Notes under the pieces: generated by a model
Seen by the model: only the letters and a program-made list of their open reading frames with translations
Databases searched by the model: none
Told to the model about the DNA's origin: nothing
Made by a program: the position numbers and the translations under genes
IMG/VR virus record: IMGVR_UViG_3300031578_005165
Span: 1-38,649 of that record
Source: a virus
Reading direction: 5' to 3' (one strand)
DNA length: 38,649 nucleotides
Shown: one piece after another, positions 1 through 38,649 of the stretch
Layout of the letters: every line of letters starts with the position of its first letter
How positions within the stretch are numbered: position 1 is the first letter of the stretch

Positions 1-127
1 TCCTCTGCCGAGCCTCTGACGGACCTCTGCGGATCCTCTGCCGAGCCTCTGACGGACCTCTGCGTGACCTCTGACGGATCTGGTGACGAAGCTAAGTCTA
101 TGCAATCGTTCAATACCACTCGGACAG
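1..127. repeat. Terminal redundancy, left copy (circular contig)
   Basis: These 127 bases are identical to 38523-38649. A gene reads through the join in frame, so the ends are continuous in the molecule or concatemer. A length of exactly 127 matches a k-mer size common in short-read assemblers, so this is more likely an assembly overlap than a true packaging repeat. Confidence 0.9.
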
Positions 128-585
128 AGGAGAGGAGAGGAGAGGAGAGGAGAGAGAGTGCTACGCACTCTCCGCGCGCCCGTGCGCGACCGGGCTCTTC
201 GATCGACTGCCCGGACCCCCTCGGCGAGTACGACACCGTGAGCAGCCTCGAGCTCCCATGGCGAGCATGGCTGGCCGTCAGCCGAGCCCGCGGCATGCGA
301 CCGACCGACGCAGACCGACGCCGGGACCTGACCCACGTCGAGAGCATCGAGCGACGCGTCCTCGAGCTGGCCCCGGAGATGTCCGAGGCTCGCGGCTGGG
401 ACGACCATGGGCGAGCGGCGCGGTCGATCGCGATGGGCGCCATGCGGCGCTTTGGGGAGCTCTACGACGCATCGCACGCGCCGGACTTCCGAGGCAAGCC
501 GCTTGTGTGGCGGCTCGGCTTCGTCGTGGCACGATGGGCGGAGTTGACGAAGGATGCGATCCCGGCGGCCGCGAGGGCGATGTGA
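1..585 (+). CDS. Replication initiator protein, 3' part (5' part at 38154-38649)
   Basis: Position 1 is a codon boundary of the gene that starts at 38154. Joining across the 127-base overlap gives one 317-residue protein with no break in frame. This portion holds the end of a linker made of an 11-residue repeat (SSAEPLTDLCG), a low-complexity Arg/Glu/Ser stretch coded by the polypurine run, and a C-terminal helical domain (last ~115 residues, rich in Trp, Arg and Ala). The N-terminal part looks like a winged helix. The order winged helix, flexible linker containing DNA repeats, C-terminal domain, directly after a DnaB-type helicase gene, is that of lambda O-like initiators; a role in origin binding and helicase recruitment is inferred from this. 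A start at GTG 64 is an artefact of opening the circle here. The stop overlaps the next gene (GTGA at 582-585). Confidence 0.72.
   Translation, partial: SSAEPLTDLCGSSAEPLTDLCVTSDGSGDEAKSMQSFNTTRTEERRGEERRESATHSPRARARPGSSIDCPDPLGEYDTVSSLELPWRAWLAVSRARGMRPTDADRRRDLTHVESIERRVLELAPEMSEARGWDDHGRAARSIAMGAMRRFGELYDASHAPDFRGKPLVWRLGFVVARWAELTKDAIPAAARAM
2..78 (+). repeat. 11-base CCTCTG iterons, duplicated end of the array
   Basis: Seven consecutive 11-base units that each begin CCTCTG. They are the same bases as 38524-38600, repeated because the contig overlaps itself. See the entry at 38470-38600 for the whole array. Confidence 0.85.
79..158 (+). other. Less GC-rich segment plus 33-base polypurine tract: candidate unwinding region
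   Basis: Directly after the iterons comes a stretch (about 79-123) clearly poorer in G+C than its surroundings. It is followed by an uninterrupted purine run at 126-158 built mostly from AGAGG units. Both lie inside the initiator coding sequence. In lambda, the origin inside gene O has iterons followed by an AT-rich segment with strong purine/pyrimidine strand asymmetry. The same order here supports an origin, but function is inferred only. Confidence 0.5.
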
Positions 586-785
586 CCGAGGCGACCTGCG
601 CGACCTGCGATACCACCGCTCCGTTCCCCGTGGGCGCCGATTGGGCCTTTCCGTGGGCCTACGGTCGCGTGTGGCGGCTCTGCCCGGCGTGCGGGGCGTC
701 AGCCTACGGTCCGAGGCTGGAGGCGCTCACACGGGCGCGTGCGGCCGCGGAGACGGGTGCGAAGAAACCGAGGAGGGTGCGATGA
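582..785 (+). CDS. Small zinc-ribbon protein
   Basis: A 67-residue protein with two Cys pairs, CATC near residues 6-9 and CPAC near residues 40-43, spaced as in a four-cysteine zinc ribbon. The C-terminus is basic (KKPRR). The GTG start overlaps the initiator stop (GTGA), and its own stop overlaps the rusA start (ATGA at 782-785), so the three genes are translationally linked. Placement between the initiator and a Holliday-junction resolvase suggests a role in DNA replication or recombination. No specific family was recognised. Confidence 0.7.
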   Translation: MTEATCATCDTTAPFPVGADWAFPWAYGRVWRLCPACGASAYGPRLEALTRARAAAETGAKKPRRVR

Positions 786-1162
786 GCACCCTGCACGCGG
801 TCATCCCAGGGCCGCCCGCGTCGTGGGAGCGGGCCACGGTACACAACGGCCGCACTCTCACGAGCGCCAAGATGCGGGCGGCCAAGGCTCACGCGCGCGC
901 CTCGCTCCAAGCGGCCGCGCTTGCGGCGCGGTGGCAGCCTGCGACCGGACCCGTCAGGCTGACGCTCGCGTTCGTGCGCAACCGCAAGCCTGACGCGGTG
1001 CCGGACGGAGACAACCTCGCGAAGATGGTCATGGACTCCGGAAACGGCATCCTCTGGGACGACGACCGGCGCGTGGTGGAGCTCCGGGCGGTGAAGCGGC
1101 GGCCGGGCGAGGGTGAGGCGGAATGCACGATCGTGACGGTCGAAATGGGGGAGGGCGCATGA
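782..1162 (+). CDS. rusA: RusA-family Holliday junction resolvase
   Basis: A 126-residue protein, the usual size for RusA. The N-terminus has the typical PGPPASWER segment. The catalytic region at about residues 71-95 shows the family pattern: Asp75, Asp77, Asn78, Lys81, then DSGNG and the acidic triplet DDD at 93-95. RusA proteins are dimeric nucleases that cut four-way DNA junctions; in phages they resolve branched replication intermediates before packaging. The ATG at 782 is preferred because it overlaps the upstream stop and places the conserved N-terminal motif at the start. It sits just before the packaging genes, which suits this role. Confidence 0.9.
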   Translation: MSTLHAVIPGPPASWERATVHNGRTLTSAKMRAAKAHARASLQAAALAARWQPATGPVRLTLAFVRNRKPDAVPDGDNLAKMVMDSGNGILWDDDRRVVELRAVKRRPGEGEAECTIVTVEMGEGA

Positions 1163-1248
1163 TCGGCTGGCTCGTGTGGAACGGCTTCGTGCGGCCCGTG
1201 GGCTACGTGCTCGCGGTCTGCGACTACGTGCGATGGAGGATGCGATGA
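1159..1248 (+). CDS. Tiny hydrophobic ORF (29 aa)
   Basis: A 29-codon frame beginning at the ATG that overlaps the rusA stop (ATGA), preceded by a purine-rich ribosome site (GGGGAGGG). The peptide is Trp/Val/Leu-rich, so it could be a membrane microprotein. Nothing recognisable. The evidence is the overlap pattern shared with the neighbours and the ribosome site. Confidence 0.4.
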   Translation: MIGWLVWNGFVRPVGYVLAVCDYVRWRMR

Positions 1249-1340
1249 CGCCGAACGAGGTGTGCGTGGGAGGCCAGCGACCGCACGCGCGTAATGCTCG
1301 GACTGGACGCCGCGCCCAGCTTGGCGCAAACTGGCGCTAA
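1245..1340 (+). CDS. Tiny basic ORF (31 aa)
   Basis: The ATG overlaps the preceding tiny ORF (ATGA at 1245-1248) and has GGAGG five bases upstream. It encodes 31 residues, Arg-rich, and ends at TAA 13 bases before the small terminase start. No family recognised. It could be a leader or a spurious frame. Confidence 0.35.
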   Translation: MTPNEVCVGGQRPHARNARTGRRAQLGANWR

Positions 1341-1352
1341 GGAGGCCTCGCG

Positions 1353-1835
1353 ATGAAGCGCGATACGCCGGACAAGCCCGATCCGAACCCCGGCCCCGTG
1401 GCCCAATCTGTGCCACAAGATGCCACGCTGAGCGCTGAAAAGCTGGTCGCGCTCGCCGCTCTTGCTCGTGGCGAGTCCTACGACGACGCCGCCAAGGCCG
1501 CAGGAGTGCGACGGGAGACGCTCTACCGCTGGCGCAAAGAGCCCGACTTCTCGACGGCTTGGCAGCAGATTCGCCAGGCGATGCACGCGGAAGTCGCGGA
1601 CGGGCTCATCCTTGGCGCCAAGGTCGCGATGCGTTCTATGATTGACCTCGCGACCCGAGCGGACGACGAGAAGATTCGGTTCCAGGCCGCACAGGACCTG
1701 CTCCAGCGCCTCGACGGCGCGACCGAGCGGGGTGAGGCGGCGGCGGCTCAACAGCAGGTGGCCACAGTGGTCATCGCAGCAGACGATGCGCTGGCGGAAC
1801 TGCGGCGGCGACGAAGCGAGGGCGAGGGCTCATGA
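1353..1835 (+). CDS. terS: Terminase small subunit
   Basis: A 160-residue protein. Residues ~28-65 form a helix-turn-helix of the type seen in phage small terminases, with the segment AAKAAGVRRETLYRWRKEP; a helical middle and a charged C-terminal tail follow. Small terminases bind the packaging start site as rings and deliver DNA to the large subunit. The start has a strong AAGGAGG site seven bases upstream. The stop overlaps the next start (1832). Position two small genes before the large terminase fits the assignment. Confidence 0.8.
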   Translation: MKRDTPDKPDPNPGPVAQSVPQDATLSAEKLVALAALARGESYDDAAKAAGVRRETLYRWRKEPDFSTAWQQIRQAMHAEVADGLILGAKVAMRSMIDLATRADDEKIRFQAAQDLLQRLDGATERGEAAAAQQQVATVVIAADDALAELRRRRSEGEGS

Positions 1836-2098
1836 GCCGGAGGGAGCGACGACGAATGCGGAACGAAGCGACGACGAAGGCCGAGGCAGTGGCCGAGCAC
1901 GAGAACGCCCGGCCGGGCATCTACTGGCCGGCGCACAGCTACGGGCTCCGGCGCGACACCCGCGAGCCGTGGACCTTCCACGTGGTGCGCGTCGAGGACG
2001 GCGAGGAGACGGTCATCAGCCGCGCACCCGAGGAGCGCATCGTGGCGCTCGCGCACCTCTACGACGCCATCGAGCGGGACGCGTGGGGCGCTGAGTGA
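1832..2098 (+). CDS. Hypothetical protein between the terminase genes
   Basis: An 88-residue protein, very basic at the N-terminus (SRRERRRMRNE) with a mixed alpha/beta remainder (WTFHVVRVEDGEETVIS). It overlaps both neighbours by four bases. No family recognised. Its place in the packaging operon suggests a virion or packaging accessory role, but nothing in the sequence proves it. Confidence 0.7.
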   Translation: MSRRERRRMRNEATTKAEAVAEHENARPGIYWPAHSYGLRRDTREPWTFHVVRVEDGEETVISRAPEERIVALAHLYDAIERDAWGAE

Positions 2099-2328
2099 CC
2101 GCGCTCGCCGTGGCCATCGTGCTCGTCGCGGCGCTCGCCTGGGACGCGTACCGCCGGACGCTGGCGCTGCGTCGCGTGGATGAGCTCGAGGAGCTGCGCA
2201 CGGGGCTGATGGACATCCTCGACAAGCTCAAGGCGAAGGCCAGCGCGAGCCACGTCGAGGCGCTTGAAGCGGACCTTAAGAGGCTCCGCACCGACGTGGA
2301 GCTCGGCAGCATCGGGAAGCGGCGGTGA
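2095..2328 (+). CDS. Small membrane-anchored coiled-coil protein
   Basis: A 77-residue protein. Residues ~2-16 are a hydrophobic stretch (TALAVAIVLVAALAW) fit for one membrane helix. The rest has heptad-like Leu spacing with Glu/Lys/Arg, suggesting a coiled coil facing one side of the membrane. The GTG start overlaps the upstream stop; its stop overlaps the large terminase start. The topology resembles an i-spanin or membrane linker, but it lies in the packaging operon rather than the lysis block. Function unknown. Confidence 0.65.
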   Translation: MTALAVAIVLVAALAWDAYRRTLALRRVDELEELRTGLMDILDKLKAKASASHVEALEADLKRLRTDVELGSIGKRR

Positions 2329-3761
2329 GCCTCGCAGCTGTCAGCACCGAGGCGCTCATCGAGGCCGCGTGGCACGCGGGCGACCTGCGTTACCTGCTGC
2401 ACGACGGGCAGCTGGAGTTGCGGCGCATGGTCCACGAAGAGCCCGCGCGACGACAGGTCATCTTGTGCTCGCGTCGGTGGGGAAAGAGCTTCCTGTCGTG
2501 CGTGATGTCCATCGAGATGGCGCTCTCGAAGCCGGGCTCCCGCACTCTGCTAGCGGCGCCGACGCAAAAGGACGCTGAGGGCATCATGGTTCCGCATCTC
2601 GAAGACGTGATGTCCGAGTGCCCGGACGACCTGCGTCCGAAGTTCAACAGCCAAAAGCTCCGGTGGTCGTTCCCCAACGGCTCGACGATCCAGCTCGCCG
2701 GCACCGACAGCACGAACGCCAACCGCCTCCGCGGACGCGCCGCAGACCTCGCCATTCTCGACGAGGCCGGCTTCATGACTGAGCTCGACTACGTCGTGCA
2801 GTCGGTCGTGCTTCCGCAGCTCATGACGACGGGCGGCAAGCTCATCATGCCGAGCACACCGAGTCGCTCGCCAGAGCACCCCTTCGTCGCGCGCTACTGC
2901 CGCGAGGCCGAGGAGGCCGGGCGCCTGCGGGTGAAAACGGTCTACGACGCACCGCACCTGTCGCCTGAGACCGTCGAGGAGTTCAAGCGCGAGTCGGGCG
3001 GCGAAGAAACGACCGAGTGGCGCCGCGAGTACATGTGCGAACGCATCGTCGAAGAGTCGCGCGCCATCGTGCCGGAGTTCTCGCAGCGCCGAGACTTGCT
3101 CGTCCACGTGCGGGCGATGCCGATTCACTTCCGCTGCTTCACGGTGGCCGACTTCGGCTTCTCCGATATGTCCGTGATCGGCTTCTGGGAGCACCATTTC
3201 GACGACGACGTGCTGTACCAGCGCGACGAGCTCGTGTTCCGCAACCAAGGCACGAACGTCATCGCGCCGGCCGTCGCAGCGAAGGAGCTCATGCTGTGGG
3301 GCCGCGAGCCTCACGAGCGGTGGGGCGACCCTAACAGCTCGCAGAGCACGGCGACGCGGGAGAGTGAGATCGTCATCAACGACTTCGTGATCTACCACGG
3401 TCAGCGATGGGCCCCGACGAACCGCGACCGGCTCCAACCTGCCGTCAACGCCTTGCGCATCGCGTGCGCCGAGGGCTCGGTCGCGTGGCACCCAGACTGC
3501 ACCGTTACCACCGCCCACATGGGCGGCGGCGTATGGAACGACCAGCGCAGCAGCTTCGCGCGGAGCGGCGGGCTCGGGCACTTCGACGGCATTGCGCAGA
3601 GCATGTACGCGCATCGCCACGTCGACCGCAGTGAGTCACCATACCCGAATGTCCCACGGCACTTGCAGCATGGGGACGCGTTCGTGCGGCACGACGTCAT
3701 TCACGAGAAGAGTACCAGCGGGAAGCTTGAGCAAGCATTGGGGGGAGGACGACGACGATGA
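2325..3761 (+). CDS. terL: Terminase large subunit
   Basis: A 478-residue protein. The ATPase has an Arg-rich Walker A, CSRRWGKS (residues 48-55), and Walker B LAILDEAG (142-149). The C-terminal RNase H-like nuclease has its acidic set at Asp276 (VADFGFSD), Asp335 and Asp421 (HFDG). Large terminases drive DNA into the procapsid and cut concatemers. The GTG start overlaps the upstream stop (GTGA); an in-frame alternative start is not obvious. Order TerS, TerL, portal, scaffold, capsid is canonical. Type of packaging end (cos, pac or terminal repeat) cannot be read from the sequence alone. Confidence 0.95.
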   Translation: MSLAAVSTEALIEAAWHAGDLRYLLHDGQLELRRMVHEEPARRQVILCSRRWGKSFLSCVMSIEMALSKPGSRTLLAAPTQKDAEGIMVPHLEDVMSECPDDLRPKFNSQKLRWSFPNGSTIQLAGTDSTNANRLRGRAADLAILDEAGFMTELDYVVQSVVLPQLMTTGGKLIMPSTPSRSPEHPFVARYCREAEEAGRLRVKTVYDAPHLSPETVEEFKRESGGEETTEWRREYMCERIVEESRAIVPEFSQRRDLLVHVRAMPIHFRCFTVADFGFSDMSVIGFWEHHFDDDVLYQRDELVFRNQGTNVIAPAVAAKELMLWGREPHERWGDPNSSQSTATRESEIVINDFVIYHGQRWAPTNRDRLQPAVNALRIACAEGSVAWHPDCTVTTAHMGGGVWNDQRSSFARSGGLGHFDGIAQSMYAHRHVDRSESPYPNVPRHLQHGDAFVRHDVIHEKSTSGKLEQALGGGRRR

Positions 3762-4093
3762 TCTTCGGAGAATCCAACGAGGAGCGGGCCCGGCTCATGG
3801 TGCAAATGGCTTGCGAGCACGAGCTCGTGGCCATGCGCGAGGCTGCCATCGAGACCGACGAGACCTTGCGCGAGCGCATCTACTGGCGCCACCTCACGGA
3901 CGGCCGCAAGGGCGTGGAGCTCTGCGTGTCCAGCGTGGCGCGCGACGATGTGCCAGAGGGCGAAGACCCTGAGTGTGTGGCCACCATCGGCGCCGTGTGG
4001 GTCACGGAGTCGCCGGACGCGCTGCACGGCAAGACCATCGACCTGACGGTGCGTACGCAGGTCTACGCGGAGGACGCGGACAATGGCGACTGA
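3758..4093 (+). CDS. Hypothetical protein between terminase and portal
   Basis: A 111-residue acidic protein overlapping terL by four bases and portal by 11 bases. The N-terminal half is helical (NEERARLMVQMACEHELVAM) and the C-terminal half strand-rich. No family recognised. The tight coupling to terL and portal suggests a packaging or portal-assembly accessory. Confidence 0.7.
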   Translation: MIFGESNEERARLMVQMACEHELVAMREAAIETDETLRERIYWRHLTDGRKGVELCVSSVARDDVPEGEDPECVATIGAVWVTESPDALHGKTIDLTVRTQVYAEDADNGD

Positions 4094-6149
4094 CCAGCCC
4101 GGAGCGGGCCTTGATTGGTACTGGTGCGCGAGCCCCACCGAGGAGCTGCCCGCGCGCCTGAACCGCGCGTGGTCGCGCTACCTGGAGTACGTGCAGCAGA
4201 GCGGCTTCCTAGAGCGGTGGCAGCACGCGCACAACCTCTTCTTCGGCCGCTCCGACGACCCGACTATGTCGAGCGACCGCGTCGGCTACGGCGGCCAGCA
4301 GGGCGAGACCGTGCTCGTCCGCAGCAACCAGTTCCGCAGCCTGCTGGAGCACACCCACGTGCTCATCACCGGCACGCGCCCGACGCTGAACGCTCGCGGC
4401 ATCAACGCGAGCGCGTCGAGTCAGACCGCCGCGCGCATGGCCGAGCAAGTCTTCGAGTATTACCTCGAAGAGCACAAGCTCGAGAGGGCCATGCAGGAGG
4501 CCGACCGCTTCGCGCTACGCTACGGCGAGGGCTGGGTGCTCGTCACGTGGGACCCCGAGCGCGGCGAGCCCATCGAGGTCGAGCAGGTCGAGGACGAGAG
4601 CACGGGCGAGCTCGTGGACCGCGTCATCTACCAGGGCGACATCACCGCGCGCGCCGTCATGCCGCTCGACGTCATCCGCGACCCCTCGCACGATGCCAGC
4701 GTCGAGGATGAAGACTGGCTCGCGGTGCACACGCGCGTCAGCCGGTGGGACCTGCTCGCGCAGTACCCGGACGCAGCCGAGGCCATCCGCTCCGCACCCG
4801 CGGCCCCGCAGCTCACGGTGGACCTGTTCAGCCGCGAGGAGCGCGAGCAGCCCGACCGCATCAGTGCGCTCGAGTTCTACCACGCGCGTACGCCGGCCAT
4901 GCCGCAGGGCCGTTTTGCGATGGTCGTCGGGGACACGGTGCTCTTCGACGGGCCGCTGCCGTACGACGTCATCCCGTGCATGGCGATGCGGCCGGACATC
5001 GAGACGAAGACCGCGTTCGGCTACACGACCGCGTGGGACCTCATGGGCCTACAGGACGTGCTCGACTCGGTCGTGAGCGCGATTGCCACATGCCACGACG
5101 CGGGCGCCCTCCGCAACGTGTGGACGCCGCGCGGCTCGGGGCTCGACACCAAGGAGCTTTCCAACGGGATGACGCACTGGGAGTCGACGGCGAAGCCGGA
5201 GCTCGTGGACCTCATGCCGGACCTTGGGCCGTCGATGAAATTTGCCGAGATGATCGGCAGCTACATGGAGAGCATCAGCGGTATCAACGACGTCGCGCGC
5301 GGGCAGCCTGACGCGAACGTCAAGAGCGGCGCGATGGCGGCGCTGATTCACAGCATGGCCGTGCAGTACAACAGCGGGCTTCAGTCGGCATACGCGATGC
5401 TTTACGAGCGCATCGGCACGCATTGGCTCGACTGCGCACGTCGGTACATGACGAAGCCCCGGCTCGTTGCCGTCGCTGGCCCTCGCGGTGGCGCATGGGT
5501 GCGCGACTTCCGCGGACAGGATGTGGCAGGCATTCGGCGCATCGCGGTGGACACGGGGAACGCGATCATGCGCACGTCGAGCGGCCGGATGGACATCGCG
5601 GACAAGTTCCTGGAGCGCCAGGTCTTCCAGCGGCCCGAGCAGTATCTCCAGATGCTCAGCACGGGCCGCTACGAGCCGCTGCTGGACCGTCCGGACACGA
5701 AGCTCCGCGGCATCCTCTCGGAGAACGACCTGCTGTGCCAGGGCAAGCCCGCGCGCGTACTCCTCACCGACCACCATGCCGACCACATCGAGGCGCATTT
5801 CGCGCTGCTCGACGAGCCGGAGAACCGCGAGAACGAAGATCTCACGTCGGTCGTGCTCGACCACATCCAGCTTCACATCGAGATGTGGCAGCAGCTCACC
5901 GTGGGCAATCCCGGCATGCTGGGCCTCATCGGCTTGCCGCCGTGGCCCGACGCGGGTGGCGGGATGCAGCCCCCGGACGCAGGTGGCGCGCCCATGCCGG
6001 GCGGCAATCCGGGTGGCGGCCAGCAGGCGCCGCTACAGGACGTGCCGGAGGACCCGCTCGCCGCACAAGCGGGCGTGAACATGCCGAACATGCCGACGGT
6101 TCCGGGGCAGGAAGCCCCGTACGACCCGCAGGCCGGACAGGGAATGTGA
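4083..6149 (+). CDS. Portal protein, P22-like
   Basis: A 688-residue protein, close in size to P22-type portals. It has the helical N-terminus with conserved Trp/Tyr positions, a wing region, and the segment around ISGINDVARGQ (about residues 399-409) that resembles the portal pattern SGI(N/S)...G. The last ~90 residues are Gly/Pro/Met/Gln-rich and probably disordered. Portals form the dodecameric ring through which DNA enters and to which the tail adaptor binds. A short-tailed architecture is inferred from this portal type plus the absence of tape-measure and tail-tube genes. The start overlaps the upstream gene by 11 bases. Confidence 0.88.
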   Translation: MATDQPGAGLDWYWCASPTEELPARLNRAWSRYLEYVQQSGFLERWQHAHNLFFGRSDDPTMSSDRVGYGGQQGETVLVRSNQFRSLLEHTHVLITGTRPTLNARGINASASSQTAARMAEQVFEYYLEEHKLERAMQEADRFALRYGEGWVLVTWDPERGEPIEVEQVEDESTGELVDRVIYQGDITARAVMPLDVIRDPSHDASVEDEDWLAVHTRVSRWDLLAQYPDAAEAIRSAPAAPQLTVDLFSREEREQPDRISALEFYHARTPAMPQGRFAMVVGDTVLFDGPLPYDVIPCMAMRPDIETKTAFGYTTAWDLMGLQDVLDSVVSAIATCHDAGALRNVWTPRGSGLDTKELSNGMTHWESTAKPELVDLMPDLGPSMKFAEMIGSYMESISGINDVARGQPDANVKSGAMAALIHSMAVQYNSGLQSAYAMLYERIGTHWLDCARRYMTKPRLVAVAGPRGGAWVRDFRGQDVAGIRRIAVDTGNAIMRTSSGRMDIADKFLERQVFQRPEQYLQMLSTGRYEPLLDRPDTKLRGILSENDLLCQGKPARVLLTDHHADHIEAHFALLDEPENRENEDLTSVVLDHIQLHIEMWQQLTVGNPGMLGLIGLPPWPDAGGGMQPPDAGGAPMPGGNPGGGQQAPLQDVPEDPLAAQAGVNMPNMPTVPGQEAPYDPQAGQGM

Positions 6150-6159
6150 GGAGGGACGA

Positions 6160-7098
6160 ATGAGCGACGAGGGATTCACCGAAGGCGGCGCAGAGCCGCA
6201 AGGCACCGCGGCACCGACAGGCGGCGCGCCAACCGCGCAGACGGCCGCGACCGAGATTCGCGAGGCGCTCGAGACCGGCGAACTGACCGAGGCGGATCTC
6301 GACCGCTTCGTCACCGTCACCGTTGACGGCGAGCAGAGGCGCATCAAGGCCCGCGACGCGCTCCGGGACTACACTCTCCGCAGCGCCAGCCATAAGCGCA
6401 TGGAAGAGGCCGCGCGGCTCCGCAAAGAGACCGAGGCCGAAAAGGCGCAGGTGCGGGAGCTCCTCGACACCGTGCGCGACCCCGCCGGGCTCCTCGCCGT
6501 GGCGCAGCACCTCGGGGTGAACCCGAGGCAGCTCCGCGAGCTCATCGAGGCCGAGGAGCGCACGCCGGAGGACGTCAAGCGCGAGCGCGCCCTCGCGGCG
6601 CGCGAAAAGGCCCTTGCCGACCGCGAGGCAGCCGAGAAGCGCCAGCGCGAGGAAGCGGCGGCGTCCGCGGCCGAGAAGCGCGAGCGCGCCAAGTACATCG
6701 AGAGCATCAGCAAGGGCCTCGAAAGCGCCGGGCTGCCCAAGAGCCAGCGCATGATGTCCGAGGTGGCCAAGGTGCTCGCCGCGGCCTTCGACGCGGGCGA
6801 CCGCAGCTTCACGGTGGAGGACGCCGTGCAGGTCGTGCGCGAGGAGATGACGACGCACAGCCGCTCGCTTCTCGGCGACATGAGCCCGGACCAACTGCGT
6901 GCGCTCCTCGGCGACAAGCTCGACGCGGTGCGTCAACAGGACATCGAGAAGGCCAAAGCACACCGAAACGCGACGCGCCCGAAGCCCAATGGGGGACGCC
7001 CGGCAGCGGGTGCAGCGCCGAAGAAGCGCATCCACTCGTCGCAGCTCACGCCCGAGCAATACTCGCGACTGCTGAACGGCGAGGACATCGACGTATGA
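6160..7098 (+). CDS. Scaffolding protein
   Basis: A 312-residue, highly charged and mostly helical protein between portal and capsid genes. The N-terminus is Ala/Gly/Thr-rich and disordered, the middle has long Glu/Lys/Arg/Ala coiled-coil stretches, and the C-terminus is a basic segment followed by a short helix ending NGEDIDV. Scaffolds of P22-like phages are elongated helical proteins whose C-terminal helix-turn-helix binds coat protein. The last 14 residues are encoded a second time downstream at 7387-7431. The start follows GGAGGGA. The stop overlaps the next start (ATGA at 7095). Confidence 0.82.
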   Translation: MSDEGFTEGGAEPQGTAAPTGGAPTAQTAATEIREALETGELTEADLDRFVTVTVDGEQRRIKARDALRDYTLRSASHKRMEEAARLRKETEAEKAQVRELLDTVRDPAGLLAVAQHLGVNPRQLRELIEAEERTPEDVKRERALAAREKALADREAAEKRQREEAAASAAEKRERAKYIESISKGLESAGLPKSQRMMSEVAKVLAAAFDAGDRSFTVEDAVQVVREEMTTHSRSLLGDMSPDQLRALLGDKLDAVRQQDIEKAKAHRNATRPKPNGGRPAAGAAPKKRIHSSQLTPEQYSRLLNGEDIDV

Positions 7099-7100
7099 CC
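7054..7100 (+). repeat. Scaffold 3'-end repeat, copy 1
   Basis: A 47-base segment covering the last 14 codons of the scaffold gene and its stop. A second copy lies at 7387-7433 with five base differences, all synonymous in the scaffold frame. Confidence 0.9.
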
Positions 7101-7313
7101 CGCCGCGCGCTACGTCGGCTCCAGCGTCAGCGCCGGCTAGAGCGCCGGTACGCGAACCACGCTCCTCCCGCAAGGCTCGCGGCAAGGGTATGGAACGCTC
7201 GCGACGCGATGGATGCGTATCGGAGTGGGCTGCCGGCGGCGCTAGACGCGTTCTTTCGCCGCTTGTACCCGGTCGACATGCTGCGGCGAGCGATGGGCAT
7301 CAGCCCGACTTGA
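7095..7313 (+). CDS. Small Arg-rich protein in first duplicated cassette
   Basis: A 72-residue protein, strongly basic in its first half (TRRALRRLQRQRRLERRYA). The ATG overlaps the scaffold stop. The stop lies at the edge of a 77-base repeat (7309-7385). No family recognised. Its location between scaffold and capsid genes, where decoration or capsid-stabilising proteins often sit, and its charge would allow nucleic-acid or capsid-interior binding. This is inference. Confidence 0.65.
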   Translation: MTRRALRRLQRQRRLERRYANHAPPARLAARVWNARDAMDAYRSGLPAALDAFFRRLYPVDMLRRAMGISPT

Positions 7314-7385
7314 CACGCTCCGGCACACCGTGTCACGGTGTGCATGCGCGCTGTGGTGTAACGTCAGCACCCGGTGGAGGCATCC
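7309..7385 (+). repeat. 77-base intergenic repeat, copy 1 (dyad and promoter-like)
   Basis: Identical to 7614-7690 except for four bases, all inside an inverted repeat. In this copy the dyad is perfect: 10-base arms GCACACCGTG / CACGGTGTGC around one T. A TTGACA lies just upstream of the dyad, and an extended -10-like TGGTGTAAC (TGTAAC at 7357-7362) lies 3' of it. It then holds GGTGGAGG. It may be a promoter with an operator, or an RNA hairpin. Confidence 0.85.
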
Positions 7386-7386
7386 G

Positions 7387-7433
7387 GAGCAATACTCGCG
7401 GCTCCTCAACGGCGAGGACATCGATGTCTGACC
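7387..7433 (+). repeat. Scaffold 3'-end repeat, copy 2
   Basis: Encodes the same last 14 scaffold residues and stop as copy 1, with five synonymous differences. There is no start codon or ribosome site to translate it as its own peptide. The next gene starts inside it at 7424. Confidence 0.9.
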
Positions 7434-7618
7434 TTCACCTGACCGACGGCGACTGCACCCTCGCGCGAGCGGCGCTCAACTGGCTCACCGAGGACCCTGC
7501 AACGCGAGGCGACTTCGTCCACAAAGGCATCCCGTGCAACGCTTACGGCATCCTGTGGTCGTTCATCGACAAGGCGCAGGAGTACGCCACCCCAATCGGG
7601 AATCTGACGCTCGCTTGA
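7424..7618 (+). CDS. Small protein in second duplicated cassette
   Basis: A 64-residue acidic protein starting at the ATG inside the copied scaffold tail, with GAGGA about six bases upstream. Sequence features: LARAALNWL, PATRGDF and a C-terminal SFIDKAQEYATPIG segment. It is unrelated to the 72-residue protein in the first cassette although it occupies the same position between the same flanking repeats. No family recognised. It could be a capsid accessory or moron. Confidence 0.6.
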   Translation: MSDLHLTDGDCTLARAALNWLTEDPATRGDFVHKGIPCNAYGILWSFIDKAQEYATPIGNLTLA

Positions 7619-7690
7619 CACGCTCCGGCACGGCGTGCCATGGTGTGCATGCGCGCTGTGGTGTAACGTCAGCACCCGGTGGAGGCATCC
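7614..7690 (+). repeat. 77-base intergenic repeat, copy 2
   Basis: About 95% identical to 7309-7385. The four substitutions change the long dyad of copy 1 into a different, shorter perfect hairpin, GGCACG-G-CGTGCC, while TTGACA, the TGGTGTAAC segment (TGTAAC at 7662-7667) and GGTGGAGG are unchanged. Confidence 0.85.
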
Positions 7691-7877
7691 CCGCGGACAC
7701 GGTTAAACTCCGTGCGGTGCGCAGCAAACAAACCCCAAGGCTCCGTAGCCTCGGGCCCGCTTCGTCGATGAGCCGCCGGTAACCCTCGGGCCCGGTGTGC
7801 TCCACGGAGCCGGTCACGACACGTGAAGGCAGCCGAAGAACCGCCCCGAAACGGGCATTTCCTCGGAGATTTTCACC
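7691..7877 (+). promoter_or_regulatory. Structured leader of the capsid gene
   Basis: 187 non-coding bases. An 8-base inverted repeat (GGCTCCGT at 7739-7746, ACGGAGCC at 7804-7811) encloses two copies of CTCGGGCCCG. Near the end is a small hairpin CCCG-AAA-CGGG (about 7846-7856) followed by a ribosome site GGAG about 10 bases before the capsid ATG. The fold could stabilise or regulate the capsid mRNA. No known RNA family was recognised. Confidence 0.4.
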
Positions 7878-9131
7878 ATGACCGTGACCGAAACTACGCT
7901 CGATGGCTGGTTCAAAGACCGCTACGAGACCAAGGGACGCGACATCGTCCCGGAATTCAGTGACCTCGCCGAGAGCATGGTGTTCTCGGAGTCCGAGAAG
8001 CTCGGCGACGAATACGTCTTCAACGTCCGCGTGCGGCGTGCCCATGGCATGACGTGGGGCGGGCAGACCGCGACGGCGTTCGCGCTCAACGCGGTCGTCA
8101 GCGGCCAGACTGTGCCGGGCCGCGAGAAGGGCTACCAGGCCGTTATGCGCGAGCAGGTCGCGTATGGCGTGGTCAGCCGCGCGCGATCCAGCGTCGAGGC
8201 CTTCGGGTCGGCGTTCGACGACGTCGTCCGCGACATGCGCAACTCGATGTCGTTCTACCGCGAGCTGAACATCCTCTACGGTGGCGACTCGATTGGCACG
8301 CTGACGGGCGCGGGCTCCGCGGCAGCCTCGGTGACGTACGTCATCACCGAGGCGTCTTGGGCCCCCGGCCTGTGGGCACAGATGGAAGGCGCGAGCGTCG
8401 ATGTGTACAGCGCGCCCGGCGGCACGCGGCGCAACACGAACGGCGCGCTCACCATCTCGAACGTCGACTTCGACACGCGGTCGGTGACGCTCACCGGCGT
8501 GGTGGCGGACAACAACGCGATCCAGGCGAGCGACGTCGTCATCCCCTTCGAGGCGGACGCGGCGTGGTTCGACGGCCTTCGCGTGCTTGTGCCGAACACG
8601 GGCACGATGCACAACATCAACGCAGCGACCTACGGACTGTGGCGCGGCAACGGCATCGGCGCGGGCGGCGCGGCGCTGACGTTCGCCAAGGTCATGCGCG
8701 GCTCGGCTCGAGCGGCGTTCCGTGGTGGTCTCGGGCCGCTTACGCTCCGCGTGTCGCCGTACACCTGGAGCGACTTCAACAACGATGCGGCGGCGCTCCG
8801 GCGCTACGCGGCGAAGATGCGGATGGAAGCCGACCTCGGCACCGAGAAGCTCGTGTTCTACGGGCAGACCGGCACCATTGAGATCAAGCCGCACCCGATG
8901 ATCAAGGCCGGCGAGGCCTTTCTCACGGCCGACCGCTACTTCAAGCGCGTCGGCTCGGCGGACCTGACGTTCCGGCTCCCCGGCGTCACCGGTCAGCAAG
9001 AGCGGTTCTTCCGCGAACTGGAGTCGAACGCTGGCTTCGAGCTTCGGCAGTGGTGGGACCAGGCGCTCGTCAGCTTCAAGCCGGCGTGCAGCGTGCTCTT
9101 CACCGGCATCGTCAACAGCCAGGCGATCTGA
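7878..9131 (+). CDS. Major capsid protein (candidate)
   Basis: A 417-residue protein immediately after the scaffold cassette, with its own leader and good ribosome site. It shows features common in HK97-fold coats: a long N-terminal arm, a helix-rich segment, and a beta-rich insertion (about residues 150-240: ASVTYVITEASWAPGLW, ALTISNVDFDTRSVTL). Family assignment rests mainly on size, position and this domain pattern, not on a signature motif. Several hundred copies would form the head. P22-type coats are of similar size (~430 residues) and also carry an inserted beta domain. Confidence 0.8.
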   Translation: MTVTETTLDGWFKDRYETKGRDIVPEFSDLAESMVFSESEKLGDEYVFNVRVRRAHGMTWGGQTATAFALNAVVSGQTVPGREKGYQAVMREQVAYGVVSRARSSVEAFGSAFDDVVRDMRNSMSFYRELNILYGGDSIGTLTGAGSAAASVTYVITEASWAPGLWAQMEGASVDVYSAPGGTRRNTNGALTISNVDFDTRSVTLTGVVADNNAIQASDVVIPFEADAAWFDGLRVLVPNTGTMHNINAATYGLWRGNGIGAGGAALTFAKVMRGSARAAFRGGLGPLTLRVSPYTWSDFNNDAAALRRYAAKMRMEADLGTEKLVFYGQTGTIEIKPHPMIKAGEAFLTADRYFKRVGSADLTFRLPGVTGQQERFFRELESNAGFELRQWWDQALVSFKPACSVLFTGIVNSQAI

Positions 9132-9137
9132 GGCGCC

Positions 9138-9713
9138 ATGAGCGGCGCCATCATCACCATCCGACTCGGTGTCGACCTCCCCGCGGCCTCGGTCGCGGCG
9201 GAGCTCGCCGACGCCGAGGATTGGGTGCAGCTCCGAGAGACGCTCTGCCGGTACCTGCAAGGGGTGTCGGCAGTGCGCGGCTCCGCGCTCGCGGTGACGT
9301 GCGACTCGGTGGACTCCGGGACAGTGCTTGCGGACTCCGCGGTCACCATCACGATCACCTTCGCCAACATCACGGCGGGCGAGACCGTCGTCATCGGCAA
9401 CGTCACGCTGACGTGGGCGGTGGCGGCGGCCAACGAGAACGAGGTCACCATCGGCGCGGACCTCGCGGCGGCGACGACCAACCTCACGGCGGCCATCAAC
9501 GCGCATTCCAAGCTCGCAGGGCTCGTCTCCGCAAGCGGTGTGACTGCGACGGGCGTGGTCACCGTGACCTATCCCGGCGCAGACCGGACGGCGGCACTCA
9601 TCGGCGTTTCCGAGACGGGTGACGCCGTCGTGGTGAGCGCCTCGAGCTTCACGAGCGGAGCGACTCTCACGAGCGAGGTCGCGACGCCCATCACCGAGCG
9701 GTGGGGTATCTGA
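9138..9713 (+). CDS. Head-completion or decoration protein with beta domain
   Basis: A 191-residue protein downstream of the capsid gene. Residues ~15-55 look helical. From about residue 81 there is a beta-rich unit with GETVVIGNVTLTW, a helix with LTAAINAH, then strands ending VVTVTYPG. A similar unit occurs in the large protein at 10908-13448. Such units are seen in several phage structural proteins. Position suggests a head-tail joining or decoration protein. The ATG is six bases after TGAGG. Confidence 0.6.
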   Translation: MSGAIITIRLGVDLPAASVAAELADAEDWVQLRETLCRYLQGVSAVRGSALAVTCDSVDSGTVLADSAVTITITFANITAGETVVIGNVTLTWAVAAANENEVTIGADLAAATTNLTAAINAHSKLAGLVSASGVTATGVVTVTYPGADRTAALIGVSETGDAVVVSASSFTSGATLTSEVATPITERWGI

Positions 9714-9958
9714 TGATGAAGACGGGCTCAGGCTCTCCGGAGATTGCGGCGCTGAAGAGCATCGCAGGCGACGCCAACACGGCTCGACTGGGCCCGTCTC
9801 GCGTCAAAGACAACGCCGGTGCGGCCGAGGTCCTCCGGGCACTCGGTCAGCAGCTCATGGACGAAGCCGACGCCATCGAGGCGGGCGGCGAGGAGTCCGA
9901 AGGCATGGGCGCAGACGCGCTCATGATGGGCGAGGACGACGACGACGAGGGATACTGA
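9713..9958 (+). CDS. Small acidic protein
   Basis: An 81-residue protein with an acidic C-terminal tail (GEDDDDEGY) and a helical centre (AEVLRALGQQLMDEADAIEA). The ATG overlaps the upstream stop (TGATG) and has GGTGGGG upstream; the upstream in-frame GTG at 9701 is less likely. Possibly a head-completion or chaperone protein; no family recognised. Confidence 0.6.
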   Translation: MMKTGSGSPEIAALKSIAGDANTARLGPSRVKDNAGAAEVLRALGQQLMDEADAIEAGGEESEGMGADALMMGEDDDDEGY

Positions 9959-9961
9959 GCT

Positions 9962-10894
9962 ATGGCCTACACGACGACGGACCTTCTCGCCTCGGTGCGT
10001 CGTCGGGCCCAGCTCCCCGCGGCCAATGGCGCGCTGACCACCACCGACCTTCTCGCGCTCGCGGACCTGGCTCATCAGACCGTGACGGCTCCACTCCTGC
10101 GCTCCGTGCGTGAGGAGTATGGCGTCATCAGCGAGTCTGTGACCATCGTCAGCGGGCAGCGTGCGTATCCGATTCCGACACGTGCGGAGGCGGGCTCGCT
10201 GCGCGACGTCATCGCTGTCTCGACGTCCACGGGCGCCGAGGTGCAGCTACCCTACATCCCGCCCGAAGACCGACCGTTCTACCGCGAGGCCGCGTCGCCG
10301 TGGTGGGATGCGCCATGCGCGTACACGGTCGAGGGCAACGACATCGAGATCTTGCCGACGCCGACGACGCAGCTCGCGAGCACGTACATGCTGCGGATGC
10401 GGTACTACCTCCGCGTCGGGCGCTTCGTGGAGACGAGCGCGTGCGACGTGGTGCTGACGTACAGCGCGCCCACTGTTACGACGACTGCCGCGAGCGTGTT
10501 TTCGACCGGTGACTTCGTGGACGTCATCGGCGCCTCGCCGCCATTCCGCCCGCGCGTCATCGGTAGCGATGTGACCGTGGTGGGCGCAGCGGTGGACCTC
10601 GACGCTGCGTCTGCGATTCTTGAGGCGCCCGTCGCGGGCGATTACGTCTGCGCCACGGACACCACATGCGTGCTTCAGATGCCGGTGGAGCTCCACCGCG
10701 TGCTTGAGACGGCGACCGTCGCCGAGGTCTACCGCGCGCTCGGGTACCAGGCTGAACTTGACCGGGAGATGGCACTCCTCCAAGGACAGATGCAAGCTGT
10801 CCGCGTCCTCATGGAGCCGAGGACCGAAGGAGGGACCCGTGTCATACTCAACCCGCGCAGCACTCTGCGCCGTGGTCGTCGCATTCGCTGGTGA
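9962..10894 (+). CDS. Tail adaptor (head-to-tail connector) candidate
   Basis: A 310-residue protein. The N-terminus (TTTDLLASVRRRAQLP, then ADLAHQTVTAPLLRSVREEY) and a C-terminal helical segment (LHRVLETATVAEVYRALGY, then helix) flank a beta-rich centre with conserved-looking aromatic and Pro positions (YIPPEDRPFYREAASPWW). Helical ends around a beta centre, plus placement before a large beta-rich protein, match the adaptor-then-nozzle order of short-tailed phages. It would form the ring below the portal. Confidence 0.6.
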   Translation: MAYTTTDLLASVRRRAQLPAANGALTTTDLLALADLAHQTVTAPLLRSVREEYGVISESVTIVSGQRAYPIPTRAEAGSLRDVIAVSTSTGAEVQLPYIPPEDRPFYREAASPWWDAPCAYTVEGNDIEILPTPTTQLASTYMLRMRYYLRVGRFVETSACDVVLTYSAPTVTTTAASVFSTGDFVDVIGASPPFRPRVIGSDVTVVGAAVDLDAASAILEAPVAGDYVCATDTTCVLQMPVELHRVLETATVAEVYRALGYQAELDREMALLQGQMQAVRVLMEPRTEGGTRVILNPRSTLRRGRRIRW

Positions 10895-10907
10895 GGGGTG
10901 CGAGCCA

Positions 10908-13448
10908 ATGGCGACTGACCTAACACTGCGCGCGGCCGGCCTGTACACCGACCCGAACCCGCACACGGAAGCACCGCAGGGCGCGCTACGCGTCGCGGAC
11001 AACGTCGTCATCCGCAGGGCGGGCGTCGCCGAGCCGCGGCCGGGCTTTCGTCCGGAGGGTCTCAGCGGCGGGGCGCGCTACGTCGGAATCTACCCAGCGC
11101 CCACGGGCGACGCTGAGGAGCTCTACGGGCAGACCACGGGCGGGCTCGACGACGACACGGGCGCAGCGGTGCCGGAGCCTGCGTGGACATGGGCAAACCG
11201 CGTGGCGACGCAGGCCATTACGCAGTCCGGCGAATACGCGGGCGCATCGGCGGCGGTCGCTCGGGACGCGCTCTATGTGCCCACCTCCAGCGGCGTGGCC
11301 CGCGTCGTGGACGGAGTCGCCGTGCGTGCAGGGTATCCACGGCTCGGGCAGGTGCCCGGAAGCGCTGCGCTCGACGTGTCCGGGGTTGCTGACGAGAACT
11401 GGCTGCCGACTGACTCTGCGGTCCGCTATCGCGTCTGCGTCGTGCGAGAGTCCGCAGATGGGCTGATCGTCCGATCGACGCCGTCTTCCGACCTCGTCGT
11501 GGCAAACAGCTCTGGCGGTGACCGTCGCGTACAGCTCAGTCTTCGGCACCCTGCGGAGCTCGCCAGCGGCGACACTATCGAGGTATATCGATCAATCGCC
11601 GTGACGCCCTTTACGGCGACTCCTAGCGACGAGTTGTACCTTGCGATGGTGTACGAGCCCGTTGGCGCAGACGTCTCAAGCGGATCATCGATTTTCTTTG
11701 ACATCACAGACCCTGCCGATTTGGGCGCATCACTATACACGAACGCGACGCAGCAAGGCATCCTACAGGCGAATGAGCGGCCTCCTCAGGCCGCGTCAAT
11801 CGCGTTTTTCAATCAGATGCTGTTTTTCGGGCGTGTGCAGCAGCCGCGACAGCTAGTGGTGCGCATGGTCGCGCGTCCGACGGCGGGGCAGACGCTCACG
11901 ATTAACGGGCTCACCTACACCTTTACGGCGTCCACATTCAATGCCGCAACGGGCGACATCCCGCTCAACGCAAACGTTCCGACAATCGTGCGACTGCTGT
12001 GTCTATCGATCAACACCCGGTCACCTGCAACAAACGATGTGTTTATGGCGGGCCACGCGGGCGGCGGCACGATGGTGCTTTATGAGCCGTATCTTGGCGC
12101 CAATGGCGCGTTTGACTTCGTAGGGTCTGCGGCTGGAATGGTCGGGCTCTTCGACCCGCCTTTGGAGACGCGGTCTGGACCCGTCTATGCGCTTTCCGGT
12201 GAGATAGAAGCGAACGCCCACCGCGTGATGTACTCGAAGCTGCAAGAGCCCGAGCACGTTCCTGCGCTGAACTTTGTCGACATTGGATCGCGCTCCGAGC
12301 CCATCCTTGCGATGAGGTCGACGCGGCGTGCGCTCTTCGTCTTCAAGACGGATGGCATCTGGATCATCTCTGGCGACACGCCCGAGACGCTGCGCGTCGA
12401 GCAGATCGACAGCACTGCCCGCTTGCTCCACCCGAAGTCCGTAGCGGTCGGCGGCGACCGCGTCTTTGCGTGGACCGATGCCGGCGTCATCATGCTCTCC
12501 GAGGGTGGCGTCGCCGGGAACCTCAGCGCACCAGCAATCGAGCCCGACCTGCGCGCGATCCAAGTGGCGCTACAGGCCACGACTGACCCGGCCAGTGGCT
12601 CCACGCTCGGATGCTTCCTGCACTATCAAGACGGTGAAGAGCGGTTACTGCTCGGCGTGCCTGCGGCGGTCGGGGATGCCTACGTCGCGAGCGTCTATCA
12701 GTACGACATGCGGACTCAGGGATGGACGCGCTGGACCTCGGGCGACCGCGAGTACAGCGCGGCGACCACCATCGCCGGGCGCATTCTCTTCTCGGGCCTC
12801 GACGCAGACGACCTCGGCGACGTGTGGCGTGAGACGCTCGACAGCGACGAGGCACCTCACGCGGACGTGACGTACACCGACACGATCATCAGCGTCTCGC
12901 AGACCGCGAGCGCGGTCGTCCTGACGCTCACCGGCTCGCGCGCAGACGCCCCCGTCGGATCGTGGGCGTATCAGGCGGCTACGGGCGGGCGCGGTGTCGT
13001 GTCGGCCACGGCGGACGGCGGCGACTCGCCCGACACGGCGACGGTCATTCCGCTGGATGACACGACGTGGGATGCGACAGACGTCGTCTTCTATCAGCCG
13101 GTGGAGCAGTGCATCGAGTGGATCGCGAAGAGCGCGCAGGTGCCCACGGTCACGAAGCACTGGCAGCGCGGCGTTCTGACGTACGAGTCCGACCGGCGCA
13201 TGTACGATGCGACGCTGAGCTTCCGCTCCGACCTCATCCACACGGCGGCATCGGTGACGACCGAGCACACGCTCCAGGATGACGCGCTCCCCGAAGACAT
13301 CCCGTTTCTCACCACGCGCGACCACGCGCGAGCCGCGATCCTCTTTCCGAAGCTCTGCATTTCGCAGGGTGGCGCGCAGTGGTCGCTTTCGGCGCTTCAC
13401 CTCGACTACGAGCTCGGGTCGTCTCGAGCGGGAAGGCGAGGGCGCTGA
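10908..13448 (+). CDS. Tail nozzle / stabilisation protein candidate
   Basis: An 846-residue, strand-rich protein. Repeating blade-like motifs (ALFVFKTDGIWIISGDTPE, VAVGGDRVFAWTDAGVIMLS) suggest a beta-propeller as in nozzle proteins of short-tailed phages. An inserted unit at residues ~326-410 begins GQTLTINGLTYTFTAS and resembles the one in the 9138-9713 product. The start at ATG 10908 is chosen over upstream in-frame codons because GAGGGGTG lies just before it and it clears the upstream gene. The nozzle would form the tail tip through which DNA leaves. Confidence 0.62.
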   Translation: MATDLTLRAAGLYTDPNPHTEAPQGALRVADNVVIRRAGVAEPRPGFRPEGLSGGARYVGIYPAPTGDAEELYGQTTGGLDDDTGAAVPEPAWTWANRVATQAITQSGEYAGASAAVARDALYVPTSSGVARVVDGVAVRAGYPRLGQVPGSAALDVSGVADENWLPTDSAVRYRVCVVRESADGLIVRSTPSSDLVVANSSGGDRRVQLSLRHPAELASGDTIEVYRSIAVTPFTATPSDELYLAMVYEPVGADVSSGSSIFFDITDPADLGASLYTNATQQGILQANERPPQAASIAFFNQMLFFGRVQQPRQLVVRMVARPTAGQTLTINGLTYTFTASTFNAATGDIPLNANVPTIVRLLCLSINTRSPATNDVFMAGHAGGGTMVLYEPYLGANGAFDFVGSAAGMVGLFDPPLETRSGPVYALSGEIEANAHRVMYSKLQEPEHVPALNFVDIGSRSEPILAMRSTRRALFVFKTDGIWIISGDTPETLRVEQIDSTARLLHPKSVAVGGDRVFAWTDAGVIMLSEGGVAGNLSAPAIEPDLRAIQVALQATTDPASGSTLGCFLHYQDGEERLLLGVPAAVGDAYVASVYQYDMRTQGWTRWTSGDREYSAATTIAGRILFSGLDADDLGDVWRETLDSDEAPHADVTYTDTIISVSQTASAVVLTLTGSRADAPVGSWAYQAATGGRGVVSATADGGDSPDTATVIPLDDTTWDATDVVFYQPVEQCIEWIAKSAQVPTVTKHWQRGVLTYESDRRMYDATLSFRSDLIHTAASVTTEHTLQDDALPEDIPFLTTRDHARAAILFPKLCISQGGAQWSLSALHLDYELGSSRAGRRGR

Positions 13449-14287
13449 TGGCTGTCATCACGCCAGAGCTGGACACGATCGAGTCGCTGGCATCGGCGGT
13501 GAGCACGACAGGTCTCGTGCTAGCGGGCCGTCAGAGCGCGCAGACGGTGCAAGTGCCTGCGTCGCTGCTAGCCGGAGCGGCATCGGACACGCTCACGTCT
13601 GTGCGACGTACGGTGATGCCGGTCTCGGGCGGGTCGGGAACCGACTCGGTGACCCATATGAGTCCGGTGACGGTTTTTGCTAGCGCTACCACCGCGCGGA
13701 CGACGGTGCCGGCCAGCGCGACGTGGCTTGAGAGGCAAAATCGCAACGCGTGTCAGACGTCCACCGTGTCACGGTCCACGGCAGGCAAGAGGACCGGCGC
13801 TCTTTGGAGCCTCGGCAGCCCGAGTCGCACTCAGACGGTGGTAGGTCTTCTTGGGTCCGCTATCGCGGACATGCGAGCGATAATCGGGCTTGTCGCGGGA
13901 ATGAGCTCATATCTCAGCTTCGGCACGCAGCCGAGTAGTAATAGCATTCCGGCGGGAGTGTATCTCGGACTCGATTCGACCGACGCGAACCTTCAGCTCA
14001 TGCGCAAGGCCAGCGCGGTTTCGGCAACAAAGGTCGATCTCGGCGCGTCTTTCGCGCGGGCTGTCAACATGTCGATTCGTTTCGAGCTCGACCTTTCGCC
14101 GGGGTCTGTCGTGTATCGTGTGACGAGGCTGGACGCGGCGGGCACGGCGTCAGGCACTCTGACGACGGACATTCCGCCAGACTCGGCGCTGCTTTTCCAT
14201 CACTGGCAGTGCGCGACCAACGCCACTGGTACGCAGTCCGCGGCAATCGATTGCGTGGCCTTCGAAGGGCAAAATGACATCTCCTGA
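13448..14287 (+). CDS. Tail fibre / receptor-binding-like protein
   Basis: A 279-residue protein, Ser/Thr/Ala-rich, overlapping the upstream stop (TGATG). The C-terminal ~120 residues (from LSFGTQPSSNSIPAGVYLG) form a predicted jelly-roll-like beta domain with the run YRVTRLDAAGTASGTLTTD, a pattern seen at the tip of phage fibre and tail-associated proteins. The N-terminal ~110 residues may anchor it to the tail. Receptor binding is inferred. Confidence 0.55.
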   Translation: MAVITPELDTIESLASAVSTTGLVLAGRQSAQTVQVPASLLAGAASDTLTSVRRTVMPVSGGSGTDSVTHMSPVTVFASATTARTTVPASATWLERQNRNACQTSTVSRSTAGKRTGALWSLGSPSRTQTVVGLLGSAIADMRAIIGLVAGMSSYLSFGTQPSSNSIPAGVYLGLDSTDANLQLMRKASAVSATKVDLGASFARAVNMSIRFELDLSPGSVVYRVTRLDAAGTASGTLTTDIPPDSALLFHHWQCATNATGTQSAAIDCVAFEGQNDIS

Positions 14288-14293
14288 GCTCAC

Positions 14294-14662
14294 ATGATCC
14301 GCTTTGTCCAAGCGCTGGTTCCCGCGGTACTCGGCATCGACGCGCGCGCTGAGTGGGCGGATGTGCGCGATCGATTCCGGCGCTTCGTGGGCGAGACTCG
14401 GCTCGCGCTCGACGCGCTTCCGCGGGCGCAGGAGCGTGAGATCCGATACGACCCGGCCGATCCGGATCTGACGATAGATGTCGACATGCGTCCGCGCGTC
14501 GTGGTGTGTGCGTACGCGGCAGCGGCCGGCGTCCCCGTCGCGACGTCGTCCACCCTGTGGCGCCCTGGCTCATCGGGTCGATCCGTGGTACTCTCCGGCA
14601 TCGCTGGACTGTCCTCGGGCACCCGATACGACGTCAGGCTCTTCGTGATGGGAGATGGCTGA
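14294..14662 (+). CDS. Hypothetical tail-region protein
   Basis: A 122-residue protein with a helical N-terminal half (ARAEWADVRDRFRRFVGETR) and a strand-rich C-terminal half (RYDVRLFVMGDG). Its stop overlaps the start of the next gene. No family recognised. Its position between a fibre-like protein and ejection-protein candidates makes it a probable virion component. Confidence 0.65.
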   Translation: MIRFVQALVPAVLGIDARAEWADVRDRFRRFVGETRLALDALPRAQEREIRYDPADPDLTIDVDMRPRVVVCAYAAAAGVPVATSSTLWRPGSSGRSVVLSGIAGLSSGTRYDVRLFVMGDG

Positions 14663-15699
14663 TGCCGCAGTTTTACGACCAGGACGGCAACGCTTACGAC
14701 TACACGCGCGCCACCGCGACTGGTGAGGGTGAGCAGCGGCAGTGGACGTTCTACGATGAGAATGGCGCCGAGGTCGGTCGCCAGACCGGCACTGCCGCTG
14801 GTGGCAACAACAAAACGTACCTGCCGAGGACAGACCCCGAAACGGGTCAAGTCTACTACTCATCGGACTCAAAAACTGGGCGAGGACGTGGCCCTCGCGG
14901 CGATAAGCGCGCCGACCGCCGAGACTCAAGGCGCGAGGAGCGCAAGCGGCAGGCCGCGCAGCTACAAGCTCAGCAGGACTACTACGGCGGCGCCTTCAAC
15001 GATGGTCTCGGAGGTGTCTCGGGCGCATTCGCTGGAGTGGGAGAGGAGGCTCCGTCGGAGCTAGATCTTCTCGGCGGCGTCGAGAGCGCGGAGTCTCAGC
15101 TCGCGGGCGCAGAGGCGGACGCGGGCGCCATCGCGGCGCAGCGTGCGGCACTCGACTCGCTCTCGCAGATCGGCCGAGGCGGGTACACCGCTGAGGAAGC
15201 CGCTGCGATGCAGCGGATGCGCATGGAGACTGCTCAGCAAGAGCAGTCTCAGCGCCAGGCAGTCCAGCAGCAGATGGCGATGCGCGGGATGTCTGGATCG
15301 GGCGCAGAGCTCGCCGGACAGCTCGCTGCGCAGCAGGGCGGTGCGAATCGCGCGAACGAAATGCAGCTCGAGACCCAGGCGCAGGCGCAGCGGCGTGCGC
15401 TGCAGGCGCTCGGGATGCAGGGCGACCTGTCGAGCGGCATGCGTGGCCAGTCCTTCGACGAGGCTGCGACGCGATCGAGCGCGGCGGACGACTTTACGCG
15501 ATGGAACGCCGACCGGCGCGGCGGCGCAGCGCAGCAGCGGTACGCGAACCGCTTCGGGCTCGCGCAGGCGCAGTCAGACGCAAGCGGCCGAAGCGCGGAG
15601 CTTGCCGGCGGACGGCGCAGCGAGGTGCAAGAGCAGCAGAACAGGAACGACGACAAGCGGACGGATCGAACGAGCAAGATCCTCGGGAGCATCTTCTGA
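14662..15699 (+). CDS. Internal virion (ejection) protein candidate 1
   Basis: A 345-residue protein, extremely rich in Gln, Ala, Arg and Gly from residue ~90 on, with long helix-favouring stretches (MRMETAQQEQSQRQAVQQQM) and an Asn/Lys/Asp-rich end. The N-terminus has FYDQDGNAYDYTRA and a short beta region. Three consecutive genes of this low-complexity type (14662, 15699, 18020) match the set of ejection proteins in P22- and T7-like phages, which leave the head before DNA. Start at 14662 overlaps the upstream stop. Confidence 0.5.
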   Translation: MPQFYDQDGNAYDYTRATATGEGEQRQWTFYDENGAEVGRQTGTAAGGNNKTYLPRTDPETGQVYYSSDSKTGRGRGPRGDKRADRRDSRREERKRQAAQLQAQQDYYGGAFNDGLGGVSGAFAGVGEEAPSELDLLGGVESAESQLAGAEADAGAIAAQRAALDSLSQIGRGGYTAEEAAAMQRMRMETAQQEQSQRQAVQQQMAMRGMSGSGAELAGQLAAQQGGANRANEMQLETQAQAQRRALQALGMQGDLSSGMRGQSFDEAATRSSAADDFTRWNADRRGGAAQQRYANRFGLAQAQSDASGRSAELAGGRRSEVQEQQNRNDDKRTDRTSKILGSIF

Positions 15700-18023
15700 T
15701 GGGCATTCCCCTTATTGGCGGGCTGCTCGACGGCGGCTCCAACGGCAACAAGGCGCGCGAGGAAGAGGAGCGCCGCAAGGCCGAGGAAGCTGCGCGCGAG
15801 GCAGAGGAGGCGGCCGAGGAGCGTCGCGCTGCGGAGGCCGAAGCGGCCGAAGAGCGCCAGGCACAGATGGACGAAGCGGCCGAGTCGCGCCGCGAGTCGT
15901 CGTTGGGCTCTTTCGAGCGACGGCAGGTGCGCGAGGATGACCGCGGTGCGCCCATTCAGCGGCGCGCCCTCGAGTCCATCGCCACGCAGCGAGACGAGCC
16001 GCAGACGCCGGTCACACCGCAGTTCCAGATGAGCATTCCCGAGGATGAGATTCGCTTTCAAGCGAACGTCGACATTCCCGATGATGAGATCCGCTTCACA
16101 CCCAACGCGCCGGCCGAGCAGCCGGACCCGTATCAGCGTGTGCTCGACGCGAGCGCACCGTACCAGCAGGGCGCGGCGGGCGGTCGCGCGGTCAACTTTG
16201 ACGCGCTCGACGCGCAGCAGGACGCCGCAGACGTCGCCAGCGCCTCGCAAGCGCGCGCAAACCTCGGCGGCGGAGGTGCGCCGCCTCCCGTCACGCCGCA
16301 GCCGCAGAGCGGCACCGTGGCGCCTCAGCAGACGACCCCGATGGGCTCCCCCGCATCGGGTCCGGCACAGCCGCCGGGGGCGCAGGAGTCTCCCTCCTCT
16401 CCCCTCGCTCCTCCCGCGCCTCCGGCGGCCGCGCCACTTCCCGATCAACAGCGCGCAGCGGACGCGCGCCAGCAGACCGTGCAGCCGCAGGGCTCGCGGC
16501 TTCCGCCGGACATTCGTACCGCAGCGATGCCGCAGTCCAGCGCGGGTACGCAGCAGGCACTGGACACATCGAGCGAGGACGAGGCGCGTACCGCGCTGCG
16601 TCGTGAGCGCATCCTCAAGGCGCTCGGGTACATCACGAAGATCGGCCTGGGCGCTGGCGCGCTCGCGCTCGACGCACGCGGCGGCAGCCCCGCAGCGGCC
16701 CAGTTCATGGCGGGTGCCGGCGGCATGGTCGGCAACGCCATGATCAACAGCAGTCCCACGCAACAGCAGGCCCGCATCACGCAGGCTCGCGGCGTGGACG
16801 AGCAGCGCGCACGCGGCGCCGAGGACCTGGACCTCCGGCGCATCACGCAAGCCGCGCAAGAGCGGCGCGCGCAGATGCTCGAGGCGCAGCAGGCGCAGCG
16901 GCTCGACCTGGAGTCGCGACGCGTCGGCGCGATGGAGGAAGGCATCGGGCTCCGTGCGGAGCAGGTCGGCGCACAGGCCGAGGCGGCTCGCGCGCTCGCG
17001 GCGCAGCGCACCGCACAGGGTGACATCGCGCGCACCGAGGCCGAGGCGGCGCAGATGGCGCGTGACCCGGAGTCGCCGGTGTCGCGTCAGGCGCAGCAGG
17101 AGCTCCGGGCGCTGATGGAGCGCGTACCGGAAGACGAGCGCATCTCCGACGAGGAAATTGGCGCGCTCTCCGCGGACGCCGCGACGACGCTCTACAACCA
17201 GGTAGCGCGTCGTTACGGGCTCCGCACGCGGCAGACGCAGCGCCGCTCCGGTGAGGGCGGCGGGCCACGCGCCGAGGGCCTCGGGCCGACGCGCAGCTTC
17301 CGCGACTTCGCACAGCGCGAGTACCCACAGCTCCAGGGCATGAGCGAGGCCGAGCGCGAGGCCGCAGTAACGCAGGCATGGTCGCAGCTTTCGAGCGCAG
17401 AGCGGCGCGCGTACGTCGGCGGCTCCGCCATGAGCGACACCCGCGAGGATGACGAGCGAGTGGCACGCGCGAACAACTTGCCCGGCTGGCGCTGGCGCAA
17501 CGGGGACGTGCCGCCGGACGCGGTCACGCTCCGTGCTGGGCAGGATGCGAGCGAGGGTGCGGCGAGCGCAACAGCGAACCTCGGCGACATGCTCCGCATC
17601 GCGGGCCAGATTGGCGCCGGTGACCGCGCGCTCACGGCCATCGGCGAGTCTGAGATTGGCGCGCAGTACCAAGCGGCGCGCAACGCATTCATCGGCTCGC
17701 TCCCTGCGCTTCGGAACACGGGCGTCATCAACGAGGGCGAGTACGAGCGTTTCCGGCGTGAGTTCCCCGACGTCACGGACCTCCGCAGCGCGGGCGCCAT
17801 CCGCAATCAGATCCAAGCCGCTCAGCAGGTCATCGGCCGCGGCTACCGGCTCAAGATGCAGGCGCTCGGCTGGGAGCCCGACTCGGGCGGAGGCGGCGAG
17901 CGCCGCGGCGGCGGAGGCGGACAGACATTCCGTGTGCGGACGCCTCGCGGCATCGCCGTCCGGCCTGACACCCCCGAGGAACGCGCACGTGCCGAGCGCG
18001 CCGGCTTCGAGGTGCTCCGGTGA
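15699..18023 (+). CDS. Internal virion (ejection) protein candidate 2
   Basis: A 774-residue protein. It opens with a hydrophobic MGIPLIGGLLDGG, then a Glu/Ala/Arg coiled coil (residues ~20-70), two copies of an IPxDEIRF motif near residues 110-132, a Pro/Gln-rich linker, a Gly/Ala hydrophobic stretch (IGLGAGALALDARGG, about residues 313-327) and a long Ala/Gln/Arg helical region. This layout suits a protein threaded through the portal. The ATG start overlaps the upstream stop. Function inferred from composition and position. Confidence 0.5.
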   Translation: MGIPLIGGLLDGGSNGNKAREEEERRKAEEAAREAEEAAEERRAAEAEAAEERQAQMDEAAESRRESSLGSFERRQVREDDRGAPIQRRALESIATQRDEPQTPVTPQFQMSIPEDEIRFQANVDIPDDEIRFTPNAPAEQPDPYQRVLDASAPYQQGAAGGRAVNFDALDAQQDAADVASASQARANLGGGGAPPPVTPQPQSGTVAPQQTTPMGSPASGPAQPPGAQESPSSPLAPPAPPAAAPLPDQQRAADARQQTVQPQGSRLPPDIRTAAMPQSSAGTQQALDTSSEDEARTALRRERILKALGYITKIGLGAGALALDARGGSPAAAQFMAGAGGMVGNAMINSSPTQQQARITQARGVDEQRARGAEDLDLRRITQAAQERRAQMLEAQQAQRLDLESRRVGAMEEGIGLRAEQVGAQAEAARALAAQRTAQGDIARTEAEAAQMARDPESPVSRQAQQELRALMERVPEDERISDEEIGALSADAATTLYNQVARRYGLRTRQTQRRSGEGGGPRAEGLGPTRSFRDFAQREYPQLQGMSEAEREAAVTQAWSQLSSAERRAYVGGSAMSDTREDDERVARANNLPGWRWRNGDVPPDAVTLRAGQDASEGAASATANLGDMLRIAGQIGAGDRALTAIGESEIGAQYQAARNAFIGSLPALRNTGVINEGEYERFRREFPDVTDLRSAGAIRNQIQAAQQVIGRGYRLKMQALGWEPDSGGGGERRGGGGGQTFRVRTPRGIAVRPDTPEERARAERAGFEVLR

Positions 18024-19927
18024 GCCGCGACCGCTTCCAGCGCCTCGACATCACCGAGGACTCCAACGTCATCGAGATGCCGGAGCAGCAGGTCACGGGC
18101 AGCGTCGAGCCGTCGCGCGCGGAGCGCATCGTCGGGCTCATGCGCGCGCTCAATCTCTTGCCGGCCGAGTACGAGGACGTCGCGGACCGCGCGGCGGCGT
18201 TCGGTCGTGGCATCGCTGAGGGCGCGACCGCGGGATGGGTGGACGAGCTCGTCGGCGGACTGTCGCAGGCGGTGCCGCCGGAGATGCGAGCAGGTCTTGC
18301 GCGGCTCATGGCTCCCGAGGGCCAGGAAGACGCCTACGGTCGCGCGGCGGCCGACCTCGGGTACTCCGACGTCCGCGACGCGACGCGCCGTCAGCAAGGC
18401 GAAGCGGCCGAGGCGGAGCCAAGTGCGTTCATCCCCGGCGCGGTCGCAGGCGGCGTCGCCACGGGCCGCATGCTCCCCGCTGCTGGCGCTGGGCTGTCGG
18501 GTGGGTCGCGTGTCGCAGCACGCGTGGCGCAAGCCGCTGGCGAGGGCGTGCTCGCCGGAGCGGGCGGCAGCCGTGCGGAAGACGCGCAAGGCATCGCGCA
18601 AGACGCAGCCATCGGCGGCGCCATCGGCGGCGGCATCAGCGGCGGCCTCGCAGCGGTGGGAGGCGTCGGGCGCGGCCTCCGTGCGGCTCAGCGTGGCGTC
18701 ACGCAGACCGCTGACGACGCGGCCCGTGTGTCCGACGCCGTCACGGAGCTCGAGCGCATCGGCAGCCCCATCGAGTCCGACCGCATCCGCTTCAAGCCCG
18801 CGACGCTTCGCGAGGCGCTTGCGCGCGAGCCTGCCGACCCGAGCGCGGTCGACGATGCCATGAACTGGTTTGCGGCCATGCAGGAGCGTATTCGCCGCGA
18901 GTTCGTCGACCAGGGCCGCTACGGTCGCAGCGGACGCGCGGCGCTGGCCAACCTGCGTTCAGAACTGAATGACCAGGCTGTCCGCGCACAGCGCGCTATC
19001 GAGCGCGGCAACGTCGGCGAGGTCTACGCCGCGCTCGACCAGGGCAAGCGCGCCATCGGCCGCATGCAAGGCCGCGTCGGCCCCATGCGTGGCCGCGACC
19101 CGAACCCGAACGCAGACCCGCAAGCGGCCGAGGCGCTGCGCGAGTGGTACGGCGAGGTTCGCGCGGCGCTCGAGCGCCCCGAGTGGGGCGGCGCATCCGC
19201 GCTTCAGCGCGGGGACAACCCGGCGTGGACGGCGGCGATTCCCGCCCGACGCATCGCGGCTCGACGCTTCTTGGAAGACTCGCCCGAGCGCCCCAACGAG
19301 TGGGACCCGATCCAGCGCGCCAAGCGGCCCGCGGTCGAGTCCACCATGCAGCGCGCCGCGGAGCCCGCGGAGCAGGACTACGTCGACGACCTCGTGCGCT
19401 ACACCCGCACGCGTGCCGACCTCGTGCAGCGGCTCGGCAGACACTACGGCTCGCCGCTCGCCGAGACGGCGGCGGACCGCGCAGCGCGCGCGACCCCTGA
19501 GGGCACGCCAGGCGGCTACCGCGATGCGGCGACACGCGTGGACGATGCGGTCGACTCCGCGCGGGTCCAGCGCGCGCAGGAGCTTGCCGAAGACGTCGAT
19601 CGCATCGTGTCCGCGGCCCGCAATCCCAGCACGACGCGTCGCGTCGGCCAGGTGCTCGCGCGCTCACCATACGGACGCGCGGCGGCCACGACTGGCGATG
19701 TCGCAGGCCAGCCGCTCGAGCGCATCGGCGAGGTGGGCACCGCAGCGACGTCGCGCGGCGTGCCGAGTGCGGCCAGCGCGTCAGCGGCTACGATGCCGCG
19801 TGCGCAGCCTGTCGCCGATGACGGGCCCGAGGTGAGCGACGACGACTACGAAGCCATGATCGGCGAGTCCGGCGGAGACGTCAGCGACGACGACTATGAA
19901 GCCATGCTTCAGGAGAAGATGCGATGA
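18020..19927 (+). CDS. Internal virion (ejection) protein candidate 3
   Basis: A 635-residue protein starting at a GTG that overlaps the upstream stop (GTGA). It has Gly-zipper-like stretches (PGAVAGGVATGRMLPAAGAG, GGAIGGGISGGLAAVGG; residues ~138-220) that could insert in membranes, then a helical Arg/Ala/Glu body. The C-terminus carries two copies of the acidic motif VSDDDYEAM about 16 residues apart. Membrane-active Gly-rich segments are a feature of ejection proteins that form a conduit in the cell envelope. A lytic transglycosylase motif is not seen. Confidence 0.5.
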   Translation: MSRDRFQRLDITEDSNVIEMPEQQVTGSVEPSRAERIVGLMRALNLLPAEYEDVADRAAAFGRGIAEGATAGWVDELVGGLSQAVPPEMRAGLARLMAPEGQEDAYGRAAADLGYSDVRDATRRQQGEAAEAEPSAFIPGAVAGGVATGRMLPAAGAGLSGGSRVAARVAQAAGEGVLAGAGGSRAEDAQGIAQDAAIGGAIGGGISGGLAAVGGVGRGLRAAQRGVTQTADDAARVSDAVTELERIGSPIESDRIRFKPATLREALAREPADPSAVDDAMNWFAAMQERIRREFVDQGRYGRSGRAALANLRSELNDQAVRAQRAIERGNVGEVYAALDQGKRAIGRMQGRVGPMRGRDPNPNADPQAAEALREWYGEVRAALERPEWGGASALQRGDNPAWTAAIPARRIAARRFLEDSPERPNEWDPIQRAKRPAVESTMQRAAEPAEQDYVDDLVRYTRTRADLVQRLGRHYGSPLAETAADRAARATPEGTPGGYRDAATRVDDAVDSARVQRAQELAEDVDRIVSAARNPSTTRRVGQVLARSPYGRAAATTGDVAGQPLERIGEVGTAATSRGVPSAASASAATMPRAQPVADDGPEVSDDDYEAMIGESGGDVSDDDYEAMLQEKMR

Positions 19928-20301
19928 GTGACCCCCGCGACCTGACCTACCTGCGCGCCCCGGACCTGCTCGACACCACGAGCTTGCCCATCGGCGGCGA
20001 CCACGCCTTCACCGACGCCGCGACGGTCTACGTCGGGCCGCTCGGACCGGGTACGTACACGCTCACGATGGTTGCCGCCGCTGCGGGCCTCGCGGGCTAC
20101 TGGTGCACGGGCCCATGGGACTCGGGCGACTCCGACGTGGTGACGGCCATCGGCGGGACGACCGCATACGTGCCGGACGCGGATGACGAGCCTGTGCTTG
20201 ACGGCGAGCGATTGACCTTTGACGTGCGTAGCGAGGACTACGGCATCGCGCTCATCGGGTCGTCTGGCGCGAGCGGGACGTTCTGGATCCGGAGGACGTG
20301 A
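19924..20301 (+). CDS. Hypothetical structural protein
   Basis: A 125-residue protein, acidic and strand-rich (YVGPLGPGTYTLTMVAAA, TFDVRSEDYGIALIGSSG), likely a small beta-sandwich. It overlaps the upstream gene by four bases. It precedes a lectin-like protein and a tail esterase, so a tail or capsid surface role is likely. No family recognised. Confidence 0.6.
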   Translation: MSDPRDLTYLRAPDLLDTTSLPIGGDHAFTDAATVYVGPLGPGTYTLTMVAAAAGLAGYWCTGPWDSGDSDVVTAIGGTTAYVPDADDEPVLDGERLTFDVRSEDYGIALIGSSGASGTFWIRRT

Positions 20302-20304
20302 GCC

Positions 20305-21069
20305 ATGCGCGGTCGCAACATCGCCCGTCGTAGCGCACCCATCCCCGCGCTACTCCGCCGGGGCGGCCGCTCGCCTGCCGTGAGGGGTGCGTCCTCACTC
20401 ACGCCGCCGGAGTCCTCCGTGCTCTTGCTGCGCGGAAGCGGCATCACCGAGGTCACCGGCGACGTTGCGACGTGGGACAGCGAGGGGTCGACGTCACTCC
20501 GCTGGTCCGCTGTCACCGACCCGCAGCGCCCTGCGCTTGTAACCGTCGGATCGCTCTCGGGCGCGCAGTGTCTCCAGACTGGATCGTACCTGCGCAGCGA
20601 AGCGGCTTTTTCGCTTGTGAAGCCATACGTCGTCTACGCGCTTTTCCGCGTCGATACGTGGTCCGCGAATCGGCGCATCCTGGATTTTGCAGCCGCGAAT
20701 TACCTTCGATATCACACCGGCACGGGGCAAAACCTCGCGTGGGAGCAGGGCGCCGTGGACCTCGTCTCAACTTCGGCTATCGCCAACGGCGATATCATCT
20801 CAGTCGTCGTATCCGTACAGAACACGGGCGGAACGAACCGGCTCTACGTAGACGGCACCCAAGAGGCAACGGGCACGCCAAATGCCATCTCCCCCACTTC
20901 GACTGTAGTCGGCATCGGCGCACGTGGCGGTGGCGTGAACCCGTCCGACACGTCGTTTCTAGAGCTTGGCGTGTGGTCGTTTGCGGACAACACCGAGTCA
21001 GACGCCTTCGACATAGCCGCGCTTCTCGCGTACGCCGCACAGCAGCGCGCTGCAGCCGGGGGTGCGTGA
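20305..21069 (+). CDS. Lectin-like (concanavalin A / LamG fold) tail protein
   Basis: A 254-residue protein. After a basic N-terminus (~35 residues), residues ~45-245 show a pattern of short strands with VVYALFRVDTWSANRRILDF, LYVDGTQEATG and LELGVWSFADN. This is typical of LamG/concanavalin A-like domains in phage fibres, where the strands carry a Y-V-D-G-T turn. It would bind host surface glycans. A GGAGG site precedes the ATG. Its stop overlaps the esterase start. Confidence 0.6.
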   Translation: MRGRNIARRSAPIPALLRRGGRSPAVRGASSLTPPESSVLLLRGSGITEVTGDVATWDSEGSTSLRWSAVTDPQRPALVTVGSLSGAQCLQTGSYLRSEAAFSLVKPYVVYALFRVDTWSANRRILDFAAANYLRYHTGTGQNLAWEQGAVDLVSTSAIANGDIISVVVSVQNTGGTNRLYVDGTQEATGTPNAISPTSTVVGIGARGGGVNPSDTSFLELGVWSFADNTESDAFDIAALLAYAAQQRAAAGGA

Positions 21070-22106
21070 TGGCCACGCGGACGATTCACCTCATCTGCGG
21101 ACAGAGCAACGCGCGCGGCGCCGCGAATAAGTCAGACCTGACGGACACGAGATACGACCTCACACAAAACGACGTGCGCCAATACACGCGACTTGACACG
21201 ACGTTCGGGGGTACAGCGTCTGCCATGATGACGATCCCGTCGGGGCTCTTCTCCATTGAGGCGGCTTTCGGATACCATCTGCGGAACGACGCCGGTGAGC
21301 TGCCGCTCATTTTCCGCGATGGCTGGTCGGGCACATCTCTCGCCGCATCGTGGCAGCCCGAGGCCGCAGGCGCCGAGTGGGCGGATGCGATCGACGCGCT
21401 GTGGCAGTGCTATCAGGCCGCGAAAACCGAGTTTACGGGCGACGAGCTTGTGTTCGGCTCGCTGACGTGGATCCAGGGCGAAGCGGACGTGCAGAACTCG
21501 ACGTTTGCGGCGGCGTACGAGGCGAATTTGCTCAAGCTCGGCAGCGCATTCCGAGGGGAATTTGGCGCGGACCTGCCGATTATCTTCGTGCAGCTCTCCG
21601 AAAACTGCGGAGTGACCGAGGGAACGGCGGGCGACCTCGCGCTGGTGCGTGCTGCGTACGTGTCGGCGGCGGCCACGCTCGGAAACGCAGCGGTTGTCGA
21701 CGCGACTCCGATCGCGCTTCAAGTCGATGATGTGCACTACACCGCGGACGGGCTCATGGCGCTCGGTGACGACGTCTACGACGCGTACGTGACGCTCTCC
21801 GCGGGTACCCAGCACATGCGCTCGGCGAGGGCCTTCTCGACGCTGCTTGCAGCTCAGACCTTTGCGGACGACGCGCAGACCGCCGTGGGCAACCGTGACG
21901 AAGACCCGGCGGAAGGTGGGTTTGGCGTTCGCCTCGGCGCAGGCGCAATCGACCCGTGGCCGACGACCGCCCGCAACCTGCCGCTGAAGCACCCCTTCCA
22001 GGACGTTTGGTGCGTGCCGGTCGACTCCGCGATGATCGCTGATGGCGGGCTCGACGTGACGACGGGGCTGCGTCCCGCGGACCTGGCGTGGCTGGAGTGG
22101 GCGTGA
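21069..22106 (+). CDS. SGNH / sialate O-acetylesterase-like tail enzyme
   Basis: A 345-residue protein starting at the ATG overlapping the upstream stop. It shows the family signatures of SGNH-type carbohydrate esterases: nucleophile motif GQSNARG (Ser13), WIQGEAD (residues 134-140) and the late Asp-x-His pair in DDVHYTADG (Asp221, His223). A ~90-residue C-terminal extension may attach it to the tail. Such enzymes remove O-acetyl groups from surface polysaccharides. Directly after the lectin-like gene it forms a bind-and-deacetylate pair. Substrate unknown. Confidence 0.8.
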   Translation: MATRTIHLICGQSNARGAANKSDLTDTRYDLTQNDVRQYTRLDTTFGGTASAMMTIPSGLFSIEAAFGYHLRNDAGELPLIFRDGWSGTSLAASWQPEAAGAEWADAIDALWQCYQAAKTEFTGDELVFGSLTWIQGEADVQNSTFAAAYEANLLKLGSAFRGEFGADLPIIFVQLSENCGVTEGTAGDLALVRAAYVSAAATLGNAAVVDATPIALQVDDVHYTADGLMALGDDVYDAYVTLSAGTQHMRSARAFSTLLAAQTFADDAQTAVGNRDEDPAEGGFGVRLGAGAIDPWPTTARNLPLKHPFQDVWCVPVDSAMIADGGLDVTTGLRPADLAWLEWA

Positions 22107-22234
22107 CCGTCCGCGGTGGGTGTCATGCCATGAGCGGCGAGCAGCCGAGGCGACGATGCAGACGACTGACCCGAGACTTGACGCGCTTCCGCGGCGCCGT
22201 GAGGAGCGCAAGAGCATGGCTGCGCAAAAGATGA
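22103..22234 (+). CDS. Small Arg-rich ORF (43 aa)
   Basis: The GTG overlaps the esterase stop (GTGA) and has GGAG six bases upstream. It encodes 43 residues, very rich in Arg. Its end overlaps the start of the membrane protein that follows in another frame. It may be a leader that couples translation, or spurious. Confidence 0.3.
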   Translation: MTVRGGCHAMSGEQPRRRCRRLTRDLTRFRGAVRSARAWLRKR

Positions 22235-22524
22235 GCATCCCCGCGTGGGCCGTCGGAATCCTCGTCAGCCTGCTATCAGCCGGCGCGTCGGCGGCGGTCA
22301 CCTACGGCATCGGTGTCGGTCGCATCAACACCCTGGAGCGCGACGTCGCGAGCGTAATCGTGCGCATCGACCGGAGCGAGGCTGCACGGTCGGAGGCGGA
22401 GCGCACGCTCGCCGTCGTCGTCACGAGGCTCGACGCCATCGTGGCCACGCAGCGCGAGCAGTCCGCGGACCTGCGTGCCGTGAGGGACTCGGTCGATGCG
22501 CTGAGGACGACGGGGCGGCGATAG
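22216..22524 (+). CDS. Membrane protein with coiled coil, holin or lysis-accessory candidate
   Basis: A 102-residue protein with one hydrophobic helix (IPAWAVGILVSLLSAGASAA, residues ~8-27) followed by a long Arg/Glu/Val coiled coil with heptads. ATG 22216 is chosen because GAGGAG lies nine bases upstream; an in-frame ATG at 22156 with GAGG is possible and would add 20 residues. The topology (short N-terminal anchor, long coiled tail) fits an i-spanin-like or holin-associated protein at the head of the lysis block. Confidence 0.55.
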   Translation: MAAQKMSIPAWAVGILVSLLSAGASAAVTYGIGVGRINTLERDVASVIVRIDRSEAARSEAERTLAVVVTRLDAIVATQREQSADLRAVRDSVDALRTTGRR

Positions 22525-22535
22525 CCGCTTGCCAC

Positions 22536-22558
22536 GTGGTGCGCTACCCTGGCGCCAC
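22536..22558 (+). promoter_or_regulatory. Hairpin in the gap before the small holin-like gene
   Basis: GTGGTGC (22536-22542) can pair with GCGCCAC (22552-22558), seven pairs including one G-U, around a nine-base loop. It ends shortly before the ribosome site TGGAGG. It may tune translation; there is no U-tract to make it a terminator. Confidence 0.3.
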
Positions 22559-22573
22559 ACCCTGGAGGTTCAC

Positions 22574-22726
22574 GTGATTCTGCATTGGAGCACCCTCGTC
22601 GCAGTCGTCGCGCTCATCGGCGGCGGCATTGCACTACTCGTCACCGACACCGCAGCGGAGGTGGGCTCCGGCCTCATCGGCGCGGGGCTCGGCCTACTCG
22701 GCCCGTCGGCGGTGACGAAGCGATGA
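22574..22726 (+). CDS. Small holin-like membrane protein
   Basis: A 50-residue protein with two hydrophobic stretches (STLVAVVALIGGGIALLV and VGSGLIGAGLGLLG) joined by a short acidic turn, the pattern of a small two-helix holin. The GTG start at 22574 is chosen for the GGAGG five bases upstream. The longer in-frame start at 22529 would add a charged, unlikely N-terminus. The stop overlaps the lipoprotein start. It is close to an amidase endolysin and would time membrane permeabilisation. Confidence 0.55.
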   Translation: MILHWSTLVAVVALIGGGIALLVTDTAAEVGSGLIGAGLGLLGPSAVTKR

Positions 22727-23208
22727 GCGTCGCTGACCGCGAATCCGCCGGCCGCTGCGCCCTCGCCGCTCTGGCCATCATCGCCGCCGTGGCGCTCACG
22801 TCGTGCGGCGGCTCCACGATGGACCGGGCACGCAGCACCGTTGCGACCTCGGCGCGCGTCGTGGCTGCCGCCGACAGCATCGCGGCTGACGTCATCCAAG
22901 AGCGCATTGCCGCGACCGGGTCCGAGGCTGAGCTCGTGCGCGAGGAGCGACGGGCGGCGAAGGTCGTGCGCGCGTTCGTGTCCGTGCATGCCGTCCTCGT
23001 GAGCGCCGACGCTGCGCTGGACGCGTGGCATGCGGGGTCCGCTGAGGAAGGCACATGGCTCGACGCCGTCTCGTGCGCGCTGCCGGCCGTGCTCGCGCTA
23101 GTCGACGCGCTCGACGAGTATGGGCTGCCGGAGACCGTCGCGGAGCCGCTGAGGATGGCGACGGCCGTGCTTTCTGGCTTCCTTGGCGGAGAGTGCCGAT
23201 CGCCATGA
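22723..23208 (+). CDS. Outer-membrane-type lipoprotein, spanin-like candidate
   Basis: A 161-residue protein with a signal peptide (residues 1-27: charged start, hydrophobic LAALAIIAAVAL) and the lipobox LTSC, lipidated Cys at residue 28. The mature part is helical and Ala/Glu/Val-rich. In the lysis block a lipoprotein is a candidate o-spanin, but it is longer than usual and is not nested within another gene. It could also be a superinfection-exclusion lipoprotein. The ATG overlaps the upstream stop. Confidence 0.6.
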   Translation: MSVADRESAGRCALAALAIIAAVALTSCGGSTMDRARSTVATSARVVAAADSIAADVIQERIAATGSEAELVREERRAAKVVRAFVSVHAVLVSADAALDAWHAGSAEEGTWLDAVSCALPAVLALVDALDEYGLPETVAEPLRMATAVLSGFLGGECRSP

Positions 23209-23426
23209 AGTGGGTGGAGTTTATCACGGTACTCCTACGCTTCGGCGCGTCCGCTGCCGAGGCTGTCCGCGAGCGTCGTCGGGCCGGTGACACCCGTCCG
23301 GCGCGCGTCATCTGGTCCGATGTGCGCTCCAAGCGCATCGCCGACGAGGCCGCTCGAGAGCGGCGCGAGGCTTTCGCGCGCGAGGCTGCACGGCACGCCG
23401 CGGACTTCGGGGAGCGCGACGAGTAG
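23205..23426 (+). CDS. Small helical protein in the lysis block
   Basis: A 73-residue protein with a short hydrophobic N-terminus (MKWVEFITVLLRFGASAA) followed by an Arg/Glu/Ala helix. It overlaps both neighbours (ATGA upstream, TAGTG downstream). It might be a small anchored partner of the lipoprotein. No family recognised. Confidence 0.6.
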   Translation: MKWVEFITVLLRFGASAAEAVRERRRAGDTRPARVIWSDVRSKRIADEAARERREAFAREAARHAADFGERDE

Positions 23427-23734
23427 TGTTCTACGCCCGTCCGACTCCGCCGCCACTCATCTTCCACACCGCGGGCGAGTGCACCGCGTGCGGCGGCACG
23501 GGCGTAATCCTGCCGCCCGACGTGTGCGAATGCGATTGGTCAGGATGCGGGTGCGTCGCGCGGCCATGCATGACGTGCGGACGCGACGCGACGATGCGGC
23601 GGCTGCGGGCGTTGCGGGATGAAGCGCGATCGCGTGCGGTCGACGCTTGCGTGTGCGGGTCGTCCTTCGATGCAGCCGTGCTGCTGCGAGCGATCGACGA
23701 CATCATCGCAGGACGTGACCCAGAGGATTCATGA
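23426..23734 (+). CDS. Cys-rich zinc-binding protein
   Basis: A 102-residue protein with CTACGGTG (CxxCGGTG, like one DnaJ zinc-finger repeat) and a partner CMTCGRD about 30 residues later; extra Cys pairs (CECDWSGCGC) lie between. The DnaJ-type pairing suggests two zinc sites. The GTG start overlaps the previous stop (TAGTG), and the stop overlaps the next start. Function unknown. Confidence 0.6.
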   Translation: MFYARPTPPPLIFHTAGECTACGGTGVILPPDVCECDWSGCGCVARPCMTCGRDATMRRLRALRDEARSRAVDACVCGSSFDAAVLLRAIDDIIAGRDPEDS

Positions 23735-24033
23735 CCGACGACGACGAGTGCGACGAGTGCGAGGAGTGGTGCGGCTGGCTCGACATCCAGCCGAAGCGGG
23801 TCATCCGCGTGCGCGCCGTCATCCGCAGCGTCGAGGTGCCCATCATCCCGATCGACCCTGACATCGACGCGCGCGTCGAAGCGCTCGCCCGCGCACACGA
23901 GCCCACGACGGGCGCGAAGACGGCGCTCACCCGCGACGATGTCCGCGAGCTGCTCGCCGAAGGCAAGCGCGCCGCCGACGAGAAGCGCAAGGCTCGCGAG
24001 GCGCGCGAGCGCGACCCGGAGCGTGCGCGGTGA
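23731..24033 (+). CDS. Hypothetical protein before the endolysin
   Basis: A 100-residue protein. The N-terminus has a Cys/Asp/Glu cluster (DDDECDECEEWCGW), the middle is strand-like and the end is a basic helix (EGKRAADEKRKAREARERD). It overlaps the upstream stop and the endolysin start by four bases. No family recognised. Confidence 0.6.
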   Translation: MTDDDECDECEEWCGWLDIQPKRVIRVRAVIRSVEVPIIPIDPDIDARVEALARAHEPTTGAKTALTRDDVRELLAEGKRAADEKRKAREARERDPERAR

Positions 24034-24650
24034 GCGTGCTCGACCTGATGCCGCACGAGTCCATCGCGGACGGCGTGGAGCTCTACGACGCGACCGAGAT
24101 CCTCAAGCGCGAGTACCCGCGCAAACGCAGCCGCGCAGCCGTCAGGCCGCCCGACCAAGCCATCGACGCGGTCTTCGTGCACCACTCCGGCTCTCTCGGT
24201 CGCGCAGGCCTTGACGGGCTCCGTGGCGCCGTGCGCTACGTGATGACGCAGAAGCAGCCGAGCGAGCGCTTCCCTGGTCCGCCCTATCACCTATGGCTTG
24301 GGCACCTCCCGCTCCGCGATGCTGAGGGGCGGCTCGTGGTCTTCCGTGCGTGCGAGGACAGCTATCGCGCTTGGCACACCGGCGGCGAGGCGAACGACCG
24401 CGGAGTCGGCGTCTGCCTGCAAGGCAAGCTCGGCAAGGTCGGGCCGTCACCCGCGCAGGTCGAGGCGCTCGAAGCGCTCATCCCGTGGGCATCCGAGCAC
24501 TACGGGCTCCCGTGGACGCTCATGCGCACGTGGCTCGGATGGCACGCGGTCGGCTCGCGATGGGGCGGGCGCGACAAGCCTACATGCCCAGGGGCGGCCA
24601 CGGTCGAGTGGCTCCATGGCTACATCGACCGTGCCGCGCCCGTGCTCTAG
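24030..24650 (+). CDS. N-acetylmuramoyl-L-alanine amidase (endolysin)
   Basis: A 206-residue protein of the amidase_2/PGRP fold. Zinc ligands are visible: His in VFVHHSG (residue 51 or 52), His172 in LGWHAVGS, and Cys186 in KPTCPG. Supporting motifs are YHLWLG, WHTGGEANDRGVGVCL. These enzymes cut the bond between muramic acid and the peptide stem to release virions. The GTG start overlaps the upstream stop. There is no signal peptide, so export would need the holin. The gene ends the rightward late region, converging with the leftward operon. Confidence 0.9.
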   Translation: MSVLDLMPHESIADGVELYDATEILKREYPRKRSRAAVRPPDQAIDAVFVHHSGSLGRAGLDGLRGAVRYVMTQKQPSERFPGPPYHLWLGHLPLRDAEGRLVVFRACEDSYRAWHTGGEANDRGVGVCLQGKLGKVGPSPAQVEALEALIPWASEHYGLPWTLMRTWLGWHAVGSRWGGRDKPTCPGAATVEWLHGYIDRAAPVL

Positions 24651-24675
24651 CGCAGCGCCTCCAGTCGCGCGCGCT
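24649..24675. terminator. Hairpin in the convergent gap
   Basis: In the 25-base gap between convergent genes, AGCGC (24649-24653) can pair with GCGCT (24671-24675), with GCG/CGC pairs inside. There is no T-run on either side, so it is at most a weak bidirectional terminator. Confidence 0.25.
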
Positions 24676-24906
24676 TCACGACTCCTCCATCGGCTCGACG
24701 TCAAACGTAATTTCGCCCTTCGCGTGATCGATGTGCGCCACGCGCAGCGTCATGCACTGCTCGCGGATCGACGCCACGCGGTTCGCGATGCTGTTCGCCA
24801 GCTCGCGCGAGTCCATCGGCTGCGGCGAGGCCGCGAGCATCGAGAGGTCGCATTCGAGCTGGTAGAGCCGCTCCATGATGACGTCGAGGCGCTTGACCGG
24901 CTTCAT
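24676..24906 (-). CDS. Hypothetical protein, last gene of the leftward operon
   Basis: A 76-residue protein with a helical first half (VKRLDVIMERLYQLECDLSM) and a strand-like end (EITFDVEPMEES). The ATG overlaps the stop of the upstream gene. No family recognised. Confidence 0.65.
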   Translation of the reverse strand: MKPVKRLDVIMERLYQLECDLSMLAASPQPMDSRELANSIANRVASIREQCMTLRVAHIDHAKGEITFDVEPMEES

Positions 24907-25205
24907 CGCGACCCCTCCCCGATGCCGAGCGTGCGCGCAGCCTCACGCCATCGCACCTTGCTGGGCTCGGACTTGTCGCGCCACGGGATCGGCTTCGCGT
25001 TGCCGTCCGCTTCGGCCGCAGCGAGGTAGAGCCGCTCGCCCGGCTCGACGTCGATGGTGCGGATCTTCTGCTCAACCTCCGCCCATTCGTCGGGGGAAAG
25101 CCACGCCTTCTCGTTGTGGATGGACACCTTGACGGCGCCTTCCGGACCCTTGTGAAACCACACGTCTCCCGCGCAGAACGTCTCAAAATCCTCGACCCGT
25201 CTCAT
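24903..25205 (-). CDS. Hypothetical protein in the leftward operon
   Basis: A 100-residue protein starting at the ATG with GAGGAGG six bases upstream; the longer upstream frame is out of register with the preceding gene and is rejected. It is rich in Trp and charged residues (WFHKGPEGAVKVSIHNEKAW) and has LSPDEWAEVEQKI. It overlaps the deoxyribosyltransferase-like gene. Function unknown. Confidence 0.65.
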   Translation of the reverse strand: MRRVEDFETFCAGDVWFHKGPEGAVKVSIHNEKAWLSPDEWAEVEQKIRTIDVEPGERLYLAAAEADGNAKPIPWRDKSEPSKVRWREAARTLGIGEGSR

Positions 25206-25630
25206 CACGACCTCCTCGCCATCCTGTAAGCCGCACGCAACGCGGCGTCGTCCTCCGAAAACACCTGCCACCGACATCCCGGCGCCAGCAACGCCGGGTG
25301 CATCCGCTCGCGCGGCACCCGTGACGCGAGCACGACGGGCCGCCCGAGACACCGCGCCATTGTCACCTCGGCCACGAGGCCGAGCGACCCGGCATCGTCC
25401 GGCACCAGCGCCACGAGCACGTCGCACGCGCGGATGTCGTTGAGCCACCCGGTCGCGATGGCCTCGCGCTGCGACTGCGGCAGCCCGAGTCCGAGGCTCC
25501 CGTGCGCGGCGACGGCGTCGATCCACTCGGCTCCGACCACACCCACGCCGAGCTCACGCAGCGCATCTCGAGCGACGCGGGCGCGGGGTAGTTCCGCGCT
25601 CGGCGCGCTCAGGTATGCCCGCGGCTTCAC
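25205..25630 (-). CDS. Nucleoside 2-deoxyribosyltransferase-like protein
   Basis: A 141-residue protein with a Rossmann-like pattern: strand (AYLSAPSAE), a helix, then the segment IRACDVLVALVPDDAGSLG followed by GLVAEVTMARCLGRPVVL. That last run (E in a G-x-x-x-E-x-x-x-A context) matches the catalytic-Glu helix of deoxyribosyltransferase-fold proteins. These transfer deoxyribose between bases or act on related nucleotides. Near a MazG-like gene it suggests nucleotide-pool handling. The GTG start overlaps the upstream gene. The exact substrate cannot be told. Confidence 0.6.
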   Translation of the reverse strand: MKPRAYLSAPSAELPRARVARDALRELGVGVVGAEWIDAVAAHGSLGLGLPQSQREAIATGWLNDIRACDVLVALVPDDAGSLGLVAEVTMARCLGRPVVLASRVPRERMHPALLAPGCRWQVFSEDDAALRAAYRMARRS

Positions 25631-26043
25631 GACTCACCCCGCAGGATGGCGTCGAGGCGATCAACGACCCAGCCCTTGGGTGCGCGATGCGGCGCCGGCC
25701 CGTGTGCGAGTGAGTCCCGCAGCGCCTCCAACTCGCGCCGCAGCCGGCCGCGCTCGTCGGCGGCGGCGTCCCGCTCCTGCTCGGCATCCAGGCACGCGAG
25801 GCGCCAAGCGGTGCGGTCGCGCTCGCACTGTCGAAGATCGTCGTCGCTCAGACTGTCGCCCGGCGACTCCGTGCCCACGAGCTCGAGCCCGGTCACGAAG
25901 ACCGCGATCGGATGCGTCTCGCCCACGTCCACAGACGCGTAAGGCCCGCTCGCGCTCGATCTGATGGACTCGACGCGGCCAGTGGTGCCGGCGTACATCC
26001 CGCCGACGCAGCGCACGGTGGCGCCGGGTGCAATTTCACGCAT
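25627..26043 (-). CDS. Protein with N-terminal KOW/SH3-like segment
   Basis: A 138-residue protein. Residues ~5-50 read like a small beta-barrel (GATVRCVGGMYAGTTGRVES), similar to KOW-type motifs. A charged coiled coil follows (ERDRTAWRLACLDAEQERDA). The start overlaps the end of the MazG-like gene. Possibly an RNA- or nucleotide-binding accessory; unproven. Confidence 0.55.
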   Translation of the reverse strand: MREIAPGATVRCVGGMYAGTTGRVESIRSSASGPYASVDVGETHPIAVFVTGLELVGTESPGDSLSDDDLRQCERDRTAWRLACLDAEQERDAAADERGRLRRELEALRDSLAHGPAPHRAPKGWVVDRLDAILRGES

Positions 26044-26488
26044 TCAACACCTCCGCATCGGTCGGGTCGTGGTCGATGGCGCCCGCGAGCTGATTCGCCG
26101 CACGGAGCGCGGCGCTCGCAATGTCGACGAGCTCGCGGATCATCTTCGTCGTCGAGCGCACCGACTCGCGCTGCTTCACGACGTCGAAGAGTTCGTCGAG
26201 CTCCTCGGCGAGAACGCCGTAGATCTCGTGCGGACTCGCGAAGGGCCCGTGCTGCTCCGTGAGTTGGGCTGCGCGGCGGCTCACAAGGTCATCGAGCGTG
26301 CGGGGGAGCGGCCGCTCCCCAGGGTGCTCGAGGTGATGCTCCGCGGCGATGAGCCAGTCGATCACCTCCCGTCGCGCATCGCGGGAGGGCTGGACTTGGT
26401 GGTGCGGCACGCCGTCGCCGACGAGGCTCACGGTCGGGCGACCGTAGCGGTCGGTGAAGACCAGAAGGCGCAGCTCACGCGGCATCAT
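26036..26488 (-). CDS. MazG-like nucleotide pyrophosphohydrolase
   Basis: A 150-residue protein starting at the first of two ATGs with GGAGG six bases upstream. Residues ~83-135 carry the all-alpha NTP pyrophosphatase pattern: an EExxE helix (Glu95, Glu96, Glu99, in AEELDEL) and a later ExxD (Glu119, Asp122, in RELVDIA). MazG-like enzymes remove pyrophosphate from (d)NTPs, and phage versions alter nucleotide or alarmone pools. The first ~75 residues are not recognised. Confidence 0.65.
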   Translation of the reverse strand: MMPRELRLLVFTDRYGRPTVSLVGDGVPHHQVQPSRDARREVIDWLIAAEHHLEHPGERPLPRTLDDLVSRRAAQLTEQHGPFASPHEIYGVLAEELDELFDVVKQRESVRSTTKMIRELVDIASAALRAANQLAGAIDHDPTDAEVLNA

Positions 26489-26901
26489 CAGGCACCTCCC
26501 GTGCGCGCAGCGTACGCGCGGCGCGCGGCCTGCCACTCTTCGGCGCTGGGCACGGCCCCGTCGATGCACGCGGACGTCCAGTCGCATCGCACGTAGTCCG
26601 TGAGCCACTTGTGGAGCGCATCCGCCGCGCCAGGCAGCGCGGTGACGCCACAGTCTTCAAAGGCGTACTCGTCGCACAGGTCGCTCTCGATCTGCTCGAC
26701 CAGGTCGTCCAGCGAGATGCAGAGAAGCCCATTCGGGTCGCACCGCGTTCCGACCTGAAACTCCGGCGGCCCATCGTACCCCTCGCAGTCGAACACGTGC
26801 GCTTCGTACGCCGCCGCGATTGCCTCCTCGCGCGAGCCGTAGTGACCTTGCAAGCGCCCGCCATCCGTTGAGAAAAAGCACCACACCTTCGCATCACTCA
26901 T
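26488..26901 (-). CDS. Hypothetical protein after the Bet annealase
   Basis: A 137-residue protein starting at the ATG overlapping the Bet stop. It has VWCFFSTDGGRLQGHYGSRE, several Cys residues and a helical C-terminal half. Its stop overlaps the MazG-like start. No family recognised. Longer frames upstream are out of register with the Bet gene and are rejected. Confidence 0.65.
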   Translation of the reverse strand: MSDAKVWCFFSTDGGRLQGHYGSREEAIAAAYEAHVFDCEGYDGPPEFQVGTRCDPNGLLCISLDDLVEQIESDLCDEYAFEDCGVTALPGAADALHKWLTDYVRCDWTSACIDGAVPSAEEWQAARRAYAARTGGA

Positions 26902-27758
26902 GACTCGCCCCCCGTCTGATCGTACCCGTCCCCGCACGTCGACTCGCCCGCGGACTCGTCGCGAGCGGCAGCCTTGATGCGCTCCTGCGCCTCGCGCATC
27001 TCGCCGTTGATCACGTCCTTCGACGCCGCGTCCAGCGTCGGCCACGCGGCCTTCGCGCTCTTGATGGCTGCCGAGTACTCCGCGCGACCCTTCGCAGCCT
27101 TGAGCTCTGCGACGATGCCGTCGATGTCGGGCGGCGGCAGCGCGGGCGCGTCGTCGTGGGTAGCCTCGACGACATCGGCTGGCGTCGCCTGCGCCATCTC
27201 CTCGACCCCGTACACACCGGACAGTTCGTTCGGGAACGCTGCGCGGAGGGCCTGCATTTCGGCACACTTCGCGAGCATGACGCTGGGCATCTTGCCCCAC
27301 AGACCCGAAGGCTTGCCGTCCTTCTTCGTCTGCTGAAACTCGCTCCACAGCGCGACACGGTAGAGCGGCGCTGCCCAGCCCTTGCGGTAGACGCCGACGC
27401 GAGCCGCAGCGGGTGGGGCATCCGAGAGCCACACGTCACGCCACACACCGTCAGCCGAGCACCACTCGGGGCCAGCCTGCCCGGCGTACTCACCCGTACG
27501 CTGCGCAACGAGGCGGAAGCCGTCGATGCTGACCTGGGGCGCGAAGATCTCACGACCCGCGCGGGAGTCCCAGCGGCCGACGAGGTAGATCTGACGCGCA
27601 AACGGGTCGAGGTCGAGCCGCTGGCAGAGGGCCAGGAACACGCGGATCTCGGCGTCGCTCGCCTTCGGCGCCAGTTGCTCGCGAATCAATCGCGCTTCGT
27701 CGCGCGTTCCGCGCTGAGGTACCAGGCCGGGATCGGCCGCTTTCGTGATGCTCGTCAT
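26898..27758 (-). CDS. bet: Phage recombination protein, Bet family
   Basis: A 286-residue single-strand annealing protein. Diagnostic segments are LDPFARQIYLVGRWDS, SIDGFRLVAQRTGEYAGQ, GPEWC, VWLSDAPPAAARVGV and MLAKCAEMQALRAAFPNELS. Bet proteins anneal complementary strands exposed by a partner exonuclease. The ATG at 27758 has GAGGAGAAAG upstream and fits the conserved length; an upstream in-frame start would add 11 unsupported residues. The exonuclease gene is 30 bases upstream. The C-terminal ~80 residues are acidic/Ala-rich and variable, as usual. Confidence 0.93.
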   Translation of the reverse strand: MTSITKAADPGLVPQRGTRDEARLIREQLAPKASDAEIRVFLALCQRLDLDPFARQIYLVGRWDSRAGREIFAPQVSIDGFRLVAQRTGEYAGQAGPEWCSADGVWRDVWLSDAPPAAARVGVYRKGWAAPLYRVALWSEFQQTKKDGKPSGLWGKMPSVMLAKCAEMQALRAAFPNELSGVYGVEEMAQATPADVVEATHDDAPALPPPDIDGIVAELKAAKGRAEYSAAIKSAKAAWPTLDAASKDVINGEMREAQERIKAAARDESAGESTCGDGYDQTGGES

Positions 27759-27787
27759 GCTCTTTCTCCTCGCTCGCAGTGTAGCAC

Positions 27788-28513
27788 TCAAACGTCAAAG
27801 GTGATGGGCGCGTCCACGTCGACCGGCTCCAAAGTCGGGAGCTCGCGCAGTCCATCGACGGCCGCAATCCGGCGGAACGCGCGCAGGATGTCGACCGCCG
27901 CACCATGTGCGCATGTCCACGCGTCACCGTCACACCGCGACTCGCGCGGGCCGCTACCGTCCTTTGGAAGCCGCACGATGCGGCACCCAACGCGTACCGG
28001 CATGTCAGGAAGCGCGTCCGAGATTAGCGCATCGTAGATGGCGCATTGGAGCACCATGCTCCGCGGCGAGAGCCGCTTTGATGTCTTGAAGTCGACGATC
28101 TCCGGACCATCGAAGACGGCGAGCATGTCCAGCGTTCCCGCGAGTCGCAGGCGCTCGGACACGAGCGGCCATTCGAGCAGGAGCGGCGTGTGAGTCGTGC
28201 GTGCGTGCCAGTCGAGGAACGCGGCGAAGCACGTGTCAGCGGCCGTCTGATCGGGCGAGTCCCACAGCGCCGGCTCCGGTGGAAGCCCGAGGTAGTGCGC
28301 CTCGATCGCCTTGTGCACGGCGGACCCAATCTGCCGGGCCTCCTTGGCGATGCGGAACGCGTGACGGCCTTCGTACGCGTACCAGCGAAAGAGCGCCTCG
28401 CGCTTCTCGGGCTTGTCGAGCGCGTCCGCGATCTGCGACGCGCTGAGCGGCTTCGAGCCGTCTGCCAGGCGGTACCCGTCAGACGGGCGGCCGGTGCCGA
28501 TTCTCAGAGCCAC
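27788..28513 (-). CDS. PD-(D/E)XK exonuclease (RecB/Cas4-like)
   Basis: A 241-residue protein. Motifs of the nuclease fold are seen in order: IGSAVHKAIEAHY (His67), Asp129 in AGTLDMLAVFDG, IVDFKTSK (Asp141, Lys143) and LQCAIYDAL (Gln156, Tyr160). This is the usual partner of Bet/RecT proteins, chewing 5' ends to give single strands. The GTG start overlaps the upstream gene by 10 bases. Exact polarity cannot be told from sequence. Confidence 0.88.
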   Translation of the reverse strand: MALRIGTGRPSDGYRLADGSKPLSASQIADALDKPEKREALFRWYAYEGRHAFRIAKEARQIGSAVHKAIEAHYLGLPPEPALWDSPDQTAADTCFAAFLDWHARTTHTPLLLEWPLVSERLRLAGTLDMLAVFDGPEIVDFKTSKRLSPRSMVLQCAIYDALISDALPDMPVRVGCRIVRLPKDGSGPRESRCDGDAWTCAHGAAVDILRAFRRIAAVDGLRELPTLEPVDVDAPITFDV

Positions 28514-28704
28514 TCGAAATTCCCGCTCATCTCGTCACGGCACTCGTCACCGTACAACGCGCCGCACCCGCACGGGCACGGCAGGCGGTCATCACGCAGC
28601 GCCAGTCCGGCGCGAAGGGCCGCGAGCTCGGCGAGGATCTCGCCGGTGACCTCGGGCGGCGGCACGGTCGCGCCGCCCATGTGGACGCGGTCCCAGATGC
28701 TCAC
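28504..28704 (-). CDS. Small Cys-containing protein
   Basis: A 66-residue protein starting at a GTG overlapping the upstream stop (GTGA). It has PCPCGCGALYGDEC, a tight Cys cluster that may bind zinc, then an acidic end. The longer upstream frame runs through the previous gene out of register and is rejected. Function unknown. Confidence 0.6.
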   Translation of the reverse strand: MSIWDRVHMGGATVPPPEVTGEILAELAALRAGLALRDDRLPCPCGCGALYGDECRDEMSGNFEWL

Positions 28705-29006
28705 GACGCCACCTTCGCGAACTGGCTCCAGCGCGCCGGACCCATGAGCGTGATCGCGAAGCGCAGCCCGTCGACGAGCATGGTCGGACACATGCCCATT
28801 CCGTGGCCGGTAAGGCTCTCGCAGTAGCCGCGGGCGAACGCGTTGGCGTCCTCGCGCGTCTCGACGTGCGGCGACTCGATGGCCGTCTGCGCCACGTGGC
28901 GGACGATCGCGGCGATGGCGTCGTCGTCGCGACGGTGCGTGTCGTACCACGCGCGGCGCTCGGTGCGGGTGAGCTTTTGGAGTCCGAGGATGTCGGTGCT
29001 GGTCAT
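28701..29006 (-). CDS. First gene of the leftward operon, hypothetical
   Basis: A 101-residue protein from the ATG at 29006. It has LQKLTRTERRAWYDTHRRDD at the start and a helical remainder with Cys/Met (GYCESLTGHGMGMCP). There is no clear ribosome site before this ATG, so it may be leaderless or start elsewhere; an in-frame ATG at 29096 would add 30 residues. As first gene after the divergent control region it would be expressed early. Confidence 0.55.
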   Translation of the reverse strand: MTSTDILGLQKLTRTERRAWYDTHRRDDDAIAAIVRHVAQTAIESPHVETREDANAFARGYCESLTGHGMGMCPTMLVDGLRFAITLMGPARWSQFAKVAS

Positions 29007-29072
29007 GGGGAGCACTGTGCAGAGTCGCCGTCGAAAGCGCAACGGCCGCCGCTGCACGTGGCATCCGGACGC

Positions 29073-29085
29073 GTCGCTATACGAC
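29073..29085. promoter_or_regulatory. Symmetric element GTCG-CTATA-CGAC in the divergent control region
   Basis: A 13-base inverted repeat with a TATA core, in the 173-base gap between the leftward operon and the rightward regulatory block. It gives -10-like hexamers on both strands (TATACG on plus, TATAGC on minus). The -35 matches are weak (GGTCAC on the minus strand, 18 bases away). A shared operator/promoter for the two XRE proteins is plausible. The rest of 29007-29179 shows nothing else clear. Confidence 0.35.
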
Positions 29086-29179
29086 AGAAACGGCACCGAG
29101 TGACCGCGCTTCGCTCGCAGGTGCGCGTCGGGTGTGGCGTGCGGGCCGATCCTGGCGCACCTTTTGGGTCGGAGGTTCT

Positions 29180-29488
29180 ATGACGAAACGATTGAAGGTG
29201 AGCAGACCGGACGACGGCGCGTCGACAGTTCGCGCGACGCGACTCTGCGACGACATCGTGATCGAGCAGCGCCCGTGGGGGCTGCGTGTGAAGTCTGCGA
29301 TGTCGTATATCGACTTTTCGCCCGTGCAGTGGGTGGAAGCAGTGGCCGCCGTCGAGGTCGAGGATGTGCCGACGCCTGGCGCACGGGTGCGCGCTGCGTG
29401 GATGGCGGAGGGTCACCCGATGCCCAGCGACCAATCGGGCTCGTGGGACCGCATCGCCGCACGCCTTGGCCTCACGGAGGGCGAGTGA
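29180..29488 (+). CDS. Hypothetical early protein
   Basis: A 102-residue protein from an ATG with GGAGG five bases upstream. It has a mixed beta N-terminal half (TRLCDDIVIEQRPWGLRVKS) and ends in a region resembling a small helix (SWDRIAARLGLTEGE). It is the first gene of the rightward block and overlaps the XRE gene that follows. No family recognised. Confidence 0.6.
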   Translation: MTKRLKVSRPDDGASTVRATRLCDDIVIEQRPWGLRVKSAMSYIDFSPVQWVEAVAAVEVEDVPTPGARVRAAWMAEGHPMPSDQSGSWDRIAARLGLTEGE

Positions 29489-29673
29489 TGGACCTGGGAT
29501 GGGTCATCGCGAAGCGCCGCAAGGCGCTGGGGCTGACGCAGGAGCGGCTCGCGGAGCTCCTCGGCGTCGACCGGACGAGCGTGGTGCATTGGGAGTCCGG
29601 TCGGCGTGAGCCGGTCGGCGTGACGGCGGAGCGGCTCGAGGCCGTGCTCGCGGGACTGGAGGCGGCGCGATGA
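29488..29673 (+). CDS. Small XRE-family HTH regulator (Cro-like)
   Basis: A 61-residue protein consisting of almost only a helix-turn-helix: IAKRRKALGLTQERLAELLG followed by VDRTSVVHWESGRREPVG. The TQERLAELLGVDRTSVVHWE run is the classic XRE form. Size and single-domain build resemble Cro-type repressors. The ATG overlaps the previous stop. It likely acts on the divergent control region. Confidence 0.85.
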   Translation: MDLGWVIAKRRKALGLTQERLAELLGVDRTSVVHWESGRREPVGVTAERLEAVLAGLEAAR

Positions 29674-29879
29674 CCCTGTCGACCCGACTCGCAGCCCAAG
29701 CGCTGCCCGCGCTCAAGGCGGCGTCTCACGTACGTCATGCGCGTCATCATGAGACGCTCGCCGGCTACGCCATCCGCGACGATGAGCCGACGGACCTCGT
29801 CGGCGACATGGCACGCGCTCGCGACGAGTGGGCGTGGTCGCTCGTGTGGCTGCTCGAATGGATCCGGAGGGGACGATGA
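29670..29879 (+). CDS. Hypothetical protein between regulators
   Basis: A 69-residue protein with GGAGGCGGCG before its ATG and a four-base overlap upstream. It is helical, with VGDMARARDEWAWSLVWLL near the end. No family recognised. Confidence 0.6.
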   Translation: MTLSTRLAAQALPALKAASHVRHARHHETLAGYAIRDDEPTDLVGDMARARDEWAWSLVWLLEWIRRGR

Positions 29880-30073
29880 ACCCGCAAGCCATGGACCACG
29901 ACGAGCTCTGGTCCCGCATCCTCGAGCTGCGCGAGGCCGGTCGCGAGGTCACGCGCGCGATCATGCGCGCCCGCTGCGCCCCGGCGATGCGCATCCTGTC
30001 GGCGGAATGGTCGGCGCTGGTGCGTGGCGAGCTCGCGTTGCTCGACGAGCTGGCGAATCGGGGTGCGCGGTGA
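29876..30073 (+). CDS. Small helical protein before the second regulator
   Basis: A 65-residue protein starting at the ATG that overlaps the upstream stop. Helical throughout (ELWSRILELREAGREVTRAI). Its stop overlaps the XRE gene start (GTGA). No family recognised. Confidence 0.55.
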   Translation: MNPQAMDHDELWSRILELREAGREVTRAIMRARCAPAMRILSAEWSALVRGELALLDELANRGAR

Positions 30074-30591
30074 GCCGCCTCGCCAGCGTCATCGGCGCGC
30101 GCGTCCGCGAGGCGCGTCTCGCCAAGGGCTGGTCGCAGTCGGAGCTCGCGCGTCGCGTAGGAACGCAGCGACCCAACATCTCGCGGCTCGAACGGGCCAG
30201 CGCCGGCGGCGTGCCCACGATCACGCTGCTATGGGCTGTGACGTCGGCCGTCGGAACGACGCTGTCAGACCTGCTCGCCGGCATTGAGACGCTCACGGAG
30301 TCGCCGCGCGTCGCATCGCCGGAGCCCACGGAACCGGTGCTGCTCTACGCGCGCCGGATGCAGGGGATGCGGTACTCCGTGGCTCCCACGGCGGTCGGCT
30401 GCTATCGCGAGGACTACTGCGACGTACGCGTGGCGATCGTCGAGGTCGCGCCGTTTGCAGCGGGTCGAGTGTCCACGTCGGTCAGCACGGAGACGGTGCG
30501 CGTCGTAGACGGCGTGGTCGACGCGCCGGGTGTCCCGCGCGAAGTCGCGGACGACGTGCGGCGACTCCTGATGCGCGGGAGGGCAGCATGA
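30070..30591 (+). CDS. XRE-family transcriptional regulator
   Basis: A 173-residue protein. Residues ~5-60 are an XRE helix-turn-helix (ARLAKGWSQSELARRVGTQ, then PNISRLERASAGG, VPTITLLWAVTSAVG). The C-terminal ~90 residues form a strand-rich domain with VAIVEVAPFAAGRVSTSVST that is not a recognised LexA-like protease; no Ser-Lys cleavage pair is apparent. The GTG start overlaps upstream. It may act as the phage repressor or as an early-gene switch, given the Cro-like protein upstream. Confidence 0.85.
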   Translation: MSRLASVIGARVREARLAKGWSQSELARRVGTQRPNISRLERASAGGVPTITLLWAVTSAVGTTLSDLLAGIETLTESPRVASPEPTEPVLLYARRMQGMRYSVAPTAVGCYREDYCDVRVAIVEVAPFAAGRVSTSVSTETVRVVDGVVDAPGVPREVADDVRRLLMRGRAA

Positions 30592-31139
30592 CCGCCGTCG
30601 TCAAGCGGCTGAGCGACCGCATCTCGCCGCACTGGCGCCCCAGCGTCGGCACGACGCCGCACCGCGCGCTGATGTGCGTGGACGATCACGGTCCGCTCTC
30701 GACGCGCACTGTGAGCCGCATCATCGGCACGGAGGCGCAGTCAGCCATGCGCTATCTGGCGCTCGCCGGGCTCATCGCAAATGACGGCTCGGGGTGGACC
30801 ATCACCGAAACGGGCGAGCACGAGCTCGCGGACCCTGCGCCTCCGCGCGTTCCGAAGCCGCGCATCGTGCGCGAGACTCGCACGGCAGAGGAGCGCGACC
30901 GCTTCGAGCAGACGCGGTACGAGGACGACCCCGACGTGCAGCGCTTCGTGGCGGAGCACCCGGACGGCGCGATGCTGGCCGAGATCGGCGCGTATCTGGG
31001 CGTCAGCCGGGAGCGCGTGCGGCAGCTCGAGGCGGAGGCGCTCGTGTCGCTCGCGCGCGGACTGCGACGGGCCGGCGTCACGGAGGCGACGGAGACGGGG
31101 ATCGTCTGCTGGTACGACGGCGAAGGGTGGTGCGAATGA
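30588..31139 (+). CDS. Regulator with winged helix and sigma-region-4-like HTH
   Basis: A 183-residue protein. Residues ~25-80 resemble a winged helix (LSTRTVSRIIGTEAQSAMRY, then WTITETGEHEL). After a charged linker, residues ~129-160 read MLAEIGAYLGVSRERVRQLE followed by AEALVSLARGL, the hallmark of sigma-70 region 4.2 (GVxRERxRQxExxAL). No region 2 is present, so it is not a full sigma factor. It could bind -35-like sites and redirect RNA polymerase. The ATG overlaps the upstream stop. Confidence 0.75.
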   Translation: MTAVVKRLSDRISPHWRPSVGTTPHRALMCVDDHGPLSTRTVSRIIGTEAQSAMRYLALAGLIANDGSGWTITETGEHELADPAPPRVPKPRIVRETRTAEERDRFEQTRYEDDPDVQRFVAEHPDGAMLAEIGAYLGVSRERVRQLEAEALVSLARGLRRAGVTEATETGIVCWYDGEGWCE

Positions 31140-31318
31140 CGATGCCGGACGTGGCCGAGGGGCCGGGGTGGACCCTGTACCGCGGCGCGTGGCAGGACGG
31201 GACGACCCTGCTCGCTGCGGTCATCGAAGGTCGCCGCGCCATCGGCGCCGAGCGCGACCCTGCCACCTTCGCAAAGGCCGTCGCGCGGCTTCGTCGCGGA
31301 TTTACGCCGGCGTTCTAG
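31136..31318 (+). CDS. 60-residue protein resembling joined ends of a DNA methyltransferase
   Basis: The N-terminus has GWTLYRGAWQ, like the WTLYxGD opening of beta-class DNA methyltransferases. The remainder, DGTTLLAAVIEGRRAIGAER followed by DPATFAKAVARL, matches their motif I and closing helix (GTTLxAAxxxGRRAIGxExD). The catalytic S/DPPY/F core is missing, so it cannot be an active enzyme by itself. The reading frame is open with a normal start overlap, so the protein is probably made. It may be a remnant of an internal deletion, or an AdoMet-fold binder. Confidence 0.55.
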   Translation: MTMPDVAEGPGWTLYRGAWQDGTTLLAAVIEGRRAIGAERDPATFAKAVARLRRGFTPAF

Positions 31319-31374
31319 TTCTGAGCGATTCCGCGTACTTGCGCCCAGCGCTCAAACTATCTTTGAATAAGTCA

Positions 31375-31402
31375 TTGACGATGACGTAGGCATCATTAGA
31401 AT
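31375..31402 (+). promoter_or_regulatory. Promoter of the small early gene block
   Basis: TTGACG (31375-31380), 16-base spacer, TAGAAT (31397-31402), in an unusually AT-rich stretch. The spacer holds an imperfect dyad (ATGACG near its start, CATCAT at its end) that could be an operator. Transcription would start near 31409, 38 bases before the ATG at 31447. It lies in the 128-base gap 31319-31446, which holds no gene. Confidence 0.7.
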
Positions 31403-31446
31403 GAGTGGAGTCGAGCGAGGGACGCTGACGAAAGAGGATAGAGACC

Positions 31447-31668
31447 ATGACGACGCGACGGTTTGACATCGAGATCGACGGCAACCGACTGGGCCACGTG
31501 TGCGCCAAGAGCGCGTGGGATGCCGCCGCGCGATTCGTCGCCGGCCCCTGGAGCGGCGGCGGGGACGTCGACGCGCTCCGGTACGAGTGCCCGGTGGGAC
31601 GCGACGGGTACGAGTACGCGCTCGGCGAGACGCGCTTCGTCGTGCGCCTCATCAAGAGGCCGGCGTGA
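31447..31668 (+). CDS. Small early protein upstream of the ribozyme
   Basis: A 73-residue protein following the promoter and a GAGGATAGAGACC leader. Strand-rich with Trp/Tyr (RFDIEIDGNRLGHVC, then RYECPVGRDGYEYALG). Its last codon and stop (TGA 31666-31668) lie inside the hammerhead ribozyme's stem I. No family recognised. Confidence 0.65.
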   Translation: MTTRRFDIEIDGNRLGHVCAKSAWDAAARFVAGPWSGGGDVDALRYECPVGRDGYEYALGETRFVVRLIKRPA

Positions 31669-31724
31669 CCCGCTGATGAGGCCCCGTGGCAGGGGCCGAA
31701 ACCGCGCAAGCGGTCCGGGAAGCC
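31662..31724 (+). ncRNA. Hammerhead ribozyme, type I topology
   Basis: All core parts are present in order. Stem I: GGC (31662-31664) pairs with GCC (31722-31724) and CCCG (31669-31672) with CGGG (31716-31719), with an internal loop GTGA/AA between. Core CTGATGA is 31673-31679. Stem II GGCCCC (31680-31685) pairs with GGGGCC (31692-31697) round loop GTGGCA. Core GAAA is 31698-31701. Stem III CCGC (31702-31705) pairs with GCGG (31710-31713) round a GCAA tetraloop. A31701 pairs with U31714, and the cleavage base is C31715 (GUC). Cutting between 31715 and 31716 leaves a 26-base leader containing GAGGAGAGAG before the ATG at 31742. Confidence 0.93.
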
Positions 31725-31741
31725 AACCGAGGAGAGAGACC

Positions 31742-31906
31742 ATGGACAAGCAAACGAAGCAGTGGGCGCGCAATCACGGATTCTCCTACGTTCGCGGACA
31801 TGGATGGCGCCGCGACGATGGATGTTTCATCGCGTGGAACACATCATGGGGCTACCGCGTCCACACGCGCGGCGGCGGCTTCCATCCCACGGAGCAACCG
31901 GCGTGA
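31742..31906 (+). CDS. Small basic protein directly after the ribozyme
   Basis: A 54-residue protein, Trp/Gly/Arg/His-rich (HGFSYVRGHGWRRDDGCFIA). The ATG follows GAGGAGAGAGACC, almost the same leader as the gene before the ribozyme (GAGGATAGAGACC). After ribozyme cleavage, its mRNA would begin only 26 bases upstream. No family recognised. Confidence 0.6.
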   Translation: MDKQTKQWARNHGFSYVRGHGWRRDDGCFIAWNTSWGYRVHTRGGGFHPTEQPA

Positions 31907-32088
31907 CCCACGGCGGCGGAAAGCGACCCGGCGCGGGCCGTCCCGCGACCGGGCGCCGCGTGCGCACGCACTCGGTGTGCCTCACCGCGGACGATCTCGC
32001 GCGCGTCCTCAGTTACGCGCCGGGACCCAAGCCGAGCCTGTCGGCGTCGGTGCGTCGGCTGCTCGCGCTTGCGGAGGGCAAGCCGTGA
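31903..32088 (+). CDS. Small GRPATGR-motif protein, copy A
   Basis: A 61-residue protein. It starts at a GTG overlapping the upstream stop (GTGA) and begins GGGKRPGAGRPATGRRVRTH, with a basic, AT-hook-like GRP core. The rest (SVCLTADDLARVLSYAPGP, then LSASVRRLLALAEG) is like a ribbon-helix-helix helix pair. A paralogue lies at 33762-33968. Probably DNA-binding. Confidence 0.6.
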   Translation: MTHGGGKRPGAGRPATGRRVRTHSVCLTADDLARVLSYAPGPKPSLSASVRRLLALAEGKP

Positions 32089-32288
32089 CCCGGCGGCAAC
32101 TCGCGCGGGAGCGCCGCGCCTTCAACCGCGCCCGTCGGGGCCCCGCGCTCCGCGAGCCGTTCCGCGGCTGGCGCTGGTCCGACGAGCGCAGCGTCTTCAG
32201 TCGCGCGCGCCGATGGTGGGCCGCATGGCAGGGCACGCGAGCCCAGCGCCGAGCGGGCGATGCCGCGATGGGAGACGCGTTCTCGTGA
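32085..32288 (+). CDS. Small Arg/Trp-rich protein
   Basis: A 67-residue basic protein (RRQLARERRAFNRARRG) that overlaps both neighbours by four bases, with GGAGGG before its GTG. No family recognised; possible nucleic-acid binding by charge only. Confidence 0.55.
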   Translation: MTRRQLARERRAFNRARRGPALREPFRGWRWSDERSVFSRARRWWAAWQGTRAQRRAGDAAMGDAFS

Positions 32289-32524
32289 CGAAGTCCGACG
32301 TCATCCGCGCGGAGCTTGAGCGCATCCGCGCCCGCGTGCCGGCATGGCTCGAGGCCGAGGGCGCGCCGCGTGGGCGCTTCATGGCCAGGGACCTCGACGT
32401 CGCCTTGCGGCGGCATGGCTACGTCGCGCCAGGCACGGCGTGCAGGATGCTGCGTCGGATGCGCGGCGAGCTCGGCGTGCGCTGCGTGGACCGGGCGCGT
32501 GGGTTGTATGAGATTAGTCGTTGA
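32285..32524 (+). CDS. Small helical protein, possible DNA-binding
   Basis: A 79-residue protein from a GTG overlapping the upstream stop. It has helices with VIRAELERIRARVPAWLEAEG and a later TACRMLRRMRGELGV, followed by a short strand (GLYEISR), a winged-helix-like pattern. Function unknown. Confidence 0.55.
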   Translation: MTKSDVIRAELERIRARVPAWLEAEGAPRGRFMARDLDVALRRHGYVAPGTACRMLRRMRGELGVRCVDRARGLYEISR

Positions 32525-32778
32525 CAGAATGTGAGCGAGTGAGCATCCTTCTGCTCATGAAGGCCACAGACACCAACGTTTTTGCCCTGTCCACCGCATT
32601 CGGCAGCTTCGACAAGATCCCGGCTAGCACGCGCTTCGACGTGGCGACGCTCCCCCATCTGCGCCGCTGCGTGGCTGCGGGTCTCGTAGAGTTGAGCGCG
32701 GACCGCGCGTGGATGTGCCTCACCGAAGCGGGCGTTGCTGCGCTTGCGGCGCGCGCATCTAAGGCGGTCGCGTGCTGA
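32521..32778 (+). CDS. Small winged-helix-like protein
   Basis: Up to 85 residues. Start is uncertain: TTG 32521 gives the four-base overlap typical of this block, but lacks a ribosome site; GTG 32539 and ATG 32557 are in frame. The C-terminal half (LPHLRRCVAAGLVEL, then LTEAGVAALAAR) has the helix-wing pattern of winged helices. No family recognised. Confidence 0.5.
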   Translation: MTECERVSILLLMKATDTNVFALSTAFGSFDKIPASTRFDVATLPHLRRCVAAGLVELSADRAWMCLTEAGVAALAARASKAVAC

Positions 32779-33551
32779 CCATCGGCTCGCTCTTCTCGGG
32801 TATCGGCGGTCTGGAGTTAGGGCTTGAGCGTGCCGGGCTGGGGCACACGGTGTGGCAGTGCGAGCGCGATCCTTTCGCGCGGTCGGTGCTGCGGCGTCAC
32901 TGGCCCTCCGTGCCGTGCGTTCCAGACGTGCGCGACGTGGGCGCAGGTCTCGAGCGCGCTGGGCTGGTGTGCGGCGGCTTTCCTTGTCAGGACGTCAGTG
33001 CTGCCGGCAAGGGCGCGGGGCTCGAGGGCGCACGCTCCGGCCTCTGGTTCGAGTTTCTGCGAGTCGTCGACGTCCACCAGCCCGCCGTGGTCGTCGTCGA
33101 GAATGTCACGAGCGGGCAGAAGATGTGGCTTCCACATGTCGTCGAAGGGCTCGAAGACCTTGGTTACGTTTGTGCTGCCATCGTGGTGCCTGCCGGAAGG
33201 GTCGGCGCTCCTCACCTGCGCCGTCGAACCTTCGTCGTTGCCGACGCCAACGGCAGCGTCTTACGGCTCCTCGAACAACGGGACTCGAGACGGGGTCAAG
33301 GAGTACGCGACGAAGGGCAAGCCGTCGCTCTGGACCATGGCGAAGGCTGGGCGGCTTCCGGCGCACCACCATGGCCAGCTCCACCCGCTTTACGTGGAGT
33401 GGATGATGGGTTTTCCGGAGGGGTGGACCCTGCCGGACTCGGGCCAGACCGGCTTCGGGTTCTAGGGAACGCGGTGGTGCCGCAGGTAGCCGAGGCTGTT
33501 GGGCGACTGATCGTCGCCGCGATTGGAGGACGCGATGAAACGAGCGGATGA
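32772..33551 (+). CDS. DNA (cytosine-5) methyltransferase with a displaced middle frame
   Basis: A 259-residue frame. N-terminal motifs are intact: I (LFSGIGGLELG, residues 7-17), IV with catalytic Cys (GGFPCQDVS, PCQ at 71-73), VI (ENV, 110-112), VIII (RRRTFVVA, from 150). The C-terminal motif (RLRVLGNAVVPQVA, from 227) is in the same frame. Between them, residues ~160-220 look unlike any methyltransferase, while the +1 frame over about 33238-33450 reads as the family's missing middle (LPTPTAASYGSSNNGTRDG, VEWMMGFPEGWT). Two compensating frame changes are implied. The displaced part includes the target-recognition region. The enzyme is therefore probably inactive or altered. The GTG start overlaps upstream. 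Confidence 0.8.
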   Translation: MLTIGSLFSGIGGLELGLERAGLGHTVWQCERDPFARSVLRRHWPSVPCVPDVRDVGAGLERAGLVCGGFPCQDVSAAGKGAGLEGARSGLWFEFLRVVDVHQPAVVVVENVTSGQKMWLPHVVEGLEDLGYVCAAIVVPAGRVGAPHLRRRTFVVADANGSVLRLLEQRDSRRGQGVRDEGQAVALDHGEGWAASGAPPWPAPPALRGVDDGFSGGVDPAGLGPDRLRVLGNAVVPQVAEAVGRLIVAAIGGRDETSG

Positions 33552-33765
33552 GCTGATCGAGTTGGGCGCCACGTGCGCCGCGGAGAGCAACGGAGCGGGC
33601 ATGGTCAAGGCGAGCGCGGAGTTGCTGGCGTTCGACTTCGAGACCGTCGACACGCGCTTTCACAAGCTCGGTCTGCGTCGCCGCGCGGTCGAAGCGCAGG
33701 CCATCACGTGCTTCCGGCTGTTCCACGAGATGCACTACCGCCGGATCTACGGGGACGCGGAATGA
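33535..33765 (+). CDS. Small helical protein
   Basis: A 76-residue protein from an ATG with GGAGG six bases upstream. It begins inside the 3' end of the methyltransferase gene. Helical with aromatic C-terminus (CFRLFHEMHYRRIYGDAE). Its stop overlaps the next start. No family recognised. Confidence 0.55.
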   Translation: MKRADELIELGATCAAESNGAGMVKASAELLAFDFETVDTRFHKLGLRRRAVEAQAITCFRLFHEMHYRRIYGDAE

Positions 33766-33968
33766 CCGACAAGCCCAAGCGTGGACGCCCCGCAACCGGG
33801 CGCGTAGCGTCGTCGAAGGGGATCAGTCTCACACCCGACGAGGTGCGGCGCATCCTGCGCTTTGCACCACCGGGTGCGAAGGCGGCAAAGACTGGGCTCT
33901 CCGCTGCCGTGCGTCATCTGCTGGAGCAAGCTGAGGCGCTCGAGATGGCCCGCACCGCGAAGCCGTGA
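33762..33968 (+). CDS. Small GRPATGR-motif protein, copy B
   Basis: A 68-residue paralogue of the protein at 31903-32088. It begins with KPKRGRPATGR, has LTPDEVRRILRFAPPGAK in place of LTADDLARVLSYAPGPK, and LSAAVRHLLEQAEAL in place of LSASVRRLLALAEG. The GRP core with flanking Arg/Lys resembles an AT hook. The -35 box of the next promoter overlaps its stop codon region. Confidence 0.6.
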   Translation: MTDKPKRGRPATGRVASSKGISLTPDEVRRILRFAPPGAKAAKTGLSAAVRHLLEQAEALEMARTAKP

Positions 33969-33993
33969 CACGCGACCCCGGATGGGGCACAAT
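33965..33993 (+). promoter_or_regulatory. Promoter of the helicase/methyltransferase/replication block
   Basis: GTGACA (33965-33970), 17-base spacer, CACAAT (33988-33993). The spacer itself contains a CCCC-GGAT-GGGG dyad. The predicted start near 34000 coincides with the base of the hairpin that follows. It lies within the 144-base gap 33969-34112 between genes. Confidence 0.5.
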
Positions 33994-33997
33994 AGCA

Positions 33998-34030
33998 AAG
34001 CCGCGCGGGCTGCTACACACCGCGCGGCTT
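33998..34030 (+). promoter_or_regulatory. Perfect 11-pair stem-loop at the transcript start
   Basis: AAGCCGCGCGG (33998-34008) and CCGCGCGGCTT (34020-34030) are perfect complements with an 11-base loop. There is no T-run after it, arguing against a simple terminator. It would sit at the 5' end of the transcript from the preceding promoter and could protect it from decay, or be an operator. Confidence 0.6.
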
Positions 34031-34112
34031 CAGGAGAGATAGCAATGCAGACGATAGCAGGCCCGGCGCGACGCGTCGAGTGCGAGCGTCTGTCGATGGA
34101 TCAGGAGGGACG

Positions 34113-35483
34113 ATGGACTACGATACGTGGATTCAGACGCGTTCGCGCGTGGACGAGCCGGAAGGCATCACGGGCGCGAACCTCAACGCGGCGCTCTTTC
34201 CGCATCAGCGCGACTTGGTTGCGTGGGCGCTCGGTCGCGCTCGTGCCGCCATCTTCGCGGACACCGGGCTCGGCAAGACGCTGATGCAGATGTCGTGGGC
34301 GGACGTGGTCGCGCAGCGCGGTCGCGTGCTTGTGCTCGCTCCGCTGGCTGTCGCCGAGCAGACCGTGCGCGAGGCGCGAAAGTTCGGCATCGATTCGATC
34401 TACCGGCGCGCGGACGCCGGCGACCGGATCACGGTCACGAACTACGAGATGCTCGAACACTTCGAGCCTGGCGCGTTTGCGGGCATCGTGCTTGACGAGT
34501 CGAGCATCCTGAAGAGCTTCACGGGTCGTACTCGCAACGCGATCATCGAGGCGTTCGGCCGCACTCCGTTTCGTCTCGCGTGCACTGCGACCCCGGCGCC
34601 AAACGACTTCACGGAGCTCGGCAACCACGCAGAGTTCCTCGGCGTGCGCTCGCGCGTCGAGATGCTCGCGGAGTACTTCGTCCACGACGGCGGCGCGACG
34701 CAGGATTGGCGATTGAAAGGTCACGCTCGCGGCGCGTTCTGGCGATGGGTCGTGTCATGGGCAGCAATGGTCAAGCGGCCGTCGGACCTTGGATACTCCG
34801 ACGACGGATTCTTGTTGCCTCCGATGACGCACGAAGAGCTCGTGATCGCCATCGATCACGCCAACGCGCGAGAGGTCGGGCGACTGTTCCTCGACGACGC
34901 TCGCACGCTCACGGACCAGCGCGACACGCGGAAGGCCACGCAGGCGGCGCGTGTCCGAGCCATCGCCGACGCGATTGCGTTGGAGCATGATGAGCCGGCG
35001 CTCGTGTGGGGCGAGTACAACGCAGAGTGCGACGCGATCACGTCAGCGGTACCCGACGCGGTGCAAGTGTCAGGGTCCGACTCACCCGACGAGAAGGCCC
35101 GCAAGCTCCTGGCGTTCGCGGACGGCCAGATTCGCGTCCTCGTGACGAAGCCAAGCATCGCGGGCTTCGGCCTGAACTGGCAGCACTGCGCGCGGGTATA
35201 CTTCGTCGGAGCATCGCACTCGTACGAGCAGACGTATCAGGCGATTCGTCGATGCTGGCGATTCGGCCAGAAGCGCGAAGTGATCGTGCGGACGTGCGTT
35301 GCCGAGACTGAGCGAGCGGTCATCAGCAACCTTAGACGCAAGCACGACGACGCGGAGGAGATGTCGCGACAGATGCTCGAGCACGTCTCGCAAGCGTCCT
35401 ACGCGACAGGGAGCGGCGCCAGGCGCCAGTGGAACGACTACCAACCGAGCGAGACGATGGAGGTGCCCTCATGGCTCAAGTGA
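34113..35483 (+). CDS. SNF2/DEAD-type helicase
   Basis: A 456-residue superfamily 2 ATPase. Motif I TGLGKT (51-56), motif II DESS (128-131, Asp-Glu), motif III TATP (158-161), and C-terminal motif VI-like RCWRFGQ (380-386) with QTYQAIRRC before it. These are typical of phage SNF2-family helicases. The ATG has AGGAGGG five bases upstream; a GTG at 34080 is possible. It is followed by a DNA methyltransferase overlapping by 13 bases, so the two may act together on DNA. Role in replication is unproven. Confidence 0.88.
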   Translation: MDYDTWIQTRSRVDEPEGITGANLNAALFPHQRDLVAWALGRARAAIFADTGLGKTLMQMSWADVVAQRGRVLVLAPLAVAEQTVREARKFGIDSIYRRADAGDRITVTNYEMLEHFEPGAFAGIVLDESSILKSFTGRTRNAIIEAFGRTPFRLACTATPAPNDFTELGNHAEFLGVRSRVEMLAEYFVHDGGATQDWRLKGHARGAFWRWVVSWAAMVKRPSDLGYSDDGFLLPPMTHEELVIAIDHANAREVGRLFLDDARTLTDQRDTRKATQAARVRAIADAIALEHDEPALVWGEYNAECDAITSAVPDAVQVSGSDSPDEKARKLLAFADGQIRVLVTKPSIAGFGLNWQHCARVYFVGASHSYEQTYQAIRRCWRFGQKREVIVRTCVAETERAVISNLRRKHDDAEEMSRQMLEHVSQASYATGSGARRQWNDYQPSETMEVPSWLK

Positions 35484-36436
35484 TGGATCAGACGATTGGC
35501 GAGAATTTCGCATTGTACCAAGGCGATTGCGTGGAGCTCGTGCGCGGGTTGCCTGACGAGTCGGTGGGTTACTCGGTATTTTCGCCGCCGTTCGCGAGCC
35601 TGTACACGTACAGTGCGAGCCCGCGCGACATGGGCAACTGCAGGGACAACGACGAGTTCTTCGCGCACTTCGGATTCCTCGCGACCGAGCTCTATCGCGT
35701 GCTGAAACCGGGTCGGCTCGTGTCGATGCACTGCATGCTGCTTCCCACGTCGAAGAGTCGCGACGGTTTCATCGGTCTACGCGACTTCCGAGGTGACCTC
35801 ATTCGCGCAATGCAGGCGGTCGGCTTCGTGTTCCACTCCGAGGTCGTCATCTGGAAAGACCCCGTCACGGCGATGCAGAGAACAAAGGCGCTAGGCCTGC
35901 TTCACAAGACGATCCGCAAGGACTCGTCGATGAGTCGCCAGGGTATCCCGGACTACGTCGTGACGCTGCGAAAGCCGACGCCGAACGTCGAGCCGATCGG
36001 CCACGAAGAGAAGGGGAAAGGGTTGCTCTCGGACGTCGAGGTCTGGCAGCGATACGCGTCGCCGGTCTGGGTCACGACGCGCGGCGTCGACGACGAGGGA
36101 TTCGCGATCTGTCGCGGCGACACCGATCCGCGCGACGACGCGTCGACCATCGACCCGAGCGACACGCTGCAATACCGCAGCGCGCGCGAGCACGACGACG
36201 AGCGCCACATCTGCCCGCTTCAACTCGGCGTGATCCGCCGGTGCCTTCGGCTGTGGAGCAATCCGGGCGACGTGGTGCTTTCGCCGTTTGCGGGCATCGG
36301 CTCCGAGGGCTACGTGTCTCTGGAAGAGAAGCGGCGTTTCGTCGGGTGCGAGCTCAAGCGCAGCTACTACGAGCAGGCTGCGCGCAACCTCGCGAGCGTG
36401 GACGCAGGATCTGACCAACTGGGGCTTTTCGGATGA
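35471..36436 (+). CDS. DNA methyltransferase, beta class (SPPF)
   Basis: A 321-residue protein. The catalytic motif IV is SPPF (38-41) and motif I is FAGIGSEGY (from ~273); motif IV precedes motif I, the beta-class order. SPP(F/Y/W) is usual for N4-cytosine enzymes, though some modify N6-adenine. A target-recognition region lies between (residues ~150-250). It opens with ALYQGDCVELV, a form shared with the 60-residue protein at 31136. No restriction gene is adjacent, so it is likely an orphan methyltransferase protecting phage DNA. The ATG is eight bases after GGAGG. Confidence 0.88.
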   Translation: MAQVMDQTIGENFALYQGDCVELVRGLPDESVGYSVFSPPFASLYTYSASPRDMGNCRDNDEFFAHFGFLATELYRVLKPGRLVSMHCMLLPTSKSRDGFIGLRDFRGDLIRAMQAVGFVFHSEVVIWKDPVTAMQRTKALGLLHKTIRKDSSMSRQGIPDYVVTLRKPTPNVEPIGHEEKGKGLLSDVEVWQRYASPVWVTTRGVDDEGFAICRGDTDPRDDASTIDPSDTLQYRSAREHDDERHICPLQLGVIRRCLRLWSNPGDVVLSPFAGIGSEGYVSLEEKRRFVGCELKRSYYEQAARNLASVDAGSDQLGLFG

Positions 36437-36454
36437 ACGCGCGGGAGGCTCGAC

Positions 36455-36850
36455 GTGGGCGCTCGTGACCTTGCCGACGCCTGGGAGGCGCAGGACATCG
36501 CGGACGGCATCACGGGCACGTGGGATGACTTCCTTGACCCCGATGTCACGGCGCTCGAGGAAGGGCCGTGCCTCAGCGACATCGAACGGCTCGGGTACCT
36601 GCGGCGCGCGATGCGCGCTGCCAACCCGGCCGTGGCTACGACGTGGCAGGTGTGGAAGGCGGCGCTTTGGGCGCTCGGCGACCACTCCCGCGGGTCGGAG
36701 CTGACCGAGCGCGAGGTCGACGCTGCGCTTTGGGCGCTCGACAACGCGACGGCCAAGCCCCCAATTTTCGAGCCCGACGGACCCATCGACCACGAAGCGC
36801 TAGACATGTGCAGAGTCGTCGCGGCCGCTATCCGACAGAGGTACGCGTGA
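36455..36850 (+). CDS. Hypothetical protein before the DnaB-type helicase
   Basis: A 131-residue acidic, helical protein starting at a GTG after GGGAGG. It contains WEAQDIADGITGTWDDFLD and repeats of ALWALGD/ALWALDN. Its stop overlaps the helicase start (GTGA). Position suggests a replication accessory such as a loader, unproven. Confidence 0.55.
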   Translation: MGARDLADAWEAQDIADGITGTWDDFLDPDVTALEEGPCLSDIERLGYLRRAMRAANPAVATTWQVWKAALWALGDHSRGSELTEREVDAALWALDNATAKPPIFEPDGPIDHEALDMCRVVAAAIRQRYA

Positions 36851-38157
36851 ACGACCACGACTCGTCGCTCGAAGCGAGCGTGCTTCGCTACGTGCTCGCC
36901 GCTCCGCCTTCGTGGCGTCGGCTCGGCGAGCTCCGGCCGGACGACCTGGCCATCCCCGCGCACCGTGACGTGCTCGCGGCCATCCTCGACCTGGGCGAGT
37001 CCGGGGCCATGCCGGCATCCGAGCGCGTCATCGAGGCGCTGCGAGCGAAGCGACAAGACGAGGCTGTGAGAACGGCAGTGCGACTGCTACAGGGCGACGC
37101 CACGCCTCTTGCGGCCGTGTCCGGGGCTGTGGAGCACCTTCGTGGGCTCTCGCGCATTCGACGCCTTCGGGAGCCGCTGCTCGAAGCCGTGGCCCTCATT
37201 GATGGCGGCGACGTTGATGCGTGCATCCAGGCCGTGCAGTCGCTCGCCGAGACCGCGACGAGCAACGCGGACGCGACTGGGTATCCGTGGCTGCGCACCA
37301 CGCCCGACGTCGTGGCTGCTGCGATGGAGGACGTGTTTCGCAAGCGCGACAATCGCGGGCTGGACCTCGGCGCGTTCACGCCACTCGGCGACCACATGGC
37401 GCCCGGCAACCTCATTGTGATCGCGGGCGAGACGAACGCCGGCAAGAGCTCGCTCGCGCTGTGGATGGCGCTGCGATGGTGGGCGCAGTACGGCGCGCGC
37501 GTGGGCATCGTCTCGGTCGAGGACCGCGAAGCCGTGTGGGGCCGACGCATGGTCGCGCATCAAGCCAAGGTCGACCTCTCGAAACCTCAGCTCTCACGCA
37601 ACGACATGGACTCGGTCGTGAGCGCGGCCGACCGGCTGAAGATCGACGATCCGATTCACTACGCGATCCTCGAAGACAACGACGTCTCACACGTGGCGCG
37701 CTACGCAAAGCGGCTGGCGCAGTCGTGCGGGCTGATCGTCGTGGACTACCTGCAAGAGATCACCGACCGCACTATGGAGCGTAAGGGCGTGTCGGAGCGT
37801 GAGCGACTGACGAACGCCGCGCGAGCCTGCAAGCGCGTCGCGAAGGTGGCGAAGGTGCCGGTGATCCTCGTCTCGCAGCTCTCGCGGCCGGAGAACAAGA
37901 AGCACCGCGAACCCACGATGTTCGACATCAAGGGCTCTGGCGACGTCGAGAACATGGCCGAGGGGATCGTGCTCATCTGGCGCGATGGCGACCACGAAGG
38001 CGCCGACGCCCTCGCGAAGGTGGCGAAGCTCAAGGACAGCCCCAAGCGCCCACGCGTGGCGCTCATCCGCGAAGATGGCGGCGCGATCACGCAGCTGCGC
38101 CCGCTCGACAAGAAAAGCGACCGCGCCGACGTCTTTGACGAGGAGTCTGGGTCATGA
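36847..38157 (+). CDS. dnaB: Replicative DNA helicase, DnaB family
   Basis: A 436-residue protein. The N-terminal ~110 residues are helical as in the DnaB N-domain (SLEASVLRYVLAAPPSWRRL). The RecA-like core has Walker A GETNAGKSS (194-202), Walker B LIVVDYLQ (296-303) and a later SQLSRPENKKHREPTMFDIK with a sensor-like arrangement. These hexameric helicases unwind ahead of the fork. The GTG start overlaps upstream, and the stop overlaps the initiator (ATGA at 38154-38157), linking helicase and initiator expression. Confidence 0.92.
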   Translation: MNDHDSSLEASVLRYVLAAPPSWRRLGELRPDDLAIPAHRDVLAAILDLGESGAMPASERVIEALRAKRQDEAVRTAVRLLQGDATPLAAVSGAVEHLRGLSRIRRLREPLLEAVALIDGGDVDACIQAVQSLAETATSNADATGYPWLRTTPDVVAAAMEDVFRKRDNRGLDLGAFTPLGDHMAPGNLIVIAGETNAGKSSLALWMALRWWAQYGARVGIVSVEDREAVWGRRMVAHQAKVDLSKPQLSRNDMDSVVSAADRLKIDDPIHYAILEDNDVSHVARYAKRLAQSCGLIVVDYLQEITDRTMERKGVSERERLTNAARACKRVAKVAKVPVILVSQLSRPENKKHREPTMFDIKGSGDVENMAEGIVLIWRDGDHEGADALAKVAKLKDSPKRPRVALIREDGGAITQLRPLDKKSDRADVFDEESGS

Positions 38158-38649
38158 AGCCGTGGCGTCGGTCGTGGCGGGCCACTGGGAGTTTCGCGCT
38201 GCTATCGCCGCTGACGCGGGCGGTGTTCCGCGAGATCTTCACCGAGCTCGTGGAGGACGACGGCACGATGACGCTCGGAGGGCGGCCGCTTGGCGACGAG
38301 GTGTGTCGCCGTCTTGGCGTCGAGAGGCATGAGCGCCGCATCGTGCGCCGGTGTGTCGAGGAGCTCCTTTCGGACGGGTGCATCGTGGTGAGCCATGGAG
38401 TCGCCAGCCTGCCAGGATGGGACCGCTACCAGGCCGAAGGGGCGACCACGAAGACGGCCCGGAAGCGAGCCTCTGCGAAGCCTCTGTCGTCCTCTGCCGA
38501 GCCTCTGACGGACCTCTGCGGATCCTCTGCCGAGCCTCTGACGGACCTCTGCGGATCCTCTGCCGAGCCTCTGACGGACCTCTGCGTGACCTCTGACGGA
38601 TCTGGTGACGAAGCTAAGTCTATGCAATCGTTCAATACCACTCGGACAG
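38154..38649 (+). CDS. Replication initiator protein, 5' part (continues at 1-585)
   Basis: The ATG overlaps the helicase stop. The first ~90 residues (LSPLTRAVFREIFTELVEDD, then VCRRLGVERHERRIVRRCVE) form a winged-helix-like domain. From about residue 103 the protein has a Lys/Arg/Ala linker and then 11-residue repeats coded by the iterons. At the window end the frame continues exactly into position 128, after the 127-base duplicate, giving 317 residues in all. A replication-initiator role is inferred from the domain order, from the repeats resembling an origin, and from its place beside the DnaB-type helicase. Confidence 0.7.
   Translation, partial: MKPWRRSWRATGSFALLSPLTRAVFREIFTELVEDDGTMTLGGRPLGDEVCRRLGVERHERRIVRRCVEELLSDGCIVVSHGVASLPGWDRYQAEGATTKTARKRASAKPLSSSAEPLTDLCGSSAEPLTDLCGSSAEPLTDLCVTSDGSGDEAKSMQSFNTTRT
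38470..38600 (+). repeat. Array of 12 CCTCTG repeats with 11-base period, candidate origin iterons
   Basis: Twelve units starting CCTCTG, all 11 bases apart except one 10-base unit (38481-38490). Three forms alternate (CCTCTGCCGAG, CCTCTGACGGA, CCTCTGCGGAT), making a 33-base higher-order repeat that encodes SSAEPLTDLCG. Eleven bases is about one helical turn, so all units face the same side of DNA. The array is within the initiator gene, followed by a less GC-rich stretch and polypurine run. Confidence 0.85.
38523..38649. repeat. Terminal redundancy, right copy
   Basis: Identical to 1-127; see that entry. Confidence 0.9.

Follow-up and report, generated by a model that had tools for sequence, protein, structure and literature searches.

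The DNA between the scaffold-type head gene and the major capsid gene of the virus record IMGVR_UViG_3300031578_005165 carries two small open reading frames. Each is preceded by a copy of the 3' end of the scaffold gene and followed by a copy of a 77-nt element. The second scaffold tail has no gene body in front of it and differs from the first at synonymous positions exclusively. We consider it rather probable that this arrangement is a scar, left when two phages of one group that had diverged recombined out of register and an additional small gene was gained together with the tail of its donor neighbour.

Layout of the scaffold-to-capsid cassette

The complete record (38,649 nt, one strand) was analysed and is called the window here. 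Its ends share exactly 127 nt, which suggests a circular contig assembled with k = 127, a word size longer than the 77-nt repeat. For comparison we used two relatives: L004 (IMGVR 3300031539_000231) and L009 (contig JALOPS010000011.1 of a Gemmatimonadaceae MAG). The features discussed are the following.

6160..7098, +, scaffold-type head gene, 312 aa; gene order portal-scaffold-major capsid protein (MCP); 44% identity to L004 4661-5602
7051..7100, +, tail copy 1, the scaffold's last 15 codons; it carries the GGCGAGG Shine-Dalgarno sequence of ORF1 and the overlapping ATGA where ORF1 starts
7095..7313, +, ORF1, 72 aa, basic, predicted with low confidence to be all-helical; homolog in L004
7309..7385, +, 77-nt element, copy a; TTGACA at 7310-7315, perfect 19-nt palindrome at 7324-7342, followed by a 5'UTR-like hairpin
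7384..7433, +, tail copy 2, the body-less "orphan" scaffold tail, 88% identity; Shine-Dalgarno sequence and start of ORF2
7424..7618, +, ORF2, 64 aa, orphan protein; searches of the collections gave no relatives
7614..7690, +, 77-nt element, copy b, 95% identity to copy a
7691..7877, +, 5' leader of the capsid gene, structured; conserved in L004 and L009 alike
7878..9131, +, major capsid protein, 417 aa; PHROG 14242 major head protein, E 5.8e-8; 66% identity to L004, 63% to L009
26898..27758, -, RecT-family annealing recombinase; PF03837, E 6.4e-29; phrog_2780
27788..28513, -, PD-(D/E)XK exonuclease, RecT partner; PF12705, E 1.1e-7; phrog_298

The name "scaffold" was given to 6160..7098 from its position; the search for a family match to this gene yielded none. 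Between the scaffold and capsid genes, the order is ORF1, 77-nt element, 50-nt scaffold-tail copy, ORF2, 77-nt element and a leader of 187 nt. The direct repeats 7309-7385/7614-7690 (77 nt, 4 differences, 95%) and 7051-7100/7384-7433 (50 nt, 6 differences, 88%) are the strongest close-spaced repeats within the window, and they are spaced by 305 and 333 nt, respectively, with both modules in the same order. An earlier note on this DNA had described a two-module cassette of scaffold tail, small ORF (72 or 64 aa) and 77-base dyad repeat, and this description was confirmed.

Since the repeat copies are 88-95% identical rather than exact and an independent contig has the same layout, an assembly duplication could be ruled out. 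This contig, IMGVR 3300031565_004791 from another sample, contains both modules and is 99.95% identical to the window, with 7 mismatches over 13 kb and none in the cassette. A contig from a further sample (3300031669_005468, L007) is 100% identical to the window and stops at its position 11966, which corresponds to window position 7385, the final base of copy a of the 77-nt element. Beyond this base, a two-module genome continues with GGAGC and a one-module genome would continue with CCGCGG, the sequence 3' of copy b. Since k = 127 exceeds the length of the repeat (77 nt, with mismatches), a branch of the assembly graph is expected exactly here if both kinds of genome coexist, and the contig end is suggestive of such a mixture. 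It could also be a coincidental break in coverage, the value k = 127 being taken from the end overlap of the window itself.

The orphan scaffold tail

Both tail copies encode PEQYSRLLNGEDIDV* (asterisk, stop codon). They differ by CCC/CCG, CGA/CGG, CTG/CTC, CTG/CTC, GAC/GAT and GTA/GTC, so that 6/6 differences are at third positions and synonymous. The earlier note had counted five differences in the last 14 codons, all synonymous; this count holds, and it becomes six when 15 codons are compared. In simulations of random substitution, an all-synonymous outcome had a probability of 5.5e-4 (1 in 1,800) for five differences in 14 codons and 1e-4 for six in 15. We thus agree with the note that tail copy 2 had evolved at the end of a real scaffold gene prior to its arrival at this site: it is the 3' end of a gene lacking its body, with divergence of the coding type.

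The last 36 nt of each of the 61 predicted genes were searched for a second copy in the whole genome, with 489 interior gene segments serving as a control. The scaffold tail alone gave a strong hit (31/36 matches; next best 24/36). None of the 489 control segments reached 28 matches, which rules out a chance repeat.

The duplication of the tail had been recognised in the two-module reading of the earlier note, which missed that the tail serves as ribosome-binding site and start of the next ORF. The scaffold tail encodes ...NGED..., and the corresponding DNA, GGCGAGGAC, is the Shine-Dalgarno sequence of the following gene, whose start codon overlaps or adjoins the scaffold stop. Nearly all genes in this phage are packed in this manner, with a tail-carried Shine-Dalgarno sequence and a start at the stop codon. 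Because the tail also provides the next ORF with its ribosome-binding site and start region, it travelled with ORF2, and an ORF arriving with the tail of its donor's neighbouring gene has a working start on arrival.

The two small ORFs

ORF1 and ORF2 share no sequence, in agreement with the statement of the earlier note that they are unrelated. The homolog of ORF1 in L004 (5599-5814) lies in the same place and has 51% identity, with mismatches at the three codon positions numbering 27/21/38; the structure model of ORF1 has a pLDDT of 67. ORF2 has a codon score of 0.24 per codon; phage genes score 0.32 +/- 0.12, and off-frame reading gives -0.32. The ORF2 frame is open upstream to 7190, and the coding signal is absent from this extension. 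Both the codon score and the GC3 of 0.83 fit the phage's own genes. The collections searched contained no homologs of ORF2, and family and structure searches gave no reliable match for either ORF. The stop codons of both ORFs (cTTGA) are located inside the 77-nt repeat copies.

The 77-nt element

Both copies of the element open with a perfect TTGACA inside the stop codon of the preceding ORF, in the same place as a TTGACG in the relatives, just past the last small ORF. The best -10 candidates are weak: TGtCACGGT and TGcCATGGT at a spacing of 18, with poor hexamers (CACGGT/CATGGT), the former being a candidate extended -10 at 7331-7339 in copy a. A scan of the cassette for consensus promoters reported no site, and no terminator-like site was found there on the + strand. 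The two copies of the dyad repeat announced by the earlier note are present, and the palindrome is perfect in copy a only (CACACCGTG-T-CACGGTGTG, 7324-7342); copy b has 3 mismatches to it and could form a shifted hairpin, GGCAC-GGC-GTGCC. From these motifs, the element is probably a promoter with a dyad (a possible operator) and a 5'UTR. The label "operator" used before captured the dyad and appears too narrow.

All 4 differences between the copies cluster in a 10-nt stretch of the dyad core (P 0.004). Outside the core, 0/68 sites differ, vs 6/16 third positions of the tails (Fisher 2e-5), which would mean that either the element is strongly constrained apart from the dyad or its copies have been homogenised. 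Folded as RNA, the 77-nt copies show no stability beyond that of shuffled sequence (z -0.8 and 0.3). Searches of the cassette region for tRNAs found none, and those for Rfam families gave sub-threshold matches only (c-di-GMP-II-GCG, E 0.27, far under the gathering score). A match of window 7672-7720 to the tRNA-like mascRNA (E 0.009, 26 bits vs a gathering score of 42.5) is probably due to chance. Elsewhere in the window, a promoter-like TTGACG-N16-TAGAAT occurs at 31375-31402 (+), in the gap before the small gene 31447-31668, with GATG/CATC arms in its spacer.

Relatives with two, one or no small ORFs

Relatives were sought by capsid, tail, leader and repeat in phage records, in IMG/VR and in 395 genomes of the phylum of the Gemmatimonadaceae MAG. 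Besides the near-identical contigs, only L004 and L009 were found, giving three lineages in total. L004 has the order scaffold, ORF1 homolog, TTGACG-N17-TACATT, leader and MCP, without ORF2; the start of its ORF1 homolog overlaps the scaffold stop as in the window. In L009, the scaffold stop is directly followed by TTGACG-N17-TACGAT, leader and MCP, without any small ORF. The spacer of the 17-spaced promoter contains an inverted repeat in both relatives. One-module relatives, which the earlier note had proposed to look for, are thus represented by L004 (ORF1 only), and L009 has no module at all.

Across the three lineages, the slot between scaffold and capsid holds 2, 1 or 0 small ORFs. The idea of an exchangeable slot is borne out as far as presence and absence are concerned; a swap of cargo between the same 77-nt repeats is not, the repeat occurring in no other phage found. 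It has two copies in this genome and is otherwise confined to the near-identical contigs, so that no genome with cargo other than ORF2 between the repeats was found among the relatives searched. A donor phage with a scaffold gene followed by ORF2 was not encountered in IMG/VR, either by pattern or by the ORF2 protein, among the three lineages found of the group.

The capsid leader is conserved at window 7737-7877, L004 5863-6000 and L009 5862-6000, with a common fold in which, judged from only 3 sequences, 12/46 predicted pairs are changed on both sides and the region before the capsid start lies inside the structure. It is a candidate cis-regulatory RNA for capsid translation; Rfam contains no match above threshold.

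Origin of the cassette

We propose that one parent had the order scaffold-ORF1-element-leader-capsid and that the other, an inferred donor, had a scaffold gene with a synonymously diverged tail followed by ORF2 and probably by its own copy of the element. In the recombinant, the 77-nt element of the first parent would run at its 3' end directly into the final 50 nt of the scaffold gene from the second, the two sharing no more than "CC" at the junction (7384-7385). Such a join would keep both small ORFs and leave one 77-nt copy in front of ORF2 and one in front of the capsid leader. The orphan tail would have been retained because it gives ORF2 its Shine-Dalgarno sequence (GGCGAGG) and start codon. 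Recombination between the 77-nt copies would delete ORF2 again, and the two-module state is probably unstable in the population. RecT/exonuclease pairs promote joining at short or imperfect homology, an activity that fits the two-base junction. The phage encodes such a pair, and RecT may have been the joining agent, the link being circumstantial. The synonymous divergence of the tails, the coding signal of ORF2, the relatives with a single or no small ORF, the orphan tails of the L009 phage described below and the RecT and exonuclease genes all support out-of-register recombination as the origin. Speaking against it are the unsuccessful searches for a scaffold-ORF2 donor and for any ORF2 homolog, the absence of the 77-nt repeat from L004 and L009, and the poor -10 hexamers with no hit in the consensus scan; the similarity of the 77-nt copies could moreover reflect homogenisation instead of function.

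The identical order and similar spacing (305/333 nt) of the modules and the 95% identity of the 77-nt copies would also result from a local tandem duplication of the tail-ORF1-77-nt unit, after which the second ORF was replaced or diverged completely. We regard this as unlikely. Once duplicated locally, a tail without its gene body would drop out of scaffold translation, and six purely synonymous differences are therefore unexpected (P about 1e-4). In addition, ORF1 and ORF2 share nothing between well-kept flanks, and the divergence of ORF2 would require far more time than the tails indicate.

Two further explanations centre on the 77-nt repeats. They could be a small mobile or site-specific element, or the target of one, with ORF2 as cargo, as might be suspected from their sharp ends, palindromic core and direct orientation around ORF2. 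With two copies in the genome and none in contigs other than the near-identical ones, with no recombinase gene in or beside the module, and with a scaffold tail alongside, which is superfluous for an element that has ends of its own, we find this explanation very improbable. The repeats could alternatively have been selected for dosage, two tandem promoter copies raising capsid transcription and the small ORFs being passengers. A capsid promoter is indeed expected at this place, as both relatives have a good one there (TTGACG-N17-TACRWT), and the 77-nt copies are constrained outside the dyad. However, the -10 hexamers are poor, and the scaffold tail with its synonymous divergence and the coding signal of ORF2 are left unexplained. 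As an origin of the cassette, dosage seems unlikely to us; as a consequence, it is compatible with the recombination scar.

Comparison with known routes of gene gain

Juhala, Hendrix and colleagues reportedly described moron genes in lambdoid and other tailed phages. Like a moron, the cassette has a small gene present in one phage and absent from relatives, between conserved head genes and likely with its own promoter: scaffold and MCP are adjacent in L009 and separated by ORF1 only in L004. Of a promoter and terminator of its own, TTGACA and the dyad were seen, with a poor -10 and no terminator-like site on the + strand. The foreign base composition of morons is not seen in ORF2. Unlike morons, the gene follows a duplicated, synonymously diverged tail of the upstream gene and lies between two copies of an element serving the capsid gene.

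Phage mosaicism arises by illegitimate or RecT/Red-type short-homology recombination. The cassette resembles mosaicism in general in that the join falls at a gene boundary and involves hardly any shared sequence, in a phage encoding RecT and an exonuclease. It differs in that both versions have been preserved next to each other, as a dated and readable scar. Illegitimate recombination in phages is discussed in PMC3203893.

In T4-like phages, recombination at the intergenic copies of PeSL (promoter-stem-loop) cassettes reportedly inserts or removes small genes (Arbiol 2010 and Comeau 2014, cited in PMC4503421). The similarity lies in promoter-plus-stem-loop copies between genes and in the turnover of small genes. 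PeSLs are found in the early region, whereas the present element is in the late/head region, has two copies, is unrelated in sequence as far as tested and is accompanied by a coding-tail scar. PeSLs have several near-identical copies between many genes; here there are two in the genome. Gene content differs among the relatives (2/1/0 ORFs), which lack the 77-nt element, and the contig break at 7385 is suggestive of a variant. The SAS/ESAS sequences of Cluster K mycobacteriophages, with one 13-bp consensus at 11-19 sites (PMC3203893), likewise place a repeat with a ribosome-binding site just upstream of small genes, partly with inverted repeats. By contrast, the tail repeat derives from the end of one given gene and has two copies, and instead of a common consensus before many starts, 1/61 gene tails had a second copy.

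The routes of gene gain seen in the cassette are already broadly known. What is new is a recurrent scar of gained genes, the orphan tail with its exclusively synonymous divergence; the novelty is one of detail and not of kind.

Further orphan tails

Phage C167, to which L009 belongs (39,017 nt with a 43-nt direct terminal repeat, read as L022 and L023), contains two further body-less tails of the same design, which argues that the process recurs. In L022, 1927-1973 is a 91% copy, RVHGWYDDEEGEV, of the end of gene 844-1083 (source 1039-1085); 3/4 differences are synonymous, and the tail precedes an ORF at 1970-2147. In L023, the minus-strand tail RLTADEIDRLEGA at 18558-18599 stands before a gene starting MTKSQD and matches 17823-17864/18876-18917, with full copies of the family on both sides (17823-18086 and 18876-19151). 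The survey was small, covering the window, C167, the L004 contig, lambda, D29 and phiC31. Lambda and D29 gave no orphan tails, phiC31 one match that is not a gene tail with stop, and the L004 contig none, its 5' piece having no predicted genes to scan. A possible leftover start of the exonuclease gene in front of the L022 tail (1914-1931, MIIGSG vs MIVGSG) matched at 10/18 DNA positions and was dropped as evidence.

The gain of small genes between essential head genes has mostly been inferred from end states. For one step, the orphan coding tail supplies direct evidence, recording the join site, a donor that was a diverged relative and immediate expression from its own ribosome-binding site. 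With three scars in two related phages, it also provides a searchable signature (a body-less gene tail with synonymous-only divergence, then a start codon) by which recently gained genes can be counted in phage genomes of any collection. As a generalisation that we advance tentatively and still regard as doubtful, gene tails containing the next gene's ribosome-binding site might act in this phage group as docking sites for small genes, annealing recombination where tail and start meet adding ORFs again and again and leaving orphan tails of 40-50 nt, and flanking regulatory repeats making some additions reversible in a population.

Several other repeats were observed in these genomes. Between two paralogous genes (258 nt, 86%) in L023 17823-19151 (-) lie two unrelated genes and the orphan tail of the same family. 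Tails encoding DAILRGES* or DAILRGAP*, with a Shine-Dalgarno sequence inside, end different genes in L022 (1914-2147, 3870-4031) and in the window (25627-26043, -), a possible further case of a shared tail. In addition, imperfect acidic repeats of ~47 nt (DDDYEAM-like) at window 9861-9952 and 19812-19906 end two structural genes.
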